The notes below the pieces were generated by a model. The model did not search any database, was not told the DNA's origin, and was given only the letters and a program-made list of their open reading frames with translations. The position numbers and the translations under genes are program-made. A DNA stretch of 64,000 bases from an uncultured Bryobacteraceae bacterium (GTDB lineage Bacteria > Acidobacteriota > Terriglobia > Bryobacterales > Bryobacteraceae), in NCBI GenBank assembly GCA_938027685.1, contig CALJAM010000011.1, positions 124,001 to 188,000 of the forward strand. The letters run 5' to 3'. Every line of letters starts with the position of its first letter. Positions within the stretch are counted from its first letter, which is position 1. Below are positions 1 to 64,000 of this stretch, piece after piece.

Positions 1-517
1 CGGCCACGATTCCGAACATGGCCGCCGCGATGCCGAGATCGGTGGCTCCCGCCAGCCCCAGTTGTTCGAAGGTCTGGCCGAACGCCAGCGCCGTGCCGGG
101 TCCGCCTGCCATGGTCACCGACCCGCAAATCAGTCCAGCCAGCGGGTGGATGCCGAGGGCTGCCGCCAGCCCCACGCCCAGCACGTTTTCCAGCGCCACG
201 CCCAGCGTGGCAGCCATCCAGAAGGCCAGGACCTGCCTGCCGCCCTCGCGCACCAGACGCAGACTGGCGCGGAGTCCGACCGTGGTGAAGAAGGCGATCA
301 TGAGGATGTCGCGCAGGACCAGATCGAACTCGAGATTGAGAAAACGGTCCCGCAGGAACAGCGCGATTGCGGCGTATAGAAATCCGCCGAGGACGCTGGC
401 CGGAATGTTGAGCCAGTCCAGCAGCCGGATTCGGCGTTTCAGCCACGCGCCGGCGATGACGCCCAGGCAGGCCAGGGCGAGCACCTGGATGGCGGAGATC
501 TTCAGGGTCGGAACCAT
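1..517 (-). CDS. gltS: Sodium/glutamate symporter GltS, N-terminal part (runs off window)
   Basis: The minus-strand frame from an ATG at 517 is open to the window edge, giving 172 residues of a hydrophobic protein. It starts MVPTLKISAIQVLALACLG and then shows a basic loop (LKRRIRL), the segment IPASVLGGFLYA and the segment IAFFTTVGLRASLRL. The IPAxVxGG and FFTTxGL motifs are hallmarks of the GltS family, which imports glutamate with sodium across the inner membrane. Several membrane helices are visible and the C-terminal half lies outside the window. The gene diverges from the secreted-protein gene that starts at 608, so the roughly 90 bp between them must hold both promoters. The family call is firm; the substrate is inferred from the family. 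Confidence 0.85.
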   Translation of the reverse strand, partial: MVPTLKISAIQVLALACLGVIAGAWLKRRIRLLDWLNIPASVLGGFLYAAIALFLRDRFLNLEFDLVLRDILMIAFFTTVGLRASLRLVREGGRQVLAFWMAATLGVALENVLGVGLAAALGIHPLAGLICGSVTMAGGPGTALAFGQTFEQLGLAGATDLGIAAAMFGIVA

Positions 518-607
518 CGAATGCGCCCTCATTCTCGCAGCAGGAGTCCCGTCGGCGCAACTATAAGGCAGGTGCAACTGGCTGCGCGGGTCTGCATCTA
601 AAAGGAT

Positions 608-1171
608 ATGAAGCGGGCGGTCGGCATCTTGTGGGCTTGCCTGGCTGCGCCGGCCGCGGCAGCGCCGCCCGGCTATCGCGCTGTGGCCGGCGGTTCGCCG
701 CCGGAGGAGCTGGCGGCCGAAATTCGCGAGGCGCTCGCGCCCTTGGGGGTGCGCGTGGTCGATTCCCGCGGTTTCCGTTTCTGCGAAGTGTGGCTCCGCC
801 AGGCTGACCTCGAGACGGGCAGTTTTGAAGAAGCGGTGCAACAAGAGGCGATACCCGAAGGCTCGTTACTCGGTGCGATCGAGTACCAGGCGCCCAGCGC
901 CGATCGCCGCGGCCGGGGCTTCGCTCGAGGGGTTTACGTACTGCGGTATCTAGGCGGCGATACGGTGGGCCTGATCCCGGCCTCTGTTGATCGTTCATTG
1001 GCGCCGCCGGAAGATGTCGGTGGGCTGACCCGGGGTCTGCTGCGTTGGACGAGGTCGTCGGCTGGGGTGACGCCGCGATTCGAAATGAACTCGCGCGGCG
1101 AGTGGATCCTGCATCTTCGTGCGGGAGAGTCGATCATAGCCCTGCTCGTGGCCGGCGTAGCCGGCCGCTGA
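608..1171 (+). CDS. Secreted hypothetical protein, tandem paralog 1
   Basis: A 187-residue protein with a short signal peptide (residues 1 to about 19, ending in an alanine run). I do not recognise the family. It is clearly paralogous to the next gene. Both have a proline-rich start, a PPEELA/PPEDLA motif near residue 32, a GSLLGAIEY / GSLVGAIRF motif near residue 85, ADRRGR / ADRRGQ near 100, GVYVLR / GVYTLR just after, and a GEW/GDW-L-H segment near the C-terminus. The pattern suggests a small extracytoplasmic beta-rich domain. A perfect hairpin GGCCGGC-GTA-GCCGGCC covers the last codons (1150-1166). No function can be given. An old tandem duplication is the simplest origin. Confidence 0.75.
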   Translation: MKRAVGILWACLAAPAAAAPPGYRAVAGGSPPEELAAEIREALAPLGVRVVDSRGFRFCEVWLRQADLETGSFEEAVQQEAIPEGSLLGAIEYQAPSADRRGRGFARGVYVLRYLGGDTVGLIPASVDRSLAPPEDVGGLTRGLLRWTRSSAGVTPRFEMNSRGEWILHLRAGESIIALLVAGVAGR

Positions 1172-1229
1172 GAGAGCCGGCGCGCGTCGTTTTTATTCCG
1201 TTAACCTGAAAAGGGGAGGACGAAAGCTC

Positions 1230-1853
1230 ATGAGAAGGATGCTCGTGGCTTTGCCGCTGGCGAGCTTGCTCAGCTTTGCGCAATACAAGTACGAACCCGC
1301 CGGTCCTCCGCCCGAGGATCTGGCGCCCGCGATTCGCGAGTCGTTGCAGAAAACGGGCCACCGCATCATCGCGCCCGACGGAAACGTCTTCGCCGAGCTT
1401 TGGTTCCGTGCGCAGGCGCCCAGCGGTCCGGCGACGACGGAGGAGAACGTCTCCCTCACGACGATTCCGCACGGGAGCCTGGTCGGCGCCATCCGCTTCC
1501 CGGGCAGAGGCGCTGACCGCCGCGGCCAGAGCATCAAGCCCGGGGTATACACGTTGCGGCTGGCCTACTACCCGGTGGACGGGGCGCATCAGGGGGTCTC
1601 GCCGCAACGCGACTTTTTGAAAATCATTCCCGCCGCCGAGGATAAGGATCTGAACGCGACTCCCAGTTACGACGAGCTGGTGGCCATGAGCAACAAGGCC
1701 TCCGGCTCGTCGCATCCGGCCATTCTGAGCATCTGGAAATTGGACAAGCAGGAGCCGGCCGGCCTGGTGCAACACGAAGGCGACTGGGTGCTGCACGCCT
1801 CCATCGGCGATATTCCCATTGCCGTAATCGTCGTAGGAACCTTCCAAGGGTGA
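1230..1853 (+). CDS. Secreted hypothetical protein, tandem paralog 2
   Basis: A 207-residue protein with an N-terminal signal peptide (MRRMLVALPLASLLSFAQ, cleavage probably after residue 18). It follows a strong ribosome binding site (GGGGAGGA). It shares its core with the upstream gene, including PPEDLAPAIRESL, the GSLVGAIRF and ADRRGQ motifs near residues 82-100 and GVYTLR near 105. It adds an insertion of about 35 residues (VSPQRDFLKIIPAAEDKD) that the upstream copy lacks. The two genes are 58 bp apart and probably co-transcribed. The family was not recognised; it is likely a periplasmic or secreted protein of acidobacteria. The tandem arrangement points to duplication and divergence. Confidence 0.78.
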   Translation: MRRMLVALPLASLLSFAQYKYEPAGPPPEDLAPAIRESLQKTGHRIIAPDGNVFAELWFRAQAPSGPATTEENVSLTTIPHGSLVGAIRFPGRGADRRGQSIKPGVYTLRLAYYPVDGAHQGVSPQRDFLKIIPAAEDKDLNATPSYDELVAMSNKASGSSHPAILSIWKLDKQEPAGLVQHEGDWVLHASIGDIPIAVIVVGTFQG

Positions 1854-1878
1854 GTCGTAAGCCCGGTCCGCGATCTGA

Positions 1879-1884
1879 TATGCT
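1879..1884 (+). promoter_or_regulatory. -10-like hexamer TATGCT before trpE(G)
   Basis: TATGCT lies 20 nt upstream of the trpE(G) start at 1905. No good -35 is seen 16-18 bp upstream and there is no Shine-Dalgarno sequence before the ATG. The same 20-21 nt spacing recurs at six other genes in this window. Confidence 0.35.
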
Positions 1885-1904
1885 GGCTGGTTAGCGCCCC
1901 CCGG

Positions 1905-4058
1905 ATGCGCCAGCTCCGTTATAGCACGCCGCACGGAATCGTCGTTACCCGGACTGTTTCGAGACTCCCTTATCGGAAGGGTCTCGCTCACTTACTCGAC
2001 GAGCTCGATCGTTACCGGGGCTTTTATCTCTCCTCGGGTTACGAGTATCCGGGCCGTTACTCGCGGTGGGATATTGCCTCGGTGCGGCCGCCGCTGGAGA
2101 TCGTAGGGTCGGGTCGGCAGCTGTGGTTTCGGCCTTTGAACCAGCGCGGTCGGATGCTGGTCGAGATGCTGCACCGCGTCCTTGCGGGGCATCCGCATTG
2201 GGAAAGCCTGGAGCTTGCCGGGGGCGCACTAACGGGTCGTCTGAAGCCGCTGCCGCCGCTGTTCCCCGAGGAAGAGCGCAGCAAGCAGCCCTCGGCGTTT
2301 TCCATCCTGCGCGCGCTGATCGAGGAGTTCCGACATCCGAAGGATTCGCGCCTTGCTTTGGTAGGAGCTTTCGGTTACGATCTATTGTTCCAGTTCGATC
2401 CCATCCGCTTGAAGCTGCCGCGCTTGGAACAAAAAGACCTGCATCTGTTTCTGTGCGACGACATTTACTTCATGGACCGCAAGCGCGAGGTGATCGAGCG
2501 CTACCAGTACGAGTTCGACTGCGGGGAATTCTCCACCTTCGGTCTGGAGCGCAGCGGCGAGCGGTTGCCGGAGCCGGGCGAAACGAGGGTAGGAGAAATT
2601 GTTTCCGATCACACGGCCGAGGAGTACATCGCCAAGGTGGAAAAGGTGCGGGAGGGGATGCGGCGCGGCGACTACTACGAAGTCGTGCTCCGGCGCACGT
2701 TTCGCGCGGCGTATTCGGGTGCGCCCTCGCATCTGTTCCGCCGGCTGCAGGTGGCCAGCCCCAGTCCGTACGAATTCTTCCTCCAGTTCGGCGACGAGCA
2801 GTTGATCGGCGCCTCACCGGAGATGTTCGTGCGGGTGGAAGGGCGCCGGGTGGAGACCTGTCCCATCTCGGGCACGGCTCGCCGCACGGGTGATCCGCTA
2901 CGCGACGCCGAGGCTATCCGTGAGCTGCTGAATTCGCGCAAGGAAGAATCCGAGCTGACCATGTGCACGGACGTGGACCGTAATGACAAGTCGCGGGTTT
3001 CCGTGCCTGGATCGGTGCGCGTGATCGGGCGTCGCCTGATCGAATCCTACGCGGGCGTCTTTCACACCGTGGACCACGTGGAAAGCGAGCTGGCGCCCGG
3101 CTTCGACTCGCTGGATGCGTTCCTGAGCCACATGTGGGCGGTCACGGTGATCGGGGCGCCCAAGAAGGCCGCGGCTCAGGCCATCGAGGATCTGGAGAAG
3201 GACCCGCGCGGCTGGTACGGCGGCGCCGTGGGCATGATCCTGCTCAACGGCGACATCAACACGGGCATCCTGATCCGCACGGTGCATCTGAAAGAGGGCG
3301 TGGCCTCCTACGCGACCGGCGCCACGCTGCTGTACGATTCCGTGCCTGAACGCGAGGAACTGGAGACGCGCCTGAAGGCCGCGGGCTTTTTCCGGGCGCT
3401 CGAGCCTCCCGCCCAGGCTGCTCCGGCCCCGGCCGGTCCGCGGCCGGGGGCAGGGGTGCGCATGCTTCTGGTCGACAACGACGACTGCTTCATACACACG
3501 CTGGCCAACTACGCAAGGCAGACCGGGGCCGAGGTCATCACGTATCGGGCCGGGTTCCCGCTGGAACTGATCCGGCAGCTTCGGCCGGACCTGATTCTGA
3601 TCTCGCCAGGACCTGGCCGCCCGGAGGATTTCGGGGTGCCGGAACTGGTGCGGTACGCCGCGCGCGAGGGGATCCCCGTGTTCGGCGTCTGCCTCGGCCT
3701 GCAGGGGGTGGTCGAAGCCTTCGGGGGAGAGCTGGGCGTGCTGGATTACCCTGTGCATGGCAAGCCCTCGCGGATCCGGCATGACGGGCGCGGCGTCTTC
3801 GCGGGCTTACCCGAGAGTTTCCAGGTCGGCCGGTACCACTCACTTTATGCCCGCAAGGAAAAGCTGCCGGCGTGCCTGGAGATCACGGCCGAGTCGGAAG
3901 ACGGGGTCATCATGGGCGTGCGTCACCGCGAGCTGCCCATCGAGGCTGTGCAGTTCCATCCCGAATCGATGCTCACCCTGGACGGAGATTGCGGCCTGCG
4001 GCTGATGGAGAACGTGGTGCGCCTGTACGGGCGACGGGCCGCGCGTGAGTCGGCTTGA
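1905..4058 (+). CDS. trpE(G): Anthranilate synthase, fused TrpE-TrpG
   Basis: A 717-residue fusion that converts chorismate and glutamine to anthranilate, the first step of tryptophan synthesis. The N-terminal part (about 1-500) is the chorismate-binding component, with CPISGTARRTGD, ELTMCTDVDRNDKSRV, HTVDHVE and GAVGMILLNGDINTG. After a Pro/Ala linker (about 503-518) comes a class I glutamine amidotransferase with PGPGRPEDFG, the nucleophile Cys596 in GVCLGLQ, and the QFHPES His/Glu motif. The N-terminal RGFYLSSGYEYPGRYSRWD is typical of the rhizobial-type TrpE(G) fusions of about 720-730 residues. All catalytic residues appear intact. No other trp gene lies nearby and no leader peptide or attenuator was seen. 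The next gene starts at the base after the stop codon. Confidence 0.93.
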   Translation: MRQLRYSTPHGIVVTRTVSRLPYRKGLAHLLDELDRYRGFYLSSGYEYPGRYSRWDIASVRPPLEIVGSGRQLWFRPLNQRGRMLVEMLHRVLAGHPHWESLELAGGALTGRLKPLPPLFPEEERSKQPSAFSILRALIEEFRHPKDSRLALVGAFGYDLLFQFDPIRLKLPRLEQKDLHLFLCDDIYFMDRKREVIERYQYEFDCGEFSTFGLERSGERLPEPGETRVGEIVSDHTAEEYIAKVEKVREGMRRGDYYEVVLRRTFRAAYSGAPSHLFRRLQVASPSPYEFFLQFGDEQLIGASPEMFVRVEGRRVETCPISGTARRTGDPLRDAEAIRELLNSRKEESELTMCTDVDRNDKSRVSVPGSVRVIGRRLIESYAGVFHTVDHVESELAPGFDSLDAFLSHMWAVTVIGAPKKAAAQAIEDLEKDPRGWYGGAVGMILLNGDINTGILIRTVHLKEGVASYATGATLLYDSVPEREELETRLKAAGFFRALEPPAQAAPAPAGPRPGAGVRMLLVDNDDCFIHTLANYARQTGAEVITYRAGFPLELIRQLRPDLILISPGPGRPEDFGVPELVRYAAREGIPVFGVCLGLQGVVEAFGGELGVLDYPVHGKPSRIRHDGRGVFAGLPESFQVGRYHSLYARKEKLPACLEITAESEDGVIMGVRHRELPIEAVQFHPESMLTLDGDCGLRLMENVVRLYGRRAARESA

Positions 4059-5366
4059 GTGCCGGGCGCGATCGTCATTGGCGGGGGGCTGGCGGGCATG
4101 GCAGCGGCTCTGGCCCTTCGCGAAGCGGGTTTCGAGGTCGAAATTTTCGAGGCCGGCAGGGAGTCCGGCGGCCGGGCGGGATCCATGCGGTTGGCCGAGA
4201 CCGGCGAGTGGGTGGACGCCGGCCAGCACATTCTGCTCGGCTGTTGCCGCAACCTGCTCGATTTCTTTCGCCGCCTCGGCGTCGAGCATCTGATCCGTTT
4301 TTACGACCACTTCATCTTCATCGAGCCGGGCGGCACGAGGTCCCGGTTGCCGGCGGCGGGTTCGACCGCCATGCGGTTGCTCGGCTTGCTGCGTCTGCGG
4401 TTCCTGCGGCTGCGGGACAAGCTGGCAGTGGTGCGCGCGATCCGGGGCGTGCGTCGCGAGCTGGCGTTAAGCGAGCGTCTCGACGCGGTCTCGATGGCTC
4501 AATGGCTGGAAAGCAAGCAACAGACGCCGCGCGCGCGAACAAGGTTCTGGCGCCCGCTGCTCGTCAGCGCGCTCAACGAGGAGCCGGAGCGCGTTTCCGC
4601 GTGGCATGGTCTTCAACTGATATGGCTGACGTTTCTCGCCGGGAGCGAGGGCGCGCGGCTGGGCGTGCCGGCCGTTCCGCTTTCCGAGCTGTATGGCGCA
4701 GGGCGTTGGCAGGCCATGGAAAAGGTGACGCTGCGGCTCGGCGCGCGGGTCGGAAGGCTCCACGCGGAGGGGAATCGCGTCGCCGCTCTGGAGGCGGACG
4801 GACTCAGGTACAGCGCGGACTTTTACGTTCTGGCGACGCCTGCGGACCGTGCTCGCGCGCTGATGCCGGAGTTGGAACTGCCCGTCTTCGAGACCTCGCC
4901 CATTGTCGTGGTTCATCTGTGGTTCGATCGCCCGGTGATGGACGTGGACCAGGCCGCGCTGCTCGATCGCACGATCCAGTGGGCGTTCAACAAACGGGAG
5001 GGTCGTTACGTACAGCTGGTAATCAGCGCGGCCCGCGGCCTCTTACCGCTCGCCAAGGACGCCATTGTGCGAATGGCCGTAGGCGAGCTGGCCGAATATT
5101 TCCCGCAGGCGCGAGGCGGGCGGCTCGCGCGGGCGCTGGTGGTGAAGCACCTGCATGCGACGTTTGCGCCGTTGCCCGGCCTGCGACGGCTCCGCCCGGC
5201 TGCGGAGACGCGCTGGGGGAACCTCTTTCTGGCGGGTGATTGGACCGCGACCGGCTGGCCGGCGACCATGGAGGGCGCCGTGCGCAGCGGCTACCTGGCG
5301 GCGGAGGCCGTCACTCGCGCGGCAAACGTTCCCCGCCGTTTCCTGATCCCGGATCCGATGCCGTAG
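4059..5366 (+). CDS. hpnE: Hydroxysqualene dehydroxylase HpnE
   Basis: A 435-residue FAD-dependent amine-oxidase-fold protein, starting at a GTG directly after the trpE(G) stop. The dinucleotide motif VIGGGLAGMAAALALREAG lies at residues 5-23, followed by the acidic strand end EIFEAG. GQHILLGCCRNLLDFFRRLGV, WRPLLVSALNEEPERVSA and the C-terminal GNLFLAGDWTATGWPATMEGAV fit the squalene-associated HpnE family. HpnE removes the hydroxyl of hydroxysqualene to yield squalene for hopanoids. The partners HpnC and HpnD are not in this window, so they must be encoded elsewhere. The zero spacing to trpE(G) suggests co-transcription without an obvious metabolic link. Confidence 0.87.
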   Translation: MPGAIVIGGGLAGMAAALALREAGFEVEIFEAGRESGGRAGSMRLAETGEWVDAGQHILLGCCRNLLDFFRRLGVEHLIRFYDHFIFIEPGGTRSRLPAAGSTAMRLLGLLRLRFLRLRDKLAVVRAIRGVRRELALSERLDAVSMAQWLESKQQTPRARTRFWRPLLVSALNEEPERVSAWHGLQLIWLTFLAGSEGARLGVPAVPLSELYGAGRWQAMEKVTLRLGARVGRLHAEGNRVAALEADGLRYSADFYVLATPADRARALMPELELPVFETSPIVVVHLWFDRPVMDVDQAALLDRTIQWAFNKREGRYVQLVISAARGLLPLAKDAIVRMAVGELAEYFPQARGGRLARALVVKHLHATFAPLPGLRRLRPAAETRWGNLFLAGDWTATGWPATMEGAVRSGYLAAEAVTRAANVPRRFLIPDPMP

Positions 5367-5384
5367 GGGCGCCGGTCGGGAGTC

Positions 5385-5882
5385 TTAGAAGCGCTCCCAG
5401 TGTAGGACCTCGGCCAGCGGGCGTTTGGGCGCCCTTTCCGGAAGTTCCGGGGCGGGCCACCCAATGGGGATGAGGCTGATCAGCTTGTACTCGGCCGGGG
5501 CGCTCAGGGCCTTCAGGACGTGTTCGGCATAGGGCTTCTTGTCGCCGGCGACCCAGCAGGCGCCCAGGCCGCGCGCGTGGGCCGCCAGCAGGATATTCTG
5601 GGTGGCCGCGCTGCCATCTTCCAGGAAGTATTTCGCCGGGCGGCAGATCACGGCAATGCAAGCCGCGGCGTCGGCGATGAAACGGCCGTTATCGGTCAAC
5701 TCCGCGATCTCGTGCAGCTTCCGGCGATCGCGCACCACGACGAATTCCCACGGCTGCTCGTTGCGACCGCTGGGCGCCAGGCGCGCGCAATCCACCAGCT
5801 CCTCAAGCAGGTGGGCGGGAACTTCTCCGGGCCGGAAGTAACGAACGGAACGACGAGTTTTAAGTGCTTCGATGGCTTCCAT
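5385..5882 (-). CDS. Nitroreductase family protein
   Basis: A 165-residue flavin oxidoreductase of the short nitroreductase type. The N-terminal FMN-phosphate motif KTRRSVRYF lies at residues 8-16, followed by LAPSGRNEQPWEFVVV, in which the family usually has AxSxxNxQPW. The C-terminal half has AATQNILLAAHARGLGACWV and LISLIPIGWP, both typical of the fold. Such enzymes use NAD(P)H to reduce nitro groups, quinones or flavins, and the physiological substrate cannot be read from sequence. The gene is convergent with hpnE (18 bp between stops) and divergent from the peptidase that begins at 5903, only about 20 bp away. Confidence 0.9.
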   Translation of the reverse strand: MEAIEALKTRRSVRYFRPGEVPAHLLEELVDCARLAPSGRNEQPWEFVVVRDRRKLHEIAELTDNGRFIADAAACIAVICRPAKYFLEDGSAATQNILLAAHARGLGACWVAGDKKPYAEHVLKALSAPAEYKLISLIPIGWPAPELPERAPKRPLAEVLHWERF

Positions 5883-5902
5883 AGGGCTGATTCCAAGCCT
5901 TT

Positions 5903-6874
5903 ATGCTACGACACGTGCCGGGCGCGCGGGCATTGCCACGCGCTTTGCGGGGCTTCTATGCTGGTAACGTGGCCTTCCGCCCGCCGTCCGCGGCTGAGCG
6001 CCTGCTGGCTTTAGGTCCTACCGGCAATTTACCCGAGGGCTTGCGCCGGTCGTTCGATCCGGGAGACGATTTCGAGCCGCTGCCCGAGCCCGGTCCCCAC
6101 GACTGGCTGGCCCACCAGCCGGAACGCGGTCAGACTTTCCAGCAGTTCGTAGAATCGCGCCCCGCGCGGCCGGAGCCTCACCGAAGCGTGCTCTACCTGC
6201 AGCCTTTGGGCGAATTCCGCTGCGGTCAGGCACCGCCGCTCGATCAATTGCGCCGTTTCGCGTCGGCGTTCTTCATGATGAACGTGCAACTGCTCCCCCC
6301 GGTGGATCCCGCCAGCACGCGGATCACGCAGCGCCGCAATCGCTGGACCGGGCGTGTGCAGTGGCTGACGGGAGACCTCTTGGAACTGCTACGGCGCCGC
6401 ATGCCGCGCGACGCCTTCGCCCTGATCGGCGTCACCATGACCGATCTGTATCCGGATCCTGCTTGGAACTTCGTCTTCGGGCAGGCCTGGGTGCAGGAGC
6501 GGGTGGGAGTTTACAGTTTCGCCCGCTACGATCCGCAGTTTTACGGCGAAGAGCGCAAGCCGGACTGGATGCGGCTGCTGCTGCGGCGGAGCGTGAAGGT
6601 GCTGGCGCACGAGGTGGGCCACATGTGCGGCTTGGCGCACTGCATCTGGTACCGGTGCCTGATGAACGGCTCGAACCACCTGGAGGAAGCCGACGCCCGG
6701 CCCCTGCACCTTTGCCCGATCGACCTACGCAAGCTGCAATTCAGCCTTGGTTTCGAGCCTGTTCAGCGCTACCGTCGGCTGCTGGAATACCACCGCAGCG
6801 TCGGCTTCGAGGACGAGGTACGCTGGATCGAACGCAGACTGGCGCGGATCGAAAGGGGCGCGGCTGCGAACTGA
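5903..6874 (+). CDS. Archaemetzincin (AMZ1/AMZ2-like zinc metallopeptidase)
   Basis: A 323-residue peptidase carrying the archaemetzincin signature. HEVGHMCGLAH occupies residues 236-246, then Cys247, Cys252 and Met254, then a downstream Cys271. The family motif expects a second CxxC cysteine, but here it is Asp274 (CPID), so the structural zinc site has lost one ligand while the catalytic HExxHxxGxxH is complete. The N-terminal half (HDWLAHQPERGQTFQQF, then ALIGVTMTDLYPDPAWNFVFGQA and FARYDPQFYG) resembles animal AMZ1/AMZ2 over its whole length, unlike the short archaeal enzymes. No signal peptide is evident, so it is probably cytoplasmic. The substrate is unknown. Confidence 0.85.
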   Translation: MLRHVPGARALPRALRGFYAGNVAFRPPSAAERLLALGPTGNLPEGLRRSFDPGDDFEPLPEPGPHDWLAHQPERGQTFQQFVESRPARPEPHRSVLYLQPLGEFRCGQAPPLDQLRRFASAFFMMNVQLLPPVDPASTRITQRRNRWTGRVQWLTGDLLELLRRRMPRDAFALIGVTMTDLYPDPAWNFVFGQAWVQERVGVYSFARYDPQFYGEERKPDWMRLLLRRSVKVLAHEVGHMCGLAHCIWYRCLMNGSNHLEEADARPLHLCPIDLRKLQFSLGFEPVQRYRRLLEYHRSVGFEDEVRWIERRLARIERGAAAN

Positions 6875-6888
6875 CCTCCGTCGCGTAG

Positions 6889-8223
<1,335 letters not shown>

Positions 8224-8280
8224 AGGCGGTCCTCCCATGAACCCTCTATGCTAGTCGAAGCGGGCGCCGGGTCGTCAGGC

Positions 8281-9273
8281 TCAGCGGGTCTTGAATTCGG
8301 CGACCAGGGCGGCCCGCTCGCCCCGTTCCCAAGTCCGGTGAATGCGTTCCTCCGGCCAGCCGGCGATGCGGCCCAGCAGCAGAAAAGCAGGCAGGGCGTG
8401 ATCGAGGACCTTCCATTGAGCCATCTCGATGAGCGATGAGAGCGCCCGCTCCCGGATATGTTCGAGGACGCGTGGGGGACGGTCCTCGGTCAGATTCACG
8501 AGTGCGGCGGCTGCGCGGTAGCGATCACTCCAGACGATGGAGTTCAGCAGCTCGATGAACCAGGTCGGCTCCACGCGCAGGCCGAGTTCGGGATCGTTTC
8601 GTGCGAGCACCGCGATGGCCGAGAGCGCGCGCATGGCGTTGGCCCGCACGCCTTCGTCGGCATCCTGCATGGCGTATTGCAGGTCTTCTACGACGCCGCG
8701 CGCACGCGGCTCGTAGCCGATGAGGTAGGCAGCGATGGCCCGCTGGTCGTCGTGCATGGACTTGCGCAGCACCTCGCGCAAAAGCGCCAGGTGCGTGCGC
8801 GCGAACTCGCGGAAGCGCTGCTGGTAGGCTCGCACGGCGGGATCCGCGGCCAGGGCGTAGCCCTGGGAAAGATCTTCCCGCACGGGACCTTTTCGCGCAG
8901 CCTCTTCGAGCGCGCGGACGAAGCCGCGGTAAGTCTCGATCAGTGCCGGAGGCAAGGTCAGATTGGCGCGCGGCGGATAGCGAAACGTGAAGCGAGGAGC
9001 GCCTTTTTCCTCGATCCCCACGTACAGGATGGCGCCGCCGTCGTGGCAGCAAACTGCCTCCAGGCGGGCGCGCACCACCTCGGGCAAACTTTCCAGGCGT
9101 TCTTCGAGGAGCGCCTTCGACGGCGGCAACGATTCGCCCTCACGCACTCCAAGGATTCGACGGACGCGTTCGGCTGAGAGCTTTCTCAGGCCATAAACGT
9201 CTATGACGGCCACGCGGGGTGTTTGGGCGAGGGCGCCGACGCAGAACAGAACTGCCGCCGCGAGGATTCTCAC
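8281..9273 (-). CDS. Secreted POTRA-like plus HEAT-repeat protein
   Basis: The open frame is longer, but the sequence before 9273 is the antisense of the neighbouring DUF4870 gene. The GTG at 9273 begins a signal peptide (VRILAAAVLFCVGALAQ). The mature protein starts VAVIDVYGLRKLSAERVRRILG, then has a GES-LPPSKALLEERLESLPEVVRARLE segment and ends the domain with IEEKG. This layout resembles a POTRA domain as in FtsQ or BamA. From about residue 190 helical HEAT-like repeats follow (VRANAMRALSAIAVLA, RYRAAAALVNLTE). The protein is 330 residues with no membrane anchor beyond the signal. A periplasmic protein-binding role is an inference; the exact function is unknown. Confidence 0.75.
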   Translation of the reverse strand: MRILAAAVLFCVGALAQTPRVAVIDVYGLRKLSAERVRRILGVREGESLPPSKALLEERLESLPEVVRARLEAVCCHDGGAILYVGIEEKGAPRFTFRYPPRANLTLPPALIETYRGFVRALEEAARKGPVREDLSQGYALAADPAVRAYQQRFREFARTHLALLREVLRKSMHDDQRAIAAYLIGYEPRARGVVEDLQYAMQDADEGVRANAMRALSAIAVLARNDPELGLRVEPTWFIELLNSIVWSDRYRAAAALVNLTEDRPPRVLEHIRERALSSLIEMAQWKVLDHALPAFLLLGRIAGWPEERIHRTWERGERAALVAEFKTR

Positions 9274-9320
9274 CTTGAATTTAGACGGAGCTCCCGCCGG
9301 CTCGGCTACTACGGGCCCGA

Positions 9321-9803
9321 TCAGGCCTGCTTCTCCGCCAGCGGCCCGATGATGGGCAGGACCACTTTCTGGCCCTGGTAAGCCTTCCACATCAGGTAGA
9401 GCCAGAGCACGAAGACCGCCAGGCCCAGCGCGGTCTGCATCAGACTGATCAGCGACCCCAGCCAGAAGGAGAAGGCAAAGAAGATAAAGGACACAATGGC
9501 CAGCCCGATCGAGATGGCGAATACTGCGAGCGAGAAGAAGATGGACTGGAACGCGTGGAACCGCACGGTGCGCATCTGGTTGTAAGGGGCGATGGCAAGA
9601 AAGACGATGCCGGTGATGAAACCCAGTAGGTAACTGAGTGCCGCGGCGGCGTTCTGGCTCAGGCCCGCCGCAACAGGCGGGGGCGTCTGGGGCTGATAGG
9701 CCGGTCCGCCTGCGGCAGGGGGCGCAGCGCCCGCGACCGGCGTACCGCATTGGGGGCAGAAGTTGCCGCTCACCGGGGTTCCACAGTTCGGGCAGTAAGC
9801 CAT
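9321..9803 (-). CDS. Zinc-ribbon DUF4870-type membrane protein
   Basis: A 160-residue protein. It begins with a double zinc ribbon (CPNCGTPVSGNFCPQCG, four cysteines at residues 4-19), followed by a Pro/Ala linker to about residue 46. Then come a DUF4870-like membrane domain (AAALSYLLGFITGIVFL, RFHAFQSIFFSLAVFAI) and further helices to the C-terminus. DUF4870 proteins are short inner-membrane proteins of unknown function. A Shine-Dalgarno GGAGGAG precedes the ATG. The gene is upstream of, and codirectional with, the POTRA/HEAT gene, so the two may be co-transcribed. Confidence 0.85.
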   Translation of the reverse strand: MAYCPNCGTPVSGNFCPQCGTPVAGAAPPAAGGPAYQPQTPPPVAAGLSQNAAAALSYLLGFITGIVFLAIAPYNQMRTVRFHAFQSIFFSLAVFAISIGLAIVSFIFFAFSFWLGSLISLMQTALGLAVFVLWLYLMWKAYQGQKVVLPIIGPLAEKQA

Positions 9804-9912
9804 TAGGAATCTCCTCCGTTCCCGCTTACTCTACTATGTTTGCCCGCGGCGCGCAAGGCTTTTCCCCGCTCGGTCCTGGCGCCCGTCGGCGCGGGGACGC
9901 CTCGCCACCCGC

Positions 9913-9941
9913 TTGCCGACGGCGGCCGGCCGCATTACACT
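9913..9941 (+). promoter_or_regulatory. Sigma-70-like promoter of tRNA-Pro
   Basis: TTGCCG (9913-9918) and TACACT (9936-9941) are separated by exactly 17 bp, close to the TTGACA/TATAAT consensus. Transcription would start near 9948-9950, just before the mature tRNA 5' end at 9953. Confidence 0.65.
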
Positions 9942-9952
9942 GAAAAGAGAAT

Positions 9953-10030
9953 CGGGGCGTGGCTCAGCCTGGTTAGAGCGCCTGGTTCGGGACCAGGAGG
10001 TCGGTGGTTCAAATCCACTCGCCCCGACCA
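9953..10030 (+). tRNA. tRNA-Pro(CGG)
   Basis: A complete cloverleaf can be folded. The acceptor CGGGGCG pairs with CGCCCCG (10020-10026). The D stem is GCTC/GAGC. The anticodon stem CCTGG/CCAGG encloses the loop TTCGGGA, giving anticodon CGG. The T arm is GGTGG-TTCAAAT-CCACT, with one G-U pair. The CCA tail is encoded (10028-10030). It reads the CCG proline codon, which should be common in this GC-rich genome. Confidence 0.97.
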
Positions 10031-10061
10031 GTTTGGTTTCCCCTGCCAAAGGCCGGCGGCG

Positions 10062-10067
10062 TATAAT
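10062..10067 (+). promoter_or_regulatory. -10 hexamer TATAAT before the gene at 10088
   Basis: A perfect TATAAT 20 nt upstream of the ATG at 10088. No clear -35 is present. The implied leader is only about 13 nt. Confidence 0.5.
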
Positions 10068-10087
10068 ACCCGGCGGAGTGATCGTTC

Positions 10088-11344
10088 ATGACGCTTACCC
10101 GGCGACGCTATCTTCTTGCCGCGACGGCTCCTTTATTTGTTCCCGCGCGCGTTTTGGGTCTGGGGGGCAGGCCTGGCGCCAATGACACGCTGCGTATCGC
10201 ATTCATCGGCATGGGCGGGCGCGCCCGCTGGATGATCCGCAACGAGAAGTTTCCCGGCGCCGAGATCGTCGCCGTCGCCGATTGCTACCTGCCACGCTGC
10301 TTCGAGGCGGCCAAGGAGCATCCGGACGGTGAGCGGTGGGCCAAATACCAGGATTACCGCCGCATGTTCGAGAAGGAGAAGCTGGACGCGGTGTTCATCG
10401 AAACGACGACCCACGCCCGCGCCCTCATCGCCGTCCATGCCATGCAGGCGGGCCTGGACGTTTATGCCGAGAAGCCGCTGACTCTGACCGTGGAGGAAGG
10501 TCAGGTGCTGGTGCGCGCGGCCCGACGCTACAGGCGCGTCCTGCAAACCGGCACGCAGCAGCGGTCGATCCCCATCAACATTTACGCGAGCCAGTTGATC
10601 CGCGAGGGCGCTATTGGCAAGGTCCGGGAAGTCATCGCGTGCAACTTTCTGCCGCCGCGTCGCTGGCAGCCCCAGCCCGGCCAACCGATCCCCGACGGCA
10701 TGGATTGGGATCAGTGGTGCAACCAGACCGAGCTGCGGCCCTACCACGAAGAGTTGTTTCGCCGCTGGGCGCTCTACTGGGACTACGACGGCGGCGGACA
10801 GAGCTGGGGAGTGACGGGATGGGGCACGCACTCCCTCGATCAGGTGCAATGCGCACTGGGAACCGACTCCACCGGACCGGTGGAGATCTGGCCCGAGGAG
10901 CCGGGCCCGGAGTGCAAGGTGACGCTGCGTTACGCCAACGGCACGCTGCTGAAACTGGAAGAGCCCATTCGCAAGGATCACTCCCAACTGGGCGCCATTT
11001 TCGTGGGGACGAAAGGCCGCATCCAGATCCTGCGCGGTGACTTCATCGCGGACCCTCCGGAGCTGAAGAAAGGCGCTCCGGAGCCGACGCCCGAGGGACC
11101 CGGCGAGAACCGCTTCCATATCGAGAACTTCTTCGCCTGCGTGCGCAACCGGAAGAAGCCCACGGCGGACGTCGAAATCGGCCACCGTTCGACGACCGTG
11201 TGCCATCTGGTGAACATCTGCCGCGAACTCGGGCGCAGGTTGCGGTGGGATCCCAAGCGCGAGCAGTTCATCGGCGACGAGGAAGCCAACCGGCTGTTGT
11301 CGCGCCCGCGCCGCGCGGGTTACGAGCTGCCGCGCATCGCCTGA
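10088..11344 (+). CDS. Tat-exported Gfo/Idh/MocA family oxidoreductase (2)
   Basis: A 418-residue protein with a twin-arginine-like leader (MTLTRRRYLLAATAPLFVPA). It has a Rossmann nucleotide-binding motif (IAFIGMGGRAR near residue 40) and the EKPLTLTVEEGQVLV motif near residue 130, where the lysine is the family's catalytic residue. The C-terminal substrate domain includes WGTHSLDQVQCALG, GTKGRIQI and FHIENFFACVRNRKKP. The family oxidises or epimerises sugars and polyols with tightly bound NAD(P); folded export by Tat keeps the cofactor. It is followed 30 bp downstream by a Tat-exported creatininase-family enzyme, so the pair may act on the same exported pathway (inference). Confidence 0.9.
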   Translation: MTLTRRRYLLAATAPLFVPARVLGLGGRPGANDTLRIAFIGMGGRARWMIRNEKFPGAEIVAVADCYLPRCFEAAKEHPDGERWAKYQDYRRMFEKEKLDAVFIETTTHARALIAVHAMQAGLDVYAEKPLTLTVEEGQVLVRAARRYRRVLQTGTQQRSIPINIYASQLIREGAIGKVREVIACNFLPPRRWQPQPGQPIPDGMDWDQWCNQTELRPYHEELFRRWALYWDYDGGGQSWGVTGWGTHSLDQVQCALGTDSTGPVEIWPEEPGPECKVTLRYANGTLLKLEEPIRKDHSQLGAIFVGTKGRIQILRGDFIADPPELKKGAPEPTPEGPGENRFHIENFFACVRNRKKPTADVEIGHRSTTVCHLVNICRELGRRLRWDPKREQFIGDEEANRLLSRPRRAGYELPRIA

Positions 11345-11374
11345 ACGCCGCGAGCCGGTGATACTATCGCGGCT

Positions 11375-12196
11375 ATGACGAGCCCGCACCTGCCGCGCCG
11401 CGAATTTCTGGGACTCGCGCTCGCCGGCGCCGCCGTTCCGGAGGGAGGAGCCCGGTACGTTCACCCCCGCCGGGTGCTTCTATGGGAATGCACGCGCAAG
11501 GAGTTCCGCGAAGCCCTTGAGGAGGGCCGACTGAGGGTGGTCGTGCTGCCTACGGGCTCCACCGAGCAGCACAACGAGCATTTGGCGATGATCCAGGACA
11601 CCGCGAGCGCCACGCTGTTGGCCCAGCAGGCTGCGCTGCGCCTTTACCCGCACGTGATGGTCGCGACGCCCGTGCCTGTGGGCATCTCGCCGTATTGGAT
11701 GGATCGCAAGGGCACGCTCACGCTTCGCCGCGAGACCTTCCTGGCCGTGGTATACGAGATCTGCGAAAGCCTGGCGACCCACGGCGTACGCGCGATCCTC
11801 ATCCTCAACGGTCACGGAGGCAACGATGCGCCCCTGAAGGAAAGCCTCCCTGAGTTCCGGCAGAAGCTGGGCATCCGGCTGGAGGCCCATTCCTACTGGG
11901 AGGCATACACGCCCGCCATGGCCAAACAGTACTTGGCAAGCGCGCGCATTCCGGGACACGCTGCTGAGTTCGAGACCTCCTTCGCGCTGGCCGCCTTTCC
12001 GGAACGCGTGCGCTGGGAGGGCGTGGACTACGAAAAGGTCAAAGCGCGCCTGGGCATCAAGGATCCGAAGTCCGCGGCCGAGGACGAGCTGTTCGCGCGC
12101 GAGGCGCGGCTGGCCACTGCGGCCAAGGGCGAGTTGCTGATCGCCATCGCCCTGCAGTGGCTGGTCGGGCGCTTACGGGCCATGATGGAAGCCTGA
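11375..12196 (+). CDS. Tat-exported creatininase-family amidohydrolase
   Basis: A 273-residue protein with a twin-arginine signal (PRREFLGLALAGAA). It has the creatininase signature LPTGSTEQHNEHLAMIQDT near residue 58, with Glu, His and Asp metal ligands, then ILNGHGGND near residue 145 (His ligand) and GHAAEFETS near residue 193 (Glu ligand). The family hydrolyses cyclic or linear amides such as creatinine or formamidopyrimidines using two metal ions; the substrate here is open. The normal GPHLPLGTD segment is replaced by NEHLAMIQD, so it is a divergent member. A -10-like TACTAT at 11362-11367 lies only 7 nt from the ATG, which would make the mRNA leaderless. Confidence 0.88.
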   Translation: MTSPHLPRREFLGLALAGAAVPEGGARYVHPRRVLLWECTRKEFREALEEGRLRVVVLPTGSTEQHNEHLAMIQDTASATLLAQQAALRLYPHVMVATPVPVGISPYWMDRKGTLTLRRETFLAVVYEICESLATHGVRAILILNGHGGNDAPLKESLPEFRQKLGIRLEAHSYWEAYTPAMAKQYLASARIPGHAAEFETSFALAAFPERVRWEGVDYEKVKARLGIKDPKSAAEDELFAREARLATAAKGELLIAIALQWLVGRLRAMMEA

Positions 12197-12211
12197 GCTG
12201 CGGCGCGCCCA

Positions 12212-13591
12212 TCAGAGAGCTTTCTGACGCCGCTTCAGGTACTGCTCGAAGCGCTCCCTGTATTCCTCGAAGCCCGGGCGACCCATCAGGCCGTAGGTAA
12301 AGCGTTTGCCCGCCTCCACGCCCGGCTGATCGAAGGCGTTGACGTCGAGCAGTTCGGCGATGAAGGCGGTCTGAAACTCCAGCAATTGCAGGAATGCGCC
12401 CAGGTGCTCCTCGTCGAGCTTCTCGAGGGTGAAGGTGCAGTTGGGGCGGCCGGCCTCGGTGAGCGCTGCGGCGGTCGAGACGCGCTCGGCATCGAGCAGC
12501 TCGGTCAGCTTGCGGCCCGCCAGGTAGTCGAAGGCTTCCAGGCGGAGCCGGCCCTTGGGGATGCGGCCTTCCCAGGGTTGCTTTTCGACGGCCCAGAAGG
12601 TGAAGACCTTGTCGTTGGGCCCTTCCACGTAAAGCTGGAGCTGCGAGTGTTGGTCCGTGACGCCGAGGGCGGCCACGGGGGTTTGGCCGATCTGAACAAC
12701 TTCATCCTTTCTTGTTTTGGCCTTGCCGAGCGACTCGGCCCAGAGCTGGCGAAACCAGAACGCCGTAGCCCAGAGGCGGTTCGAGTAGGGGAAGGCCACG
12801 TGGACGGTTTTCTTCTTCTCGGTCCAGATCAGATGGTGGAGCAGGGCCGCCCGCAAAGCGGGATTGTCAGCCGGGTCGGTCTTCCAGCAGATTTCGCTCA
12901 TGCGCGCCGCGCCGCGCAGGAGCCGAGGGGCATCCAGGCCGATCAAGGCGGCGGGCAGCAGACCCACGGGGGAAAGCACGCTGAAACGGCCCCCTACGTT
13001 TTCGGGGATGGCGAATACGGGCCATTTCTCGCGGAGCGCAAGGGCATAGAGGTCTCCCCGGCCGGGCGTAGTGACCACGACCGTCTGCCGCGCGGCGCGT
13101 CGTCCCATCCAGTCGCGCACAAGCAAGAGCACGGCCAGCGTCTCCGCCGTGTTGCCCTGCTTGGTGACGACCACGACCAAGGTCCTTTTGGGATCCATGG
13201 TCTCCAGGGCCGCGCCCACCAGGCCAGGGTCGACATTGTCCAGGATCACCAGGCGCGGATTGGCCTTCGAAAACGGCTTTTGGACGGGATGGGGTCCGCG
13301 AAGGGCGCAATCCAGCGCCCAGGCACCCAAGGCGCTTCCTCCGATGCCCAGGAGGCAGACGGAATCGAAGGCGCCCCGCACCTTGCGGGCGAACGCCTGG
13401 ATCTCTTTCAGCACGCCGGTTTGGAAGGGCAGAAGCGGGAAACCGACCTCGCCACGGTCCACGAGCTTGCGAAACGCTCGTACCACCTCGGGGCCGCGCC
13501 GGAGCTGAGCTTTATATTCGGCCGGAGTGAGGCCGTGGGCCTCACCCACCATGGCCGCCAACAGATTGGTCTCGTCGAACTGTATCCTCAT
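12212..13591 (-). CDS. pgi: Glucose-6-phosphate isomerase
   Basis: A 459-residue cytoplasmic enzyme interconverting glucose 6-phosphate and fructose 6-phosphate. The sugar-phosphate-binding SIS motif LLGIGGSALGAWALD lies near residue 84. TKQGNTAETLAVL lies near residue 150 and VGGRFSVLSPVGLLP near residue 200. The segment LWAESLGKAKTRKD carries the conserved catalytic-region glutamate, and HSQLQLYVEGPNDKV the conserved histidine. The length matches the short (about 450-residue) bacterial form. The gene sits alone, convergent with the creatininase gene (15 bp) and codirectional with the RDD gene, whose stop lies about 80 bp upstream. Confidence 0.95.
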   Translation of the reverse strand: MRIQFDETNLLAAMVGEAHGLTPAEYKAQLRRGPEVVRAFRKLVDRGEVGFPLLPFQTGVLKEIQAFARKVRGAFDSVCLLGIGGSALGAWALDCALRGPHPVQKPFSKANPRLVILDNVDPGLVGAALETMDPKRTLVVVVTKQGNTAETLAVLLLVRDWMGRRAARQTVVVTTPGRGDLYALALREKWPVFAIPENVGGRFSVLSPVGLLPAALIGLDAPRLLRGAARMSEICWKTDPADNPALRAALLHHLIWTEKKKTVHVAFPYSNRLWATAFWFRQLWAESLGKAKTRKDEVVQIGQTPVAALGVTDQHSQLQLYVEGPNDKVFTFWAVEKQPWEGRIPKGRLRLEAFDYLAGRKLTELLDAERVSTAAALTEAGRPNCTFTLEKLDEEHLGAFLQLLEFQTAFIAELLDVNAFDQPGVEAGKRFTYGLMGRPGFEEYRERFEQYLKRRQKAL

Positions 13592-13669
13592 GACGCTTGC
13601 TGTAACCTATTCGAACACAATCGAGCTCGGTGGCGTCGCGCCTTCGAAGCCGCCCGCGGAGAAGGCCGC

Positions 13670-14422
13670 TCAGCAGCCGCCGCCGGACTCGGCGCTGACG
13701 GCGCAGGTGCGCGAGATCTGATCGGCCCAGGTGAGTCGGTCCCGGGAGAGCACGGCCCACAGCCAGCCGGCGCACAGGCCCGCGGTGCTGAGCAGTCCGG
13801 CCGCCAGTCGCAGCCAGCGATCCGCGGCAGTGGGCGTTCGGCGGTCGAAGCGCAGGAGGCGCAAGCCCATCCAGCGCAGGCCCGGAGAATCCTGCTGTGC
13901 GGCGGCACACAGACCTCGGAAGGCGAGCCAGACGGCGGTGAGCACCACCGCCAAGGCGGTCACGGTGGGGCGCTCCCATCGCAAGGGGATCCCTTTCAGC
14001 AGGGGGATGCCGAGCACGAGGCAGTATGCCGCGAGCACAAGCAAAGTGTCCAGCAGCAGCGCTCCGGCTCGGCGCCGCAGCGGAGCGGGCGCCAGCTCAG
14101 GTTCGTCGAGAGGCCGTGAGGCCGCGGGCAGCTCCGGTAGGGGCTGAAGGTCGAGCTCGAGCTGGCCGGTGGGCAGCGGGCGACGGCGGCGTGGCTTGCG
14201 CGGGCTTGACGGACGAGCGGAGGAAGCAGACCTGGAATAGCGTTCGGGAGCTATCCAGTCGATGGACACCACCTTCGGCCAGTCGCCCAGATCCAGGCGC
14301 CGTTGGATCGGCGCTGGGACCAACCGGCTCTGGCAGCGGACACAGCGGCGCTCTTCGGCCGGATTGAGCTGCCCGCAGCGCGGGCACCGCACGCCCGGCG
14401 GGTGAGGGTGCCGGAGCTGCAT
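13670..14422 (-). CDS. Zinc-ribbon RDD-family membrane protein
   Basis: About 250 residues. The N-terminus has a zinc ribbon (CPRCGQLNPAEERRCVRC), followed by a long basic and proline-rich linker. The C-terminal half is an RDD-type membrane domain beginning PAPLRRRAGALLLDTLLVLAAYCLVLG, where an Arg and an Asp flank the first helix, and ending near RLAAGLLSTAGLCAGWLWAV. RDD proteins are inner-membrane proteins of poorly known function, some being transporters. I prefer the ATG at 14422; an in-frame ATG at 14455 would overlap the divergent lptD start. No Shine-Dalgarno is visible for either start. Confidence 0.78.
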   Translation of the reverse strand: MQLRHPHPPGVRCPRCGQLNPAEERRCVRCQSRLVPAPIQRRLDLGDWPKVVSIDWIAPERYSRSASSARPSSPRKPRRRRPLPTGQLELDLQPLPELPAASRPLDEPELAPAPLRRRAGALLLDTLLVLAAYCLVLGIPLLKGIPLRWERPTVTALAVVLTAVWLAFRGLCAAAQQDSPGLRWMGLRLLRFDRRTPTAADRWLRLAAGLLSTAGLCAGWLWAVLSRDRLTWADQISRTCAVSAESGGGC

Positions 14423-14436
14423 GTTAGGATGATCGG

Positions 14437-16725
14437 TTGAGCCGAAGGCTGGCATCGGGCTGTCGTGTCCTCATAGCCCTTAGTAACATAATCGGCGGGA
14501 TTTGTCACGTTCTTTTGTGGCTTCAGCCCGGGCTGATGTTTGCTCAGCGTACGTCGGGTCGGCCGCCGGTGGGCCCGAACGAGGTTGAAGTGGAGGCTGC
14601 CCGCCAGATCAAGGAGGGTCCCTGGTACCGCTTGCGTGGGCAGGCCCGTCTGGAGACCACGGAACTTGTTCTGCGCGCGAACGAGCTCGACTACAACGAG
14701 GAGAGCGGTTACGCGGAGGCGCGGGGCAATGTGCACCTGCTGCGCTACACCAGCGGCGAAGAACTTTGGGCCGAGCGCGTCGAGTACGATCTGCGCGACG
14801 ACAGCGGGCGCTTTTACGGCGTGCGCGGAACGGCGCCGGCGCCCGAGCTGGTCCGTTCGGGTGTGCTGCCCACTCGCAATCCGTATTACTTCGAGAGCCG
14901 CTGGGCGGAGAAGCTGCGGAGCCGGTATCTGCTGTATGACGGCTTTCTGACGAACTGTCGTTTGCCGAAGCCCTGGTGGGTGCTGCGCTCGCCGCGCTTC
15001 GTGATCGAGCCGGGGCGCCGCGCGGTGGCCTGGCGGGCCACCTTCCGGCTACGCGGCATCCCGCTGCTTTATGCTCCGGTCTTCTACAAATCACTCGAGC
15101 GCCTGCCTCGTCGCAGCGGCCTACTGACGCCCAATGTGGGGAACAGCTCGCGGAGGGGCAAGATGGTGGGCCTCGGCTATTACCAGACGCTGGGCCGCAG
15201 TTACGACGCCATGTACCGCACGCTTTATTTCACCCAGCGGGGTGTGGCCCATCATGTCGAGGTGCGGGGCAAGCCCCGGCGGGAATCCGAGTTCAACGCC
15301 GTTCTTTACGGGGTGAATGACAAGGGCCTGAAGCTGGACGGCGGCGAGCGGCGCAAGGAAGGCGGGTTCACTTTCACGCTGGAGGGCCAGACGCGGATCG
15401 GCAGTTTTGAAGGGCGCGGCGAGGCGAATTACCTGAGCTCGCTCGTGTTCCGTCAAGCATTCACGGAATCGTTCAACGAGGCCATATTTTCGGAAGTGCA
15501 CTCGGTGGGTTTTCTAGGCAGACATTGGTCCAGCTTCGCGCTGAACTTCGTCTTCCAGCGCCTGGAGAACTTCCAGAGCACGCAACCGGACGACACGATC
15601 GTCATCCGCAAGGCGCCGCAAGTGGAGTTCTCCAGCCGCCCGCGGCAAATCTCCAGCCGCGTTTTGCCGGTCTGGGTCTCGCTGGAGTCCAGCGTGGGTC
15701 TGGTGCGGCGCAAGCAGCCGCTGTTTCAGACGCGCCAGTTCCTGGAGCGCGCCGACGTGCAGCCGCGCATCATGACGGCCCTGCGGTGGAAGGACTTTCA
15801 CCTGATTCCCAGCTTCTCGCTGCGGGGCACCCACTGGGGCGAGAGCCGTCGGGGGGAGCGGATCGTGGGCGAGAACCAACGCCGTCAGGCGCGCGAGTTC
15901 GCGCTGGCCCTGGAAGCACCTGCGCTCGCACGTATTTTCAGGCCACCCCCATGGTTGGGCGAAGGCCTGAAGCACGTCATCGAGCCGCGGGCCTCCTTCC
16001 GGTGGGTCGGGGGCGTCAAGGACTTTGATCGCATCATCCGCTTCGACGATCTCGAGCTGCTGGCCAACACCCGGCAGGCGGAATTCTCGCTGACGAATCG
16101 GCTCTATATCAAGCGCAGGGGGGAGGTGAGCGAACTGGCGAGCTGGGAGCTGGTCCAGCAGCGCTACTTCGATCCCAGTTTCGGCGGCGCCGTTCAGCCC
16201 GGCCGCCGCAACCTGGTCATGAGCTCCGCGGAGTTGACGGCCTATGCGTTCCTGGACGGTCCGCGCAGGACCTCGCCCGTGATCTCGGTGCTGCGCTTAG
16301 CTCCGCGGCCCGGCTGGGGCGTGGAGTGGCGGGCCGACTACGATCCGGTCCGCGGCAAGCTGGTCAACAGCGGCCTGACGGCGGACGCGCGCTGGAGCAA
16401 GTACGTCGTTTCCCTGGGGCAGAACAGCGTGCGCCACCACCCGGTGCTGACGCCCGGCGCCAATCAACTCCGCGGCCTCGTCGGCTACGGGAATCCTGAC
16501 GCGCGGGGCTTCAGCGCCGCTTTCAGCGCGATCTACGATTTCCGCTTCGGTCTGATGCAGTTCGCCACGACCCAGATCACGTACAATACGGATTGTTGCG
16601 GCTGGAGCGTCCAGTATCGCCGCTTTGGCTTCGGCACACGCAACGAGAACCAGTTGCGGCTCTCATTCGCGGTCGCCAACATCGGCTCCTTCGGAACGCT
16701 GAAGAAGCAGGAGCGGCTTTTTTGA
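14437..16725 (+). CDS. lptD: LPS-assembly outer-membrane protein LptD
   Basis: A 762-residue outer-membrane protein that inserts lipopolysaccharide into the outer leaflet together with LptE. The start is a TTG at 14437, giving a signal peptide that ends near residue 36 (LQPGLMFAQ). Residues 60-140 form the OstA/LptA-like N-terminal domain (ARLETTELVLRANELDYNE, GYAEARGNVHLLR). The rest is the beta-barrel region (LRGIPLLYAPVFYKSLE, RRSGLLTPNVGNSS). A Cys-Cys pair (TDCCGW) lies near the C-terminus and one cysteine (TNCR) near residue 175. The most N-terminal cysteine of the E. coli disulfide set appears to be absent. Its presence shows a diderm envelope with LPS. Confidence 0.9.
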   Translation: MSRRLASGCRVLIALSNIIGGICHVLLWLQPGLMFAQRTSGRPPVGPNEVEVEAARQIKEGPWYRLRGQARLETTELVLRANELDYNEESGYAEARGNVHLLRYTSGEELWAERVEYDLRDDSGRFYGVRGTAPAPELVRSGVLPTRNPYYFESRWAEKLRSRYLLYDGFLTNCRLPKPWWVLRSPRFVIEPGRRAVAWRATFRLRGIPLLYAPVFYKSLERLPRRSGLLTPNVGNSSRRGKMVGLGYYQTLGRSYDAMYRTLYFTQRGVAHHVEVRGKPRRESEFNAVLYGVNDKGLKLDGGERRKEGGFTFTLEGQTRIGSFEGRGEANYLSSLVFRQAFTESFNEAIFSEVHSVGFLGRHWSSFALNFVFQRLENFQSTQPDDTIVIRKAPQVEFSSRPRQISSRVLPVWVSLESSVGLVRRKQPLFQTRQFLERADVQPRIMTALRWKDFHLIPSFSLRGTHWGESRRGERIVGENQRRQAREFALALEAPALARIFRPPPWLGEGLKHVIEPRASFRWVGGVKDFDRIIRFDDLELLANTRQAEFSLTNRLYIKRRGEVSELASWELVQQRYFDPSFGGAVQPGRRNLVMSSAELTAYAFLDGPRRTSPVISVLRLAPRPGWGVEWRADYDPVRGKLVNSGLTADARWSKYVVSLGQNSVRHHPVLTPGANQLRGLVGYGNPDARGFSAAFSAIYDFRFGLMQFATTQITYNTDCCGWSVQYRRFGFGTRNENQLRLSFAVANIGSFGTLKKQERLF

Positions 16726-16750
16726 TCGCGACCGTCCGGGAACGCTCAGG

Positions 16751-17695
16751 GTGATCCCAGGCTCGAAAACGTCCCAGCGCTTGCGTGCGGGCCGGCGTCT
16801 GGCCGTGGTGAGCATCGTGACCAGCGCGGCGCTGGCGGTGGCAAAGATCGTCATCGGGTGGATGGCCGGTTCGACTTCGGTGGTAGCCGACGGGGTCGAG
16901 TCGGCCGGCGACGTGGTGGCGTCGACCGTGCTGCTGTTCGGGCTGGCGGTAGCCGCCAGGCCGCCCGACGAGCATCATCCTTACGGGCACGGGCGTTTCG
17001 AGATGCTCACCGGTCTGGCGCTCGGTTTCCTGCTGGCCGCGGTGGGGGTCGGGATCGCAGTGAAATCGGTGCTGCGCGCCGCGGCGGTTCACGAACCACC
17101 GGCCGCTTACGGCATCTGGCCGCTGATCGCCTCCATCCTTGCCAAAGGGATTCTCTCCTCCGTGAAGCTGAGCTACGGCAAGCGCATCAAGAGCGCCGCC
17201 TTGGTGGCCGACGCCTGGAACGATTCCGTGGATATTCTTTCGGGGACGGTAGCGCTAGCCGCCCTGGGGTTGACGCTGTACGATCCGGAGCGGTTCCTGG
17301 CTTTCGATCACTACGGAGGCTTTGCCGTCGGGCTCATTGTGATCTTCCTTGGGCTTCGCGTGGTGCGCGAAACTTCGCTGCAACTGATGGACACGATGCC
17401 GGCGGTAGAGTTGATGGACGCCATACGGGAAGTGGCGCGGGGCGTGCCGGGCGTCCTGGGCGTGGAGAAGTGCTACGCGCGCAAGACCGGACTCCAATAC
17501 CATGTGGACCTGCACTTGGAGCTTGATCCGGATCTCACCGTGCGCGCCTCGCACGATCTGGCTTCGCAGGTGCGCGATCGCATCAAGCAGGAGCTGGATT
17601 GGGTGGCCGACGTGATGGTTCACGTCGAACCTTACCAGGGGCCGCCAACTCCAGGCACGGAGGCTAGCTGCCGGAGGGAGTCTCGCCAACCGTGA
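16751..17695 (+). CDS. Cation diffusion facilitator (CDF) metal transporter
   Basis: A 314-residue inner-membrane metal exporter starting at GTG. Membrane helices occupy roughly residues 17-40, 47-65, 86-108, 120-137, 147-168 and 178-195, followed by a cytoplasmic ferredoxin-like domain (VPGVLGVEKCYARKTG, YHVDLHLELDPDL). The TM2/TM5 metal site reads Glu50, Asp54, Asn157 and Asp161; Asn157 stands where zinc transporters have His, so manganese or iron may be transported instead of zinc (inference). HPYGHGR (76-82) is the conserved loop. The gene is convergent with metH and their 3' ends overlap by 32 bp. Confidence 0.9.
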   Translation: MIPGSKTSQRLRAGRRLAVVSIVTSAALAVAKIVIGWMAGSTSVVADGVESAGDVVASTVLLFGLAVAARPPDEHHPYGHGRFEMLTGLALGFLLAAVGVGIAVKSVLRAAAVHEPPAAYGIWPLIASILAKGILSSVKLSYGKRIKSAALVADAWNDSVDILSGTVALAALGLTLYDPERFLAFDHYGGFAVGLIVIFLGLRVVRETSLQLMDTMPAVELMDAIREVARGVPGVLGVEKCYARKTGLQYHVDLHLELDPDLTVRASHDLASQVRDRIKQELDWVADVMVHVEPYQGPPTPGTEASCRRESRQP

Positions 17696-20600
17696 AGTAG
17701 ATGCAGTCGGGGTGGTGGAAGACCAGCGCGCTAACGCTGGCCTCGGGATCCATCATGCAACCTTCGGTCAGGTGCACGCCGATTTCTTCGGGCCGCAACA
17801 ACTTCCATATGCCCCGCTGGTCCGCCAGCTCCGGGCAGGCTGCGTAGCCGAAGCTATACCGCTTGCCCCGGTAGCGAGCGGCGAGCCTTTCCTCCATGGA
17901 GAGCGAGGGTGGATCGGGGAATCCCCAATCCTCGCGGATGCGGCGGTGCAGCCATTCGGCGGCTGCCTCGGCGGTCTCCAGCGCGAGGGCCTGCAGGGCA
18001 TGACTACGGAAGAACTCGCCTGCCGCTTTGGCCTGCTCGGCCCGCTCGCGTACGCCCTCGCCGGCCGTGACCACGAAAAGCGCGATGTGGTCGCGCTGCC
18101 CGCCCTGAGGGTCGAGCACGTAATCGCTCAGGCAGAGACCGTCCTCACGGGGCTGGCGGGGGAAGTGGAAGCTGTGGAGGGGCTCCGAGGCGCCGGGTGC
18201 GAACAGGTGGATGGTGTTCGCCTCCCGTTCGGCCTCGAAGAATTGCCAGACGGCGCGGACCCGCATGAAATCGGCAGCCCAGCGTTTCACCTGTTCCATC
18301 TGGTGGTGGAGTTCGAGAGCCTTGGGGTCCCGCTGGGCCAGACGTTCGGCGAATCGGCCGCGGAAGCCGAGGTGCTTGCCGAAGAGCATCTGCAGGTTCA
18401 GGTAGGTCCAGATCTCGTTCAAGTCGACGGTCTCGAGAACCCGGCGCTCGAGATAGGGGACGGGCGGGATCGGGATGTCGGTGCGCACGCGCGAACTACG
18501 TATCGCGCGGGTTGGCGGGCTCGGCGGCGGGGCGGGATCGGCGGCGACGGCGGGGGCGGGCGCCGTGTGCTCGGCCAGCACCCGGTCCCGCGCGGCGGGG
18601 TCTGAAAGCCTGTTCATCCATTCCAGGCCCGCCATTGCGTCGCGGGCGTAAATGACGGCGGAGCCGTAGGCAGGGGCAATTTTTTCGCGCGTGAAGCGTG
18701 CCGAAAGCGCTGCGCCGCCCACCAGCACGGGCGTACGGATGCCGGCCTCGCGCAGGTCGCTCACGGTGACCACCATTTGGTGAGCGCTCTTGACCAGCAA
18801 GCCCGAGAGGCCGATCGCATCGGGTCGATACCGGCGCCAGGCCCGGATGATTTCCTCCGGGGGTACCTTGATGCCCAGGTTGATGACGCGGTAGCCGTTG
18901 TTGCTGAGGATGATATCCACGAGGTTCTTGCCGATGTCGTGGACGTCGCCCTTCACGGTGGCCAGAATAATGGTGCCGCGGGAGGTCGTCTGGCTCCTGC
19001 TCATGAAGCGCTCGAGGTAGCTGACGGCGGCCTTCATGGCTTCGGCGGATTCGAGCACTTCCGCCACGATCAGCTCGTTGGCCGCGAACAGGCGGCCCAC
19101 TTCGTTCATGCCGGCCATGAGGGGTCCGTTGATGATCTCGAGCGGAGTAGCGCCCTCGGCCAGCTTACGTTGGAGATCTTCGAACAGGCCGTCCTTACGA
19201 CCTTCGATGATGTAACGCGCCAAGCGTTCGTCCAACGACAGCTGCTCACGTGCGGGCGTGCGCTCGCTGCGGTCGCGGAAGTACGCCGTCAGCGCGGCGA
19301 TGTGGTACTGATTGATGGCGATACGCTGTTCGCGCGTTTGCAGGCGCCAGTCCGCGGGTGCTTCGCGGAACAGGGCGGCCTGGGGGTGGTCCGGCGGGAC
19401 CTCTGCGGGCGGCGTATTGAACAGCAACGCTTCGGCCAGCCGGCGCGGCTGCTGCTCGATGGAGGCGAAGCGCTCGAGGCGTTCGGTATTCACGATCGCC
19501 AGGTCCAGACCGGCTCGGGTTGCGTGATAAAGGAAGACCGAGTTGACGACCTCGCGCGCGGCGGCCGGCAGGCCGAAGGAGACATTCGAAATGCCGAGGA
19601 TGGTGCGGACGTGGGGGATCTCCTGCTTGATGAGGCGCACCGCCTCGAGCGTCTCCACGGCGCCCCCGATATAGTTTTCATCCCCGGTAGCGCACGGGAA
19701 GACAAGGGGGTCGACGATGATATCCTCGGGGGGCAAGCCGTACTTGTCGGTCAGCAACGCGACGGCGCGCCGCGCCACAGCCAGCTTGCGCTCGCGGGTG
19801 AAGGCCTGCGCCTGGTGGGGATCCTCGTCGATCGTGCCCACCACCACCGCGGCGCCGTAAGAGCGGGCCAGGGGCGCCACGCGGGCGAATTTCTCTTCGC
19901 CCTCCTCGAGGTTGATTGAGTTGATGATGCACTTGCCCTGGCAGTAAGTGAGCGCCAGCTCGATGGCTTGGGGATCGGTGGAGTCAATCATCACCGGCGC
20001 GCGGATCTTGCGCACGAGCTTCGGGTAGAAGGCGGCGATATCGCGAAGCTCGTCGCGCTCGCTGGATTGCAGGCAGACGTCCACGATGTGGGCGCCGCCG
20101 CGGACCTGCGCGCGTGCGATTTCGGCGGCTTCGTCCCAGCGCTCTTCGGCCACGAGTTGGCGGAACCGACGAGAGCCCACGACGTTGGTACGTTCCCCGA
20201 CCAACAGGGGGCGGCTGGACTCTTCGGCCTCGACGACCTCGATGCCGGAGTAGAAGGCACGGTGCGAGCGGGCGGGCGGCTTCCGCGGGGGCAGGCCTTC
20301 GACGGCGTGGGCCAGCTCCCGGATGTGATCGGGTGTCGTGCCGCAGCAGCCGCCCACTATGTTGAGCCAGCCGTTGCGGGCGAAGACAGCCAGTTGCCGA
20401 GCCAGCGACTGCGGCGATTCCGGGTAGCTGCCGTCCTCTTGGGGCAAACCGGCGTTGGGATAGCAACAGGTGCGCGTCCAGGCCAACTGGTGCAGCGTTC
20501 GAAGGTGATCGCGCATCAGATCGGGGCCGGTGGCGCAATTGAGGCCGACCGCCGCGGGGTCGGCGTGGGCGATCGAGATCCAGAAAGCGTCCGCCGTCTG

Positions 20601-21233
20601 GCCCGCGAGCATCGTGCCGCCGGGTTCGATGGTGCAGGAGACCACGACGGGGAGGCGATAGCCGAGCTGGGCGAACAGCTCGTCGAGCGCCAGCAGGGCC
20701 GCCTTGGCGTTCAGGGTATCCTGGCAGGTTTCCACCAGCAGCAGGTCGACGCCCCCTGCGGCGAGGGCCGCCGCCTGCCGGTAGTAAGCCTGACGGAGCT
20801 CGTTGAAAGTTATGCCGCCGGTCACGCTCAGCGATCGTGTGGTCGGACCGATCGAGCCCGCGACGAAGCGGGGCCGGCGCGGGGTGGAATATTCTTGGGC
20901 AGCGCGTCGCGCCAGCCGCGCGGCCTGCAGGTTGATCTCCTCGACCCGATCCTGGAGGCCGTATTCGGCCAGCACGACGCTGGTTGCGCCGAAGGTGTTG
21001 GTCTCGATGATGTCGGCGCCCGCTTCGAGGTAAGCGCGGTGGATGCCGAGCACGACGTCGGGCCGGGTGCGCACCAGGTTCTCGTTGCAGCCCTCGTAGG
21101 CCGGCCCGCCGAAATCCTGTGCGTCGAGGCCCGCGCGCTGAAGCATGGTGCCCATGGCCCCGTCCAACACCAGGATTCGCGTCTCGAGCGCGTCGAAGAA
21201 GATCCCTGACTCCGGTTTAAACGGCGGTCGCAT
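17664..21233 (-). CDS. metH: Cobalamin-dependent methionine synthase
   Basis: A full-length 1189-residue enzyme transferring a methyl group from methyltetrahydrofolate to homocysteine through cobalamin. Domains run in order. The homocysteine-binding barrel (about 10-320) has zinc ligands in GLNCATGP and GGCCGTTP. A pterin-binding barrel follows (VGERTNVVGSRRF through IDSTDP and GNENYIGG-type segments to about 620). The B12 cap and Rossmann domain (about 650-900) has DVHDIGKNLVDIILSNNGY, with the cobalt-ligating His. The C-terminal activation domain (about 930-1189) has RGKRYSFGYAACPELADQ and LTEGCMMDPEASVSA for reactivation by S-adenosylmethionine. No B12 or SAM riboswitch was seen in the roughly 100 bp upstream. 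MetF is not nearby. Confidence 0.97.
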   Translation of the reverse strand: MRPPFKPESGIFFDALETRILVLDGAMGTMLQRAGLDAQDFGGPAYEGCNENLVRTRPDVVLGIHRAYLEAGADIIETNTFGATSVVLAEYGLQDRVEEINLQAARLARRAAQEYSTPRRPRFVAGSIGPTTRSLSVTGGITFNELRQAYYRQAAALAAGGVDLLLVETCQDTLNAKAALLALDELFAQLGYRLPVVVSCTIEPGGTMLAGQTADAFWISIAHADPAAVGLNCATGPDLMRDHLRTLHQLAWTRTCCYPNAGLPQEDGSYPESPQSLARQLAVFARNGWLNIVGGCCGTTPDHIRELAHAVEGLPPRKPPARSHRAFYSGIEVVEAEESSRPLLVGERTNVVGSRRFRQLVAEERWDEAAEIARAQVRGGAHIVDVCLQSSERDELRDIAAFYPKLVRKIRAPVMIDSTDPQAIELALTYCQGKCIINSINLEEGEEKFARVAPLARSYGAAVVVGTIDEDPHQAQAFTRERKLAVARRAVALLTDKYGLPPEDIIVDPLVFPCATGDENYIGGAVETLEAVRLIKQEIPHVRTILGISNVSFGLPAAAREVVNSVFLYHATRAGLDLAIVNTERLERFASIEQQPRRLAEALLFNTPPAEVPPDHPQAALFREAPADWRLQTREQRIAINQYHIAALTAYFRDRSERTPAREQLSLDERLARYIIEGRKDGLFEDLQRKLAEGATPLEIINGPLMAGMNEVGRLFAANELIVAEVLESAEAMKAAVSYLERFMSRSQTTSRGTIILATVKGDVHDIGKNLVDIILSNNGYRVINLGIKVPPEEIIRAWRRYRPDAIGLSGLLVKSAHQMVVTVSDLREAGIRTPVLVGGAALSARFTREKIAPAYGSAVIYARDAMAGLEWMNRLSDPAARDRVLAEHTAPAPAVAADPAPPPSPPTRAIRSSRVRTDIPIPPVPYLERRVLETVDLNEIWTYLNLQMLFGKHLGFRGRFAERLAQRDPKALELHHQMEQVKRWAADFMRVRAVWQFFEAEREANTIHLFAPGASEPLHSFHFPRQPREDGLCLSDYVLDPQGGQRDHIALFVVTAGEGVRERAEQAKAAGEFFRSHALQALALETAEAAAEWLHRRIREDWGFPDPPSLSMEERLAARYRGKRYSFGYAACPELADQRGIWKLLRPEEIGVHLTEGCMMDPEASVSALVFHHPDCIYFTVGETPSGS

Positions 21234-21337
21234 CGAATGCGCGAGGCGCCCCTTTCCACGATTCTATGGCACGGCCTCGGCACGCCGCCCGCTACAATCG
21301 AGGAATCCCGATGTCATACCGCGAGGAGGTCCATATC

Positions 21338-21781
21338 GTGAGATCGACACGCAGAGGTTTACTCAAGTCGGCCGCGGCGGCTGCCGTCGCAGTGCCCGCG
21401 GCCGAGGCGCAAGCGGCGCCGGTGAAGAAAGTGCACTACCGCGGGGAGAAACCGAAGGGCATCCCGCTGTTCTCCAGCGCGGTTTCCTACGGCAACCTGC
21501 TGTTCATCGCCGGCAAGGGCGCCCATTTTCCGGGCGATATCAAGGCGCATACCAAGCACGTGCTGGACGAAATCGAAAAAGAGCTGATCAACGCCGGCTC
21601 CAGTATGGAAAAAGTACTCAAGTGCAACGTCTACCTGAACGATCTGAAGGACTACCAGGCGATGAACGAGGTATTCCGCGGACGCTTCGGCGAGCATCCG
21701 CCGGTGCGCACCACCATAGCGGCGGCGGGCGGGATACCGGGCGGATCGCTCGTGGAGATTGACGTGATCGCCTACATTTAG
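21338..21781 (+). CDS. Exported RidA/YjgF-family protein
   Basis: A 147-residue RidA-fold protein. I chose the GTG at 21338 because a near-perfect GAGGAGGT lies 7 nt upstream. It begins with STRRGLLKSAAAAAVAVP, a twin-arginine-type signal peptide. The mature part has the RidA layout: SSAVSYGNLLFIAGKG, then KHVLDEIEKELINAGSSMEKVLKCNVYLNDLKDY, and the C-terminal PPVRTTIAAAGGIPGGSLVEIDVIAYI with the conserved Arg and Glu. Cytoplasmic RidA deaminates reactive enamines and imines; an exported copy must do something else or act on extracytoplasmic imines (inference). It diverges from metH. Confidence 0.88.
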   Translation: MRSTRRGLLKSAAAAAVAVPAAEAQAAPVKKVHYRGEKPKGIPLFSSAVSYGNLLFIAGKGAHFPGDIKAHTKHVLDEIEKELINAGSSMEKVLKCNVYLNDLKDYQAMNEVFRGRFGEHPPVRTTIAAAGGIPGGSLVEIDVIAYI

Positions 21782-21798
21782 GGCCGAGGGCAGTGGTC

Positions 21799-22125
21799 TC
21801 ACCAGCGTGGGCGCCCGCGGCCGCGCCCGCCGCCAAAGGATCGCCCGTGGCCGCCGCCACCGCCGCCTCGCCCGCTCTCACGGGGCGGACGGGCTTCGTT
21901 GACCACCAAATTGCGGCCTAGAAAATCCTTCCCGTCGCATGCGCGGATGGCGCGGCGGGCATCCTCGTCGTTCTCGATCTCGACAAACGCGAAGCCGCGC
22001 GATTGACCCGATTCACGGTCCCGGACCAGGTTCACAGTGTCCACGATCACGCCGGCTTCTGAAAACAGCCTTTCCAGGTCCGCCTCGGTAGCCTGGTAAG
22101 GCACGTTGCCCACGTACAATCTCAT
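21799..22125 (-). CDS. RRM-type RNA-binding protein
   Basis: A 108-residue protein with one RNA recognition motif. The start at 22125 is set by GGAGGAG about 7 nt upstream. RNP2 is LYVGNVPY (residues 3-10) and RNP1 is SRGFAFVEI (about 42-50). Residues 78-108 form a Gly/Arg-rich tail (GGGGGGHGRSFGGGRGRG). Such small bacterial RRM proteins bind RNA and are often cold-induced in cyanobacteria. Here the regulation is unknown. It is convergent with the RidA gene and has a long intergenic region upstream. Confidence 0.93.
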   Translation of the reverse strand: MRLYVGNVPYQATEADLERLFSEAGVIVDTVNLVRDRESGQSRGFAFVEIENDEDARRAIRACDGKDFLGRNLVVNEARPPRESGRGGGGGGHGRSFGGGRGRGRPRW

Positions 22126-22520
22126 CTTCCGATCTCCTCCGGCCCACAGGCTCGGGCCCATGGGTCGCTGTGCTGGATGCCGGGACTGTCTACGGGCCGA
22201 CGTCCAGGTTAGGGCTGAAGAGGCAGGTCCGATCGAGCAGCTACGCGAGAGCTACGCCACCACTTTTCTGACACCTTCAGCGTCGGGGCCGTCCCGGCCA
22301 GGCGGGACCGCCCGCCGCGCTTTCCCGTCCCGCGCGGCTCACCCGGCGTGCGCTTCGCAGCGAACGGCCGAGCACACGTTCATGATCGCAGATGCAGGGG
22401 CCCGCGTCAACAGAAACCCACCTCGGCCGTCATTTGGCTGATCCGCGCAGAACCGGCTTGGGATATCATGTGGGGAAGCGCTGGGATCGAACCGGGTGAG
22501 ATGGTTGCCGGGAGGTCAGA
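22126..22520. other. Intergenic region, 395 bp, divergent promoters expected
   Basis: No convincing gene. It separates the RRM gene (minus) from the DUF1800 gene (plus). I see a -10-like TATCAT at 22464-22469, a short direct repeat AGCTACGC at about 22240-22258, and GC-rich sequence. A TTCGATCC-like element near 22487 on the minus strand does not fold into a tRNA. Confidence 0.5.
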
Positions 22521-24317
22521 ATGAGCTGTCGGGTCGTGTTTTTGGCGCTTATCCTGTGGAGCCGGATGGTTGCTGCCGACGAGCCGCGCGCGTGGGTAAC
22601 GGCCTCGATCCAGCCGGGCGGGCGCCTCGTCGTACACATCGAATCGGGCGATACGGCGGCGGGCGAGACCGTGTGGTCCGGGGGCCGGCAGCTCGAGAGC
22701 TTCCCTATCGGCCCCGGGCGGACGGCCGCGGAACTACCCCTCAAGGCCGCCTTTGGCGGGCTGGCCGTGATCGAGGTGCGACACCCCTCGGGCGGAACCA
22801 TCAAGCAGGTGACCGAAATTCAGGTGCCCGGGGCGGTGGTGTCGTGGCGGGCTGCGGCGCGTTTTCTCGAGCAGGCGGCCTGGGGACCGGATCCGGAAAG
22901 CCTGATCCGCGTCCGTCAGTTGGGTTTTGAACGTTGGATCGAGGAACAGTTCCAGGCTCCGCTGTCGGACTATCCGCCGGTTCCGGAGGACAACAACGCC
23001 CAGTCGCTGACGCCCCTGCAACGGCGCTTTTTCTACAACGCGGTACACGGCGAGGATCAGCTGCGCCAGCGCGTCGCCTTCGCGCTGCACCAGATTTGGG
23101 TGGTCTCCGGCCTGAAGACGGGACAGGCGCGGATGATGACGCCCTACCTGCAACTGCTGCACCGCCTTGCTTTCGACAACTACTTCACCATCATGAAAGA
23201 GATGACCCTGAACCCGACCATGGGTCGGTATCTGGACATGGTGAACAACGCGAAGGCCGATCCGCGGCGGGGCATCAGCCCGAACGAGAACTACGCGCGC
23301 GAGATCATGCAACTGTTCACGATCGGGACCGTCCGGCTGAATCCGGACGGGACTCCGCAGCTCGATGCGGACGGCCTGCCCGTGCCCACTTACAGCCAGC
23401 GCACGATCGAGAATCTGGCGCGCGTCTTCACGGGTTGGACTTTCCCGCCTACGCCCGGGCGGCCGCCTGCGGCGGTCAACCCGGCTTATTACAACGGGCG
23501 CATGGTTCCGGTCGAAAGCAATCACGACACCGGCGCCAAAGAGCTGCTCGACGGCTACGTGATCCCGGCCGGGCAGACGGCCGAAAAGGACCTCGACGAC
23601 GCGCTCCGTCACTTGTTCGAGCATCCCAACGTCGGGCCTTTCGTGGCACAGCGGCTCATCCGCGCGTTGGTGACCAGCAACCCCAGCCCGGCTTACGTGG
23701 CTCGCGTGACCGCGGTGTTCAACAGCAATGCGCGTGGCGTGCGGGGCGACATGAAATCGGTGATCAAGGCGATCCTACTCGATCCGGAGGCCCGACGCGG
23801 CGATTCGCAACCCAATCCCCCGGAATTCGGTCACCTGCGCGAGCCGGTCCTTTACATCGTTTCGCTGCTGCGGGCCATGGGCGCATCCGTGGCCGAGTAC
23901 AACCCGTTGCCCTCCTGGGCTGCCGCGATGGGTGAGAACCTGTTTTTCGCCCCCTCGGTCTTCAATTACTACTCGCTGTTGCACCAGCCTAAGGAACTCG
24001 ACGGGCTCTACGGGCCGGAATTCGAGATCCTGACGCCCTCGGCGGCGCTGGTGCGCGCCAATTTCGCCGACGCTGTGGTCTTTTCGCGGCTGGGTCCCAG
24101 CGTAAGCGTGGACCTGACGCCGCTGATCGAAATGGCGGGAGTGCACAAGTGGTGGGTAAGCGAAGCGTTGAATCGGGCTCTGCTGTACGGACGCATGAGC
24201 GAAGCCATGCGTGACCGCATCCTGATCGCGCTGGATGCCATCGCGGATCCCGGCCTGCAGGCGCAGACGGCGGCCTACCTGGTGGCCTCGTCCGCCCGCT
24301 ATCAGATTCAGGATTGA
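22521..24317 (+). CDS. DUF1800 family secreted protein
   Basis: A 598-residue protein with a signal peptide (MSCRVVFLALILWSRMVAAD) behind the Shine-Dalgarno GGGAGGT. After an N-terminal beta domain of about 100 residues, the DUF1800 helical core begins at ARFLEQAAWGPDPESL. It contains RQRVAFALHQIWVVSG, NENYAREIMQLFTIGT, ARVFTGWTFPP and FEHPNVGPFVAQRLIRALVTSNPSP. DUF1800 proteins occur almost always just upstream of DUF1501 proteins, as here (12 bp gap). The pair is exported and of unknown function, abundant in Acidobacteria, Planctomycetes and Bacteroidetes. Confidence 0.93.
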   Translation: MSCRVVFLALILWSRMVAADEPRAWVTASIQPGGRLVVHIESGDTAAGETVWSGGRQLESFPIGPGRTAAELPLKAAFGGLAVIEVRHPSGGTIKQVTEIQVPGAVVSWRAAARFLEQAAWGPDPESLIRVRQLGFERWIEEQFQAPLSDYPPVPEDNNAQSLTPLQRRFFYNAVHGEDQLRQRVAFALHQIWVVSGLKTGQARMMTPYLQLLHRLAFDNYFTIMKEMTLNPTMGRYLDMVNNAKADPRRGISPNENYAREIMQLFTIGTVRLNPDGTPQLDADGLPVPTYSQRTIENLARVFTGWTFPPTPGRPPAAVNPAYYNGRMVPVESNHDTGAKELLDGYVIPAGQTAEKDLDDALRHLFEHPNVGPFVAQRLIRALVTSNPSPAYVARVTAVFNSNARGVRGDMKSVIKAILLDPEARRGDSQPNPPEFGHLREPVLYIVSLLRAMGASVAEYNPLPSWAAAMGENLFFAPSVFNYYSLLHQPKELDGLYGPEFEILTPSAALVRANFADAVVFSRLGPSVSVDLTPLIEMAGVHKWWVSEALNRALLYGRMSEAMRDRILIALDAIADPGLQAQTAAYLVASSARYQIQD

Positions 24318-24329
24318 AGGAGGCGAGCC

Positions 24330-25646
24330 ATGCTCACGCGCAGGGCATTTTTGCGCACGACCTTCGGGGCAGCCTGGCTGAACCTTCCGACGTTGCCCTT
24401 GTTGGCGCAGGGTGACGACTACCGCGCGCTGGTGTGCGTGTTCCTGTTCGGCGGCAACGACTGCAACAACACGCTGGTGCCTTTGGAGGGCGCAGCTTTT
24501 CGGAGTTATCAAGCGAGCCGCGGACCGATGGCGTTGGCGCAGCAGGATCTACTGGCCATCACGGCGGACGACGGGAAGCCTTACGGTTTACATCCGCGTT
24601 TGCGCACACTGCAGCGGCTGTACGAGCAGCGCCGGATGGCGGTCGTGGCGAACGTGGGCGTCCTCGTGCGCCCGCTCTCGCGGGACGAGTACCGGCAGCG
24701 CATCGCTCCGGTCCCGGTGAATCTGTTTTCGCACTCGGACCAGCAGCTTCAGTGGCAGTCGGCCGATCCGCGCGGTAGCGCGCGCAGCGGTTGGGGCGGC
24801 CGCCTGGCCGAACGCGCGGCGGGCGAATCGGCTTCGGGCTTCACGGCCCTTTCGTTCGCGGGAAGCACGCCCTACCTGAGCGGCGATGTCATCCGAGGCG
24901 CTCCCATCAACGCGGGCGCACCCGTATCGCTGGCGGGTTTCAGCAGCGCGCGAGAGCAGCAGGCGCGCCTTCAGGCGTTCCTGGAGATCCTGGAGTTGGA
25001 AGAGGACTCGTTGCTGGTTCGCACGGCCAATCAGCGGACAAGCCAGGGATTGGAAATCTCCCGTACGCTCACGAGGTTGCTGAGCGGCGCCAGCCCGCTC
25101 AAGACGACGTTTCCCGCCACCACCCTGGGGCGCCAGCTCGAAAGCATTGCGCGCCTGATCCGCGGGCGCAACGAGTTGGGCCAACGCCGGCAGGTTTTTT
25201 TCGCCTCGTTGGGCGGTTGGGATCACCACGTCAACTTGCTGGTCTCTCACGATCCTCTTCTGAACCAGCTCGATGCGGCCTTGGGCGCCTTCTACCAGGC
25301 CACCGAAGAGATGGGCGTGGCGGATCGCGTGATTACGTTCACCGCCAGCGAATTCGGCCGGACCCTCAACGCGAACTCGAATGCCGGCTCCGATCACGGC
25401 TGGGGCGGCCACCACTTCGTGATCGGCGCAGCCGTCAAGGGCGGCCGGATTTACGGACGCTACCCCGAGGTTGCCCTGAACAGCGCGGACGACGCGACCG
25501 GACGCGGCGTCTGGATTCCCACGACATCGCTGGATCAATACGGCGCTACGCTGGCGTCATGGTTCGGCGTGCCGGCCGAACGCCTCGAGGAAGTTTTCCC
25601 GAACTTGAGAAACTTCGCGCCGGCGAACTTGGGCTTCCTGGACTGA
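24330..25646 (+). CDS. DUF1501 family Tat-exported protein
   Basis: A 438-residue protein with a twin-arginine leader (LTRRAFLRTTFGAAWL). DUF1501 proteins have an alkaline-phosphatase/sulfatase-like fold. Visible signatures are VCVFLFGGNDCNNTLVPLE near residue 31, SLGGWDHHVNLL near 295, FTASEFGRTLNANSNAGSDHGWGGHHFVIG near 338 and GRYPEVAL. The GG-N-D and SDHGWGGHHFV motifs supply probable metal ligands. It forms a bicistron with the DUF1800 gene. The Shine-Dalgarno GGAGG lies 7 nt before the ATG. The substrate is unknown. Confidence 0.93.
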   Translation: MLTRRAFLRTTFGAAWLNLPTLPLLAQGDDYRALVCVFLFGGNDCNNTLVPLEGAAFRSYQASRGPMALAQQDLLAITADDGKPYGLHPRLRTLQRLYEQRRMAVVANVGVLVRPLSRDEYRQRIAPVPVNLFSHSDQQLQWQSADPRGSARSGWGGRLAERAAGESASGFTALSFAGSTPYLSGDVIRGAPINAGAPVSLAGFSSAREQQARLQAFLEILELEEDSLLVRTANQRTSQGLEISRTLTRLLSGASPLKTTFPATTLGRQLESIARLIRGRNELGQRRQVFFASLGGWDHHVNLLVSHDPLLNQLDAALGAFYQATEEMGVADRVITFTASEFGRTLNANSNAGSDHGWGGHHFVIGAAVKGGRIYGRYPEVALNSADDATGRGVWIPTTSLDQYGATLASWFGVPAERLEEVFPNLRNFAPANLGFLD

Positions 25647-25707
25647 GCGCCGCGCGGCTGGTCAATTTCGAACGCCTGCTGGCGAAGCGGCCGCCGGATC
25701 GCCCACA

Positions 25708-27786
25708 ATGGTGGGCATGAAGATCCGCGCAACGCTCCCGGTTTTCGCCCTCTTCGCTCTGTTGGCAGGCACGCGGCCCGTCGCTCGCGGCGACGAAGGG
25801 CTCTGGCTGTTCGAAGCCTTCCCCAAGCAGAGGCTGGCGGCGAAGTACGGCTTCCATGTGAGCGATGAGTTTCTCGACCGGCTGCGGCTAGCCTCCCTGC
25901 GCGTGGGCGCTTCGGGGTCCTTCGTTTCCCCGGAGGGCCTCATCTTCACCAACCACCACGTGGCGCTCGACTGCCTGCAGAAGCTGAGCACCAAGGAGCA
26001 CAACTACGTGGTGGAAGGCTTCTGGGCGCCGACTCAGGCCGACGAGAAGCCGTGCCCGGACATGGAGGCCAATCAGCTCGTGCGGATCCAGGACGTCACC
26101 GACAGGGTGAACGGCGCGGTGCGGCCCGGGTCGGTCGAAGCCGAGGCCCTTCGCCAGCGTTTGGCCGAGATCGCCCGCATCGAAAAGGAATGCGCTTCGG
26201 CCACGGGCAACCGCTGCGACGTAGTCAACCTGTACTCGGGCGGACGCTACCACCTTTACGAGTACAAGAAATACACGGACCTGCGCATGGTTTTTGCGCC
26301 GGAAAGCGACATCGGTTTCTTCGGCGGCGACCCCGATAACTTTACCTACCCGCGCTACTGTCTGGATATCGCTTTCCTACGAGCGTATGAAAACGGCAAG
26401 CCGGCGCGCACGCCACACTACCTTTCCTTCAGTCGCGAGGGAGTCAGGGAGGGCGAGTTGATTTTCGTGTCCGGCAACCCCGGTACTACGGGCCGGCTGA
26501 TGACTGTGGCGCAGCTAGAGTTCATGCGTGATCATTACTACCCTTTGATCCACCGGCGGTTGGCCTCGCTGATCCGCGCTCTGGAGAAGTACAGCGCGCA
26601 GAGCCCGGAAAACGAGCGCGTGGCGCACGACAATCTCTTCTCCCAGCAGAACAGTTACAAGGCGTACACGGGATTCCTCGCCGGCCTGCGCGACCCCGGG
26701 ATCATGAACCTCAAGCGGGCGGAGGAGAAGAAGCTGCGGGCGGCTGTGGAAGCCGATCCCGACCGCCGCGCCCGCTTCGGGGGCGCGTGGGAAGCGGTGG
26801 CCGGCGCGTACCAGAAATTCCGTGACTACTACAAGGGTTACTGGCTGCTCGAGTTCAGTCCGCACCGCGGTTCGGACCTGCTGCGCATTGCGCGTGACGT
26901 AATGCGCCTGGCCGAGGAGCGGCAAAAGCCCAACGACCAGCGGCTGCGCGAATACCGCGATTCGGCGCTGCCCAGCCTAGAGCAGCAGCTGTATTCGCCC
27001 GCCCCGGTCACCGACTCCATGGAAATCGCCGTGCTGGCCGACTACTTCGAGTTCCTGCGGGGCGAGTTGGGGGCCGAGGATCCGACGGTGAAGGCGGTTC
27101 TCGCCGGGCGCTCCCCACAGCAGGCCGCGCAGGAATACGTGAGCACGAGCCGCCTGAAAGAGGTCGCCGAACGCAAGCGGCTGGCGGCCGATGCCGAGGC
27201 TGTGCGCCGGTCCGAGGACGGCATGATCCGCCTGGCCCGCTTGCTGGACGGCCCCGCGCGGGAGCTGCGCAGGCGGTACGAGGACGAGGTCGAGGCGGTG
27301 CTTACCTCCGCCGCCGCCAAGATCGCACAGGCGCGCTTCGCGGTTTTCGGTCAGGAGGCTTACCCGGACGCTACTTTCACTCTCCGACTCACGTACGGCG
27401 CTGTGCGCGGCTATAGGGACCAAAAGGGACGCGCGGTCCCCTACGCTACGACCTTCGAGGGTCTTTACAAGCGGGCCACTGGAAAGCCGCCTTACCGGTT
27501 GCCCAAGCGCTGGCTCGAAGCGCGTTCCAAGATCAACTTGAAGACGCCGTTCAATTTCGTGAGCACGGCGGACACGCACGGCGGCAACTCGGGCAGTCCC
27601 ACCGTGAACACGCGCGGCGAAATCGTCGGCATTCTTTTCGACGGCAACATCGAGAGCCTGCCCAACCGCTTCGTGTACACCGAGGAGCGGGCGCGTTCGG
27701 TACATGTCGCCACACAGGCCATTCGGGAGGCGCTGGACAAGGTCTACGGTGCGCAGCGGCTGCTAGCGGAGGCGGGGTTGAAATAG
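25708..27786 (+). CDS. S46 family dipeptidyl-peptidase (DPP7-like)
   Basis: A 692-residue secreted serine exopeptidase that removes N-terminal dipeptides in the periplasm. A signal peptide covers about 1-28. The catalytic triad can be placed at the His-His pair 83/84 (FTNHHV), an Asp in SDIGFFGGDPDNFTYPRY, and Ser628 in GGNSGSP. The residue after FD in LFDGNIES is Gly646; in DPP7 this is Gly (broad hydrophobic specificity) and in DPP11 Arg (Asp/Glu specificity), so I infer a DPP7-like enzyme. Two ATGs, at 25708 and 25717, are possible starts and neither has a clear Shine-Dalgarno. It suggests peptide scavenging. Confidence 0.92.
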   Translation: MVGMKIRATLPVFALFALLAGTRPVARGDEGLWLFEAFPKQRLAAKYGFHVSDEFLDRLRLASLRVGASGSFVSPEGLIFTNHHVALDCLQKLSTKEHNYVVEGFWAPTQADEKPCPDMEANQLVRIQDVTDRVNGAVRPGSVEAEALRQRLAEIARIEKECASATGNRCDVVNLYSGGRYHLYEYKKYTDLRMVFAPESDIGFFGGDPDNFTYPRYCLDIAFLRAYENGKPARTPHYLSFSREGVREGELIFVSGNPGTTGRLMTVAQLEFMRDHYYPLIHRRLASLIRALEKYSAQSPENERVAHDNLFSQQNSYKAYTGFLAGLRDPGIMNLKRAEEKKLRAAVEADPDRRARFGGAWEAVAGAYQKFRDYYKGYWLLEFSPHRGSDLLRIARDVMRLAEERQKPNDQRLREYRDSALPSLEQQLYSPAPVTDSMEIAVLADYFEFLRGELGAEDPTVKAVLAGRSPQQAAQEYVSTSRLKEVAERKRLAADAEAVRRSEDGMIRLARLLDGPARELRRRYEDEVEAVLTSAAAKIAQARFAVFGQEAYPDATFTLRLTYGAVRGYRDQKGRAVPYATTFEGLYKRATGKPPYRLPKRWLEARSKINLKTPFNFVSTADTHGGNSGSPTVNTRGEIVGILFDGNIESLPNRFVYTEERARSVHVATQAIREALDKVYGAQRLLAEAGLK

Positions 27787-27819
27787 GGGAGCCGACGACC
27801 CGCCGGCGCGGACTTACAG

Positions 27820-28029
27820 ATGAGGCTCATGTTGACGTTCATCCTCTGGCTGATCCTGCTGGTGTTGTGCTGGCCGCTGGCGCTGGCAGCACTAATTGTT
27901 TACCCCCTGGTCTGGCTTTTGCTGCTGCCCTTCCGCGTCCTCGGCATCGCGGTGGGCGGGGCGCTCCAGCTCCTTTGGGCCCTAGTGACCCTGCCCGCAC
28001 GCCTGCTGCGCCAAATCGGTCGGGCCTGA
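27820..28029 (+). CDS. Small hydrophobic membrane protein
   Basis: A 69-residue protein made almost entirely of two hydrophobic helices (about residues 3-29 and 32-58). It ends in a basic tail (RLLRQIGRA). The coding call rests on its uniform hydrophobicity, its position between two genes on the same strand and a Leu-rich composition unlike frame shadows. Two ATGs, at 27820 and 27829, are possible. The function is unknown. Confidence 0.6.
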   Translation: MRLMLTFILWLILLVLCWPLALAALIVYPLVWLLLLPFRVLGIAVGGALQLLWALVTLPARLLRQIGRA

Positions 28030-28045
28030 GCCGACGCGCACTTGC

Positions 28046-28051
28046 TAGCAT
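28046..28051 (+). promoter_or_regulatory. -10-like hexamer TAGCAT before the PfkB gene
   Basis: TAGCAT stands 21 nt before the ATG at 28073. No good -35 is seen. It is one of seven sites with this spacing. Confidence 0.3.
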
Positions 28052-28072
28052 AGGGAGCCGGCGAGCGCGAGC

Positions 28073-28957
28073 ATGAGAATTGCAGTCATCGGCGAGATCC
28101 TGTGGGACGTGTTCCCTGACGCGGAGCGGCTTGGCGGCGCCCCTTTCAATCTGGCCGCCCATGCACGGAGGCTGGGACACGAGGTGTACTTGATCAGCGC
28201 GGTGGGCGACGATGAACGGGGACGGGCGGCGCTCGAACGAATGCGGGAGCTGGATCTTCCCGCCCGCTTCGTCCGCACGATCCCCGGCCGGGGTACCGGT
28301 GTAGTTTCGGTCCGACTGGATCCAACCGGGCAGCCCGATTTCACCATCCATCGACCGGCGGCCTACGATTTCGCCTCGCTGGACGAGGCCGACCTGGCCG
28401 AACTGGGTCGCTGGAATCCGGATTGGCTGTGCTTCGGCACGCTGCACTCGATGCACGCAGGCGCACGCGCTTTGACGCGGCGGCTGATCGAGGCGCTGCC
28501 CGGGGCTCGCCGCCTGTACGACGTCAACCTGCGCAGGCAGAACTACACGGCTGAGCTGCTCGGAGAGCTCATGACAGGCGCGACGGCCGTAAAGCTCAAC
28601 GACGGCGAGGCGCTGGAAGTTCAGCGCCTGTTCGGCCGGCCATGCCGGGATCTGGCGGAGTTCGCGGCAGAGTTTGCGGGACAGTACGGTTGGGAGCTCG
28701 TCGCCATCACTCGCGGAGCCCAAGGTTGCGCGCTTTGGCGGCGTGGCGAGTGGGTCGAGGCGCCGGGCTACCGCGTCGAAGTCGTGGACGCAGTGGGGGC
28801 GGGCGACGCCTTCGCGGCGGCACTGCTGCACGGACTGGGCGCAGGCTGGCCGCTGGCGCAGGTGGCGGATTTTGCCAACCGGGTCGGCGCACTGGTAGCG
28901 TCCAAGGCGGGCGCCGTTCCGGATTGGACGCTCGACGAGGCCGTCTCGCTCGGGTAA
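28073..28957 (+). CDS. PfkB-family sugar kinase (fructokinase-like)
   Basis: A 294-residue cytoplasmic ribokinase/PfkB-family kinase. The N-terminal IGEILWDVFPDAERLGGAPFNLAAHARRLG contains the GG sugar-binding motif. SAVGDDERGRAALE follows near residue 43. The C-terminal DAVGAGDAFAAALLHGLG near residue 240 holds the anion hole and catalytic Asp. The N-terminal EILWDVFPD form is typical of fructokinase-like members, but 2-keto-3-deoxygluconate or other sugars are possible. It starts the carbohydrate region; the GH95-like gene begins 16 bp after it, so the two are probably co-transcribed and the kinase may phosphorylate a released sugar (inference). Confidence 0.88.
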   Translation: MRIAVIGEILWDVFPDAERLGGAPFNLAAHARRLGHEVYLISAVGDDERGRAALERMRELDLPARFVRTIPGRGTGVVSVRLDPTGQPDFTIHRPAAYDFASLDEADLAELGRWNPDWLCFGTLHSMHAGARALTRRLIEALPGARRLYDVNLRRQNYTAELLGELMTGATAVKLNDGEALEVQRLFGRPCRDLAEFAAEFAGQYGWELVAITRGAQGCALWRRGEWVEAPGYRVEVVDAVGAGDAFAAALLHGLGAGWPLAQVADFANRVGALVASKAGAVPDWTLDEAVSLG

Positions 28958-28973
28958 TCATGGAGGCATCGCC

Positions 28974-31454
28974 ATGAAGGTCAGCAGGCGAGGGTTTCTC
29001 AGCGCTCCGGCGTTCGTGCTGGCCGGGGGCCATAACATTCCCTTAAACGGGGCTCGCATCGCACGCCGTCATCGCATTCGGCGCCATTTGCCCACGCCCA
29101 ACTTTTTCGAGGGCATGCTGCTCGGCAACGGCGACATCGGCGTCTGCGTCACGGTTCGCCCGGATGCCCTGGGCCTGCATATCGGCAAGGAAGATTCTTG
29201 GGACATCCGGGTCAGCGAGGACCACTACCCGCACGTGCTGCATTTCCGGGATCTGCTGGAGCTGTGGCGACGCGCCGGCGAGGAGGCCAAACGACGCGGC
29301 CGCCCCGACATGCTCTTTCTGGAGCGGAACATCGAGTTCTTTCGCGAGTACACCGACCGCGTGCGCTCCTCCTACGCGAAGCCCTGGCCGAGGCCCTGGC
29401 CGTGCGGGATCGTATGGATCCACTGGGATCCGCGCATGGTGCGGCTGCTGCGGCAGACGCTCGATATTTCCGAGGGTCTGCTCACGGTCGAGCTGGAACA
29501 CGACGATCCGGGCCACTTTCGCCGGAAGGTGCGCGTGTTCTGCCTCGTAAACCAGCACACCGGTCACGTCCTGGTCTATACGCGCGAAGCGGCCCCCTTC
29601 CTCTCGGTCGCCTACTATCCTTACACCGAGCGCGAAGCCCGGCTGCCCGCGCCGGAGTTAAGCGGGCGCTGGAAGCAGGACTTCGCCGAGTTCACCTGTT
29701 TGCAGCGCTTCCCGGCTGTCGCTCCCACCGAGGCCCAGCCGGATCCGCCGCCCTCGGCGGAGGATCGGAGCTTCGCGCTGTGCGCTCGGCTCGCGGGCCG
29801 ATGGCGCTTGGAGCGACCGGCGCTGCCGGCGGGCCAAGCTCAGGTTCTGTGGAGCTCGGCCGAGACTCAGCCTTTCCGCCTGGATGTTGCGCTCTTTACT
29901 TCGCGCGATGTCCCTGACAATGCGGCGCATGCCGCGCGCGAAGCGGAACGGCTGTCGCGCGTACCGGTCGAGGAACTGCGGCGGGCTTCCGCCCAATGGT
30001 GGAGCGATTTCTGGTCGCGTTCGGCGGTCGAGTTCGAAGACCGCGAGCTGGAGCGGATCTGGTATCACAACCAATACTGGCTGGCCTGCTGCCTGCGCGA
30101 AGGAAAAGTCGCTCCCGGTCTGTTCGGCAACTGGACCAGCGGCCGCATCGGCACCGCCTGGCACGGCGATTACCACATGAACTACAACACGCAGCAGGTC
30201 TACTGGGGCGTGTTTTCCTCCAACCACGTCGAGCAGCACCTGCCGTACGTCGAACTATGCGAGAACCTGCTGCCCATCGCGGAGTCCTTTGCGCGGGAGA
30301 AATTCTCCCTGCCGGGCGCGTTCTTCCCGCACTCGGCTTATCCGGTTCCCAGCCGCACCATCGCCTACCCCGTGCCGCCCTGGGGCTACGAAGTCTGTGA
30401 GACGCCGTGGACTGTCCAGAGCTTGTGGTGGCACTATCTGTACACGCTCGATGAGGGCTTTCTGCGCCGCGTCTACCCGCTGCTACGCGCCGCCGCCCGC
30501 TTTCTGGCGGCCTACATGACGAAGGGCGAGGACGGGCATTACCACGTCGTGCCCACGGTTTCCCCGGAAAACTGGGGCTTCACGGTGGACTTCCGGCTCA
30601 ATCGGGATTGCATCATGGATCTTGCGCTCGCCCGCTTTCTTTTCAAGGCGGCGGCCGAGGCGGCGGGGATCCTCGGGCTCGATGCTGACGAGCGCAAGCA
30701 GTGGCTGGCCATCGAAGCCCGCATCGCGCCGTATCCCAAGGCGACGGGCCCATACGGCGAAGTCTGGGTGGACGTGGTGGACGCGCCCGTCGAGTACGTC
30801 TATAACGTGCCCGTCACGTTGGCGCCGGTCTTTCCCGGCGAACAGGTCGGCCTGGACGTCGGACAGGACCAGATGGAGATCGCGCGCCGCACTGCGCGGA
30901 CCGTCCGCCTGGAAGGCGGCAACGATTTGGTGTTCCAGCCGCTCATCCGGGCTAGGCTGGGCATGCTCGATCTGGCGTGGTTCAAGCGCGAGGTGGCTTA
31001 CTGCCAGCTGCCCAACGGCATCGCGCAGGATCGAGTGCGTCAGATCGGCGGGCGTTACCGCGATTCGACCGACTTCGACTTCATGATGCGCATGGGGATC
31101 TGGGTCGAGAATCTTTCGCTGCCCGCGGTCCTGAACGAATGCCTGTTGCAGAGCTACAGCGGGGTGATCCGTCTGTTTCCCAACACGATCAACATGGGGC
31201 CGGCGCGTTTCGCGCGCCTGCGCGCGGTGGGCGCTTTTTTGGTGAGTGCCGCCTGGGACGGCAGCGAGGTCCGCGACGTGGAAATTCACAGCGAGAAGGG
31301 CGCCAGGGCGCGCCTGGTCAATCCCTGGCCGGGCCGCAAGGTCAACGTGGTGCGTGCCCGCGACGGGCAAACCGTGACAGTCCACCAAACGGCAAACCTC
31401 GTCGAATTCCCGACCGGCGCCGGGGAAACCTATCGCCTGAGGCCCGAAAGCTGA
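28974..31454 (+). CDS. Tat-exported GH95-like glycoside hydrolase
   Basis: An 826-residue protein with a twin-arginine signal (KVSRRGFLSAPAFVLAG). It has a three-part layout like GH95 alpha-fucosidases: an N-terminal beta domain (FFEGMLLGNGDIGVCV near residue 44), an (alpha/alpha) barrel and a C-terminal beta domain. The barrel has HGDYHMNYNTQQVYW near residue 400, whose N-x-N matches the GH95 asparagine pair, and TVSPENWGF near residue 527, where the glutamate is a catalytic candidate. The C-terminal part has SGVIRLFPNTINMG and DVEIHSEKGARARL. Similarity to GH95 is recognisable but remote, so it may cleave another alpha-linked sugar. It stands next to sulfatases and a sugar kinase. Confidence 0.75.
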   Translation: MKVSRRGFLSAPAFVLAGGHNIPLNGARIARRHRIRRHLPTPNFFEGMLLGNGDIGVCVTVRPDALGLHIGKEDSWDIRVSEDHYPHVLHFRDLLELWRRAGEEAKRRGRPDMLFLERNIEFFREYTDRVRSSYAKPWPRPWPCGIVWIHWDPRMVRLLRQTLDISEGLLTVELEHDDPGHFRRKVRVFCLVNQHTGHVLVYTREAAPFLSVAYYPYTEREARLPAPELSGRWKQDFAEFTCLQRFPAVAPTEAQPDPPPSAEDRSFALCARLAGRWRLERPALPAGQAQVLWSSAETQPFRLDVALFTSRDVPDNAAHAAREAERLSRVPVEELRRASAQWWSDFWSRSAVEFEDRELERIWYHNQYWLACCLREGKVAPGLFGNWTSGRIGTAWHGDYHMNYNTQQVYWGVFSSNHVEQHLPYVELCENLLPIAESFAREKFSLPGAFFPHSAYPVPSRTIAYPVPPWGYEVCETPWTVQSLWWHYLYTLDEGFLRRVYPLLRAAARFLAAYMTKGEDGHYHVVPTVSPENWGFTVDFRLNRDCIMDLALARFLFKAAAEAAGILGLDADERKQWLAIEARIAPYPKATGPYGEVWVDVVDAPVEYVYNVPVTLAPVFPGEQVGLDVGQDQMEIARRTARTVRLEGGNDLVFQPLIRARLGMLDLAWFKREVAYCQLPNGIAQDRVRQIGGRYRDSTDFDFMMRMGIWVENLSLPAVLNECLLQSYSGVIRLFPNTINMGPARFARLRAVGAFLVSAAWDGSEVRDVEIHSEKGARARLVNPWPGRKVNVVRARDGQTVTVHQTANLVEFPTGAGETYRLRPES

Positions 31455-31731
31455 CAGAGCATCTTGAGTCACAGGGGCGCCGACATGTCCCGCGGCGCCC
31501 TCCGCAGGCTTCGTAGTCTTACTTCGATCGGCGCTTTAGGGCTGGAGGCGAGGAACTCTTTCGGGGTATCGGATCGCGTGGCGACGGGAGGAGATTGCTC
31601 GGATGGCGCCGTCATCGGCGAGCGAAGCACTGAGGCATCCGCTCGGCCGTTGAGAGACAGACCGCCTGTGGCTCGCGAGTGCGAATCGCTGCGAGACGAC
31701 GGGCGAATTTGAATTGCCGCCGGGCCATGCT

Positions 31732-33096
31732 TCAGGAGACCGGATAGTCCGGCGAATCGGTGCGCGCGGCGCGCAAGATCTCTTCCATGCGCCGCAATAG
31801 TTGGGGTTCACCGGCGGCCAGGTTCCGGGTTTCGCCGGGATCGGTTTCGAGGTCGTAGAGTTCCAGCGGCGCCTTCAGGCTCTTGCGCCGCACGGCCTTC
31901 CAGCGGCCCATACGCGCGGCCTGCCAGAACCCCTTGCCGCCGTGGGACTCCCAATAGAGATATTCGGGCTCGCGCGGCCGTCTTCGCCCGAACAGAACCG
32001 GCGCCAAGGAGACGCCGTCGATGCCGCTCGGGGTTTCGGCGCCCGCTAGTTCCGCCGCCAGCGGCAGGAAGTCGACGAAGCTCCAGACCTCCGAGGAGAC
32101 CCGTCCTGCGGGAATGCGGCCCGGCCAGCGCGCAATGGCCGGCACGCGGATGCCGCCTTCGTATAGCTGTCCTTTGTGACCGCGGTATGGGCCGGCGCTG
32201 GAGAAAAACTCGGGCGAGTGGCCGCGAACATTCGCCGGGCCGTTGTCCGAGGTGAACAGCACCAGCGTCTGGCTTTCGATGCCCAGTCGTCGGAGGTGTT
32301 CGAGGATTCGGCCGACGTCGCGATCCAGCGCGCTCACCGCGGCCGCGTAGCCCTTGGCCGGAGCAGGCCAGTCGCGGCCCGCGTAAGGCCCGTAGTCGGG
32401 CACGGGAAATCCGTCTCCGGTGTCGCGGGCCAGCTCGCTGTCGGCGTGCGGCATCGTGTAGGCGAGATAAAGGAAGAAGGTTCGGTCCGCAGCGCGGTCG
32501 AGGAAATCCAGCGCTCGCTCGGTCAGCAGATCCTGTGCGAAGTGTGTGCGTTTTGTCCCCTGATTGCCGTTGAGAATGATTTCGGTCTCGTTGTCCCAAA
32601 TGTGCCGCGGGTAAAACTCGGATGCGTGGTCCTGATTGAGGAACCCGTAGAACTCGTCGAAGCCCTGCCGGGTGGGGACGCCGTGGGTTCCGGCTTCGCC
32701 CAATCCCCATTTGCCGATGACGGCGGTGCGGTAGCCGGCCTGTTTGAGAACTTCGGCCACGGTGATATCGTCGGGGCGGAGGCTGACGCGCCGGCCGCGA
32801 TAGTTGTGATTATCGCGGATGCGCGCATGCCCGGTGTGCAGGCCCGTCATGAGTACGCAGCGCGACGGCGCACAGACGGAGGATCCTGCATAAGCCGCCT
32901 CGAAGCGCACGCCTTCGGCCGCCATTCGGTCCAGGTTGGGCGTAGCGATGAGCTTCTGCCCGTAACAGCCCAGGTCTGCGATGCCAAGGTCGTCGGCCAG
33001 AATTAGCACGATATTGGGGCGCGGCGCCGCGGCCGGAACCACGACAGGAGCCGTGAGGGCTCGGAGAAATTCGCGACGGCTCCAATCTGTGCTCAT
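31732..33096 (-). CDS. Exported type I sulfatase (A)
   Basis: A 454-residue arylsulfatase-family enzyme. The open frame extends to 33333, but that part is an antisense shadow of the next sulfatase. The true start is the ATG at 33096, which overlaps the stop of the upstream gene as ATGA. It has a Tat-like leader (WSRREFLRALTAPVVVPAAA), ILADDLG with metal ligands near residue 33, and the formylglycine motif Cys75-Ala-Pro-Ser-Arg, followed by TGLHTGHARIRDN. TSDNGP supplies further metal ligands. Translational coupling to sulfatase B suggests joint action on one sulfated polymer. A maturase (FGE or anSME) is not visible here. Confidence 0.92.
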   Translation of the reverse strand: MSTDWSRREFLRALTAPVVVPAAAPRPNIVLILADDLGIADLGCYGQKLIATPNLDRMAAEGVRFEAAYAGSSVCAPSRCVLMTGLHTGHARIRDNHNYRGRRVSLRPDDITVAEVLKQAGYRTAVIGKWGLGEAGTHGVPTRQGFDEFYGFLNQDHASEFYPRHIWDNETEIILNGNQGTKRTHFAQDLLTERALDFLDRAADRTFFLYLAYTMPHADSELARDTGDGFPVPDYGPYAGRDWPAPAKGYAAAVSALDRDVGRILEHLRRLGIESQTLVLFTSDNGPANVRGHSPEFFSSAGPYRGHKGQLYEGGIRVPAIARWPGRIPAGRVSSEVWSFVDFLPLAAELAGAETPSGIDGVSLAPVLFGRRRPREPEYLYWESHGGKGFWQAARMGRWKAVRRKSLKAPLELYDLETDPGETRNLAAGEPQLLRRMEEILRAARTDSPDYPVS

Positions 33097-34601
33097 GCGA
33101 TCGAACCCTCCAGCGAAAGGGTGTCCTTTTGGCGGCGCTGCCACTCCTCGAGCTTGCGCCAGAGGCGCCGCACCTGGTCGCGATGGGCGGGTTGGTAAAA
33201 GAGGTTGTGCATCTCCAGCGGATCGCGGCGGCGGTCGAACAGCATCGAGTTGTCGTTCTGGTAGAGCGCGAGCTTCCAACCGTCGGGCGAGATCACGGTG
33301 CGGGCGTGCGGGCCGCCTTCGGTGTCGGTCCACTCCACGAAGACGTGGTCTTCGCGCCGCTTGCGGCCTTCGAGTAGCGCCAGCCAGCTCTCGCCGGGCA
33401 GTTCGGGACGGCTTTTGGCGCCCATCAACTCCAGGAGCGTGGGAACCAGGTCGATGTGGCTGACCGGCGCCGGCACGCTGATCCGGCGACTTTGCCGGAA
33501 CGGGATCCGCAGCAACATAGGTACGTGCATGGCCTCCTCGTACATGACGCCTTTCTGGAACAACGAGTGCGCGCCCGCCATTTCGCCATGGTCCGAAGTG
33601 AACACGATGACGGTGTTATCGGTTTGACCGGTGGCCTCGAGCGTCCAGAGGATGCGCCCCACCGCCTGATCCACCTGGCTGCAGAGGCCCGCGTAGTTGC
33701 GATTGAGTCGCTCCAGCGCTTCGCGCCAGCGGCCCTCCGGATCGGTGGCGCTGAGCTTGACCTCCGGCCAGTCGATGCGGGTGGGGACCATGTTGCGGGC
33801 TCGGGCGCGCAGCGTATCGTAGTGCCGCGGTTCGCGATCCACGCCCAGGCCCGGGAAGTTGGCCGGGAGGGGCGCCTCGGCGGACGAGTGGAGCTCGTCG
33901 AAGGGACCGAAGTAGGGCGGATGGGGCTCGAGGAAGTTCACATACAGGATCCAGGGCTCGCGCCGATGGGCATAAAGGAACTTGCAGGCCTCCTGCGCCA
34001 GGAAGGCCGATTTGCAATGCTCCGGCGGACGCCGGGCGGCGAAGTTGCGTGAAAAGGTGTTGTTCTCTCCGTCCGGTTTGTAGCCCAGACGTTCCAGGAA
34101 ATAGTGGTAGCTGGAACGCGTCTTGCGATCGCGTCCCTGCGAATAGTATTCGATGTAGTTGTCTTCGATCGAGATCCACTGCTCGAAGCCGTGTTGCGCG
34201 AAAACCTCGTCGCCGAGATGCCACTTGCCCATGTAGGCAGTGCGGTAGTCGGGATCGGCGATCAATTCGGGCAGGGTCTTGGTCTCGGGCCGAAGAGGGA
34301 TGTTGTTGCCGACGCAGCCGTTCTGATGTGGCCAGAGCCCGGTCATGACCGTGGATCGGGAAGGAGTGCACACCGGCTGGGTGACGTAGCAGCGCTCGAA
34401 AACGATGCTCTCGGAGGCCAGTCGATTGAGGACCGGCACTCGGAACCGACGGTTGCCGTAGACGGCGAGCGTGTCGGCACGCTGCTGGTCGGTCCACAGG
34501 AACAGAAGGTTGGGTTTCTCGCCGGCGCGCCGCTGGGCGCGCAGGACGGCAGGAGCCGCCAGCGGGGCCGAGGCGGCGCGTAACAGGTCGCGGCGGGTCA
34601 T
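33093..34601 (-). CDS. Exported type I sulfatase (B)
   Basis: A 502-residue sulfatase. The start at 34601 is supported by GGAGGA 9-10 nt upstream and by the Tat signal MTRRDLLRAASAPLAAPAVL. Metal-binding WTDQQRADTLAVYG lies near residue 36, the formylglycine motif Cys78-Thr-Pro-Ser-Arg is followed by STVMTGLWPHQNG, and TSDHGEMAGAH lies in the C-terminal half. The sequence between (YMGKWHLGD) carries the conserved lysine and histidine. It is the first gene of a two-sulfatase operon. The two sulfatases differ strongly, so they probably hit different sulfate positions (inference). Confidence 0.92.
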   Translation of the reverse strand: MTRRDLLRAASAPLAAPAVLRAQRRAGEKPNLLFLWTDQQRADTLAVYGNRRFRVPVLNRLASESIVFERCYVTQPVCTPSRSTVMTGLWPHQNGCVGNNIPLRPETKTLPELIADPDYRTAYMGKWHLGDEVFAQHGFEQWISIEDNYIEYYSQGRDRKTRSSYHYFLERLGYKPDGENNTFSRNFAARRPPEHCKSAFLAQEACKFLYAHRREPWILYVNFLEPHPPYFGPFDELHSSAEAPLPANFPGLGVDREPRHYDTLRARARNMVPTRIDWPEVKLSATDPEGRWREALERLNRNYAGLCSQVDQAVGRILWTLEATGQTDNTVIVFTSDHGEMAGAHSLFQKGVMYEEAMHVPMLLRIPFRQSRRISVPAPVSHIDLVPTLLELMGAKSRPELPGESWLALLEGRKRREDHVFVEWTDTEGGPHARTVISPDGWKLALYQNDNSMLFDRRRDPLEMHNLFYQPAHRDQVRRLWRKLEEWQRRQKDTLSLEGSIA

Positions 34602-34635
34602 GGGAAGCGATTCCTCCAGTAAGCCTGCGTTGGGA

Positions 34636-34971
34636 TCAAAAACTGAGCCTGGCATTCAATGGGACGGTACGGGCATTGGCCGCGGTGAGGCGGCCGAAGT
34701 TGCCGCGCGCTATCTCGGTCGCCAGGGTAATGAAGTTGGTGTGGTTGAAGGCGTTGAACAGATCGCCGCGGAGCTGTAGGCGCCGGCGTTCGCCCAAGCG
34801 CAGGTTCTTGGACAGCGCCAGATCGGCGTTCCATTGCCCGTGCAGGCGAAGCCTGTTGCGCCCCACGGTTCCGGGGCGCGCGGTGGCGCCGCCGGCCCGT
34901 AGCACTCGGACGCGGACAAAGGTGCAAGGATCGAACCGGCGCGCGGCGATAGGTATTTGACCCGAAGGAAG
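34636..34971 (-). pseudogene. C-terminal remnant of an Oar-like TonB-dependent receptor
   Basis: The minus-strand frame ending in a TGA at 34636 encodes NADLALSKNLRLGERRRLQL, GDLFNAFNHTNFITLAT, NFGRLTAANARTVPLNARLSF. This is the typical last beta strands of the carboxypeptidase-regulatory-domain/Oar-type outer-membrane receptors that abound in Acidobacteria, ending in the C-terminal Phe. The frame is closed by an in-frame TAA at 34972-34974. Only about 110 of an expected 1000 residues remain, and the gene at 35192 (plus strand) occupies the place of the rest. It is therefore a decayed fragment upstream of the sulfatase operon, probably a former glycan receptor. Confidence 0.7.
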
Positions 34972-35165
34972 TTAGGGGGGCGATGGGCGCGGAGAGGCTT
35001 CCCGCGCCGCTCGGAGCTTGGGTGATGGCGATCGAGAGAGCGCTTGAGCCGAGCGCCAGTGTGCGCACCTTTACAGCTCCAGCCCCGCAGGGCGTTTCCG
35101 GCGCCCGCTCGAAAAGCCCGCAGTGGCCGCCTTTCTTTGAGCGAGGCGCTACCGCAGAAAGGCAG

Positions 35166-35171
35166 TATAAT
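35166..35171 (+). promoter_or_regulatory. -10 hexamer TATAAT before the fusion lipoprotein gene
   Basis: A perfect TATAAT 20 nt before the ATG at 35192. The nearest TTGAGC (35137-35142) is 23 bp upstream, too far for a standard spacer. No Shine-Dalgarno precedes the ATG. Confidence 0.5.
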
Positions 35172-35191
35172 CAACTTCCGAACTCTAGTCA

Positions 35192-37621
35192 ATGATCTTT
35201 AGCTTTCGCCATTTGCTTCCAATTTGTCTCTTTGTTTCCGCGTCTCTCGGTTGTCGTCCGTCCAATCCGCCCTCGTCAGGCCCCGACCGCTACACCAACT
35301 CCCTGGGCATGGTCATGGTCTGGGTGCCCCCCGGCAACTTCCGCATGGGCAACCAACTGCCGACGGGGCCGGAGTTAGGTTTCTCGCACACCGCGCCTCG
35401 AGGCGACTACGACGAGCGGCCTGTCCACGAGGTCCGCATCAGCCGTGGGTTCTACATGTCGGAGACTGAAATCACCGCCGAGCAATACGCCCGGTTCCGT
35501 GCGGACTACGTCGCGCCCGGGGTGATGTACCCGTACGCCACCGGCGTCAGTTGGGAGGATGCCGTGGCCTTCTGCGAGTGGCTCACTCGAAGAGAGGGCC
35601 GCCCCTATCGCCTGCCGACCGAGGCGGAATGGGAGTACGCCGCCCGCGCCGGCTCCCCATGGCACTTTTCTTCCGGAGCGCGACCGCCCGCCGACGGCGT
35701 CGCCAACCGATTCGGCTTGCGCAACATGCATACGGACGCCGCGGAATGGGTGCTCGACTGGCACGGACTTTATCCCTGCGAGCCCCAGATCGATCCCGTG
35801 GGCCCGGACTCCGGCGTGACGCGCGTGGTTCGCGGCGGCGGAATCAATTCTCCGTGGGCGAGCGAGCTGCCCAAGTATCCCAACAGCGGCACGCTGCCGT
35901 ACTTTCGTCGCTCGGCCAACCGCGCCTCGGCGCCTCCCGATTGGCGCGGCCCGCACCACATCGGGTTCCGGATCGTCCAGGCGCCCATGCCTGAGACCGC
36001 TCCGTGGCCGCGGCAGAAGACGTGGCTGGAGCAGGCGGTCAAGCAATCGCGCGAGCATGTCCGGCGGGGCCCGGATCCCTCGCGTCCCTGGTTTCGACAG
36101 CGTGACGCTTTGCCCGTGCCGCCCTCGGATTCCACCGAGGAAGAGATTCGGGTGAGCGGCCTAACTTCCGGCATTCTTGGCTACATGCACCATGCCGCTC
36201 TCACGGTCTGTCCCAACGGCGATCTTTTGGCGGCTTGGTTTTCGGCTCCCATCCCCAACTACGAGGACCTCGCCAACGTGCTGGTCGTCGGCGCGCGTCT
36301 ACGCTTCGGAAGCGAGCAATGGGACGTTCCCGAGCCGCTGCTCGATCTGGCCGATATCAAGGACACTTCGCCCGTTCTATGGACGGACGGCGACCTGGTC
36401 TACCTGTTCAGCGGCGGCGCGGGTTTCTCGGGCGTGCCGTTTCGTCGGCGCTACTCCGCCGACAGCGGCGCCAGCTGGAGCCCACTGTTACTGCCGCGCA
36501 TCGAGGGCTCTCCGGGCGACTCGTCGGCGCAACCCATCAGCAGCGTCCTGCGAGCGCCCGACCACACGCTGTATCTAGGAGCCGATGCCGTCGGCCCGGC
36601 TTCGTTCCTTTGGGCCAGCGGCGATCAGGGCAGGACATGGTTCGACACAGGGGGACGCACCGGCGGAAGGCACACGGCCTTCGCCTTGCTGCGCGATGGC
36701 CGTCTGCTCGGCTTGGGTGGCAAGTCGGGCGCCATCGACGGCTACATGCCGCAATCGCTTTCCTCCGACGGTGGCAGGACCTGGACGGTAAGCAAGAGTC
36801 CTTTTCCCGCCGTCGGGCCCAACAAACAGCGTCCGGTGCTGTTGCGGCTGGCCAGCGGCCGTCTGTTTTTCGCCAGCGATTGGCAGGACAATGCCGGTCG
36901 CCAACCTCCGGGAACCCCGCACCGCGGCGCTTTCGTCGCACTTTCCGAAGACGAGGGCCGAACCTGGAAGATCAAGAATCTCCCGGGAGTACGGCTGCCC
37001 TCCCGGTACGAACTGCGACACCGCCCCGGTTGGCCCGAGGATCCTTCCCGCGATCCTACGCTGGGATACCCCGCCGCCGCTCAAGCTCCCAACGGCGTCA
37101 TCCACCTTGTCACCTCGTACAACCACCCGCCGCAACACTTCGAGATGAACGAAGCCTGGATCCTCGCCCCAGACGCCGAGCCCGCGCCTAAAGCTTCTTG
37201 CCGGAACGGGCGGATCCATTCGGAGGAAAAGCAGGCCGGCGGGCTGCGCGCGGTATGGACGGGCTGCATCGATGCTTATGGCCGCTACCTGTTGGACGGC
37301 GAAGAGCGCTGGTATTATCCGAACGGCAACCTGATGTACGAAGTCCGCTGGGAGCGCGGGCTGAAGACGGGCGCCGAGACCTATCGAGGCGATTCGGGCC
37401 GAGTGCTGTGGCAGCGGGAACACCGTGCGGACGGCATCGCGGTGTGGACGCACTACTGGCCCAACGGTCGGAAGCGGACCGAGTCGTATTGGAAAAACGG
37501 GCGCGCGACCGGACTGGCCCGCGAGTGGGACGCGGAGGGCAAACTGGTGGCTGAGATCGAGTTCGTGGACGGCGTCAAGCGCAACTGGACCGTCGCCGAC
37601 AGTTTTCCGCTGAGACGCTGA
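35192..37621 (+). CDS. Lipoprotein-like fusion: FGE-like domain, sialidase-like propeller, MORN-like repeats
   Basis: An 809-residue exported protein. The signal ends in ASLGC, a weak lipobox with Cys21. Residues 38-265 have the SUMF1/FGE fold (LGMVMVWVPPGNFRMGN, FYMSETEITAEQYARF, YRLPTEAEWEYAARAG, VVRGGG, HIGFRIV) but lack the copper-binding catalytic cysteines, so it is not a formylglycine generator. Residues about 310-650 resemble a sialidase/BNR propeller, with Asp-box-like SADSGASW, SGDQGRTW, SSDGGRTW and SEDEGRTW. Residues about 665-790 contain MORN-2-like repeats (EERWYYPNGNLMYEVRWERG, THYWPNGRKRTESYWKNG). Its neighbours are sulfatases and a beta-helix protein, which suggests glycan binding or cleavage. 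The combination is unusual. Confidence 0.75.
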   Translation: MIFSFRHLLPICLFVSASLGCRPSNPPSSGPDRYTNSLGMVMVWVPPGNFRMGNQLPTGPELGFSHTAPRGDYDERPVHEVRISRGFYMSETEITAEQYARFRADYVAPGVMYPYATGVSWEDAVAFCEWLTRREGRPYRLPTEAEWEYAARAGSPWHFSSGARPPADGVANRFGLRNMHTDAAEWVLDWHGLYPCEPQIDPVGPDSGVTRVVRGGGINSPWASELPKYPNSGTLPYFRRSANRASAPPDWRGPHHIGFRIVQAPMPETAPWPRQKTWLEQAVKQSREHVRRGPDPSRPWFRQRDALPVPPSDSTEEEIRVSGLTSGILGYMHHAALTVCPNGDLLAAWFSAPIPNYEDLANVLVVGARLRFGSEQWDVPEPLLDLADIKDTSPVLWTDGDLVYLFSGGAGFSGVPFRRRYSADSGASWSPLLLPRIEGSPGDSSAQPISSVLRAPDHTLYLGADAVGPASFLWASGDQGRTWFDTGGRTGGRHTAFALLRDGRLLGLGGKSGAIDGYMPQSLSSDGGRTWTVSKSPFPAVGPNKQRPVLLRLASGRLFFASDWQDNAGRQPPGTPHRGAFVALSEDEGRTWKIKNLPGVRLPSRYELRHRPGWPEDPSRDPTLGYPAAAQAPNGVIHLVTSYNHPPQHFEMNEAWILAPDAEPAPKASCRNGRIHSEEKQAGGLRAVWTGCIDAYGRYLLDGEERWYYPNGNLMYEVRWERGLKTGAETYRGDSGRVLWQREHRADGIAVWTHYWPNGRKRTESYWKNGRATGLAREWDAEGKLVAEIEFVDGVKRNWTVADSFPLRR

Positions 37622-37944
37622 CGGGCCAGTGCCGGCCGCGACATCGGCGCAGCGCGTCGAACTACCGCTGCGGATGAAGCCGGCAGTCTCGAATCACGTT
37701 TCTGCGGTTCGGACTTCGCGTCGTGACGGGAATCGGAGAGCCGACGGCCGCGCAGGCCTGGGCCACAGGCAGCGTCGACCCGGTTCAGCATGAGCTCCCC
37801 ACGACTCCCACCGCCGCGCCGGGAAATCGGCATTCGCCTGGCGCACGCTCGTGAACAGAGCTGGAGCTATATGGGCAGGAACGCGCACGTAGGGAATGGG
37901 GCGTGCGCAGCCAGCTTTATACTCGACGTGTTGGGGAGTCGAAA
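37622..37944. other. Intergenic region, 323 bp
   Basis: No gene supported. It contains the promoter-like TATACT near its right end. The rest is GC-rich sequence with no repeat or hairpin that I can defend. Confidence 0.5.
37918..37923 (+). promoter_or_regulatory. -10 hexamer TATACT before the beta-helix gene
   Basis: TATACT lies 21 nt before the preferred GTG start at 37945, with GGGGAG between them as ribosome binding site. No -35 was identified. Confidence 0.4.
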
Positions 37945-40017
37945 GTGGGAATCTCGGATTTCCGTTGGGCAACGGGGGCTGTCAGCGCGCGGCGGCGTTC
38001 GGGCGCGAGGCTGCTCCGCGGGTGCGCTCGAGTTGGGGCATCGCGACTTTTGGCCGTGATTTCGCTGACGGTAACGTCGGCCGCGGGCGCGGACTTGGTG
38101 CTGGAGTCGGTGACTCTCAAAGCCACCTTCGAGTGCGTGGGCGTGCGCGTGACCTATCGGGGCGACGAGAACCAAAACGGCGTGGTCGGCGTCCGCTATC
38201 GCCGGAAAGGCTCGGCGGATTGGCAGCGCGGGCATCCGATGATCCGGATCCGGGGCAACCGCCTCGTGACCAGCCTGTTCTGGCTGACCGAAGGCACCAC
38301 ATACGAAATCGAGCTGGAGGCCTCGGATCCCGAGGGCGTTCTGATCGGCTTCCGACAGCCGCTCGAGGTCACCACGCGATCGTCGCGTTTTCCCGCCTCC
38401 GGGCGCGAGCTGTGGGTGCAGGCGGGCGCAGCTCCGGGTGGGGACGGATCCGCTGAGGCGCCCTTTGCCTCGATCCAGAGGGCGGCCGAGGCCGCGCGCC
38501 CCGGAGATACCGTGCGCATACGGCCGGGAGTATATCGCGAGCAGCTCCGCCCACCGCGCTCCGGCCTGCCCGACAACTGGATCCGATTCGTTGGCGACGC
38601 TTCCGGCGTCGTGCTTGACGGCGGCGAGGACATTTCCACCGAGGAAGGCTGGTCCGAGTTAGGCGACGGCGTGTGGAGCCGCCCTTACGCGCGCAATCCG
38701 CGATACATGGCGTTGGACGGCGTGCGGCTGTATCGTCACTCCAGCCTGGCTAACCTCCGCTCGGGCGGCGACGGCATCACAGGTGGCTTTTTCATCGAAG
38801 GCGGAATGTTGTACGTCAAGCCGCCGGACGGCGCGCCCCTGCCGGGCCGCAAGCTGCGCGCCGCCGTGCTGGCCTACGGCGTCGATTTGGACGGAGTCAG
38901 CTTTATCGAGGTGCGCGATCTGGAGATCGGCTTCTACGAGGAAGCGACCGTTCGATTCCGCAACGCGCACCATTGCGCCTTGCGCGATTCCATCCTGCAT
39001 GACAGCCGCCAGTTTGTCCGTGTGGACGGGGAAGCCTCGACCGACAATCTCATCGAAGGCAACCGCATCTTCGGCTCGGGCGTCCTGGATTGGCCCTGGG
39101 ATACCTGCCATCACGGTCACGATTGCAGCTCCAACGGCATCGCACTGAGAGGGGCGGGCGAAGGCAACGTGGTGCGCAGTAACTACGTGACCGGCTCGTA
39201 CAACGGCATCTACCTGGGGGGTTGGGTGACGGACTACCCGGAGGCGTGGGCGTTGGAGAACGACGTCTACGACAACCTCATCGAGTACGTCAAGGACGAC
39301 GCCATCGAGCCGGAGTGTCACGCCATCAACCTGCGCATCTTTCGGAACACCATGCAGAATCTTTTCGTGGGCATCTCGCTGGCGCCGATCGAGACCGGCC
39401 CGACGTGGGTGCTCTATAACGTGGCGCACACGTTCCGGCCTCACGACAAGGGCAAGGGTCAGTGGGTGAAGATTTCGCTGACGCCGCGGGGCGAGCAGCC
39501 GCTCGGCCACGTGCGCATCTACCACAACACGTCTCACACCAACGTGGCGGAACACAACGGCTGGGGCTCGCCCGGCTTCGGCAACATCCACTTCTTGAAC
39601 AACGTGGTGTCGGCCACGCGGTACGTGTTCGAGCATTCGACGGCGGGCCCGATGCCGGGGCCTAACGTGATCGACTACAACAACCTTTACACGACCGACA
39701 CAACGCGCTACGTGAAGTGGGAAAACCAGCGTGTCGACGCGGCGGGCTTTCGCGCGCTGGGTTTCCAACTGCACGGCCTGAACGCGCCGCCCCGATTCGT
39801 GGATCCCCTCGGCGGCGACCTCCGCCTGCTGCCCGACGATCCGGGCATCGATAGGGCGCTATATTTGCCCGGCATCAATGACGGCTACTGTGGATCGGCT
39901 CCGGACATGGGCGCCTTCGAGTACTGCGAGGACGGGGCCGCTCCCGCGGCCGGACGCCCGCGGCTGGGCGGCGGAGCGCCGGTCAATACCGGGACGCCTC
40001 CGCAACGGCGCCGGTGA
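37945..40017 (+). CDS. Secreted right-handed beta-helix protein (possible polysaccharide lyase)
   Basis: About 690 residues. I prefer the GTG at 37945 because GGGGAG lies 6 nt upstream; a GTG at 37903 is the longer alternative. A signal-type segment (ASRLLAVISLTVTSAAGA) is followed by a fibronectin-III-like domain (VRVTYRGDENQNGVVGVRYRR). A parallel beta-helix begins at GSAEAPFASIQRAAEAARPGDTVRIRPGVYRE. Repeats rich in Asn and Gly continue to about residue 640 (NLIEGNRIFGSG, NVVRSNYVTGSYNGIYLGG, NIHFLNNVVSA). This fold is shared by polysaccharide lyases, pectinases and C5 epimerases. No catalytic set could be assigned, so a lyase role is inferred from context. Confidence 0.78.
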   Translation: MGISDFRWATGAVSARRRSGARLLRGCARVGASRLLAVISLTVTSAAGADLVLESVTLKATFECVGVRVTYRGDENQNGVVGVRYRRKGSADWQRGHPMIRIRGNRLVTSLFWLTEGTTYEIELEASDPEGVLIGFRQPLEVTTRSSRFPASGRELWVQAGAAPGGDGSAEAPFASIQRAAEAARPGDTVRIRPGVYREQLRPPRSGLPDNWIRFVGDASGVVLDGGEDISTEEGWSELGDGVWSRPYARNPRYMALDGVRLYRHSSLANLRSGGDGITGGFFIEGGMLYVKPPDGAPLPGRKLRAAVLAYGVDLDGVSFIEVRDLEIGFYEEATVRFRNAHHCALRDSILHDSRQFVRVDGEASTDNLIEGNRIFGSGVLDWPWDTCHHGHDCSSNGIALRGAGEGNVVRSNYVTGSYNGIYLGGWVTDYPEAWALENDVYDNLIEYVKDDAIEPECHAINLRIFRNTMQNLFVGISLAPIETGPTWVLYNVAHTFRPHDKGKGQWVKISLTPRGEQPLGHVRIYHNTSHTNVAEHNGWGSPGFGNIHFLNNVVSATRYVFEHSTAGPMPGPNVIDYNNLYTTDTTRYVKWENQRVDAAGFRALGFQLHGLNAPPRFVDPLGGDLRLLPDDPGIDRALYLPGINDGYCGSAPDMGAFEYCEDGAAPAAGRPRLGGGAPVNTGTPPQRRR

Positions 40018-40480
40018 TGAACGAGGAGGGGGCATTGCGCCGCGTCCCGGTGCGCGGTGCGTGTCGCGCGGTTCAGGCCCTGAAAAAGGTCGTTGGCGGC
40101 GGGACGAACTGCCTTTCGACGGCGCGGGTGTCCGCCGCCGCAGGGCGAGCCCCTGCGTCGGGCTTAGGAAAGTGGGCGACCGGGTTCCGGCGGGCCTCGC
40201 TCCGCGCAGGTTCGCACCCGCTGCGTGCCTCGCAAGAGGCGCCGCTGCGCATCCGGGGCTGCGAGTCAGCACAACGTCAGCCGCGGGAAGTTAGATCGGC
40301 GTCGGCTGAGGCTCGACCGGAAGTTGCGGCATCTGCTCCCACCCGCGCCGCGACTTTCCGGATCCTACTGCGCAAGCGGGACCCGAAGCCGGCCGCCGTG
40401 AGCCCGGTGTGGGGATGCCGGCGGGGCGTTGCCGGCGGATCCCGGTTCGTTCACGAGATGTGACGCGACGCACCCGCGGA
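40018..40480. other. Intergenic region, 463 bp, with a degenerate repeat
   Basis: No gene supported between the convergent beta-helix and DUF3501 genes. A 149-codon open frame here has no protein-like features. The right half holds one copy of an imperfect repeat shared with 47952-48035. Confidence 0.5.
40303..40400 (+). repeat. Degenerate intergenic repeat, copy A
   Basis: Aligned by eye to copy B at 47952-48035, with matching blocks GGAAGT, GCATC-TGCTCCC, CTTT-C-CGG and CGGGACCCG in the same order and orientation. Copy A has an extra segment of about 12 bp (ATCCTACTGCGC). Confidence 0.35.
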
Positions 40481-41050
40481 CTACTCGGTGAAATCGCGGG
40501 CCAGCTCTTCGAGTTGCTCCGGCGTGAGCGTGTGCTCGGCCCGGTAGCACGGGTGATCCACGATGAGCCGAGCGCCCTCGCGGAATCGCGCCACCTGCTC
40601 CGGATCGAGCGGGAACTTGATGTATTGGACGGAGCTCAACCGGTCCGAAGAGATCTGCCGTGTATCGAAGCGGGCTTTCACCCGACGTCCCGCCACCTCC
40701 AGCCAGACGTGATTCTCCAGGCCGAGGAGCTCGCGCAAACGGATCTGACGTTCGGCCGGGGTTTCGTACTCGATGAGCAGGCTGGCCGAAAGTTCGTTGT
40801 CGCCCGGAATCAGCTCGTTGTAAGTGTCGACCTCGTGGCGTATGTCCTCCGGTTCCACGATGCGTTCGATGCGCATCATCTCCTGGATCTGATAGCGCAC
40901 GGTTTCGCGGTTCTCGAACAAGAAGGTCAGGTGATCGCCGACGCGGATGCGGCGGCGGTCCTTGAGCGCCATGATTTGCGGACGCCAGCTCTTGCGTTCC
41001 CGTTCATAGTCCGCGATGTTGCGGATCTCGGAGATGTCGATCGGTTTCAC
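40481..41050 (-). CDS. DUF3501 family protein
   Basis: A 189-residue cytoplasmic protein. The open frame is longer, but the upstream part is antisense of the Fe-S gene. The GTG at 41050 overlaps the stop of that gene as GTGA, so the two are translationally coupled. It begins [22 protein letters not shown] and contains [30 protein letters not shown] and [17 protein letters not shown], which are typical of DUF3501. The family is known from clusters with rubrerythrin and a heterodisulfide-reductase-like Fe-S protein, exactly as here. Its biochemical role is unknown; a part in peroxide or redox stress handling is inferred from the neighbours. Confidence 0.85.
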
Positions 41051-42366
41051 TTCGCAGCCTCCTCCAAGCGTTGCGGAAACCCGTCGGGGCGATAGGCGCG
41101 CGCCAGAATTTCGATGGGGTGCAGGGGGCGCCGACCGGTCGCCTGTCCGATATGGAGCGCGGCGAGCGGGCAGTCGCTGGCCACTACCTCGGCCTCGGCG
41201 GCTTGAACAGCCTCGAACGCTTTGCGGCCGGCCGAAAGCGAGAGGGGGAAGAATTCTTTTTTCATGGCCCAGGTGCCGTCGTGGCCGGAGCATTGCTCGA
41301 TAAGACGCACGGTGGTGCCCGGCACCAGCCGGAGCATGTCGCGCGAGCGGTAGCCGATGTTCTGAGCCCTGAGATGGCAGGGCAGATGGTAGGCCACCCG
41401 GCCGGGAGTGGAGCGGAAGTCGCGGTTCAGGCGGCCCTGCTGCTTCAGCTCGAAAAGGTACTCGCAGGCGTCGCGCGTCGCGGCGGCGACCTCGAGGGCC
41501 TCCGGCATGCCAGTAAGCAGAGGGTACTCCTTGCGCAGCATGTAGGCGCAGGTGGGATCGAGCACGACCACCTTGCTGCCCCGCCGGACCTCGGGTGCGA
41601 GCGTGCGAACATTCTCGCGCGCCAATTGCTGTGCGCGTTCCATGTCGCCCGCCTCCAGAGCAGGCATGCCGCAGCAGCGGTATTGCCGGCAGCGGAGGCG
41701 GACACCGTTGCGCGCGAATACCTCCACGCAAGCCTTGCCCACCTCCGGCGCGTTGAAATTCACCGAGCAGGTGACGAACAGAATGGCCTGCTCGGCGGCC
41801 TCCGGCGCCGTAGGGGCATGGCGCCGAAACCAGTCCTCGAAGGTTTCCCGATGGAATTCGGGAAGGCTCTTGTCGTGATGAATGCCGATGAGAAGTTCCA
41901 GGCCGCGTCGCAGCAGGGGCCGGCGGTTTGCCCAGTTGGACAAAGGCGCGGTGCGCGAGCCGAGCCGTCCGAGCAGTTCAGGGCGGGCGAGCAACCAGTC
42001 TCGCAGGTTTCTGCCGCGCCGCCGCGCCCGCACCGCCACCGCACGCAGGAGCAGGCGGGGAAAGTCGAGCTGGAATTCGTGCTTATCGTCCGGCGTATAG
42101 GGGCACTTGACGTAACAGAGCTTGCACTGATAGCAGAGCGCGATGACCCGTTCGACTTCCTCCTCACTGAGCGCGCGCACATCTCCGCCCCGCCGGTCCA
42201 CGGCTTCGAACAGCGCCGGGAACGAGGGGCAAAGGTTGAAGCAAAGCCGGCACAGGTTGCAGATCTCGAAAGCCCGCTCCAGTTCCAGGCGTACGGCTTG
42301 CGGATCCCAGTAGCGGGTTTCATTGGGATCGTAGGACAGACCGGGGGTGGGGGTGCCTTTGATCAT
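41047..42366 (-). CDS. GlpC/HdrD-like [4Fe-4S] protein with CCG domains
   Basis: A 439-residue iron-sulfur protein. Two [4Fe-4S] ferredoxin motifs occur, Cys36/39/42 with Cys46 and Cys78/81/84 with Cys88. Two cysteine-rich (CCG-type) domains follow. The first contains [12 protein letters not shown] and [13 protein letters not shown]; the second contains [13 protein letters not shown] and [16 protein letters not shown], where CCG has become CSG. The layout matches the electron-transfer subunit GlpC and heterodisulfide reductase HdrD. No flavin domain is present. It is likely an electron relay between a donor and rubrerythrin (inference), in one operon with the downstream DUF3501 gene and the upstream rubrerythrin gene (47 bp). 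Confidence 0.88.
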
Positions 42367-42413
42367 GAAAAAAGTGTAGGCTGGGCGGGCGTCGGCCCGC
42401 CCAACCGAGAGGC

Positions 42414-42833
42414 TCAGCTGATGGACTTGAGACCCTGCTCGAAGCGGCCTGCGTGCGACTTCTCGGCCTTAGCCAGGGTCTCGAACCAGTCTGCGATTTC
42501 GGGGAAGCCTTCTTCGCGCGCTACCTTGGCCATGCCGGGGTACATGTCGGTGTATTCGTGCGTCTCCCCGGCGATAGCGGCCTTCAGGTTGGCGATCGTG
42601 TCCCCGATGGGAAGATCGGTGGCGGGATCCCCTACCTCTTTGAGGTAGTCGAGGTGTCCATGGGCGTGACCAGTCTCGCCCTCAGCCGTGTCGCGGAACA
42701 GGCCTGCGATTTCCGGGTAGCCCTCGACGTCGGCTTGCTTGGCGAAGTACAGGTAGCGGCGGTTGGCCTGGGATTCCCCTGCGAAAGCGTACTTGAGGTT
42801 CTCGTGTGTCTTGGTTCCTTTCAACGACGGCAT
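42414..42833 (-). CDS. Rubrerythrin-like diiron protein lacking rubredoxin domain
   Basis: A 139-residue four-helix-bundle protein. The start at 42833 is fixed by AAGGAGG 5 nt upstream. Diiron ligands are visible in [53 protein letters not shown] and [12 protein letters not shown], giving the E-xxH repeats of rubrerythrins. The C-terminal rubredoxin domain of classical rubrerythrin is absent, so electrons must come from another protein, perhaps the Fe-S protein encoded next. The likely role is reduction of hydrogen peroxide in the cytoplasm. It leads a three-gene operon. Confidence 0.93.
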
Positions 42834-42921
42834 AGAGGCCTCCTTCGTCAAAAAAGATGCAAGTGTCCGGCCGCGGGATGCAGGGGAATTGTGACAGCCG
42901 GATGCGGGGCTCCTGAGTGGC

Positions 42922-43674
42922 TCAGCCTGCGGAAGCCAGCACGCGCCCGAAGCGCCGCTCGCGGCGGTGGAAATCCCGGACGGCCGCCTCCAGGTCTTGG
43001 GCGCCGAAGTCGGGCCACATGCGGTTGGTGAAATAAAGCTCCGCGTAGGCGCACTCCCAAAGCAGGAAGTCGCTCAAGCGCTGTTCTCCGCCGGTGCGGA
43101 TCAGCAGGTCGACGTCGGGAACGGGTTCGCGGCCATGGATGGCTTCACCGAGCAAGCGAGCGAACTCGGCGCGACCCACGGGTCGGCCGTTGACGCGACA
43201 GGCGGCGCGTACGATGGCGTCGCGCGCAGAGTAATCGACCGCGATGCGCAGGTGAAGGCGGTCGCCGGCTGCGGTTGCAGCCTCGGCGCGTTCGATGGCG
43301 CGGCGCAGCTTGGGATCGAGGCGGTCGCGGCGACCGATGACCGTAAGCCGGATGCCGTGCTTGACGCACTCAGCGGTGTGCCGTTCCAGGTATTCGTGGA
43401 ACAGCTTCATCAGCGTAGCCACTTCGTCGGGAGGCCGATGCCAGTTGTCCGAGGAAAAGGCATAGAGGGTGAGGGTCCGGATGCCCAGTTTGGGGGCCGC
43501 CTCGATGGTCCGTCGGACGGCTTCCGCGCCTGCCTGATGCCCGGCCACCCGCGGCAGACCGCGGGCCGTGGCCCAGCGGCCGTTGCCGTCCATGATGATG
43601 GCGACGTGCAAGCCGTCCTGCTTCAGTGCGGGTGGCTGTGAAGCCGGCCCGCTTTTGCGTTGCGTCCCCTTCAT
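42922..43674 (-). CDS. uppS: Undecaprenyl-diphosphate synthase (isoprenyl transferase)
   Basis: A 250-residue cis-prenyltransferase making the C55 lipid carrier for peptidoglycan and O-antigen. Asp29 in [10 protein letters not shown] is the catalytic residue. [39 protein letters not shown] and [25 protein letters not shown] are the family motifs. It has an N-terminal extension of about 20 residues. The start lies 3 nt after the stop of the winged-helix regulator, so it may be co-transcribed with that gene and its membrane partner. It would then be influenced by the promoter at 44673-44702, although an internal promoter is also possible. Confidence 0.95.
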
Positions 43675-43677
43675 TCC

Positions 43678-44061
43678 TCAACGCTCCCGCATGGCGCGAA
43701 TCAGAGCCTCCATGTGGTCCAGGTAGCGCTCGAGCGCCTGTCGCCCGATGGGCGTCAGACGGTACTCGGTCTTGGGCAGCCGGCCGTCGAAGTACTTGGT
43801 GCAGACGATGTACTCGGCCTGCTCGAGTTTGCGCGCATGCACGCTCAGATTGCCGTCGGTCGTCTTCAGCAGGCGCTTGAGCTCGTTGAAGCTGAGCTTC
43901 TCGTTAACCGCAAGGGCGCTGACGATGCCCAGGCGTATTCGTTCGTGAATCAGGCGGTCCAGCCCCTGGGCCGCCGCACCTGGCAACGCGACCGCGCGCA
44001 AACGCGCCGGTTGCGCTGGCCTTGCCTCCGCTCGCCCTGTCGCCGTCGTGGCCCTAGCCAC
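43678..44061 (-). CDS. Winged-helix transcriptional regulator
   Basis: A 127-residue DNA-binding protein. A basic, Ala-rich N-terminus (1-30) precedes a winged-helix domain. Helix 1 is LDRLIHERIRLGIVSALA, the recognition region is LSFNELKRLLKTTDGNLSVHARKLEQAEYIV, and the wing is TEYRLTPIGRQALERYLDHME. It belongs to the MarR/ArsR-like group that detects no obvious metal (no Cys pair). It overlaps the upstream membrane-protein gene by 8 bp and is thus co-transcribed with it. The palindrome at 44696-44713 overlapping the operon promoter is its probable operator (inference), giving autorepression. Confidence 0.88.
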   Translation of the reverse strand: MARATTATGRAEARPAQPARLRAVALPGAAAQGLDRLIHERIRLGIVSALAVNEKLSFNELKRLLKTTDGNLSVHARKLEQAEYIVCTKYFDGRLPKTEYRLTPIGRQALERYLDHMEALIRAMRER

Positions 44062-44665
44062 CGTACCTCCTTACGATCAGTGCTCCGAAGAGAAGATGCA
44101 GGCCGCCGAAACCCGCCGCCATCATCAGGCAACCCAAGGAGGCCGGCACGAAGAGCGTGAGTGCGCCCAGCAGCATGAAGCACAGACCCATGACGGGCAC
44201 CACGCGGATCGAGAACGCTCCTCCGGTGACGATGCCGGATCCGTACAGCAGGAGCCACATGCCGGGGATGGCGTCCCATTGCCCGGCGCGGTAAAGCGCG
44301 AGCGTGAGCAACGCCCCGACAGCCATGGGAGGCGAAAAGCTCAGCGCGAAGCGGCGGGCAGGCATGGAAAACAGCGGCATCCGCGCGGCCCTCGCCTTGC
44401 GCACCGTGGCCGCGGCTGCGATCAGGAAGGAAATGACGGCTTCGCTCAGCCAAATCGCTAACCAGCGTCCGGGCGGCTTGCGCCAGGCCAGGGCTGCGGC
44501 GCCGAGCGCGGTCAACCCTACGGCAATCAGTCCCCAGCCGGAGATAGCCGTGAACGCCGTGGCCCGCTCCATGGTCTCGCGGATGAAGCGAAGGTTGTCG
44601 AGGGCGTAGACCTGGATGGGGCTGGGAGGGCGCCGAGCGGAGCGCAACGGACCGGCGGAGGCCAT
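44054..44665 (-). CDS. Membrane protein partner of the winged-helix regulator
   Basis: A 203-residue integral membrane protein with about six helices (for example TAISGWGLIAVGLTALGAAA, GRWLAIWLSEAVISFLIAAA and CLMMAAGFGGLHLLFGALIV). The segment AGQWDAIPGMWLLLYGSGIV is characteristic of a small family that is usually encoded directly beside such regulators. It has no known function. It may signal to, or be regulated by, the winged-helix protein. The ATG at 44665 is 7 nt from the -10 box, which would make the transcript leaderless. Confidence 0.8.
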   Translation of the reverse strand: MASAGPLRSARRPPSPIQVYALDNLRFIRETMERATAFTAISGWGLIAVGLTALGAAALAWRKPPGRWLAIWLSEAVISFLIAAAATVRKARAARMPLFSMPARRFALSFSPPMAVGALLTLALYRAGQWDAIPGMWLLLYGSGIVTGGAFSIRVVPVMGLCFMLLGALTLFVPASLGCLMMAAGFGGLHLLFGALIVRRYGG

Positions 44666-44672
44666 CGGGCCT

Positions 44673-44702
44673 AGGATAGGCCAGGGGGTACCGTTTTGTC
44701 AA
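44673..44702 (-). promoter_or_regulatory. Strong promoter of the membrane-protein/regulator operon
   Basis: On the minus strand TTGACA (44702-44697) and TATCCT (44678-44673) are separated by 18 bp. It is the best -35/-10 pair I found in the window apart from the tRNA promoter. Transcription should start at about 44665-44666, at the ATG itself. Confidence 0.7.
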
Positions 44703-44713
44703 GTACTTTACAA
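44696..44713. promoter_or_regulatory. 18-bp palindromic operator covering the -35 box
   Basis: TTGTCAAGTACTTTACAA is a near-perfect inverted repeat around AGTACT, with one mismatched pair. It covers the -35 element of the operon that encodes a winged-helix regulator, as expected for an autorepressor site. Confidence 0.65.
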
Positions 44714-44721
44714 TGCAAAGC

Positions 44722-45384
44722 TCAGGGCCAGTACGACCAGGCGCCAGTCATCGGCACGTAGGCCGCCAGGCACGCGTTCGTCGTGGCGTGCGCCAGCACG
44801 CAGTCGGCCAGGCTGCGCGTCCGCAACATCCACCAACCGTAGGCGATGCCCGCGACTATGCCGACGTCCCAATGAGGCCCGTGCTCGAGACCGAACAGCA
44901 GCGCGGTGAGCCAGAAAGCCTTCGGCACATACGTTCCCAGCGGAACTTGTTCGAGCGCGCGACCCGTGAGCCAGCGCATCAGCCAGGCCCGCCAGAAGAG
45001 TTCCTCGATGAGGGGCACCACCAGAACCGACCCAGCTACGCGGGAGACCAGATAGAGGCCGGTCGAGTCGAAGCCCTGGTACCTAGCGGGATCGAGGATA
45101 CCCGTCAGGGGGTTGGAAAACAACCAGTGCGTGCGGTAACCGGGCGACAGAATCTCAGGCGTAATCCAGGCCAGGAACACCGCGATTCCCAGCAGCATTC
45201 CGCCCCAGGGCCGCTGCGGGCGCAGCGGAAACAGACGGCGCGAAAACCACCACCAAACGCCCAGCGATGCCAGCGAGCGCATCGCGTAGCCCCACTCCCA
45301 CTGCGATCCCGTCCAGCGCTCCACGGTCATAAGGGTCACGAAGACGGCGAAAGGACCGACGTGGGCGAGGGTACCGGAGTTCAC
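44722..45384 (-). CDS. CAAX-protease-related membrane protein (exosortase-system type)
   Basis: A 220-residue membrane protein of the CPBP/Abi family of intramembrane metalloproteases. Motifs are the glutamate pair in PLIEELFWRAWLMRWL, the histidine in LLFGLEHGPHWDVGI and LAHATTNACLAAYVPMTG near the C-terminus. It matches the subtype TIGR03008, seen near exosortase/PEP-CTERM genes. The next gene upstream encodes a TPR lipoprotein of the PrsT kind, which supports that link, but no exosortase is present in the window. It starts at a GTG about 10 bp after the TPR gene's stop. Confidence 0.85.
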   Translation of the reverse strand: MNSGTLAHVGPFAVFVTLMTVERWTGSQWEWGYAMRSLASLGVWWWFSRRLFPLRPQRPWGGMLLGIAVFLAWITPEILSPGYRTHWLFSNPLTGILDPARYQGFDSTGLYLVSRVAGSVLVVPLIEELFWRAWLMRWLTGRALEQVPLGTYVPKAFWLTALLFGLEHGPHWDVGIVAGIAYGWWMLRTRSLADCVLAHATTNACLAAYVPMTGAWSYWP

Positions 45385-45393
45385 GAGGGAGCC

Positions 45394-47703
45394 TCAGCCG
45401 AGCTTGCCCAGCAATTCCTTGATCCGCGCCGCCTCATCGGGCGCCGGTTTGTGACGGAGGGCGGTTTGCAAGGCCTGCCGGGCGGCGGGCCGGTCTCCCT
45501 TCTGGTAGAGGGCCACGCCCAAGTGGTAATGGAAGGTCGGATTGTTGGGCTCTTTGCGGGTCAGCTCCCGGAAGATCTCGATGGCGTTGTCGGCCAGGTT
45601 CTTTTTGATGTAGATCCAGCCGAGGGTATCGGCCACGTTGTTATCGTGCGGAAGCTTCTGGCGCGCGCGCTGCGCCAGGGTCAGCGCGCGATCCAGGTCG
45701 CCGCCCCGCTCGGCCAGAAGGTAAGCCAGGTTGTTCAAAGCGACGGGGTGATCAGGTTGCAGGGCCAGGATTTTCTCGTAGGTCTGCTGGGATTGTTCGA
45801 ACTGCCCAAGTTGATCCTGGATGAGAGCCAGCGCCAGCAGCGCCGCGGGTTCCTTGGGCATCAGTTCCACCGCCTTGGCGAAGCTGGACGCCGCGGCGTG
45901 CGGATCCCCCTTGCGTCTTTGCGCCTCGCCCAGCCGCAGGTACAGGTCGCCGGCCTTCGGATGCTGGTTGATGAGAGTTTGGTACTCTGCGATGGCCTCC
46001 TCGAAGCGGCCGGCCCGCACGAGGCTGTTCGCCAGAGCCAGGCGCAAGGCAGGACGATCGGCTCCGCGCGCGAGCTCCTTTTTCAGCACCTCGACGGCCT
46101 GCGCGTGACGACCTTGGGCGGCGTAGGTCTCGCTCCAGCCTACCAGCGCACGCAGATCGCCCGGCGCAGCCGATTCGTGAAGCTTGCGAAACTGCTCTTC
46201 GGCCTCTGCGAATCGTCGTTCAGCCAGGTTCAGCGAGGCCAGCGCCAGCAGCGCTTCACGGGAGTGGGGATGCTCGCGAAGCACCGCCTCGAGGTCTTTC
46301 CTGGCTTCGGCGAGCTTGCCCATTGCTACCGTCGCTGCGTGCCGCAGCAGCTTGGCGGGGAGGTTGCCGGGGTCCTGTTCCAGGATCTCGCGGGCCGCCG
46401 TCTGCGCCGCCGCGTAGTCGCGGCGGGCCAGATAGTACTCGGCCAGCGCGAAACGGGGCGGCAGGTAGGCGGGCCTGCGCTTGATCGCCTCCTCGAACTG
46501 CACGCGCGCCAGATCCCATCTCCCTTGCCTGACCAGCGCCCGCCCCAGTTGGAAACGCAGCACGGGGTTGTCCGGTGAGCGCGTCACCGCCGCCTGCAGG
46601 TCGGCCACAGCGGTGCGCAGCTCGTCAGGCGATCCACTCTCGATAAGCAGAGCGGCGCGCATGGTGCGGGCCTCTTCGTCCTTCGGATTCTCCTTGAGGA
46701 TTTGTTCGATCAGCGAGGCCGCTTCGGCCTGCCTGCCTTGTTCGACCAGCACCTGCGCCCTGGCCTTCCGGTAGCGGCCACGCCGGGCGGTGTCCTTTTG
46801 AGCCCCTAAATCGTAGTACCGCAGCGCAGCGTCCAAATCGCCGCGGATGCGCAAGAAATCGCCCACCAACTGATAAGCTTCGGGAAAGTCGCCGGGGTGA
46901 GAAATCAGGTGATCGAGAGCCGATTGCATCTCGCGCGGACGCTGCATGCGGTGGTAGTGCGCGGCCAACTGCAACCAGGCGCCTGCATCCTTGGGCAAAC
47001 TAGCGACCTTCTTTTTCAGGGTCGCCTCCGCCTCAGTCTCCCTTTTGCTGCGCATGTAAAAGAGGTAGAGCGCGTCGTAGGCGGCGGCCAGCGTGGGCTG
47101 TTTGCCTATGAGCTCCTTCGCCAGCCTCTCGGCCTCCTCGGTTTGGCCATCCTCGAAAAGGGCCTGCATGTAAGGAAGGGTGAACTCGGGCTGAAAGGGG
47201 TTGGCCTCGTGTGCTTGGCGGAATTCCGCCAAGGCTTCTTTGTACCGTCGCTCACTCAGTTGGTAGTAGCCGAGCAGCCTGTGTCGGTGCGGGGATCCGG
47301 GAGGCAGAAGCTGGGCAAGCTGTTTGATTTCACCGCGCAGGTACTCCAGCTGGCGAGTATTGGCGGGTGAGGTGGCCACGAGCCCGGTCAAGTAAATGTC
47401 GCCCAATTGGACTTTCGGCTCGATCCGGTCCGGCAACAGTTCGACCGCGCGTCGCAGCGCGCGCGCGGCCTCGGGAACCCGGTTCAAGCGAAGGTGGGTC
47501 AGCGCCAGCCGGTAATAAGCCTCGCCATACCGCGGGTCCTTGCGCAGCGCCTGGCGGTACATGATGGAAGCTTCCTTGTACTGCTTCTTCTCGAAGTAGC
47601 GGTTGCCGCTCTCGAGGTACTTCCGCTTGACGACTTCGGGATCGCGGCTGCAAGAAACCAACCCCAACGCGCAAACTGCAGCGAGCACCCAAGCGGCTTT
47701 CAT
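45394..47703 (-). CDS. TPR-repeat lipoprotein (PrsT-like)
   Basis: A 769-residue exported lipoprotein. The frame is open further upstream, but the ATG at 47703 has GGGAGGA at 8 nt and opens a clean lipoprotein signal ending LVSC (Cys18). Nearly the whole mature protein consists of tetratricopeptide repeats, about 18 by spacing, for example KQYKEASIMYRQALRKDP, RYKEALAEFRQAHEANP and RPAARQALQTALRHKP. It is anchored to a membrane and likely scaffolds an export or assembly complex. The resemblance to PrsT of PEP-CTERM systems comes from the repeat type and the adjacent CAAX-like gene. Confidence 0.85.
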   Translation of the reverse strand: MKAAWVLAAVCALGLVSCSRDPEVVKRKYLESGNRYFEKKQYKEASIMYRQALRKDPRYGEAYYRLALTHLRLNRVPEAARALRRAVELLPDRIEPKVQLGDIYLTGLVATSPANTRQLEYLRGEIKQLAQLLPPGSPHRHRLLGYYQLSERRYKEALAEFRQAHEANPFQPEFTLPYMQALFEDGQTEEAERLAKELIGKQPTLAAAYDALYLFYMRSKRETEAEATLKKKVASLPKDAGAWLQLAAHYHRMQRPREMQSALDHLISHPGDFPEAYQLVGDFLRIRGDLDAALRYYDLGAQKDTARRGRYRKARAQVLVEQGRQAEAASLIEQILKENPKDEEARTMRAALLIESGSPDELRTAVADLQAAVTRSPDNPVLRFQLGRALVRQGRWDLARVQFEEAIKRRPAYLPPRFALAEYYLARRDYAAAQTAAREILEQDPGNLPAKLLRHAATVAMGKLAEARKDLEAVLREHPHSREALLALASLNLAERRFAEAEEQFRKLHESAAPGDLRALVGWSETYAAQGRHAQAVEVLKKELARGADRPALRLALANSLVRAGRFEEAIAEYQTLINQHPKAGDLYLRLGEAQRRKGDPHAAASSFAKAVELMPKEPAALLALALIQDQLGQFEQSQQTYEKILALQPDHPVALNNLAYLLAERGGDLDRALTLAQRARQKLPHDNNVADTLGWIYIKKNLADNAIEIFRELTRKEPNNPTFHYHLGVALYQKGDRPAARQALQTALRHKPAPDEAARIKELLGKLG

Positions 47704-48166
47704 CCGAGCGATCCTCCCGCGATCGACCTTTTCTTCAGAATAATGCAGGTTACCGGGAGTGCACGGTATCGCACTCGACGCACCGCCCAATGGGTCGGGA
47801 GGCGGCGTTGTCCAGCCGGGCCGTAATACCGCGGCCGGACAAGCGGCGAACGGCGGCGGAACCGCCCCAGCGGAGGGCGGCCGCCGGGAGCCCGTCGGCG
47901 GCGGAGGCAGCCTGGCGAGGGCGACACGCACGGCAGTTGGAACCGGTGGTTCGGCGTGGGTTTCGCATGGAAGTCGGCGCATCCTGCTCCCCGCGGCAAT
48001 CTTTTTCGGAAACGGGACCCGGACCGGAGCCGCGGGGTCTGTTCATGTGCGCGTTCGGGCCCGCGCGACCACGGCGAGGAACGCCGGCTCGAGGGAGCGC
48101 CGGAAACGACCAAGCGCAACTCGGCGAAGGGAAGGAACCCGATTCCCCGCCGTGGGGGTGCGACCG
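47704..48166. other. Intergenic region, 463 bp, with a degenerate repeat
   Basis: It lies between two minus-strand genes. No protein-like frame is found. It includes copy B of the repeat and, near 47737-47742, a minus-strand TATTCT that could be the -10 of the TPR lipoprotein gene. The rest is unexplained. Confidence 0.5.
47952..48035 (+). repeat. Degenerate intergenic repeat, copy B
   Basis: Counterpart of copy A at 40303-40400. The core reads GGAAGTCGGCGCATCCTGCT, then CCCCGCGG and TTTTTCGGAAACGGGACCCG. Identity was judged by eye at roughly 70 percent. Confidence 0.35.
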
Positions 48167-51100
48167 TCAATCGACGGCAACTTTGGGAACCACGGGGGCC
48201 GAAGAGGGGCTATCTACGCCGCCGATACGGATGGTCACAGGCAAAGCCTCACCGCGCGTGCGGAAGCCCGGCACGCGAACGTCAATGCGGTAGACGCCGA
48301 TGGCGCCGGGCTGCAAGCCGCTCCACTCGACGATCATTTCCGACTGCTGCCACCTCGGATCGCCGAAGAATACCTTCACCGGATCGGTCAGCGCCGGGGG
48401 CTCTTCCGGCGCGGGCGTGCCGGCGAGGACGCGAGCGCCTTTCACCGCGCCGAGTCCGGTGGCAAAGATGCTCACCACGCGGTCGCGACGCGCGGGGTTG
48501 TTTTTGGTAACGGGTTGGCCGTCGGGGTGGTAAATGGCGGCCTGGTCCGTCAACGGGTCCACAAAGACTGCCGGGGCATACTTGGACACGGTAAGCGCGT
48601 AGCCGGCCGAGGCGGTTTTGCGATCGACCGCCCGCACCACGAGCGTGTAACGGCCAGGCGCCAGATCGAAAGGCAGTTGCGCGTTGATCTGGGTAGGCGA
48701 GGTCAACAGCAAGGGGAGAGGTCGATTGTTCAGGGTGACGCAGGCGCCGCCCATGATGTTGGGCAAGGGCGTGCTGGTGGGCGTTTCCGAGCTTCCCAGG
48801 GCTTGACCGAAGATAGAAATCAGCCCGCCGGGGGCGACGGCCGTGGTGTAGCTGGCCATGTTCACGACTCCGTTGCGGTTCACGGTGGGACGGTCCGCGC
48901 GGGCGGGCGGATCGAGCGGCACGATGCTCAGGCCGCTGGTGGTGAGCACGTAAGCGGCTTGTCCGGACGGATCCACGGCCATGGTCCGCCCGTTAATGAA
49001 GGCGCGACCGCCCCCGATGACCGTCGACAGGGGCCCTTCGAGCGCGGAAGCCGATCTCAATACGGCGCCCGTGGCCGCATCCACGAGCTCGACCACCGGA
49101 GGCTCGGCGGGAAGAGCCGTCGTCGAGGTCTGCAGCGGCTGTACGAAACGCGCGTATGCGGTTGCGCTGACGGGCGTGACGGCAGCAACCGGCCGATTCA
49201 TCGTGATCGTCTGTCCTGCGCGGGCCGGCATCTGAATCGTCGGCGCGTCGGCCACGCGGGTCAGCGACTGATTGAACAGCATGCCGTTCACGACGTAGTA
49301 CTGGCCACGCGGACCGGCTGCGATGGGACCGAGGAAACCTTGGGCCGCGCCCGTGACGATTTGGCGCGCCAGCACGTACTCGTCAGCCGTTGCATCGTAC
49401 AGATAGGCCATGGTATTGTTGGCGCCCGCCACCAGCAGAATGTATTCGCCGCCGGGAGTGGCCGCCATCGTGCGTGGCGCGGGCACCGTAAGCGATCCGA
49501 TGACCGGGCTCAGCGGGCGCGGCACGGCTTCGTTGCCGATCACCTGCCATAGCGTGCCGTTGCTCATCACGATCTGAAGGCCGCTGAGGCCCGCCGCGAT
49601 CACGTTGGGCGTCACCAGCGGGGCGCTGGCGTTGAAGGGCAGCGCCGGGAATCGGACGCGGCCAATTTCGCGCCCGAGGTTGGGATCCACGATGCTGATG
49701 GACTCCCCGCCCGAATTGGCCACGTAGAGCGTGTTGCCATCCGGGGTCAGCGCCAGCGAACGCGGTAGTTGCCCCACCTTGATCGGGTCCAGCAGGCGGC
49801 GGTTGCGCAGGTCGAAAACCTCCACGCGGTTCAAACCGGAATTCGCGATGTACAGGCGCTGCCGCTGCGCATCGAGCACCATGTCCACGAGCCCCTCCTG
49901 ATTGGAGATGCCGACCTCGAGCGGGATCAGATCGGCGCGGGCCTCGGCGTCGCGGTTGTTTTGGTACACGCGGATGCGCGGCGGGATGTTGATGGCCTCC
50001 GGGGCCTGGACGACGAAATCGTGCGGCGTGATGGTGCCGGGAGAACGAGCGGCGTTAGCGTTAAAGACGAACTCGAGGGTCTGTTCGGCGGGGCGCACGC
50101 GCACCAGGGGCGCCGTCTGAGCCACGGCCGGTTGCTGCTGGCCGGGGCCCGCGGGTGGGGTCGCGCCGGATCCCACGCCGGGGATCGGTGCGGGCTGCTG
50201 GCCTGGCGCGGGCGGCAACACGATGATGATCGAGCCGCCGGGTGCACCCCCGCCCGGACCGGTACCGCCGAGGCCGGGAACGCCTGCTTGCGGCGTGGTC
50301 GGCGTCTGTAACAACTGGGGGGTGATGGTGAAGCGGCCCCGCCCCAGATTCTGGATCCGCACGGCAGCCGTTCGCTGATCGGCCACCACGCCGCATTGGT
50401 CGTTGGCCAGCAGCACGGTGCGCGTCTCCGGCATGGCGATCGGGTAATCCCGCAGCCGACCGACGGGCAGTATCATGAAACCCGACTCCGACAAGGCGTA
50501 AATCACGCTGCCGTCCGAACTGATCACCATCTTGCCCGCGATGTTCTCGCTGAGCTGCACAGCGAGGTGAATGAGCAGGTTGTCCGGATCGTTGATGAGG
50601 AGCTGACTCACATTGGGCCGCGCGGGCGGGCTGGAAAGCGGCGGGATGTTGAAGGCCGAGAACAGGTAACTGCCGTCGGGCGCGAAGACGCTGCCCCCCA
50701 CGTTATCCGTAAGGCTGAACTGCGCCCCGCTCTGGAAAGGGAAGGGCGCGTTGGCCGCGTTCTGCTGCGCCAGCACCGCGAGGGTTTCGGTGTCGAACAG
50801 GGTCAGGCCGGCCATGAACTTGGAGCCGTCTGGAGCGACCGAGATCACGGTCGAGATGTTGCCGATCTGACGCGAGCGCAGCACCGAAGCGGAGCCGCTC
50901 TCGTAAACGAAGGCCACGCCGGTGTTGTTGTTGATATTGGTCAACCCGACTATGTAGCGTCCGTCGGGCGTCGCGGCCAGCCGGCTGCGATGAGCCAGCG
51001 CCAGCCTGCCGGAGGGCGGGGGCAGACGCGGCGACTGTGCAGGAGGCGGCGCGATGACCACATTGCCGATGGCCTGGCTCTCGACCGCTGCGGGATTGTA

Positions 51101-51535
51101 GATAAGCAACGTGTAGGCCGAGTTGTTGGGCCCCGTCCCGATCGTAGTGATCAGCACGCGCTCGTCCGCCCCGACCGCAACCCCCTCCGGCTTTGCGGGC
51201 AGGCTGACGCGGCGGATGACCGTCATGGTGTCCAGGTCGATCACGTTCAGTGAGGAACCGTCGAAGCAGGTCACGTAAAGGTACTTGTTGTTCCGCGACA
51301 GCGCTGCCGACACCGGCAGCCGATCCACCGTCACCGGCGAGAGGAACCGCCGCTGTGCGATGGCGTAAACCTCCACCCGGTTATACGAGGGATTGACCAA
51401 ATAGAGCCGGTTGCGGCTCTCGTCCAGGGCAATATCGAGCAGGCCGCCGACTACGGGGACGACGGTTCCGAAGGTGGCCGCCTGCAGGGCTCCCGTCCCG
51501 GCCGCCAGAAGCAGAAGCGCCCTCAACCGCATCAT
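48167..51535 (-). CDS. Secreted YVTN beta-propeller protein with TIGR03437 C-terminal domain
   Basis: About 1122 residues from the ATG at 51535, with a signal peptide (RLRALLLLAAGTGALQA). Two YVTN/NHL-like propeller regions flank a linker. The first has ALDESRNRLYLVNPSYNRVEVY and SRNNKYLYVTCFDGSSLNVID. The linker near residue 430 is Gly/Pro-rich with poly-Pro and Gln. The second has DAQRQRLYIANSGLNRVEVFD and TPDGNTLYVANSGGESISIVD. The last 215 residues are the Solibacter-type domain: NMASYTTAVAPGGLISIFGQALG, LLLTSPTQINAQLPF, IFATGLGAVKGARV and LQPGAIGVYRIDVRVPG. A TATACT 9 nt before the ATG implies a near-leaderless mRNA. Its function, perhaps cell surface binding, is unknown. Confidence 0.85.
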   Translation of the reverse strand: MMRLRALLLLAAGTGALQAATFGTVVPVVGGLLDIALDESRNRLYLVNPSYNRVEVYAIAQRRFLSPVTVDRLPVSAALSRNNKYLYVTCFDGSSLNVIDLDTMTVIRRVSLPAKPEGVAVGADERVLITTIGTGPNNSAYTLLIYNPAAVESQAIGNVVIAPPPAQSPRLPPPSGRLALAHRSRLAATPDGRYIVGLTNINNNTGVAFVYESGSASVLRSRQIGNISTVISVAPDGSKFMAGLTLFDTETLAVLAQQNAANAPFPFQSGAQFSLTDNVGGSVFAPDGSYLFSAFNIPPLSSPPARPNVSQLLINDPDNLLIHLAVQLSENIAGKMVISSDGSVIYALSESGFMILPVGRLRDYPIAMPETRTVLLANDQCGVVADQRTAAVRIQNLGRGRFTITPQLLQTPTTPQAGVPGLGGTGPGGGAPGGSIIIVLPPAPGQQPAPIPGVGSGATPPAGPGQQQPAVAQTAPLVRVRPAEQTLEFVFNANAARSPGTITPHDFVVQAPEAINIPPRIRVYQNNRDAEARADLIPLEVGISNQEGLVDMVLDAQRQRLYIANSGLNRVEVFDLRNRRLLDPIKVGQLPRSLALTPDGNTLYVANSGGESISIVDPNLGREIGRVRFPALPFNASAPLVTPNVIAAGLSGLQIVMSNGTLWQVIGNEAVPRPLSPVIGSLTVPAPRTMAATPGGEYILLVAGANNTMAYLYDATADEYVLARQIVTGAAQGFLGPIAAGPRGQYYVVNGMLFNQSLTRVADAPTIQMPARAGQTITMNRPVAAVTPVSATAYARFVQPLQTSTTALPAEPPVVELVDAATGAVLRSASALEGPLSTVIGGGRAFINGRTMAVDPSGQAAYVLTTSGLSIVPLDPPARADRPTVNRNGVVNMASYTTAVAPGGLISIFGQALGSSETPTSTPLPNIMGGACVTLNNRPLPLLLTSPTQINAQLPFDLAPGRYTLVVRAVDRKTASAGYALTVSKYAPAVFVDPLTDQAAIYHPDGQPVTKNNPARRDRVVSIFATGLGAVKGARVLAGTPAPEEPPALTDPVKVFFGDPRWQQSEMIVEWSGLQPGAIGVYRIDVRVPGFRTRGEALPVTIRIGGVDSPSSAPVVPKVAVD

Positions 51536-51644
51536 GGGTCCACCAGTATAACCCGCGATTCGGCAGGAGGTTTCGGCGCGCTCGAGGCGCACGTCCGAAC
51601 GCGGCGGTCCCTATGCTTGTGTTAAGCTGCCACCGAGTTCATCC

Positions 51645-52427
51645 ATGTTGACTGAAATCGTCAGGGAGTTCGCCAAAGCGCGGGTGTTCGATCTTTCGCA
51701 GCCTTTTTATAACGGGATGCCGCACCATCCCAATCACCCCCCGTTCATGTTCGTGCTCACTCGACTCCATGGGGAGATCGTTCATCCCAGCGGCGCCAGT
51801 GCGGCCGCCGAAGCCTTTTCCCTCGGCGGGCATGTCGGCACGCACTTCGACGCCCTCTGTCATTTCGCGCACAACGGTCGAATCCATGGCGGAAGGGCCG
51901 TCGAAGGGATCGCGGATTATACCAAGGGTGTTGCCGAACTCTCCGTGGACACGGTCGGCCTGATCGCGCGGCGCGGCGTTCTGCTGGACGTAGCCGGCCC
52001 CGAGCCGCTGCCCGACGATTTCACCATCGAGCCGCAACACCTGGAAGAGGCGGCTGCGCGCGGCGGCGTCGAAGTCGGCCCGGGAGACGTCGTTCTGATC
52101 CGCACGGGCTGGGGCCGCTATTGGGACCGGCCCAAACGCTTCATCAACGACGGTCGCGCCCCTGGACCCGGCCTTCCTGCCGCGCGCTGGCTGAGCGCTC
52201 GCGGCATCTGGGCGGCCGGTTCCGATACCACCTACTTCGAGAAGGTCCCGTCGGATCGGTCCGTGCACGTACACCTGCTGGTGGAGAAGGGCATCCACAT
52301 CATGGAGGCGCTGAACCTGGAGGAGCCGGCGGCGGCGGGCGTTCACAGCTTCCTGTTCGTGGCGGCGCCGCTGAAGATCCGGGGCGGAACCGGCTCGCCC
52401 ATCCGGCCTTTCGCGGTGGCCTTCTGA
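51645..52427 (+). CDS. Cyclase-family (kynurenine formamidase-like) metal hydrolase
   Basis: A 260-residue cytoplasmic hydrolase. The metal-binding signature HxGTHxDxxxH is visible as GGHVGTHFDALCHF near residue 62. DLSQPFYNGMPHHPNHPP near residue 16 is the family start motif. The C-terminal half has VVLIRTGWGRYW, ARWLSARGIWAAGSDTTYFE and HVHLLVEKGIHIMEALNLEE. Members hydrolyse N-formylkynurenine, isatin or other cyclic amides and esters; the substrate here is undetermined. It diverges from the YVTN gene, with about 110 bp between them. Confidence 0.9.
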   Translation: MLTEIVREFAKARVFDLSQPFYNGMPHHPNHPPFMFVLTRLHGEIVHPSGASAAAEAFSLGGHVGTHFDALCHFAHNGRIHGGRAVEGIADYTKGVAELSVDTVGLIARRGVLLDVAGPEPLPDDFTIEPQHLEEAAARGGVEVGPGDVVLIRTGWGRYWDRPKRFINDGRAPGPGLPAARWLSARGIWAAGSDTTYFEKVPSDRSVHVHLLVEKGIHIMEALNLEEPAAAGVHSFLFVAAPLKIRGGTGSPIRPFAVAF

Positions 52428-52496
52428 ATCGGACTGCCCGGCCGGTGGCATGCTGAAAGGCGGCCGCCGCGGGTATCGCATTCTTGTTATCTTTTT

Positions 52497-52516
52497 GATA
52501 TCATGTTGACATCATG
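52497..52516 (+). promoter_or_regulatory. Direct repeat GAYATCATG, probable RHH operator
   Basis: GATATCATG (52497-52505) and GACATCATG (52508-52516) are 11 bp apart start to start, one helical turn. They lie in an A+T-rich patch 14 bp before the SPFH start, and the first copy contains a -10-like TATCAT (52499-52504). The operon encodes a ribbon-helix-helix protein that could bind here. Confidence 0.45.
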
Positions 52517-52529
52517 GAAAGGAGGCCCC

Positions 52530-53399
52530 ATGCGACGGGAGCGCGTCATCAGCGGCTTGCCCGGCTGGCCCATGGCCTTTCTGCTTGTGGCCGTGCCGTT
52601 CGCTGCTGTGTACGTTTTGGTCCATGCGACCCGCATCGGTTCCGTTCCGCTGGGTGTCCTTGCCGTGCTGCTTCTGGTGGTCGACCTGGTCGGTTGGTTC
52701 GGCCTCACGGTGGTCAACCCCAACGAGGCCAAGGTGATCACCCTGTTCGGCGTTTACAAGGGCACCATCAAGCAGGCCGGCTTGCGCTTCGTGAACCCCC
52801 TGGCGAGCAAGCGGCGCGTCTCGCTGCGGGTGCGCAACTTCGAGAGCGGCAAGCTGAAAGTCAACGACCGGGACGGCAATCCCATCGAGATCGCGGCCGT
52901 CGTAGTGTGGCGCGTGGTGGAGACCTTTGAGGCGATTTTCAATGTGGACGACTACGAGAACTTCGTGCACGTGCAAACCGAGGCTGCGTTGCGCAACCTC
53001 GCCACCAGCTACCCGTACGACGCGCACGAGGAAGGCCAGATCTCGCTGCGGCTTTCGGCGGGCGAGGTGACCGAGCGACTCCGTCACGAAATCCAGGATC
53101 GACTGGCCCGCGCCGGCATCGAAGTGATCGAGGCCCGGATCAGCCACCTGGCTTATGCCCCGGAGATCGCCGGAGCGATGCTGCGACGGCAGCAGGCGGC
53201 GGGCGTGGTCGCCGCCCGCCAGAAGATCGTGGAGGGCGCCGTGAGCATGGTCGAGATGGCGCTGGATGAGATTCGTCGCCGCCATGTCATCGAGCTCGAC
53301 GAGGAGCGCAAGGCGGCCATGGTCAGCAACCTGCTGGTTGTGCTGTGTAGCGATCGCGGGGTCGAACCGGTGGTGAACACCGGCAGCCTCTACGTCTGA
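52530..53399 (+). CDS. SPFH/Band 7 domain membrane protein
   Basis: A 289-residue protein. The ATG at 52530 follows AAGGAGG by 4 nt, which decides the start. Two N-terminal helices (about 13-34 and 38-58) anchor an SPFH domain ([31 protein letters not shown] to [19 protein letters not shown]). The C-terminal helical tail ends in [22 protein letters not shown] proteins oligomerise at the inner membrane and organise membrane microdomains or control proteases. It heads an operon with a ribbon-helix-helix protein and a DUF3592-type membrane protein. Confidence 0.92.
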
Positions 53400-53419
53400 A
53401 GGTCGCGGCGGCGGTCGCA

Positions 53420-53620
53420 ATGGCAGGAAGGAAGGCTTTCCTGCTTCGGCTGGATCCGGAAATCTACGAGGCGATCCAGCGTTGGGCGGACGCGGAACTG
53501 CGCAGCATGAACGCGCAGATCGAGTTCCTGCTGCGCGAAGCGCTGCGTCGTGCAGGTCGCCTGCCGCGCACCGGGTCCGTCAGCTCAGAGCAGCAGGAGG
53601 AGAGTCGTGGGCGTAGGTGA
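53420..53620 (+). CDS. Ribbon-helix-helix (Arc-like) DNA-binding protein
   Basis: A 66-residue protein with an Arc/MetJ-type fold. The N-terminal beta strand is KAFLLRLD, then helix A EIYEAIQRWADAE and helix B SMNAQIEFLLREALRRAG, followed by a polar tail. The strand residues that contact DNA are at about 5-11. It is encoded between the SPFH and DUF3592 genes and probably autoregulates the operon. Arc-like proteins next to SPFH genes are known in other bacteria, so the pairing is conserved. Confidence 0.8.
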   Translation: MAGRKAFLLRLDPEIYEAIQRWADAELRSMNAQIEFLLREALRRAGRLPRTGSVSSEQQEESRGRR

Positions 53621-54356
53621 GCCTTACGCGCAACTGCCGCTGGAATTGCAACGCGCGGTGCCCAGGCCGGTGCGGTTGACCACGGCGGGCAAAATCGTGC
53701 TTGCCGCGGCGCTGCTCTCCGTGCCCGAAGCCCTGGTCTTCGGAGCGTGGCTTTACGACGTGGCCCGACGCAACCTGACCGAAGCCGAGCAGCGCCGACG
53801 CGCAGCCATCGCGACGGAAGCCCTGGTCATCGATCTGCGCCGCTCCGGCAAGTCTGGCTGGCGAGTCGACTATGAATTCGAAGCAGCAGACGGCCGAAAG
53901 CATGGCGGCAGTTTCCGGGTGAGGCATGGGCGTCAAGGGAGCTACCGGCCGGGCTCGAAGCTGAAAGTTTTCTACCTGTCGGAGACCCCCGACGTCAACT
54001 GGCCCGCGCATATGGGGCAAGGCCTGCCTGTCTGGCTCGGCCCGGCCGTAGCAGCCTCCCTACTGTCGGTATCGGCGGGACTGCTGCTGTGGCTTCGTAG
54101 CCAGCGACGACTGCTCGAGGAGGGACGTGCAGCCATCGGCGTCGTCACGCGTGTGGACAGGATCCGCGGCAAGAGCATGCGTTACCGCGTGCATTATGAG
54201 TTCAGACTGCCGAGCGGCGCCATCCAGAGCGGACGGTACGAGATCCGGCGCGATCCGCCGTCGGCGGGGGCTGCCGCGATCCTCATTTACGATCCCGAAA
54301 ATCCCCGACGGCGCCGCCCCTACCCGTTCGCTCTGGTTCGCGTAGCGACGGAGTGA
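53607..54356 (+). CDS. DUF3592-like membrane protein
   Basis: A 249-residue protein. The GTG at 53607 has CAGGAGGAG a few bases upstream and overlaps the end of the RHH gene by 14 bp, so translation is coupled. Two hydrophobic helices (about 32-50 and 141-162) flank two copies of a DUF3592-like beta domain. The first is EALVIDLRRSGKSGWRVDYEF with FYLSETPDVNWPAHMG; the second is GVVTRVDRIRGKSMRYRVHYEF with LIYDPENPRRR. The domains probably face the periplasm. The function is unknown. Confidence 0.8.
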   Translation: MGVGEPYAQLPLELQRAVPRPVRLTTAGKIVLAAALLSVPEALVFGAWLYDVARRNLTEAEQRRRAAIATEALVIDLRRSGKSGWRVDYEFEAADGRKHGGSFRVRHGRQGSYRPGSKLKVFYLSETPDVNWPAHMGQGLPVWLGPAVAASLLSVSAGLLLWLRSQRRLLEEGRAAIGVVTRVDRIRGKSMRYRVHYEFRLPSGAIQSGRYEIRRDPPSAGAAAILIYDPENPRRRRPYPFALVRVATE

Positions 54357-55418
54357 TCAACGCGGCGGTAAACGCACGGCGCGCCCCGTGCGAACGGATT
54401 CCCTGGCGGCATCCAGGATCTCGAGCACCTGGACGTTGATCGGCAGGCCCACCAGACCCTCGACCGGCTGATTGTTGCGCAGGCAGTGAACCATGTAGGC
54501 GATCGGTTCGGCGCGCTCGGGCGGAAGAGGCTGGACGGGAGCCTGTTTGGTCTCCTTTCCTTTACGAACTTCGACCCGCTCGCGCGTCACGTACAGGCTT
54601 CCCTGCCGACCGAAAACTTCCAGATCCTGGAAGCTGCGCGGCAGATCCCAGCTACCCTCGAGCAGCGCGACGCCGTCCGGGTAGGTCAGCACGAGGGTGG
54701 AATGATCTTCCACCTTGGGGAAACGCTCGGGCTGAAGCCGGTTCACCTGCGCGTAGACATGGGCGGGCCGTCCCAGGTACCAAAGGGCCCACAAGGCGTT
54801 GTAACAGCCGAAATCGATCAGGGCTCCGCCGCCATTTTTGACGGGGTCGGTGAGCCATTCGAAGAAATACTTGCTGCGCACGCCGCTCGATCCGGGACCG
54901 CCGTGGCCGACGATGCCGTGGATGCGCCAGATCTTGCCCAGCTCTCCGGATTGCGCCACCTGCCGTGCCGCGTACTGCGTGGGCCACCAAGCCATTTGGT
55001 AGTTGGTCATCACCTGGATGCCGTGTTTGCGCGCCAAGCGCTCGATGGCGAGCGCTTCCTTGTAGGTAGCCGCCAGCGGCTTTTCGAACATTACGTGGAT
55101 CCTGCGGGGCGCGCAGGCCTCTACGATCTCCAGGTGCCGGTTGTTTTCGACGAAGGCCCACACGATGTCGGGCTTCGCCTCATCGAGCAGGCGGCGATAA
55201 TCCGCAAAGTAGGGTGCGTTGGGCGCGATCTTGCGGGCCTCGGCGACCAGTTCCTGATTGGGTTCAGCGATCCCGACCAGCTCCGCAGGCTGGTTGCTCG
55301 CCATTCGTGCGAGGTGTCCCCAGACGTGCGAGTGGACCAGGCCGACGACCGCGATCTTGTAGGTCTGCGCGTTTGCGAAGAGGGCAAGCACGGGAAACAG
55401 CCAAAGGGTTCGCCTCAT
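54357..55418 (-). CDS. Sec-exported Gfo/Idh/MocA family oxidoreductase (3)
   Basis: A 353-residue oxidoreductase with a Sec-type signal peptide (RRTLWLFPVLALFANA). The Rossmann motif is AVVGLVHSHVWGHLARMAS, in which the usual GxGxxG is altered to GLVHSH, and EKPLAATYKEAL is the catalytic-lysine motif near residue 114. The C-terminal domain has NGGGALIDFGCYNALWALWYLG and SYL-type segments. Loss of the canonical GxGxxG may mean a different cofactor mode. GGAGG precedes the ATG. A minus-strand -10-like TACACT (55444-55439) lies 20 nt before the start. The stop is adjacent to the end of the convergent DUF3592 gene. Confidence 0.9.
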   Translation of the reverse strand: MRRTLWLFPVLALFANAQTYKIAVVGLVHSHVWGHLARMASNQPAELVGIAEPNQELVAEARKIAPNAPYFADYRRLLDEAKPDIVWAFVENNRHLEIVEACAPRRIHVMFEKPLAATYKEALAIERLARKHGIQVMTNYQMAWWPTQYAARQVAQSGELGKIWRIHGIVGHGGPGSSGVRSKYFFEWLTDPVKNGGGALIDFGCYNALWALWYLGRPAHVYAQVNRLQPERFPKVEDHSTLVLTYPDGVALLEGSWDLPRSFQDLEVFGRQGSLYVTRERVEVRKGKETKQAPVQPLPPERAEPIAYMVHCLRNNQPVEGLVGLPINVQVLEILDAARESVRTGRAVRLPPR

Positions 55419-55438
55419 CGGATCAAGCCTCCACCGGG

Positions 55439-55444
55439 AGTGTA
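55439..55444 (-). promoter_or_regulatory. -10-like hexamer TACACT before oxidoreductase (3)
   Basis: TACACT on the minus strand ends 20 nt from the ATG at 55418, repeating the spacing seen at other genes here. Confidence 0.35.
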
Positions 55445-55486
55445 GCAGGCCGGCGATCCCGGAGTGCCGGCCCCGGTCGGACGTGA

Positions 55487-55492
55487 TAGATT
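55487..55492 (+). promoter_or_regulatory. -10-like hexamer TAGATT before the 1131-residue orphan
   Basis: TAGATT lies 20 nt before a GTG at 55513 (29 nt before the ATG at 55522). This favours the GTG if the spacing rule holds. Confidence 0.3.
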
Positions 55493-55512
55493 AATAGCCA
55501 ACAAGCGACTGG

Positions 55513-58500
55513 GTGGTCACCATGAGCTTCCTCTCCTTGGCACTCCTGGCCCTGTCGATTGCGGTGCAGCAGGCAGGGGCCCAACCCGTTCTCCAGGAGG
55601 CCCGCCGGCTCGAGCGTGCGGGCGATCCGCTGCGTGCGCGCCAGCTGTTGCAGCGAGCGGTTCGCGCGACCCCGAACGACGTTGCGGTGCTGAGCGCGTG
55701 GGCTGAGTTCCTGGACCGCTACCGGGATCCGGAGGCGCGCCGTGCCTACCGGAGCCTCCTGGAAGCGCTGCCCGGATCCGACCGTGAGCGGCGCGCTCGC
55801 GTCGCACGCCGCTTGACCGCCTTGGACCTGCTGGCGGGCGATCGGAACTCCGCGCGCCGGCATTGGACGGTGTGGCAAGAAGCAGAGGGCCGGAGCGGCG
55901 GGCAACCGCCATTCGAGCGGGCCGCGCGGCCCGAGGCTGAAGTCGGCTGGATCGAAATTCCCGGGCCGATGGCTTCGTTCCTGCGCATGGCTGCGGTTTC
56001 GCAGGACGTCGCGGTGGAAGAGTTGCTCCCTGCGTTGGCGCGCAACGTGGTGACGAACGGTTACCGGGCGTCGGCCTCTGGGGAAGCCCTGGAGCCGACC
56101 GAGTACATGAAGCTGTTGCAGCGCTACCTTTCTCAGGCTCGGGAGCTGGAGAAGCTGGCGGGCGCCGAGAAGGTCATCCGCATCGAAGCCTGCGAGTCGC
56201 CGCGCACCGGTGAGCTGTTGCGCGTGCTGGGCTACCGCATCCGCGGCGCCTGCGGCAGCGATCTGGTGCTCGAGACGGTCAACGCCACCCGCGCCTTCCT
56301 CACGATTGATTCAGGCTTCCCGTTGGCCGAACTGGAGCAGGCGCTGCGGACCAATCAGCCTTTCGTCTACGACTACCGCTCGACGCGCGTGCCCGTGCTC
56401 TACGGGCCCGAGTACTGGTTGACGGGCCGCGAGCGGCCGGGTTTAAGCTTCATCGACATTTTCCTGGGCGATCCGGCGCTGTGCAGGCTGTATTTGGGCT
56501 TCTCGAAACTGGATCGCGAGACGGCCGACGCGCTGCGCCGGGGCGGACCCGCCGAACGACTGCGTCCCTTCGGACACGTGCTGGACTTCTTCGGCGGCAT
56601 GTTCCAGATCCGCAATGGCAGGGCGGTCGTGCCGGGCGCTCCGCGCACGGAAAAAGTGTGGACGGAACTCGTGGGAGTTTCGCCCGAACAGGGCGCAGCC
56701 TTTTTCGAGCGCATGATCACCCGCGATGACGGCTGGTTGGCGAGCTACTTCGATGCGCTGGCTCGCGTCAACGGCGCCGTGCGGGAGTATCTGACGGAAC
56801 CGGAGAGGCTGCGGCGCTTTTACCTCGCCGTGCGCGGCCGCATCACCAGTCCCGGCCCGGCGCGTCCTGTCTTCCGTTCGAACACCGACATGCTGCTGCT
56901 GACCACGCGCTTGTGGCTGGAGCGCGATGGGCGGCCCCACGTACCGGGAGGTCTCGAGGTCTGGAAGAACCTCTTCCTGACCCATCCGCACGGGAGGCTT
57001 GACACGCGGCTGACACGCGCGCCAGGCAGCTGGCGTGACGCAGACGATCTGTTGGAGGCTCTCTTCGCGCTCTGCCGCCGCTCGGTGGAGAACGAGCCGC
57101 TGAAGATCTTCATGACCCTGAGCGACCTGGACCGGCGGCGGGCCAAGCCTCTGGAACCCGCCACCGTGGATCGTCTTGCTCGGGCCTACCGCGCGATGGC
57201 CGCCCAGTATTCTCTGTTCGCGGAGGCGCCCCTGCTCCGCGACGCGACCATCCTGCTTTTCCTGGATACGGCCGAGGCCATAGACCGCATTGGGGACGCC
57301 CTGTTGCGGGCCAATGCGGCAGGGACGATGCAGGCGCTGGCCAGCCTATGGCAGATCTTCTGCCGTCACAACTTCATTGCCGAGGCGGAGGCCGATCGTA
57401 CGCTGGCGGATTTGATTCAGCCCTTCGGCCAGCTTCGCACGGCACACGAGCTTTTTGACGCCGGCCGAAACGGCGTCCTGCGGCTGCTCCAAGCGACCGG
57501 ATCCGCGCCGACGGCCTCGCCGCAGGAGCGGATGATGGAGCTGCTGGCAGGGGTCAGCCGGTCGCTCGACCCGGAGACCGAGAACCGGGTGATCGAAGAA
57601 ATGATGCGCTTGTTCGAGGCGCAACGGCTCGTCCCGCTGAACCTGCTGTTCGAGGTGGCGGACCATTTGGAGGCGGTGGCGCGGGGCGAGCGCATCAACA
57701 CCGCTTTGCTCAATCGCCTCGGCGCGCGGCTGGGCGAGCTGCAGTTGCCGCGCGCTGCTTTGAGCACCATCGAGAGGAACGCCTTCGCCTACGGCTACTG
57801 GACCGAGCGGCATATCGAGGCGCAGAGGCGCCTGAACCTGCGCGCCGCGGTGGAGCGAGCCGCAGGCAACCCGGCGCGCGTGCGCGAGCTGCGGGGCCTG
57901 CTGGCGCCGCTGTTGCGCGACACGCTGGTCGGGCTCAATTACGTGCACTACGCGCCGCCGGGCGGACAGTTGCTCCTGACCAACCCGCTCTTCGTACGCA
58001 GCCACGATTTCATCGGGGGGCAGGGGGCCCGTCAGACGTGGCGCCAGACGGAAGTCTTCGGGACCGGGTGGCCGTCCAACGCGGGGGGCCGGCTGGAAGG
58101 TTCGCTGGCCGGTTTGCCCTACGCGCTGGCCGAGGCTGAGCAGAACTTCATGGTTCCCGAGCGCGAGCAGGCGCTGATCTGGGGCGACCTGGTGCCTCAG
58201 CTCGTGCTCAGCGCCAAGATCCCGCGTTGGTGGACGGTGACGCCCGCACAGATGCATTGGGTCGGCCTGCACCTCCGGTTCGGCGAGGCGGTGGTGGCGG
58301 AGGCAGCTTTCGATCCGGGTCGGCGTGAGCAGCTCGAGGCGATGCTGGAGCGGCAGGCTTCGCCGGGGCGTAGCAGCCGCATTCTCGAATTGGTCGCCTC
58401 GGGCGAGGTGTCGAAAGCGCTGGAGGAGATCACGCCGGGCGAGTTGTTCGTGCTGGCGACCGACGTGCTGGCGCGTGACGGCAGCGAAACCTCGCCGCTG

Positions 58501-58908
58501 GCCATCGAGATCCGCAATCTCCAGCGCGAGTTCCCGGATCGGATCAACTATGCGGCCATCGCCCGCCTGTTCGGCACGCCCAAGCCGACGCTCACCACGT
58601 CCTACCAACCGGGTCTGCTGCACCTACGCACGTTCCCCACGCTGATGGGTTATTCCAGCCGTATCCTAGCGGAGAGCTGGGAGTCGGGCACCCTGTTCTG
58701 GGCGGCCCTGGCCGACGAGTTGCACCTGGCGCCCACGCAATTGAACCTTGCCATCCCGGAGTGGACCCAGATGACCGTGGAGAAGATTTTCGCCACGCAT
58801 CTGGAGGACTGGCCTGCGCTGTGGCGCTCGATGCGCATGGTGGCTGAAGACGTGCGTAACCGCCTGCGGGGCGCACTAACCGGTGACCAGCAGGCTTCAT
58901 TACAATAA
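55513..58908 (+). CDS. Large secreted TPR-type orphan protein
   Basis: 1131 residues. A signal peptide covers about residues 4-23 (MSFLSLALLALSIAVQQAGA). The first 130 residues contain TPR-like helices (EARRLERAGDPLRARQLLQRA, DPEARRAYRSLLEAL). The rest is mixed helical sequence without a family I recognise. Examples are FVYDYRSTRVPVLYGPEYWLTG, ERLRPFGHVLDFFGGMFQI, NLFLTHPHGRLDT and LNYVHYAPPGGQLLLTNPLFVRSHDFIG. It is probably a conserved acidobacterial exported protein. It is followed 26 bp later by the VWFA gene, with which it may form a unit. Confidence 0.8.
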   Translation: MVTMSFLSLALLALSIAVQQAGAQPVLQEARRLERAGDPLRARQLLQRAVRATPNDVAVLSAWAEFLDRYRDPEARRAYRSLLEALPGSDRERRARVARRLTALDLLAGDRNSARRHWTVWQEAEGRSGGQPPFERAARPEAEVGWIEIPGPMASFLRMAAVSQDVAVEELLPALARNVVTNGYRASASGEALEPTEYMKLLQRYLSQARELEKLAGAEKVIRIEACESPRTGELLRVLGYRIRGACGSDLVLETVNATRAFLTIDSGFPLAELEQALRTNQPFVYDYRSTRVPVLYGPEYWLTGRERPGLSFIDIFLGDPALCRLYLGFSKLDRETADALRRGGPAERLRPFGHVLDFFGGMFQIRNGRAVVPGAPRTEKVWTELVGVSPEQGAAFFERMITRDDGWLASYFDALARVNGAVREYLTEPERLRRFYLAVRGRITSPGPARPVFRSNTDMLLLTTRLWLERDGRPHVPGGLEVWKNLFLTHPHGRLDTRLTRAPGSWRDADDLLEALFALCRRSVENEPLKIFMTLSDLDRRRAKPLEPATVDRLARAYRAMAAQYSLFAEAPLLRDATILLFLDTAEAIDRIGDALLRANAAGTMQALASLWQIFCRHNFIAEAEADRTLADLIQPFGQLRTAHELFDAGRNGVLRLLQATGSAPTASPQERMMELLAGVSRSLDPETENRVIEEMMRLFEAQRLVPLNLLFEVADHLEAVARGERINTALLNRLGARLGELQLPRAALSTIERNAFAYGYWTERHIEAQRRLNLRAAVERAAGNPARVRELRGLLAPLLRDTLVGLNYVHYAPPGGQLLLTNPLFVRSHDFIGGQGARQTWRQTEVFGTGWPSNAGGRLEGSLAGLPYALAEAEQNFMVPEREQALIWGDLVPQLVLSAKIPRWWTVTPAQMHWVGLHLRFGEAVVAEAAFDPGRREQLEAMLERQASPGRSSRILELVASGEVSKALEEITPGELFVLATDVLARDGSETSPLAIEIRNLQREFPDRINYAAIARLFGTPKPTLTTSYQPGLLHLRTFPTLMGYSSRILAESWESGTLFWAALADELHLAPTQLNLAIPEWTQMTVEKIFATHLEDWPALWRSMRMVAEDVRNRLRGALTGDQQASLQ

Positions 58909-58934
58909 CCATCGTCGTGAATAGGGGGTCAGCA

Positions 58935-59924
58935 ATGAGGTTCGGCAAGATCGCCGTTGGGAGCTTGTTGGGGCTGCGGCTCGCAGGCCTGCTCGCAGCG
59001 CAAGAGCCGCAACGGCCCGTCTTCCGCGTCAAGGTAGACATGGTGGTGGTCACCTTCACGGTGACCGACAGCAAGGGTCGCTACGTCAGCGGGCTGAAGC
59101 CGAGCGATTTCCGGATCCTGGAGGACGGCATCGTGCAGAAGATTGCGACCTTCGCCGAAGGCAGCAAGCCCGCCGTGCAGGTGCTCGAAGATGGTTCGAC
59201 GCGCCCCTTGATCGCGACAGGTCCCGAGGCGGAAGCGGGTGGTGCGGCGGACGCTTTCGTGGGAACCAATGTCTTTATCCTTTTCGACACCAGCAACTAC
59301 ATGTACCGCGGTTTCGTTTACGCCTCGGACGCCATCGCCGATTTCGTGCGGGGTCTGGACCGTGCCGATTCGGTGGCGATTTACACTTTCAGTCGCAACC
59401 TCTCGCGTGCGGCGCCGCTGACGCGTGACCGTCAGGCGGCGATTGCGGGATTGCGCAAGGCGGTGGCAGGCGACGACGCCGCGCTTTACAATTCCCTGCT
59501 TCTGACCCTGCGTGACGCCGCCAAGGTGCCGGGGCGCAAGGTGATCATCGTGTTTTCGAACGGACCGGACAACGCGAGCGTGGTCGCGCCGGACGATGTG
59601 CGCGCCGTGGCCGAAGACGAAGGCATCCCGATTTATGTGATTTCCACCAGTGAAGTGAACAAGGATCCCATCTCGAGTGCGGTCTTCCGCCGGATCACGG
59701 CGCGTACGGGGGGCCAAGCTTTCTGGGCCAAGACGTGGCAAAAGCAGGTGGAGGCCTTCGAATCCATCCGCGAGGCGCTCGGTTATTCCTACACGATCAC
59801 GTACTATCCCCAACCCAATCCCAACGAGGGCTTCCGCAAGATCACCGTCGAGATCGTCTCGGATGTGGCCAAGAAGTACCGCGTGCGTGCGCGGCCCGGT
59901 TACCGGCCCCGCCCGGCCTTCTGA
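58935..59924 (+). CDS. VWFA-related acidobacterial secreted protein (TIGR03436 type)
   Basis: About 329 residues from the ATG at 58935 (AGGGGG lies 6 nt upstream; a GTG at 58917 is less likely). Signal peptide FGKIAVGSLLGLRLAGLLAAQ. The N-terminal RVKVDMVVVTFTVTDSKGRYVSGLKPSDFRILEDG is the acidobacterial hallmark. The von Willebrand A domain begins NVFILFDTSNYMYRG. The metal site normally reads DxSxS but here is DTSNY, so the fifth residue is Tyr and ion binding may be lost. VIIVFSNGPDN and ITYYPQPNPNEGFRKITV follow. The role is probably surface or periplasmic binding. Confidence 0.88.
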   Translation: MRFGKIAVGSLLGLRLAGLLAAQEPQRPVFRVKVDMVVVTFTVTDSKGRYVSGLKPSDFRILEDGIVQKIATFAEGSKPAVQVLEDGSTRPLIATGPEAEAGGAADAFVGTNVFILFDTSNYMYRGFVYASDAIADFVRGLDRADSVAIYTFSRNLSRAAPLTRDRQAAIAGLRKAVAGDDAALYNSLLLTLRDAAKVPGRKVIIVFSNGPDNASVVAPDDVRAVAEDEGIPIYVISTSEVNKDPISSAVFRRITARTGGQAFWAKTWQKQVEAFESIREALGYSYTITYYPQPNPNEGFRKITVEIVSDVAKKYRVRARPGYRPRPAF

Positions 59925-59988
59925 GAGGCCCGCGTGGCCGGCCGCGCTATGCTAGACTAAGCGGTTTCGAAGGGTCCGATTTTCTCCC

Positions 59989-61452
59989 ATGGCCGTCCAG
60001 CTTCTGCTCGTAGGCCAGCTTGCGGGCATCGAGGACTTCCTGCTTTCGGAACCGGGCGCGGCGGAACGAGCCGCGGCGGGCGAGGCCCTTCAACACTCGC
60101 TGGCAGGGCGATGCTACTGGGTGACGCTCCTGACGGAGATCATTCCCCGCGCGTTGCTGGCCGAGCTGGGGCTGCCCCGGATCCTGCTGGGCACCAGCGG
60201 CGGCGGCCAGTTTCTGCTGGTCCTGCCGGGAGACGCAGGTGAGCCGGCCCGCGAGTTCCTGCGCCGTGCCGCGCGCGGCGTGGCCGAGCGCAGCGGAGGT
60301 CGGCTGCAGTTGCTTTGGGGCGCGACGGAGAACCTGGGTGACTGGAGCGTGGTCCGCCGGCGTATCCAGGACGAGTTCGAACGGCAGCGCAGCGAGGCCC
60401 GGGCGCTGGACCCATCGGTCTTCGAACCGCGCGAAGAAGCGCAGCCGGAAGGCGACGCCTATTTTCCGGAGTTGAGCCGGGCCCTGTGGGATGCCGAGAC
60501 CGTGGGCTGCACGGCCGAAGATCCGGCTCATATCGTAGCCGGCGGGGGGCAGCACGCTTGGCCGATCGCGCCCGGCAAGGGCCCGGACACGATCGTCTTC
60601 GCCCGGCACGCCGCTCCCAACGAGGATGGGCACGCCCCTGCCGATCCGTCCACACTGGCCGGCCGCGCCGAGGGTAGGCCCATGTGGGGAGTGTTGCGCG
60701 GGGATGCGGATAACTTCCGTATCCGCATGCGCCGCGCGCAGACGATCGAGGAACACGTTCAACTGTCGATCCTATACCGGCAGTTTTTCGCCGGTGAGCT
60801 CGAAGTGCTTTGTTCGCAGCCGGAGTTCTGGCGCAAGGTGACCATCCTTTACACCGGAAGCGACGATTTCGCCGTATACGGGGCCTGGGATGCACTGGTG
60901 CCGCTGGCGCGCGAGATGCAACGGCTGTTCCATCGCTTCTCGGAAGAGAATCTGAAGGAATTCCCCGGCCCGGAGGGCAAGACGATTTCGATGGCGGTCG
61001 CTCTGGCCGATCGGCCTGACCGCACTCTGCGGAGCGTGTATCAGGAGGCCGGGCGCCTGCTCGATGCAGCGCGGGCGGCGGACAAGGATTGCCTGTACTT
61101 TCTGGGCCGCACGCTGGAGTGGAAGCAACTGGCGGACGCGGCCGAACTCAAGGAGACGTTGGTGCGGCTGGTGGGCGACAGCGCGTCGTCTCACCACGCA
61201 CTTCACGAACTGAGCCGTCTTTACCGCAAGGGCGCTTCCGGGCCGGCCCCGGAGGCCGAGCTACTTGACCGACCCTGGAGATTCCAGCGCCGTCTCAACC
61301 GGGCGCTAGCGGGGTTGCGCGAGCGCGAGGTGCAGAAGCTGCGCCCGCACTTGGCCAGCGAGCTCTCCGGCCGCGGCGCAGCGCAGGTTCGCCTGCGCCC
61401 CGCCGGCCTGGTGGCGCTGGAATGGGCGCGATTGACCGTCGAGGTGCAGTGA
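59989..61452 (+). CDS. cas10: Type III-A Cas10 (Csm1), HD-less with GSDD palm motif
   Basis: 487 residues, the signature protein of type III CRISPR interference. It starts directly in the first palm region (LLLVGQLAGIEDFLLSE, then LLTEIIPRALLAELGLPRILLGTSGGGQFLLVLP). An in-frame TAG at 59953-59955 excludes a longer N-terminus, so the usual HD nuclease domain is missing; Csm1 is normally 700-850 residues. The second palm has GVLRGDADNFR with Asp239/Asp241, and Gly290-Ser291-Asp292-Asp293 where GGDD is expected; both catalytic aspartates for cyclic oligoadenylate synthesis remain. The zinc-binding linker retains a single cysteine (TVGCTAEDPAHIV). The stop TGA overlaps the csm2 ATG. Confidence 0.93.
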   Translation: MAVQLLLVGQLAGIEDFLLSEPGAAERAAAGEALQHSLAGRCYWVTLLTEIIPRALLAELGLPRILLGTSGGGQFLLVLPGDAGEPAREFLRRAARGVAERSGGRLQLLWGATENLGDWSVVRRRIQDEFERQRSEARALDPSVFEPREEAQPEGDAYFPELSRALWDAETVGCTAEDPAHIVAGGGQHAWPIAPGKGPDTIVFARHAAPNEDGHAPADPSTLAGRAEGRPMWGVLRGDADNFRIRMRRAQTIEEHVQLSILYRQFFAGELEVLCSQPEFWRKVTILYTGSDDFAVYGAWDALVPLAREMQRLFHRFSEENLKEFPGPEGKTISMAVALADRPDRTLRSVYQEAGRLLDAARAADKDCLYFLGRTLEWKQLADAAELKETLVRLVGDSASSHHALHELSRLYRKGASGPAPEAELLDRPWRFQRRLNRALAGLREREVQKLRPHLASELSGRGAAQVRLRPAGLVALEWARLTVEVQ

Positions 61453-61913
61453 TGGCGACCGAAGTTCAATCCGAAAGCAAGGGCCGCTCAACGGCGGCAC
61501 GTGAGGGGCGCAACCCGCGCGAGGGCGCGGCGCGCGAAACGGCCGGGCGCACGGAACGCAGGTCCGAGGGCCCGCCGGAAATCGACCTGGACAAGCTGAT
61601 CAGCGACAGCTTGTACCTAGACAACCAGGCGCACGCCGTGGTTAGCCGGATGCGCGATCTGGACTCGGGCACGAAGAGCCAGCTTCGCCGTCTCTATAAC
61701 GCCGTACGCCGTGCCTGTCGGGCGCCGGAAAGCGAACGGCAGCACCAGTTCGTCATGCTGCGCGCGCGGCTGGCCTATACGATCGCGCGGCACTCGCTGC
61801 GCAGCCTCGAGACGCTGGAACGCCTGCTATTGCAAGTCACCCGCAAGAACGATCCGCGCGGCTACGAACGTTTCCGCGATCTGTTCGAAGCCATCGTGGC
61901 CTACAACGAGTGA
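61452..61913 (+). CDS. csm2: Type III-A small subunit Csm2
   Basis: 153 residues. The ATG at 61452 shares one base with the Cas10 stop. The first 45 residues are charged and probably disordered (TAAREGRNPREGAARETAGR). The helical Csm2 core follows: IDLDKLISDSLYLDNQAHAVVSRMRDL, KSQLRRLYNAVRRACRA, MLRARLAYTIARHSL and RFRDLFEAIVAYNE. Csm2 lines the inside of the Csm complex along the crRNA-target duplex. The N-terminal extension is longer than usual for this family. Confidence 0.88.
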   Translation: MATEVQSESKGRSTAAREGRNPREGAARETAGRTERRSEGPPEIDLDKLISDSLYLDNQAHAVVSRMRDLDSGTKSQLRRLYNAVRRACRAPESERQHQFVMLRARLAYTIARHSLRSLETLERLLLQVTRKNDPRGYERFRDLFEAIVAYNE

Positions 61914-61919
61914 GGGAGC

Positions 61920-62756
61920 ATGAGCGCGCATACTGCCGAAACCGAACTGCGATTCCTGGGGAAGCTCATCCTGGAGGGCGAGCTGCACTGCGAAACGGGC
62001 CTGCACATAGGTGCGGGTAAAGGCTCGCTGGAGATCGGCGGGGCGGACAATCCAGTGGTCAAGGACGCCTTCGGGAGGCCCTACGTGCCCGGCAGCTCGC
62101 TGCGCGGCAAGCTGCGCGCCCTGCTGGAGCAGGCCTCCGGCCTGGCGGTGCCCTCCGAGCTGGTGTACCTGTCCCGGCGGAAGGGCCAGGAAGTCCGCAT
62201 CCACCAGAGCGACCGCCCCGACGACGAGATCTGCCTGCTGTTCGGGCGGAATCCCGGCCGCATGGAGCGCGTGCAGGGCGAGCCGTTGGAATCCAGCCAT
62301 GCCACGCCGGCGCGACTTACAGTTTGCGACGCCCCGCTCGATCCGGACAGCATCACGCCCCAGATGCGCGAGAACTTGGACGATGAGCTGACGGAGGTCA
62401 AGAGCGAGAACGCCATCGACCGCATCACCTCGCAGGCGAATCCCCGCACGCTGGAGCGGGTTCCAGCCGGGGCCCGTTTCCGCGTACGCTTCATTCTCGA
62501 CGTCCTCTGCGAAGAAGACAAGGCGTTGCTAGCGCGCTTAATCGAGGGCCTTCGCCTGCTCGAAGACGATTCGCTGGGCGGCGGCGGCTCGCGCGGCAGC
62601 GGCCGTGTCCGCTTTGCCAATCTCCGTTTGGTGTGGCGCAACCGCAGCTACTACGCAACCGGCTCGCCTGAGGTGGAGTTGATCGCCCAAGCCGATCTAG
62701 CCGCCTTGCAGGCGACGGCTCTACAGCCCGATTTCAGCGCCCGGCTGATACCCTGA
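61920..62756 (+). CDS. csm3: Type III-A RAMP backbone and target RNase Csm3
   Basis: 278 residues of the Cas7 group. ETGLHIGAGKGSLEIGGADN contains Asp43, which aligns with the catalytic Asp33 of Streptococcus Csm3 that cuts target RNA every 6 nt. PYVPGSSLRGKLRALLE, TEVKSENAIDRITSQANPRTLERVPAGARF and the glycine-rich loop GGGGSRGSGRVRF are the other family marks. It has an extra C-terminal stretch of about 40 residues compared with the 220-residue reference. The gene follows csm2 by 6 bp. RNA cleavage therefore appears intact although Cas10 lacks its DNase domain. Confidence 0.95.
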   Translation: MSAHTAETELRFLGKLILEGELHCETGLHIGAGKGSLEIGGADNPVVKDAFGRPYVPGSSLRGKLRALLEQASGLAVPSELVYLSRRKGQEVRIHQSDRPDDEICLLFGRNPGRMERVQGEPLESSHATPARLTVCDAPLDPDSITPQMRENLDDELTEVKSENAIDRITSQANPRTLERVPAGARFRVRFILDVLCEEDKALLARLIEGLRLLEDDSLGGGGSRGSGRVRFANLRLVWRNRSYYATGSPEVELIAQADLAALQATALQPDFSARLIP

Positions 62757-62758
62757 AC

Positions 62759-63814
62759 ATGCAGCCAGGTTTGGTGGTTCGCTTCCGACCTGCGGGACCG
62801 TGGCGCATCGGGCCGGACACCGGCGAGCGCGACGGGGTCGATACCCTGTACCACAGCGACAGCCTGTACTCCGCGCTGACGCAGTCCATGGCCCGGCTGG
62901 GGCTGCTGGAGGAATGGTTGGAGGCGACGGTGGAAAGCGAGAAGCCTGCGGTGCTCATCAGTTCTTGCTTCCCTTATCTAGACGAGGTGCACCTGGTGGC
63001 GCCGCCGGCGACGCTCTGGCCGCCGCCCCTTTCTGCCAAGCTGCGCTGGGAAGGCGCACGCTTCGTACCGCTTTCCTTGGTGAACGACTTGCTTAGCGAG
63101 CGACCTGCCGACGAGAACGCGTGGCGGCTCGATGGCCCCAGCCAGTGTTTGCTGCCCGCCGACATCAAGTTTTCGGCGCCCGGACCCTTCCGACTGACGC
63201 GGCGACGGCGCGCAGCGGTAGATCGCCTTGCGGGTCACATCGAGCTGCACGACACCGCGTGCCTGGAGTTCGCCGAGGGCGGGGGCTTGTGGGGTTTGAC
63301 GGTCTTTCGTGACGAGGAGGCCTGCACACGTTGGATGCAGCCGTTGCGCGGGGCTTTCCAGCTTCTGGCCGACACCGGGCTGGGCGGCGAGCGCTCGCAG
63401 GGATGGGGGCACTCGCGGACGCCTGAGTTCATAGAGATCGAGTGGCCTGACACCCTGCTAACGGCGCCGGTCCTCGAATCGGGGGAGGATGGAGCAGGCG
63501 CATGGTGGCTGCTTTCACTGTTCGTGCCCGGGCCGGAGGACAGCGTGGATTGGGCGCGTTCACGTTTTACGCTGCTCAAGCGGGCCGGCCGCGTGGAAAG
63601 TCCGCAGGGCTGGGGCCTGCGCAAGAAAGTTTTGCATATGGTCGCCGAGGGCTCGGTCCTTCAGGCGAATCGGGCCTTGCGGGGTGCGGCAAAGAACGTA
63701 GCGCCGGAAGGATTCCCTCATCCGGTGATCCGGTACGGCCTGCCGCTGGCGCTGCGCATCGGGCCGGCAACTGCCGACAGGCCCGCAGCCGAACGCGGGA
63801 CGGGGGCGGCATGA
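62759..63814 (+). CDS. csm4: Type III-A Cas5-like subunit Csm4
   Basis: 351 residues. The N-terminal RAMP fold opens with VVRFRPAGPWRIGPDTGE and HSDSLYSALTQSMARLG. The glycine-rich loop GLGGERSQGWGHSRTPEF and the C-terminal region with RVESPQGWGLRKKVLHMVAEGSVL support Csm4, the subunit that binds the 5' handle of crRNA and contacts Cas10. It begins 2 bp after the csm3 stop. Its own stop overlaps csm5 as ATGA. Confidence 0.92.
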   Translation: MQPGLVVRFRPAGPWRIGPDTGERDGVDTLYHSDSLYSALTQSMARLGLLEEWLEATVESEKPAVLISSCFPYLDEVHLVAPPATLWPPPLSAKLRWEGARFVPLSLVNDLLSERPADENAWRLDGPSQCLLPADIKFSAPGPFRLTRRRRAAVDRLAGHIELHDTACLEFAEGGGLWGLTVFRDEEACTRWMQPLRGAFQLLADTGLGGERSQGWGHSRTPEFIEIEWPDTLLTAPVLESGEDGAGAWWLLSLFVPGPEDSVDWARSRFTLLKRAGRVESPQGWGLRKKVLHMVAEGSVLQANRALRGAAKNVAPEGFPHPVIRYGLPLALRIGPATADRPAAERGTGAA

Positions 63815-64000
63815 GGTACCGTCTAACTTGCCTGACTCCCGTTTTGGTGGGCAACGGGCAGAAATTGTCGCCCGTAGACTACATGGTCTGGCGCAATCAG
63901 GTCAACGTGCTGGACCAGCCCCGCATTTTCCGCTTGTTGGCGCGCGGGCCGCGCCTGGAGACTTACCTGGCGCAGCTTCGGCGCGCCGAGAAGCTGGACT
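63811..64000 (+). CDS. csm5: Type III-A Csm5, N-terminal part (runs off window)
   Basis: 63 residues visible from the ATG at 63811, which overlaps the csm4 stop as ATGA. The start MRYRLTCLTPVLVGNGQKL followed by SPVDYMVWRNQVNVLDQPRIFRLLAR is typical of Csm5 (LTPVxxGxGxxLxPxDY). The rest lies beyond the window. Csm5 caps the 3' end of the crRNA in the Csm complex. Confidence 0.92.
   Translation, partial: MRYRLTCLTPVLVGNGQKLSPVDYMVWRNQVNVLDQPRIFRLLARGPRLETYLAQLRRAEKLD

Follow-up and report, generated by a model that had tools for sequence, protein, structure and literature searches.

A bacterial AMZ2-like long-form archaemetzincin with aspartate as a probable alternative ligand at its predicted structural metal site

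The protein encoded at positions 5969 to 6874 of the window (the whole stretch of 64,000 nucleotides analysed here, from an uncultured Bryobacteraceae bacterium) is quite probably a cytoplasmic, AMZ2-like long-form archaemetzincin, with an intact catalytic motif, a predicted archaeal-type core fold, extensions to that core, and Asp274 as a putative alternative metal ligand. It is a real, selected member of the family, probably active as a peptidase.

The open reading frame at 5903-6874 (+ strand), as given in an earlier note on this DNA, does exist in the window and lies on contig G000:C11 of a 45-contig genome, but its ATG is unlikely to be the start, and GTG 5969 is favoured. In one congener (L005), an in-frame TAA stands between the position of that ATG and the conserved part of the protein, and the first ATG, GTG or TTG after this TAA is a GTG matching GTG 5969. 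Since the stop codon breaks the upstream frame, the gene is probably 5969-6874 (301 residues plus stop), and the 22 additional N-terminal residues of the ATG version are probably not translated. The matches of relatives to the window protein start at GTG 5969, and several leaderless relatives have their initial Met close to this point (MAF, MPF, MHF). The features are as follows:

5385..5882, - strand: nitroreductase family protein (PF00881, 88 bits), divergent neighbour, not thought to be part of the system
5969..6874, + strand: long-form archaemetzincin (M54), from GTG, 301 residues plus stop
5969..6172, + strand: extension at the N-terminus that reaches past the archaeal structures, roughly residues 1-68 of 301, and contains DW and QTFQQFV
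6608..6640, + strand: putative catalytic zinc site HEVGHMCGLAH, residues 236-246 (ATG numbering)
6641..6724, + strand: putative structural metal site, C247, C252, C271 and D274, with the Met-turn M254; the Asp codon GAC is at 6722-6724
6758..6865, + strand: predicted C-terminal helical extension, residues 264-299 of 301 (secondary structure of the model), beyond the archaeal core
6889..8238, - strand: Gfo/Idh/MocA-type oxidoreductase (label from reading the sequence), convergent neighbour, not thought to be part of the system

The gene order around the long form is kept in both congeners but in none of the three next relatives checked, and a metabolic operon in the window was dropped as a candidate. 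The gene is 86 and 85% identical in the two congeners, and a congener's record labelled Bryobacteraceae (an acidobacterial family; L063) is 88% identical over the protein. With dN/dS values of 0.065-0.100 among the three congeners (a simple Nei-Gojobori count, with dS near 1), the long-form gene is under purifying selection in this group.

The window protein scores 52.6-52.8 bits against Pfam Peptidase_M54 (PF07998), above the cut-off of 24.4, and all 50 rows of the alignment of locus proteins (A4) match this profile at E 0.01 or better. Archaeal archaemetzincins of the PDB match it at E 1.2e-12 to 2.9e-8. The metzincin motif HExxHxxGxxH is present as HEVGHMCGLAH, intact in the translation as the earlier note had said, and its H, E, H and H are kept in 123 of 123 covered long rows; the Gly of HExxHxxG (the G243 column) is replaced by Ser, Thr, Asn or Lys in 43 of these 123. 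The Met-turn residue (M254 in the window protein) is Met in 103 of the 123, and Leu, Val, Phe, Glu or Ile in the other 20. Against the NCBIfam model NF033823 (archmetzin), the protein scores 98.4 bits, below the cut-off of 145, and the published Cys4 fingerprint C..C..CxxC (Graef et al. 2012) fails in it, as C247, C252 and C271 are followed by Asp274. We thus regard it as a member of M54 by Pfam and by predicted fold, and yet as a variant, because it fails the fingerprint and misses the NCBI archaemetzincin cut-off.

An AlphaFold2 model built from the 50-row alignment (mean pLDDT 95.3, pTM 0.93) has as its best PDB matches four archaemetzincin entries (Z 15.8-17.2 over 160-175 residues), followed by snake-venom and ADAM metzincins at Z 10.7 and lower. 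The archaeal chains align within model residues 69-262, and the fold is predicted to be the archaeal metzincin core with N-terminal (1-68) and C-terminal (264-299) extensions; W46 and L47 are invariant across the 50 rows. Archaeal AmzA (MkAmzA 2x7m, AfAmzA 3zvs/4axq, MlAmzA 3lmc; MEROPS M54) shares with the window protein the metzincin core, the HExxHxxGxxH motif and the Met-turn, as well as three of the four finger Cys, and the match to 2x7m is ungapped from the third His to C271. The fourth ligand position is Cys in AmzA, according to Graef et al. (PMC3427221), and Asp here. The earlier note's remark on the shorter length of archaeal relatives is correct for the four archaeal sequences with solved structures (160-210 residues, against 301 here), and no AmzA counterpart aligned to the N-terminal 68 residues or to the last helices.

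His236, His240 and His246 would hold the catalytic zinc, and Glu237 would activate water for the cutting of a narrow set of peptides, while Cys247, Cys252, Cys271 and Asp274 would jointly hold a structural metal ion in a Cys3Asp rather than a Cys4 site. The archaeal AMZ-tk degraded casein when zinc was supplied, and its mutants assigned key roles to the zinc-binding His and the catalytic Glu (PMC4681839), whereas Graef et al. (2012; PMC3427221) found two archaeal members with the full motif inactive on the substrates they tested. The latter paper also describes CarG of Myxococcus xanthus, like the window protein a bacterial M54 relative, as a regulatory protein without activity (PMC3427221), and one might propose that the window protein is likewise a non-catalytic binding or regulatory subunit. 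The CarG model NF033824 (Myxo_non_zincin) indeed matches all 50 rows at E 1e-5 or better. This reflects general family similarity, and the score of the window protein is 39.3 against a cut-off of 250. CarG, moreover, is reported there to have Gln for the catalytic Glu (PMC3427221), whereas the window protein keeps Glu237, as do the corresponding positions in the 123 covered long rows. We consider a CarG-like role very unlikely.

At site 274, long forms have Cys in 100 rows, Asp in 21 and nothing else, among the 121 covered of 125 (eleven repeat loci removed); a smaller set of 94 long rows (repeat loci L002, L033, L063, L064 and L124 removed) gives 73 Cys and 19 Asp, with 2 uncovered. Gathering these rows by motif and score will have favoured close relatives. 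All 41 short forms, acidobacterial without exception, have Cys. The codons are TGC (72), TGT (28), GAC (13) and GAT (8); Cys to Asp takes two base changes, and the single-step intermediates Tyr and Gly are seen in none of the 121 rows. The other three cysteines are kept, with C247 in 123 of 123, C252 in 122 of 123 and C271 in 121 of 121 covered long rows. By record labels, the Asp rows span about ten phyla or groups (Acidobacteriota, Planctomycetota, Latescibacterota, Pseudomonadota, Rokuibacteriota, Cloacimonadota, TA06, Gemmatimonadota, Actinomycetota and a Bradymonadaceae member), although nearly all are metagenome-assembled genomes in which single labels may be wrong. In the window's genome the CPID reading of the fourth position, made in the earlier note, is borne out by codon 274 (GAC), and the note's proposal that Cys in sister species would betray a sequence error can be answered: both congeners read CPVD, Asp is thus found in all three species of the genus, and a sequencing error is ruled out.

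The earlier note took this Asp as the loss of one zinc ligand, and on that reading the genus would have a lost or decaying structural zinc site, Asp274 being functionless and the finger without metal. Asp is the minority state (21 of 121 long rows), and archaeal structures have four Cys at the second zinc (PMC3427221). A position free to decay, on the other hand, fits poorly with a site that is only ever Cys or Asp, without either intermediate, in rows from some ten phyla by label, next to three Cys that are so constant. The pattern of Cys or Asp only points to a kept ligand position, so that loss is not supported, and Asp274 is more likely an alternative ligand (Cys3Asp); decay of the site we hold to be improbable. 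Asp as a zinc ligand beside Cys has a precedent in RING-type sites such as that of RBX1. Shared ancestry may account for part of the neatness of the Cys/Asp pattern, and the question arises whether Asp has a single origin, as one clade within the long forms whose spread over phyla came by gene transfer. AU tests did not reject a single Asp clade (p = 0.15 with 91 rows, 0.177 with 119 rows), and the starred branches of the 91-row tree force only 1 change. The best 91-row tree nevertheless has 6 changes, its bootstrap trees have 5-7, and none of 200 has one; in the 119-row tree there are again 6 changes, and starred branches force at least 2, with L166 lying among Cys rows (on a long branch of a quick tree). 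The 91-row tree omits L110 and L135, in which the site letters are absent, and L035, of which the C-terminal half only is in frame, and the 119-row tree omits two covered rows of 200 residues or fewer. A single origin is possible, if somewhat less probable than several; whichever holds, Asp is kept once present. Some columns correlate with Asp in a search for a compensating, co-varying residue, but with only one supported independent pair we concluded nothing.

The probable cytoplasmic location of the window protein follows from its N-terminus, since it has no hydrophobic leader ahead of GTG 5969 and starts at about the mature N-terminus of leadered relatives. The leaders that many long forms carry end just upstream of a conserved F-x-P-P start, and lipoprotein-like ones are seen, by eye, in an acidobacterial family coded f27. 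A link between Asp and loss of the leader was considered and set aside, since the split is not clean. A hydrophobic leader is present in 6 of 19 Asp rows and in 42 of 73 Cys rows by a crude hydropathy criterion that asks for an average of at least 2.0 across 10 residues following an upstream Met; it takes Met starts only, stands in for a trained predictor and undercounts.

In a quick tree of bacterial rows, one branch with an SH-aLRT of 100 splits the long forms (92 rows) from the short forms (41 rows, all Acidobacteriota). A bacterial long form distinct from the short one, which the earlier note had raised, is therefore real, and the window protein does not fall inside the clade of acidobacterial short forms, the placement that the note had named as counting against its reading. 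Among 61 relatives, 21 have a match, and the long form is confined to the window's genus (3 genomes); the other matches are short, save one that looks like chance (in G058, E 5e-4, residues 37-149), which is an unrelated frame without the active-site motif and was set aside. Matches occur in 67 of 297 genomes from the phylum; a long form is present in 15 of the 67 (E at most 3.5e-45), and the rest of the 67 have the short form only, by score and span. A scan of the species collection gave 250 confirmed relatives, and the best 80 of these 250, taken as loci, carry the labels Verrucomicrobia, Planctomycetota, deltaproteobacterial groups, Spirochaetota, Gemmatimonadales, Latescibacterota, Rokubacteria, Cloacimonadota, Hydrogenedentota, Streptosporangiaceae and others. 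At E 1e-35, and counting the centre genome in each case, the long form is present in 56 of 294 Planctomycetota genomes; for the phyla to which a Desulfobacterales member and a Gemmatimonadales member belong, the counts are 7 of 247 and 3 of 249 genomes, and for the class of a betaproteobacterium 1 of 229. By these trees and counts, the long form is a separate and patchy bacterial lineage. Two scans of viral contigs found no viral relatives, and a viral origin was set aside.

The window's genome has both forms. Its short paralogue (on G000:C8, locus L001) shares with the window protein membership of M54 (82 bits with Pfam), but is short, has Cys4 intact, belongs to the separate clade and lies beside an NtrC-type regulator, its reading frame and that of the regulator overlapping by four bases. 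An NtrC-type sigma-54 response regulator (so labelled by reading) lies within the 1.5-kb flanks of 33 of the 41 acidobacterial short-form loci at E 1e-20 (L001, at 1-1881, and 32 others among L006-L062). The same regulator query found nothing at E 1e-60 in the best 80 long-form loci, which suggests that short and long forms have different partners.

When the genes around the best 80 of the 250 loci were compared all against all, a radical SAM protein, found in 11 loci, was the one neighbour that recurred over several phyla, the rest being shadow frames or families of few loci or near relatives. This raises the tentative idea that long-form archaemetzincins work alongside AmmeMemoRadiSam-type radical SAM enzymes, for instance by trimming or quality-controlling a modified peptide or protein. 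In a positional scan of 50 of the 80 loci (those omitted are mostly near relatives), 8 loci have a TIGR04337 match (E 1e-10) no further than 6 kb from the protease, nine genes in all, against 0.36 expected from the density of TIGR04337 in the same genomes (Poisson 2e-10, a value that assumes independence for a family chosen post hoc). By record labels, these 8 are Verrucomicrobia (L065, L090), Planctomycetota (L079), Deltaproteobacteria (L087), Syntrophaceae (L091), Acidobacteriota (L101 and L105, the latter with two genes) and Hydrogenedentota (L110); in L065, L079, L091 and L110, the radical SAM gene is on the same strand and adjoins the protease or is one gene away. Three of the nine genes pass the curated AmmeMemoSam_rS cut-off of 220 bits whole (L065 with 332 bits, L091 with 288 and L105 with 266), as does, at 645 bits, a gene of L099, a locus outside the 50. 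The window's genome itself has three TIGR04337 genes above cut-off and three Memo genes.

Against this stands the fact that the radical SAM neighbour was found by viewing all neighbours, and is thus a post hoc observation. Neither the window nor its genus has a TIGR04337 gene adjacent or within 6 kb, and 42 of the 50 loci are without such a neighbour (some of them end at contig ends). Apart from the three genes above cut-off, L090 has a fragment at 200 bits and the five others score 61-92 bits; radical SAM paralogues at 61-82 bits are found in L079, L101, L105 and L110, and L074 has a neighbour of a different radical SAM type. Co-occurrence is weak, with TIGR04337 above cut-off in 43 of 51 long-form genomes against 178 of 297 Acidobacteriota genomes. 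In Planctomycetota (40 of the 56 long-form genomes, and 40 taken at steps from those without), it is present in 29 of 40 with the long form and 19 of 40 without (p = 0.04, uncorrected for genome size). At E 1e-40, TIGR04337 is found in 4 of the 15 long-form genomes of Acidobacteriota, among them the three with AMZ2-like rows (G000, G102, G236), and in none of the 11 f27 genomes, whose long forms are of the lipoprotein type; this argues against a strict dependence. We treat joint action of the two proteins as doubtful, although the radical SAM enzyme is a concrete candidate partner.

Three observations were made along the way. In L065, the AmmeMemoSam_rS-type protein (6922-8292) has, by eye, a twin-arginine-like leader (TRRRAIGLGLAG), unusual for a radical SAM enzyme; the adjacent protease carries a hydrophobic leader as well. 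In L110, the long form and the radical SAM gene are separated by a gene of the same strand for a DUF2284 predicted metal-binding protein (5234-5809, 140 bits). In the window's genome, a Memo gene adjoins a TIGR04337 radical SAM gene (G000:C32:14474-16365) on a contig without either archaemetzincin gene.

The window protein contains DW, QTFQQF, MTDLYP, WNFVFGQA, FARY and GSNHLEEAD just as the earlier note described them, motifs along the whole chain that would be common to it and to animal AMZ2 and AMZ1. Animal AMZ2 has CPIC (Cys) at the site, plus an insert before the active site. In AMZ1, the third His is replaced (PMC3427221). An approximate human AMZ2 query, serving as a lead only, is 41% identical to the window protein over 293 columns. 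Its profile scores are 298.7 bits for the AMZ2-like bacterial rows, 189.7 for rows of the lipoprotein type and 104.0 for short forms, and none of 200 shuffles was reported at E 10. In a quick tree, it groups with 13 long rows in a starred set (SH-aLRT 99) inside the bacterial long clade; its branch is long, and the rows nearest to it are labelled Verrucomicrobia. If the query is faithful to the real sequence, this would be a lead towards transfer from bacteria to eukaryotes rather than an animal gene in a bacterium. One might speculate further, with little confidence, that AMZ1 and AMZ2 stem from the bacterial long-form lineage through a Verrucomicrobia-like donor, and that the protease belongs to the same pathway as AmmeMemoRadiSam. 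Animals have MEMO1 and AMMECR1. On this view, they would have retained three components of the pathway, bacterial in type, but not the radical SAM enzyme, and one would expect AMZ2 to work together with MEMO1 or AMMECR1.

Earlier work describes archaemetzincins in "very few eubacteria" (PMC3427221) and includes bacteria in a tree of 50 archaemetzincin sequences (PMC4681839). A literature search, with subscription papers mostly outside it, returned no title or start of an abstract on a bacterial long form, on the Cys/Asp site or on the radical SAM neighbour. The function of archaemetzincins is little understood, and the present data add to the family a long, AMZ2-like type that occurs thinly across many bacterial phyla, whose predicted structural metal site is naturally dimorphic (Cys or Asp) and which in some lineages has a recurring radical SAM neighbour. 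The swap from Cys to Asp would be a natural experiment on how far a structural zinc site tolerates change, and the bacterial long forms may serve as models, with a concrete candidate partner, for a poorly understood human protease family.
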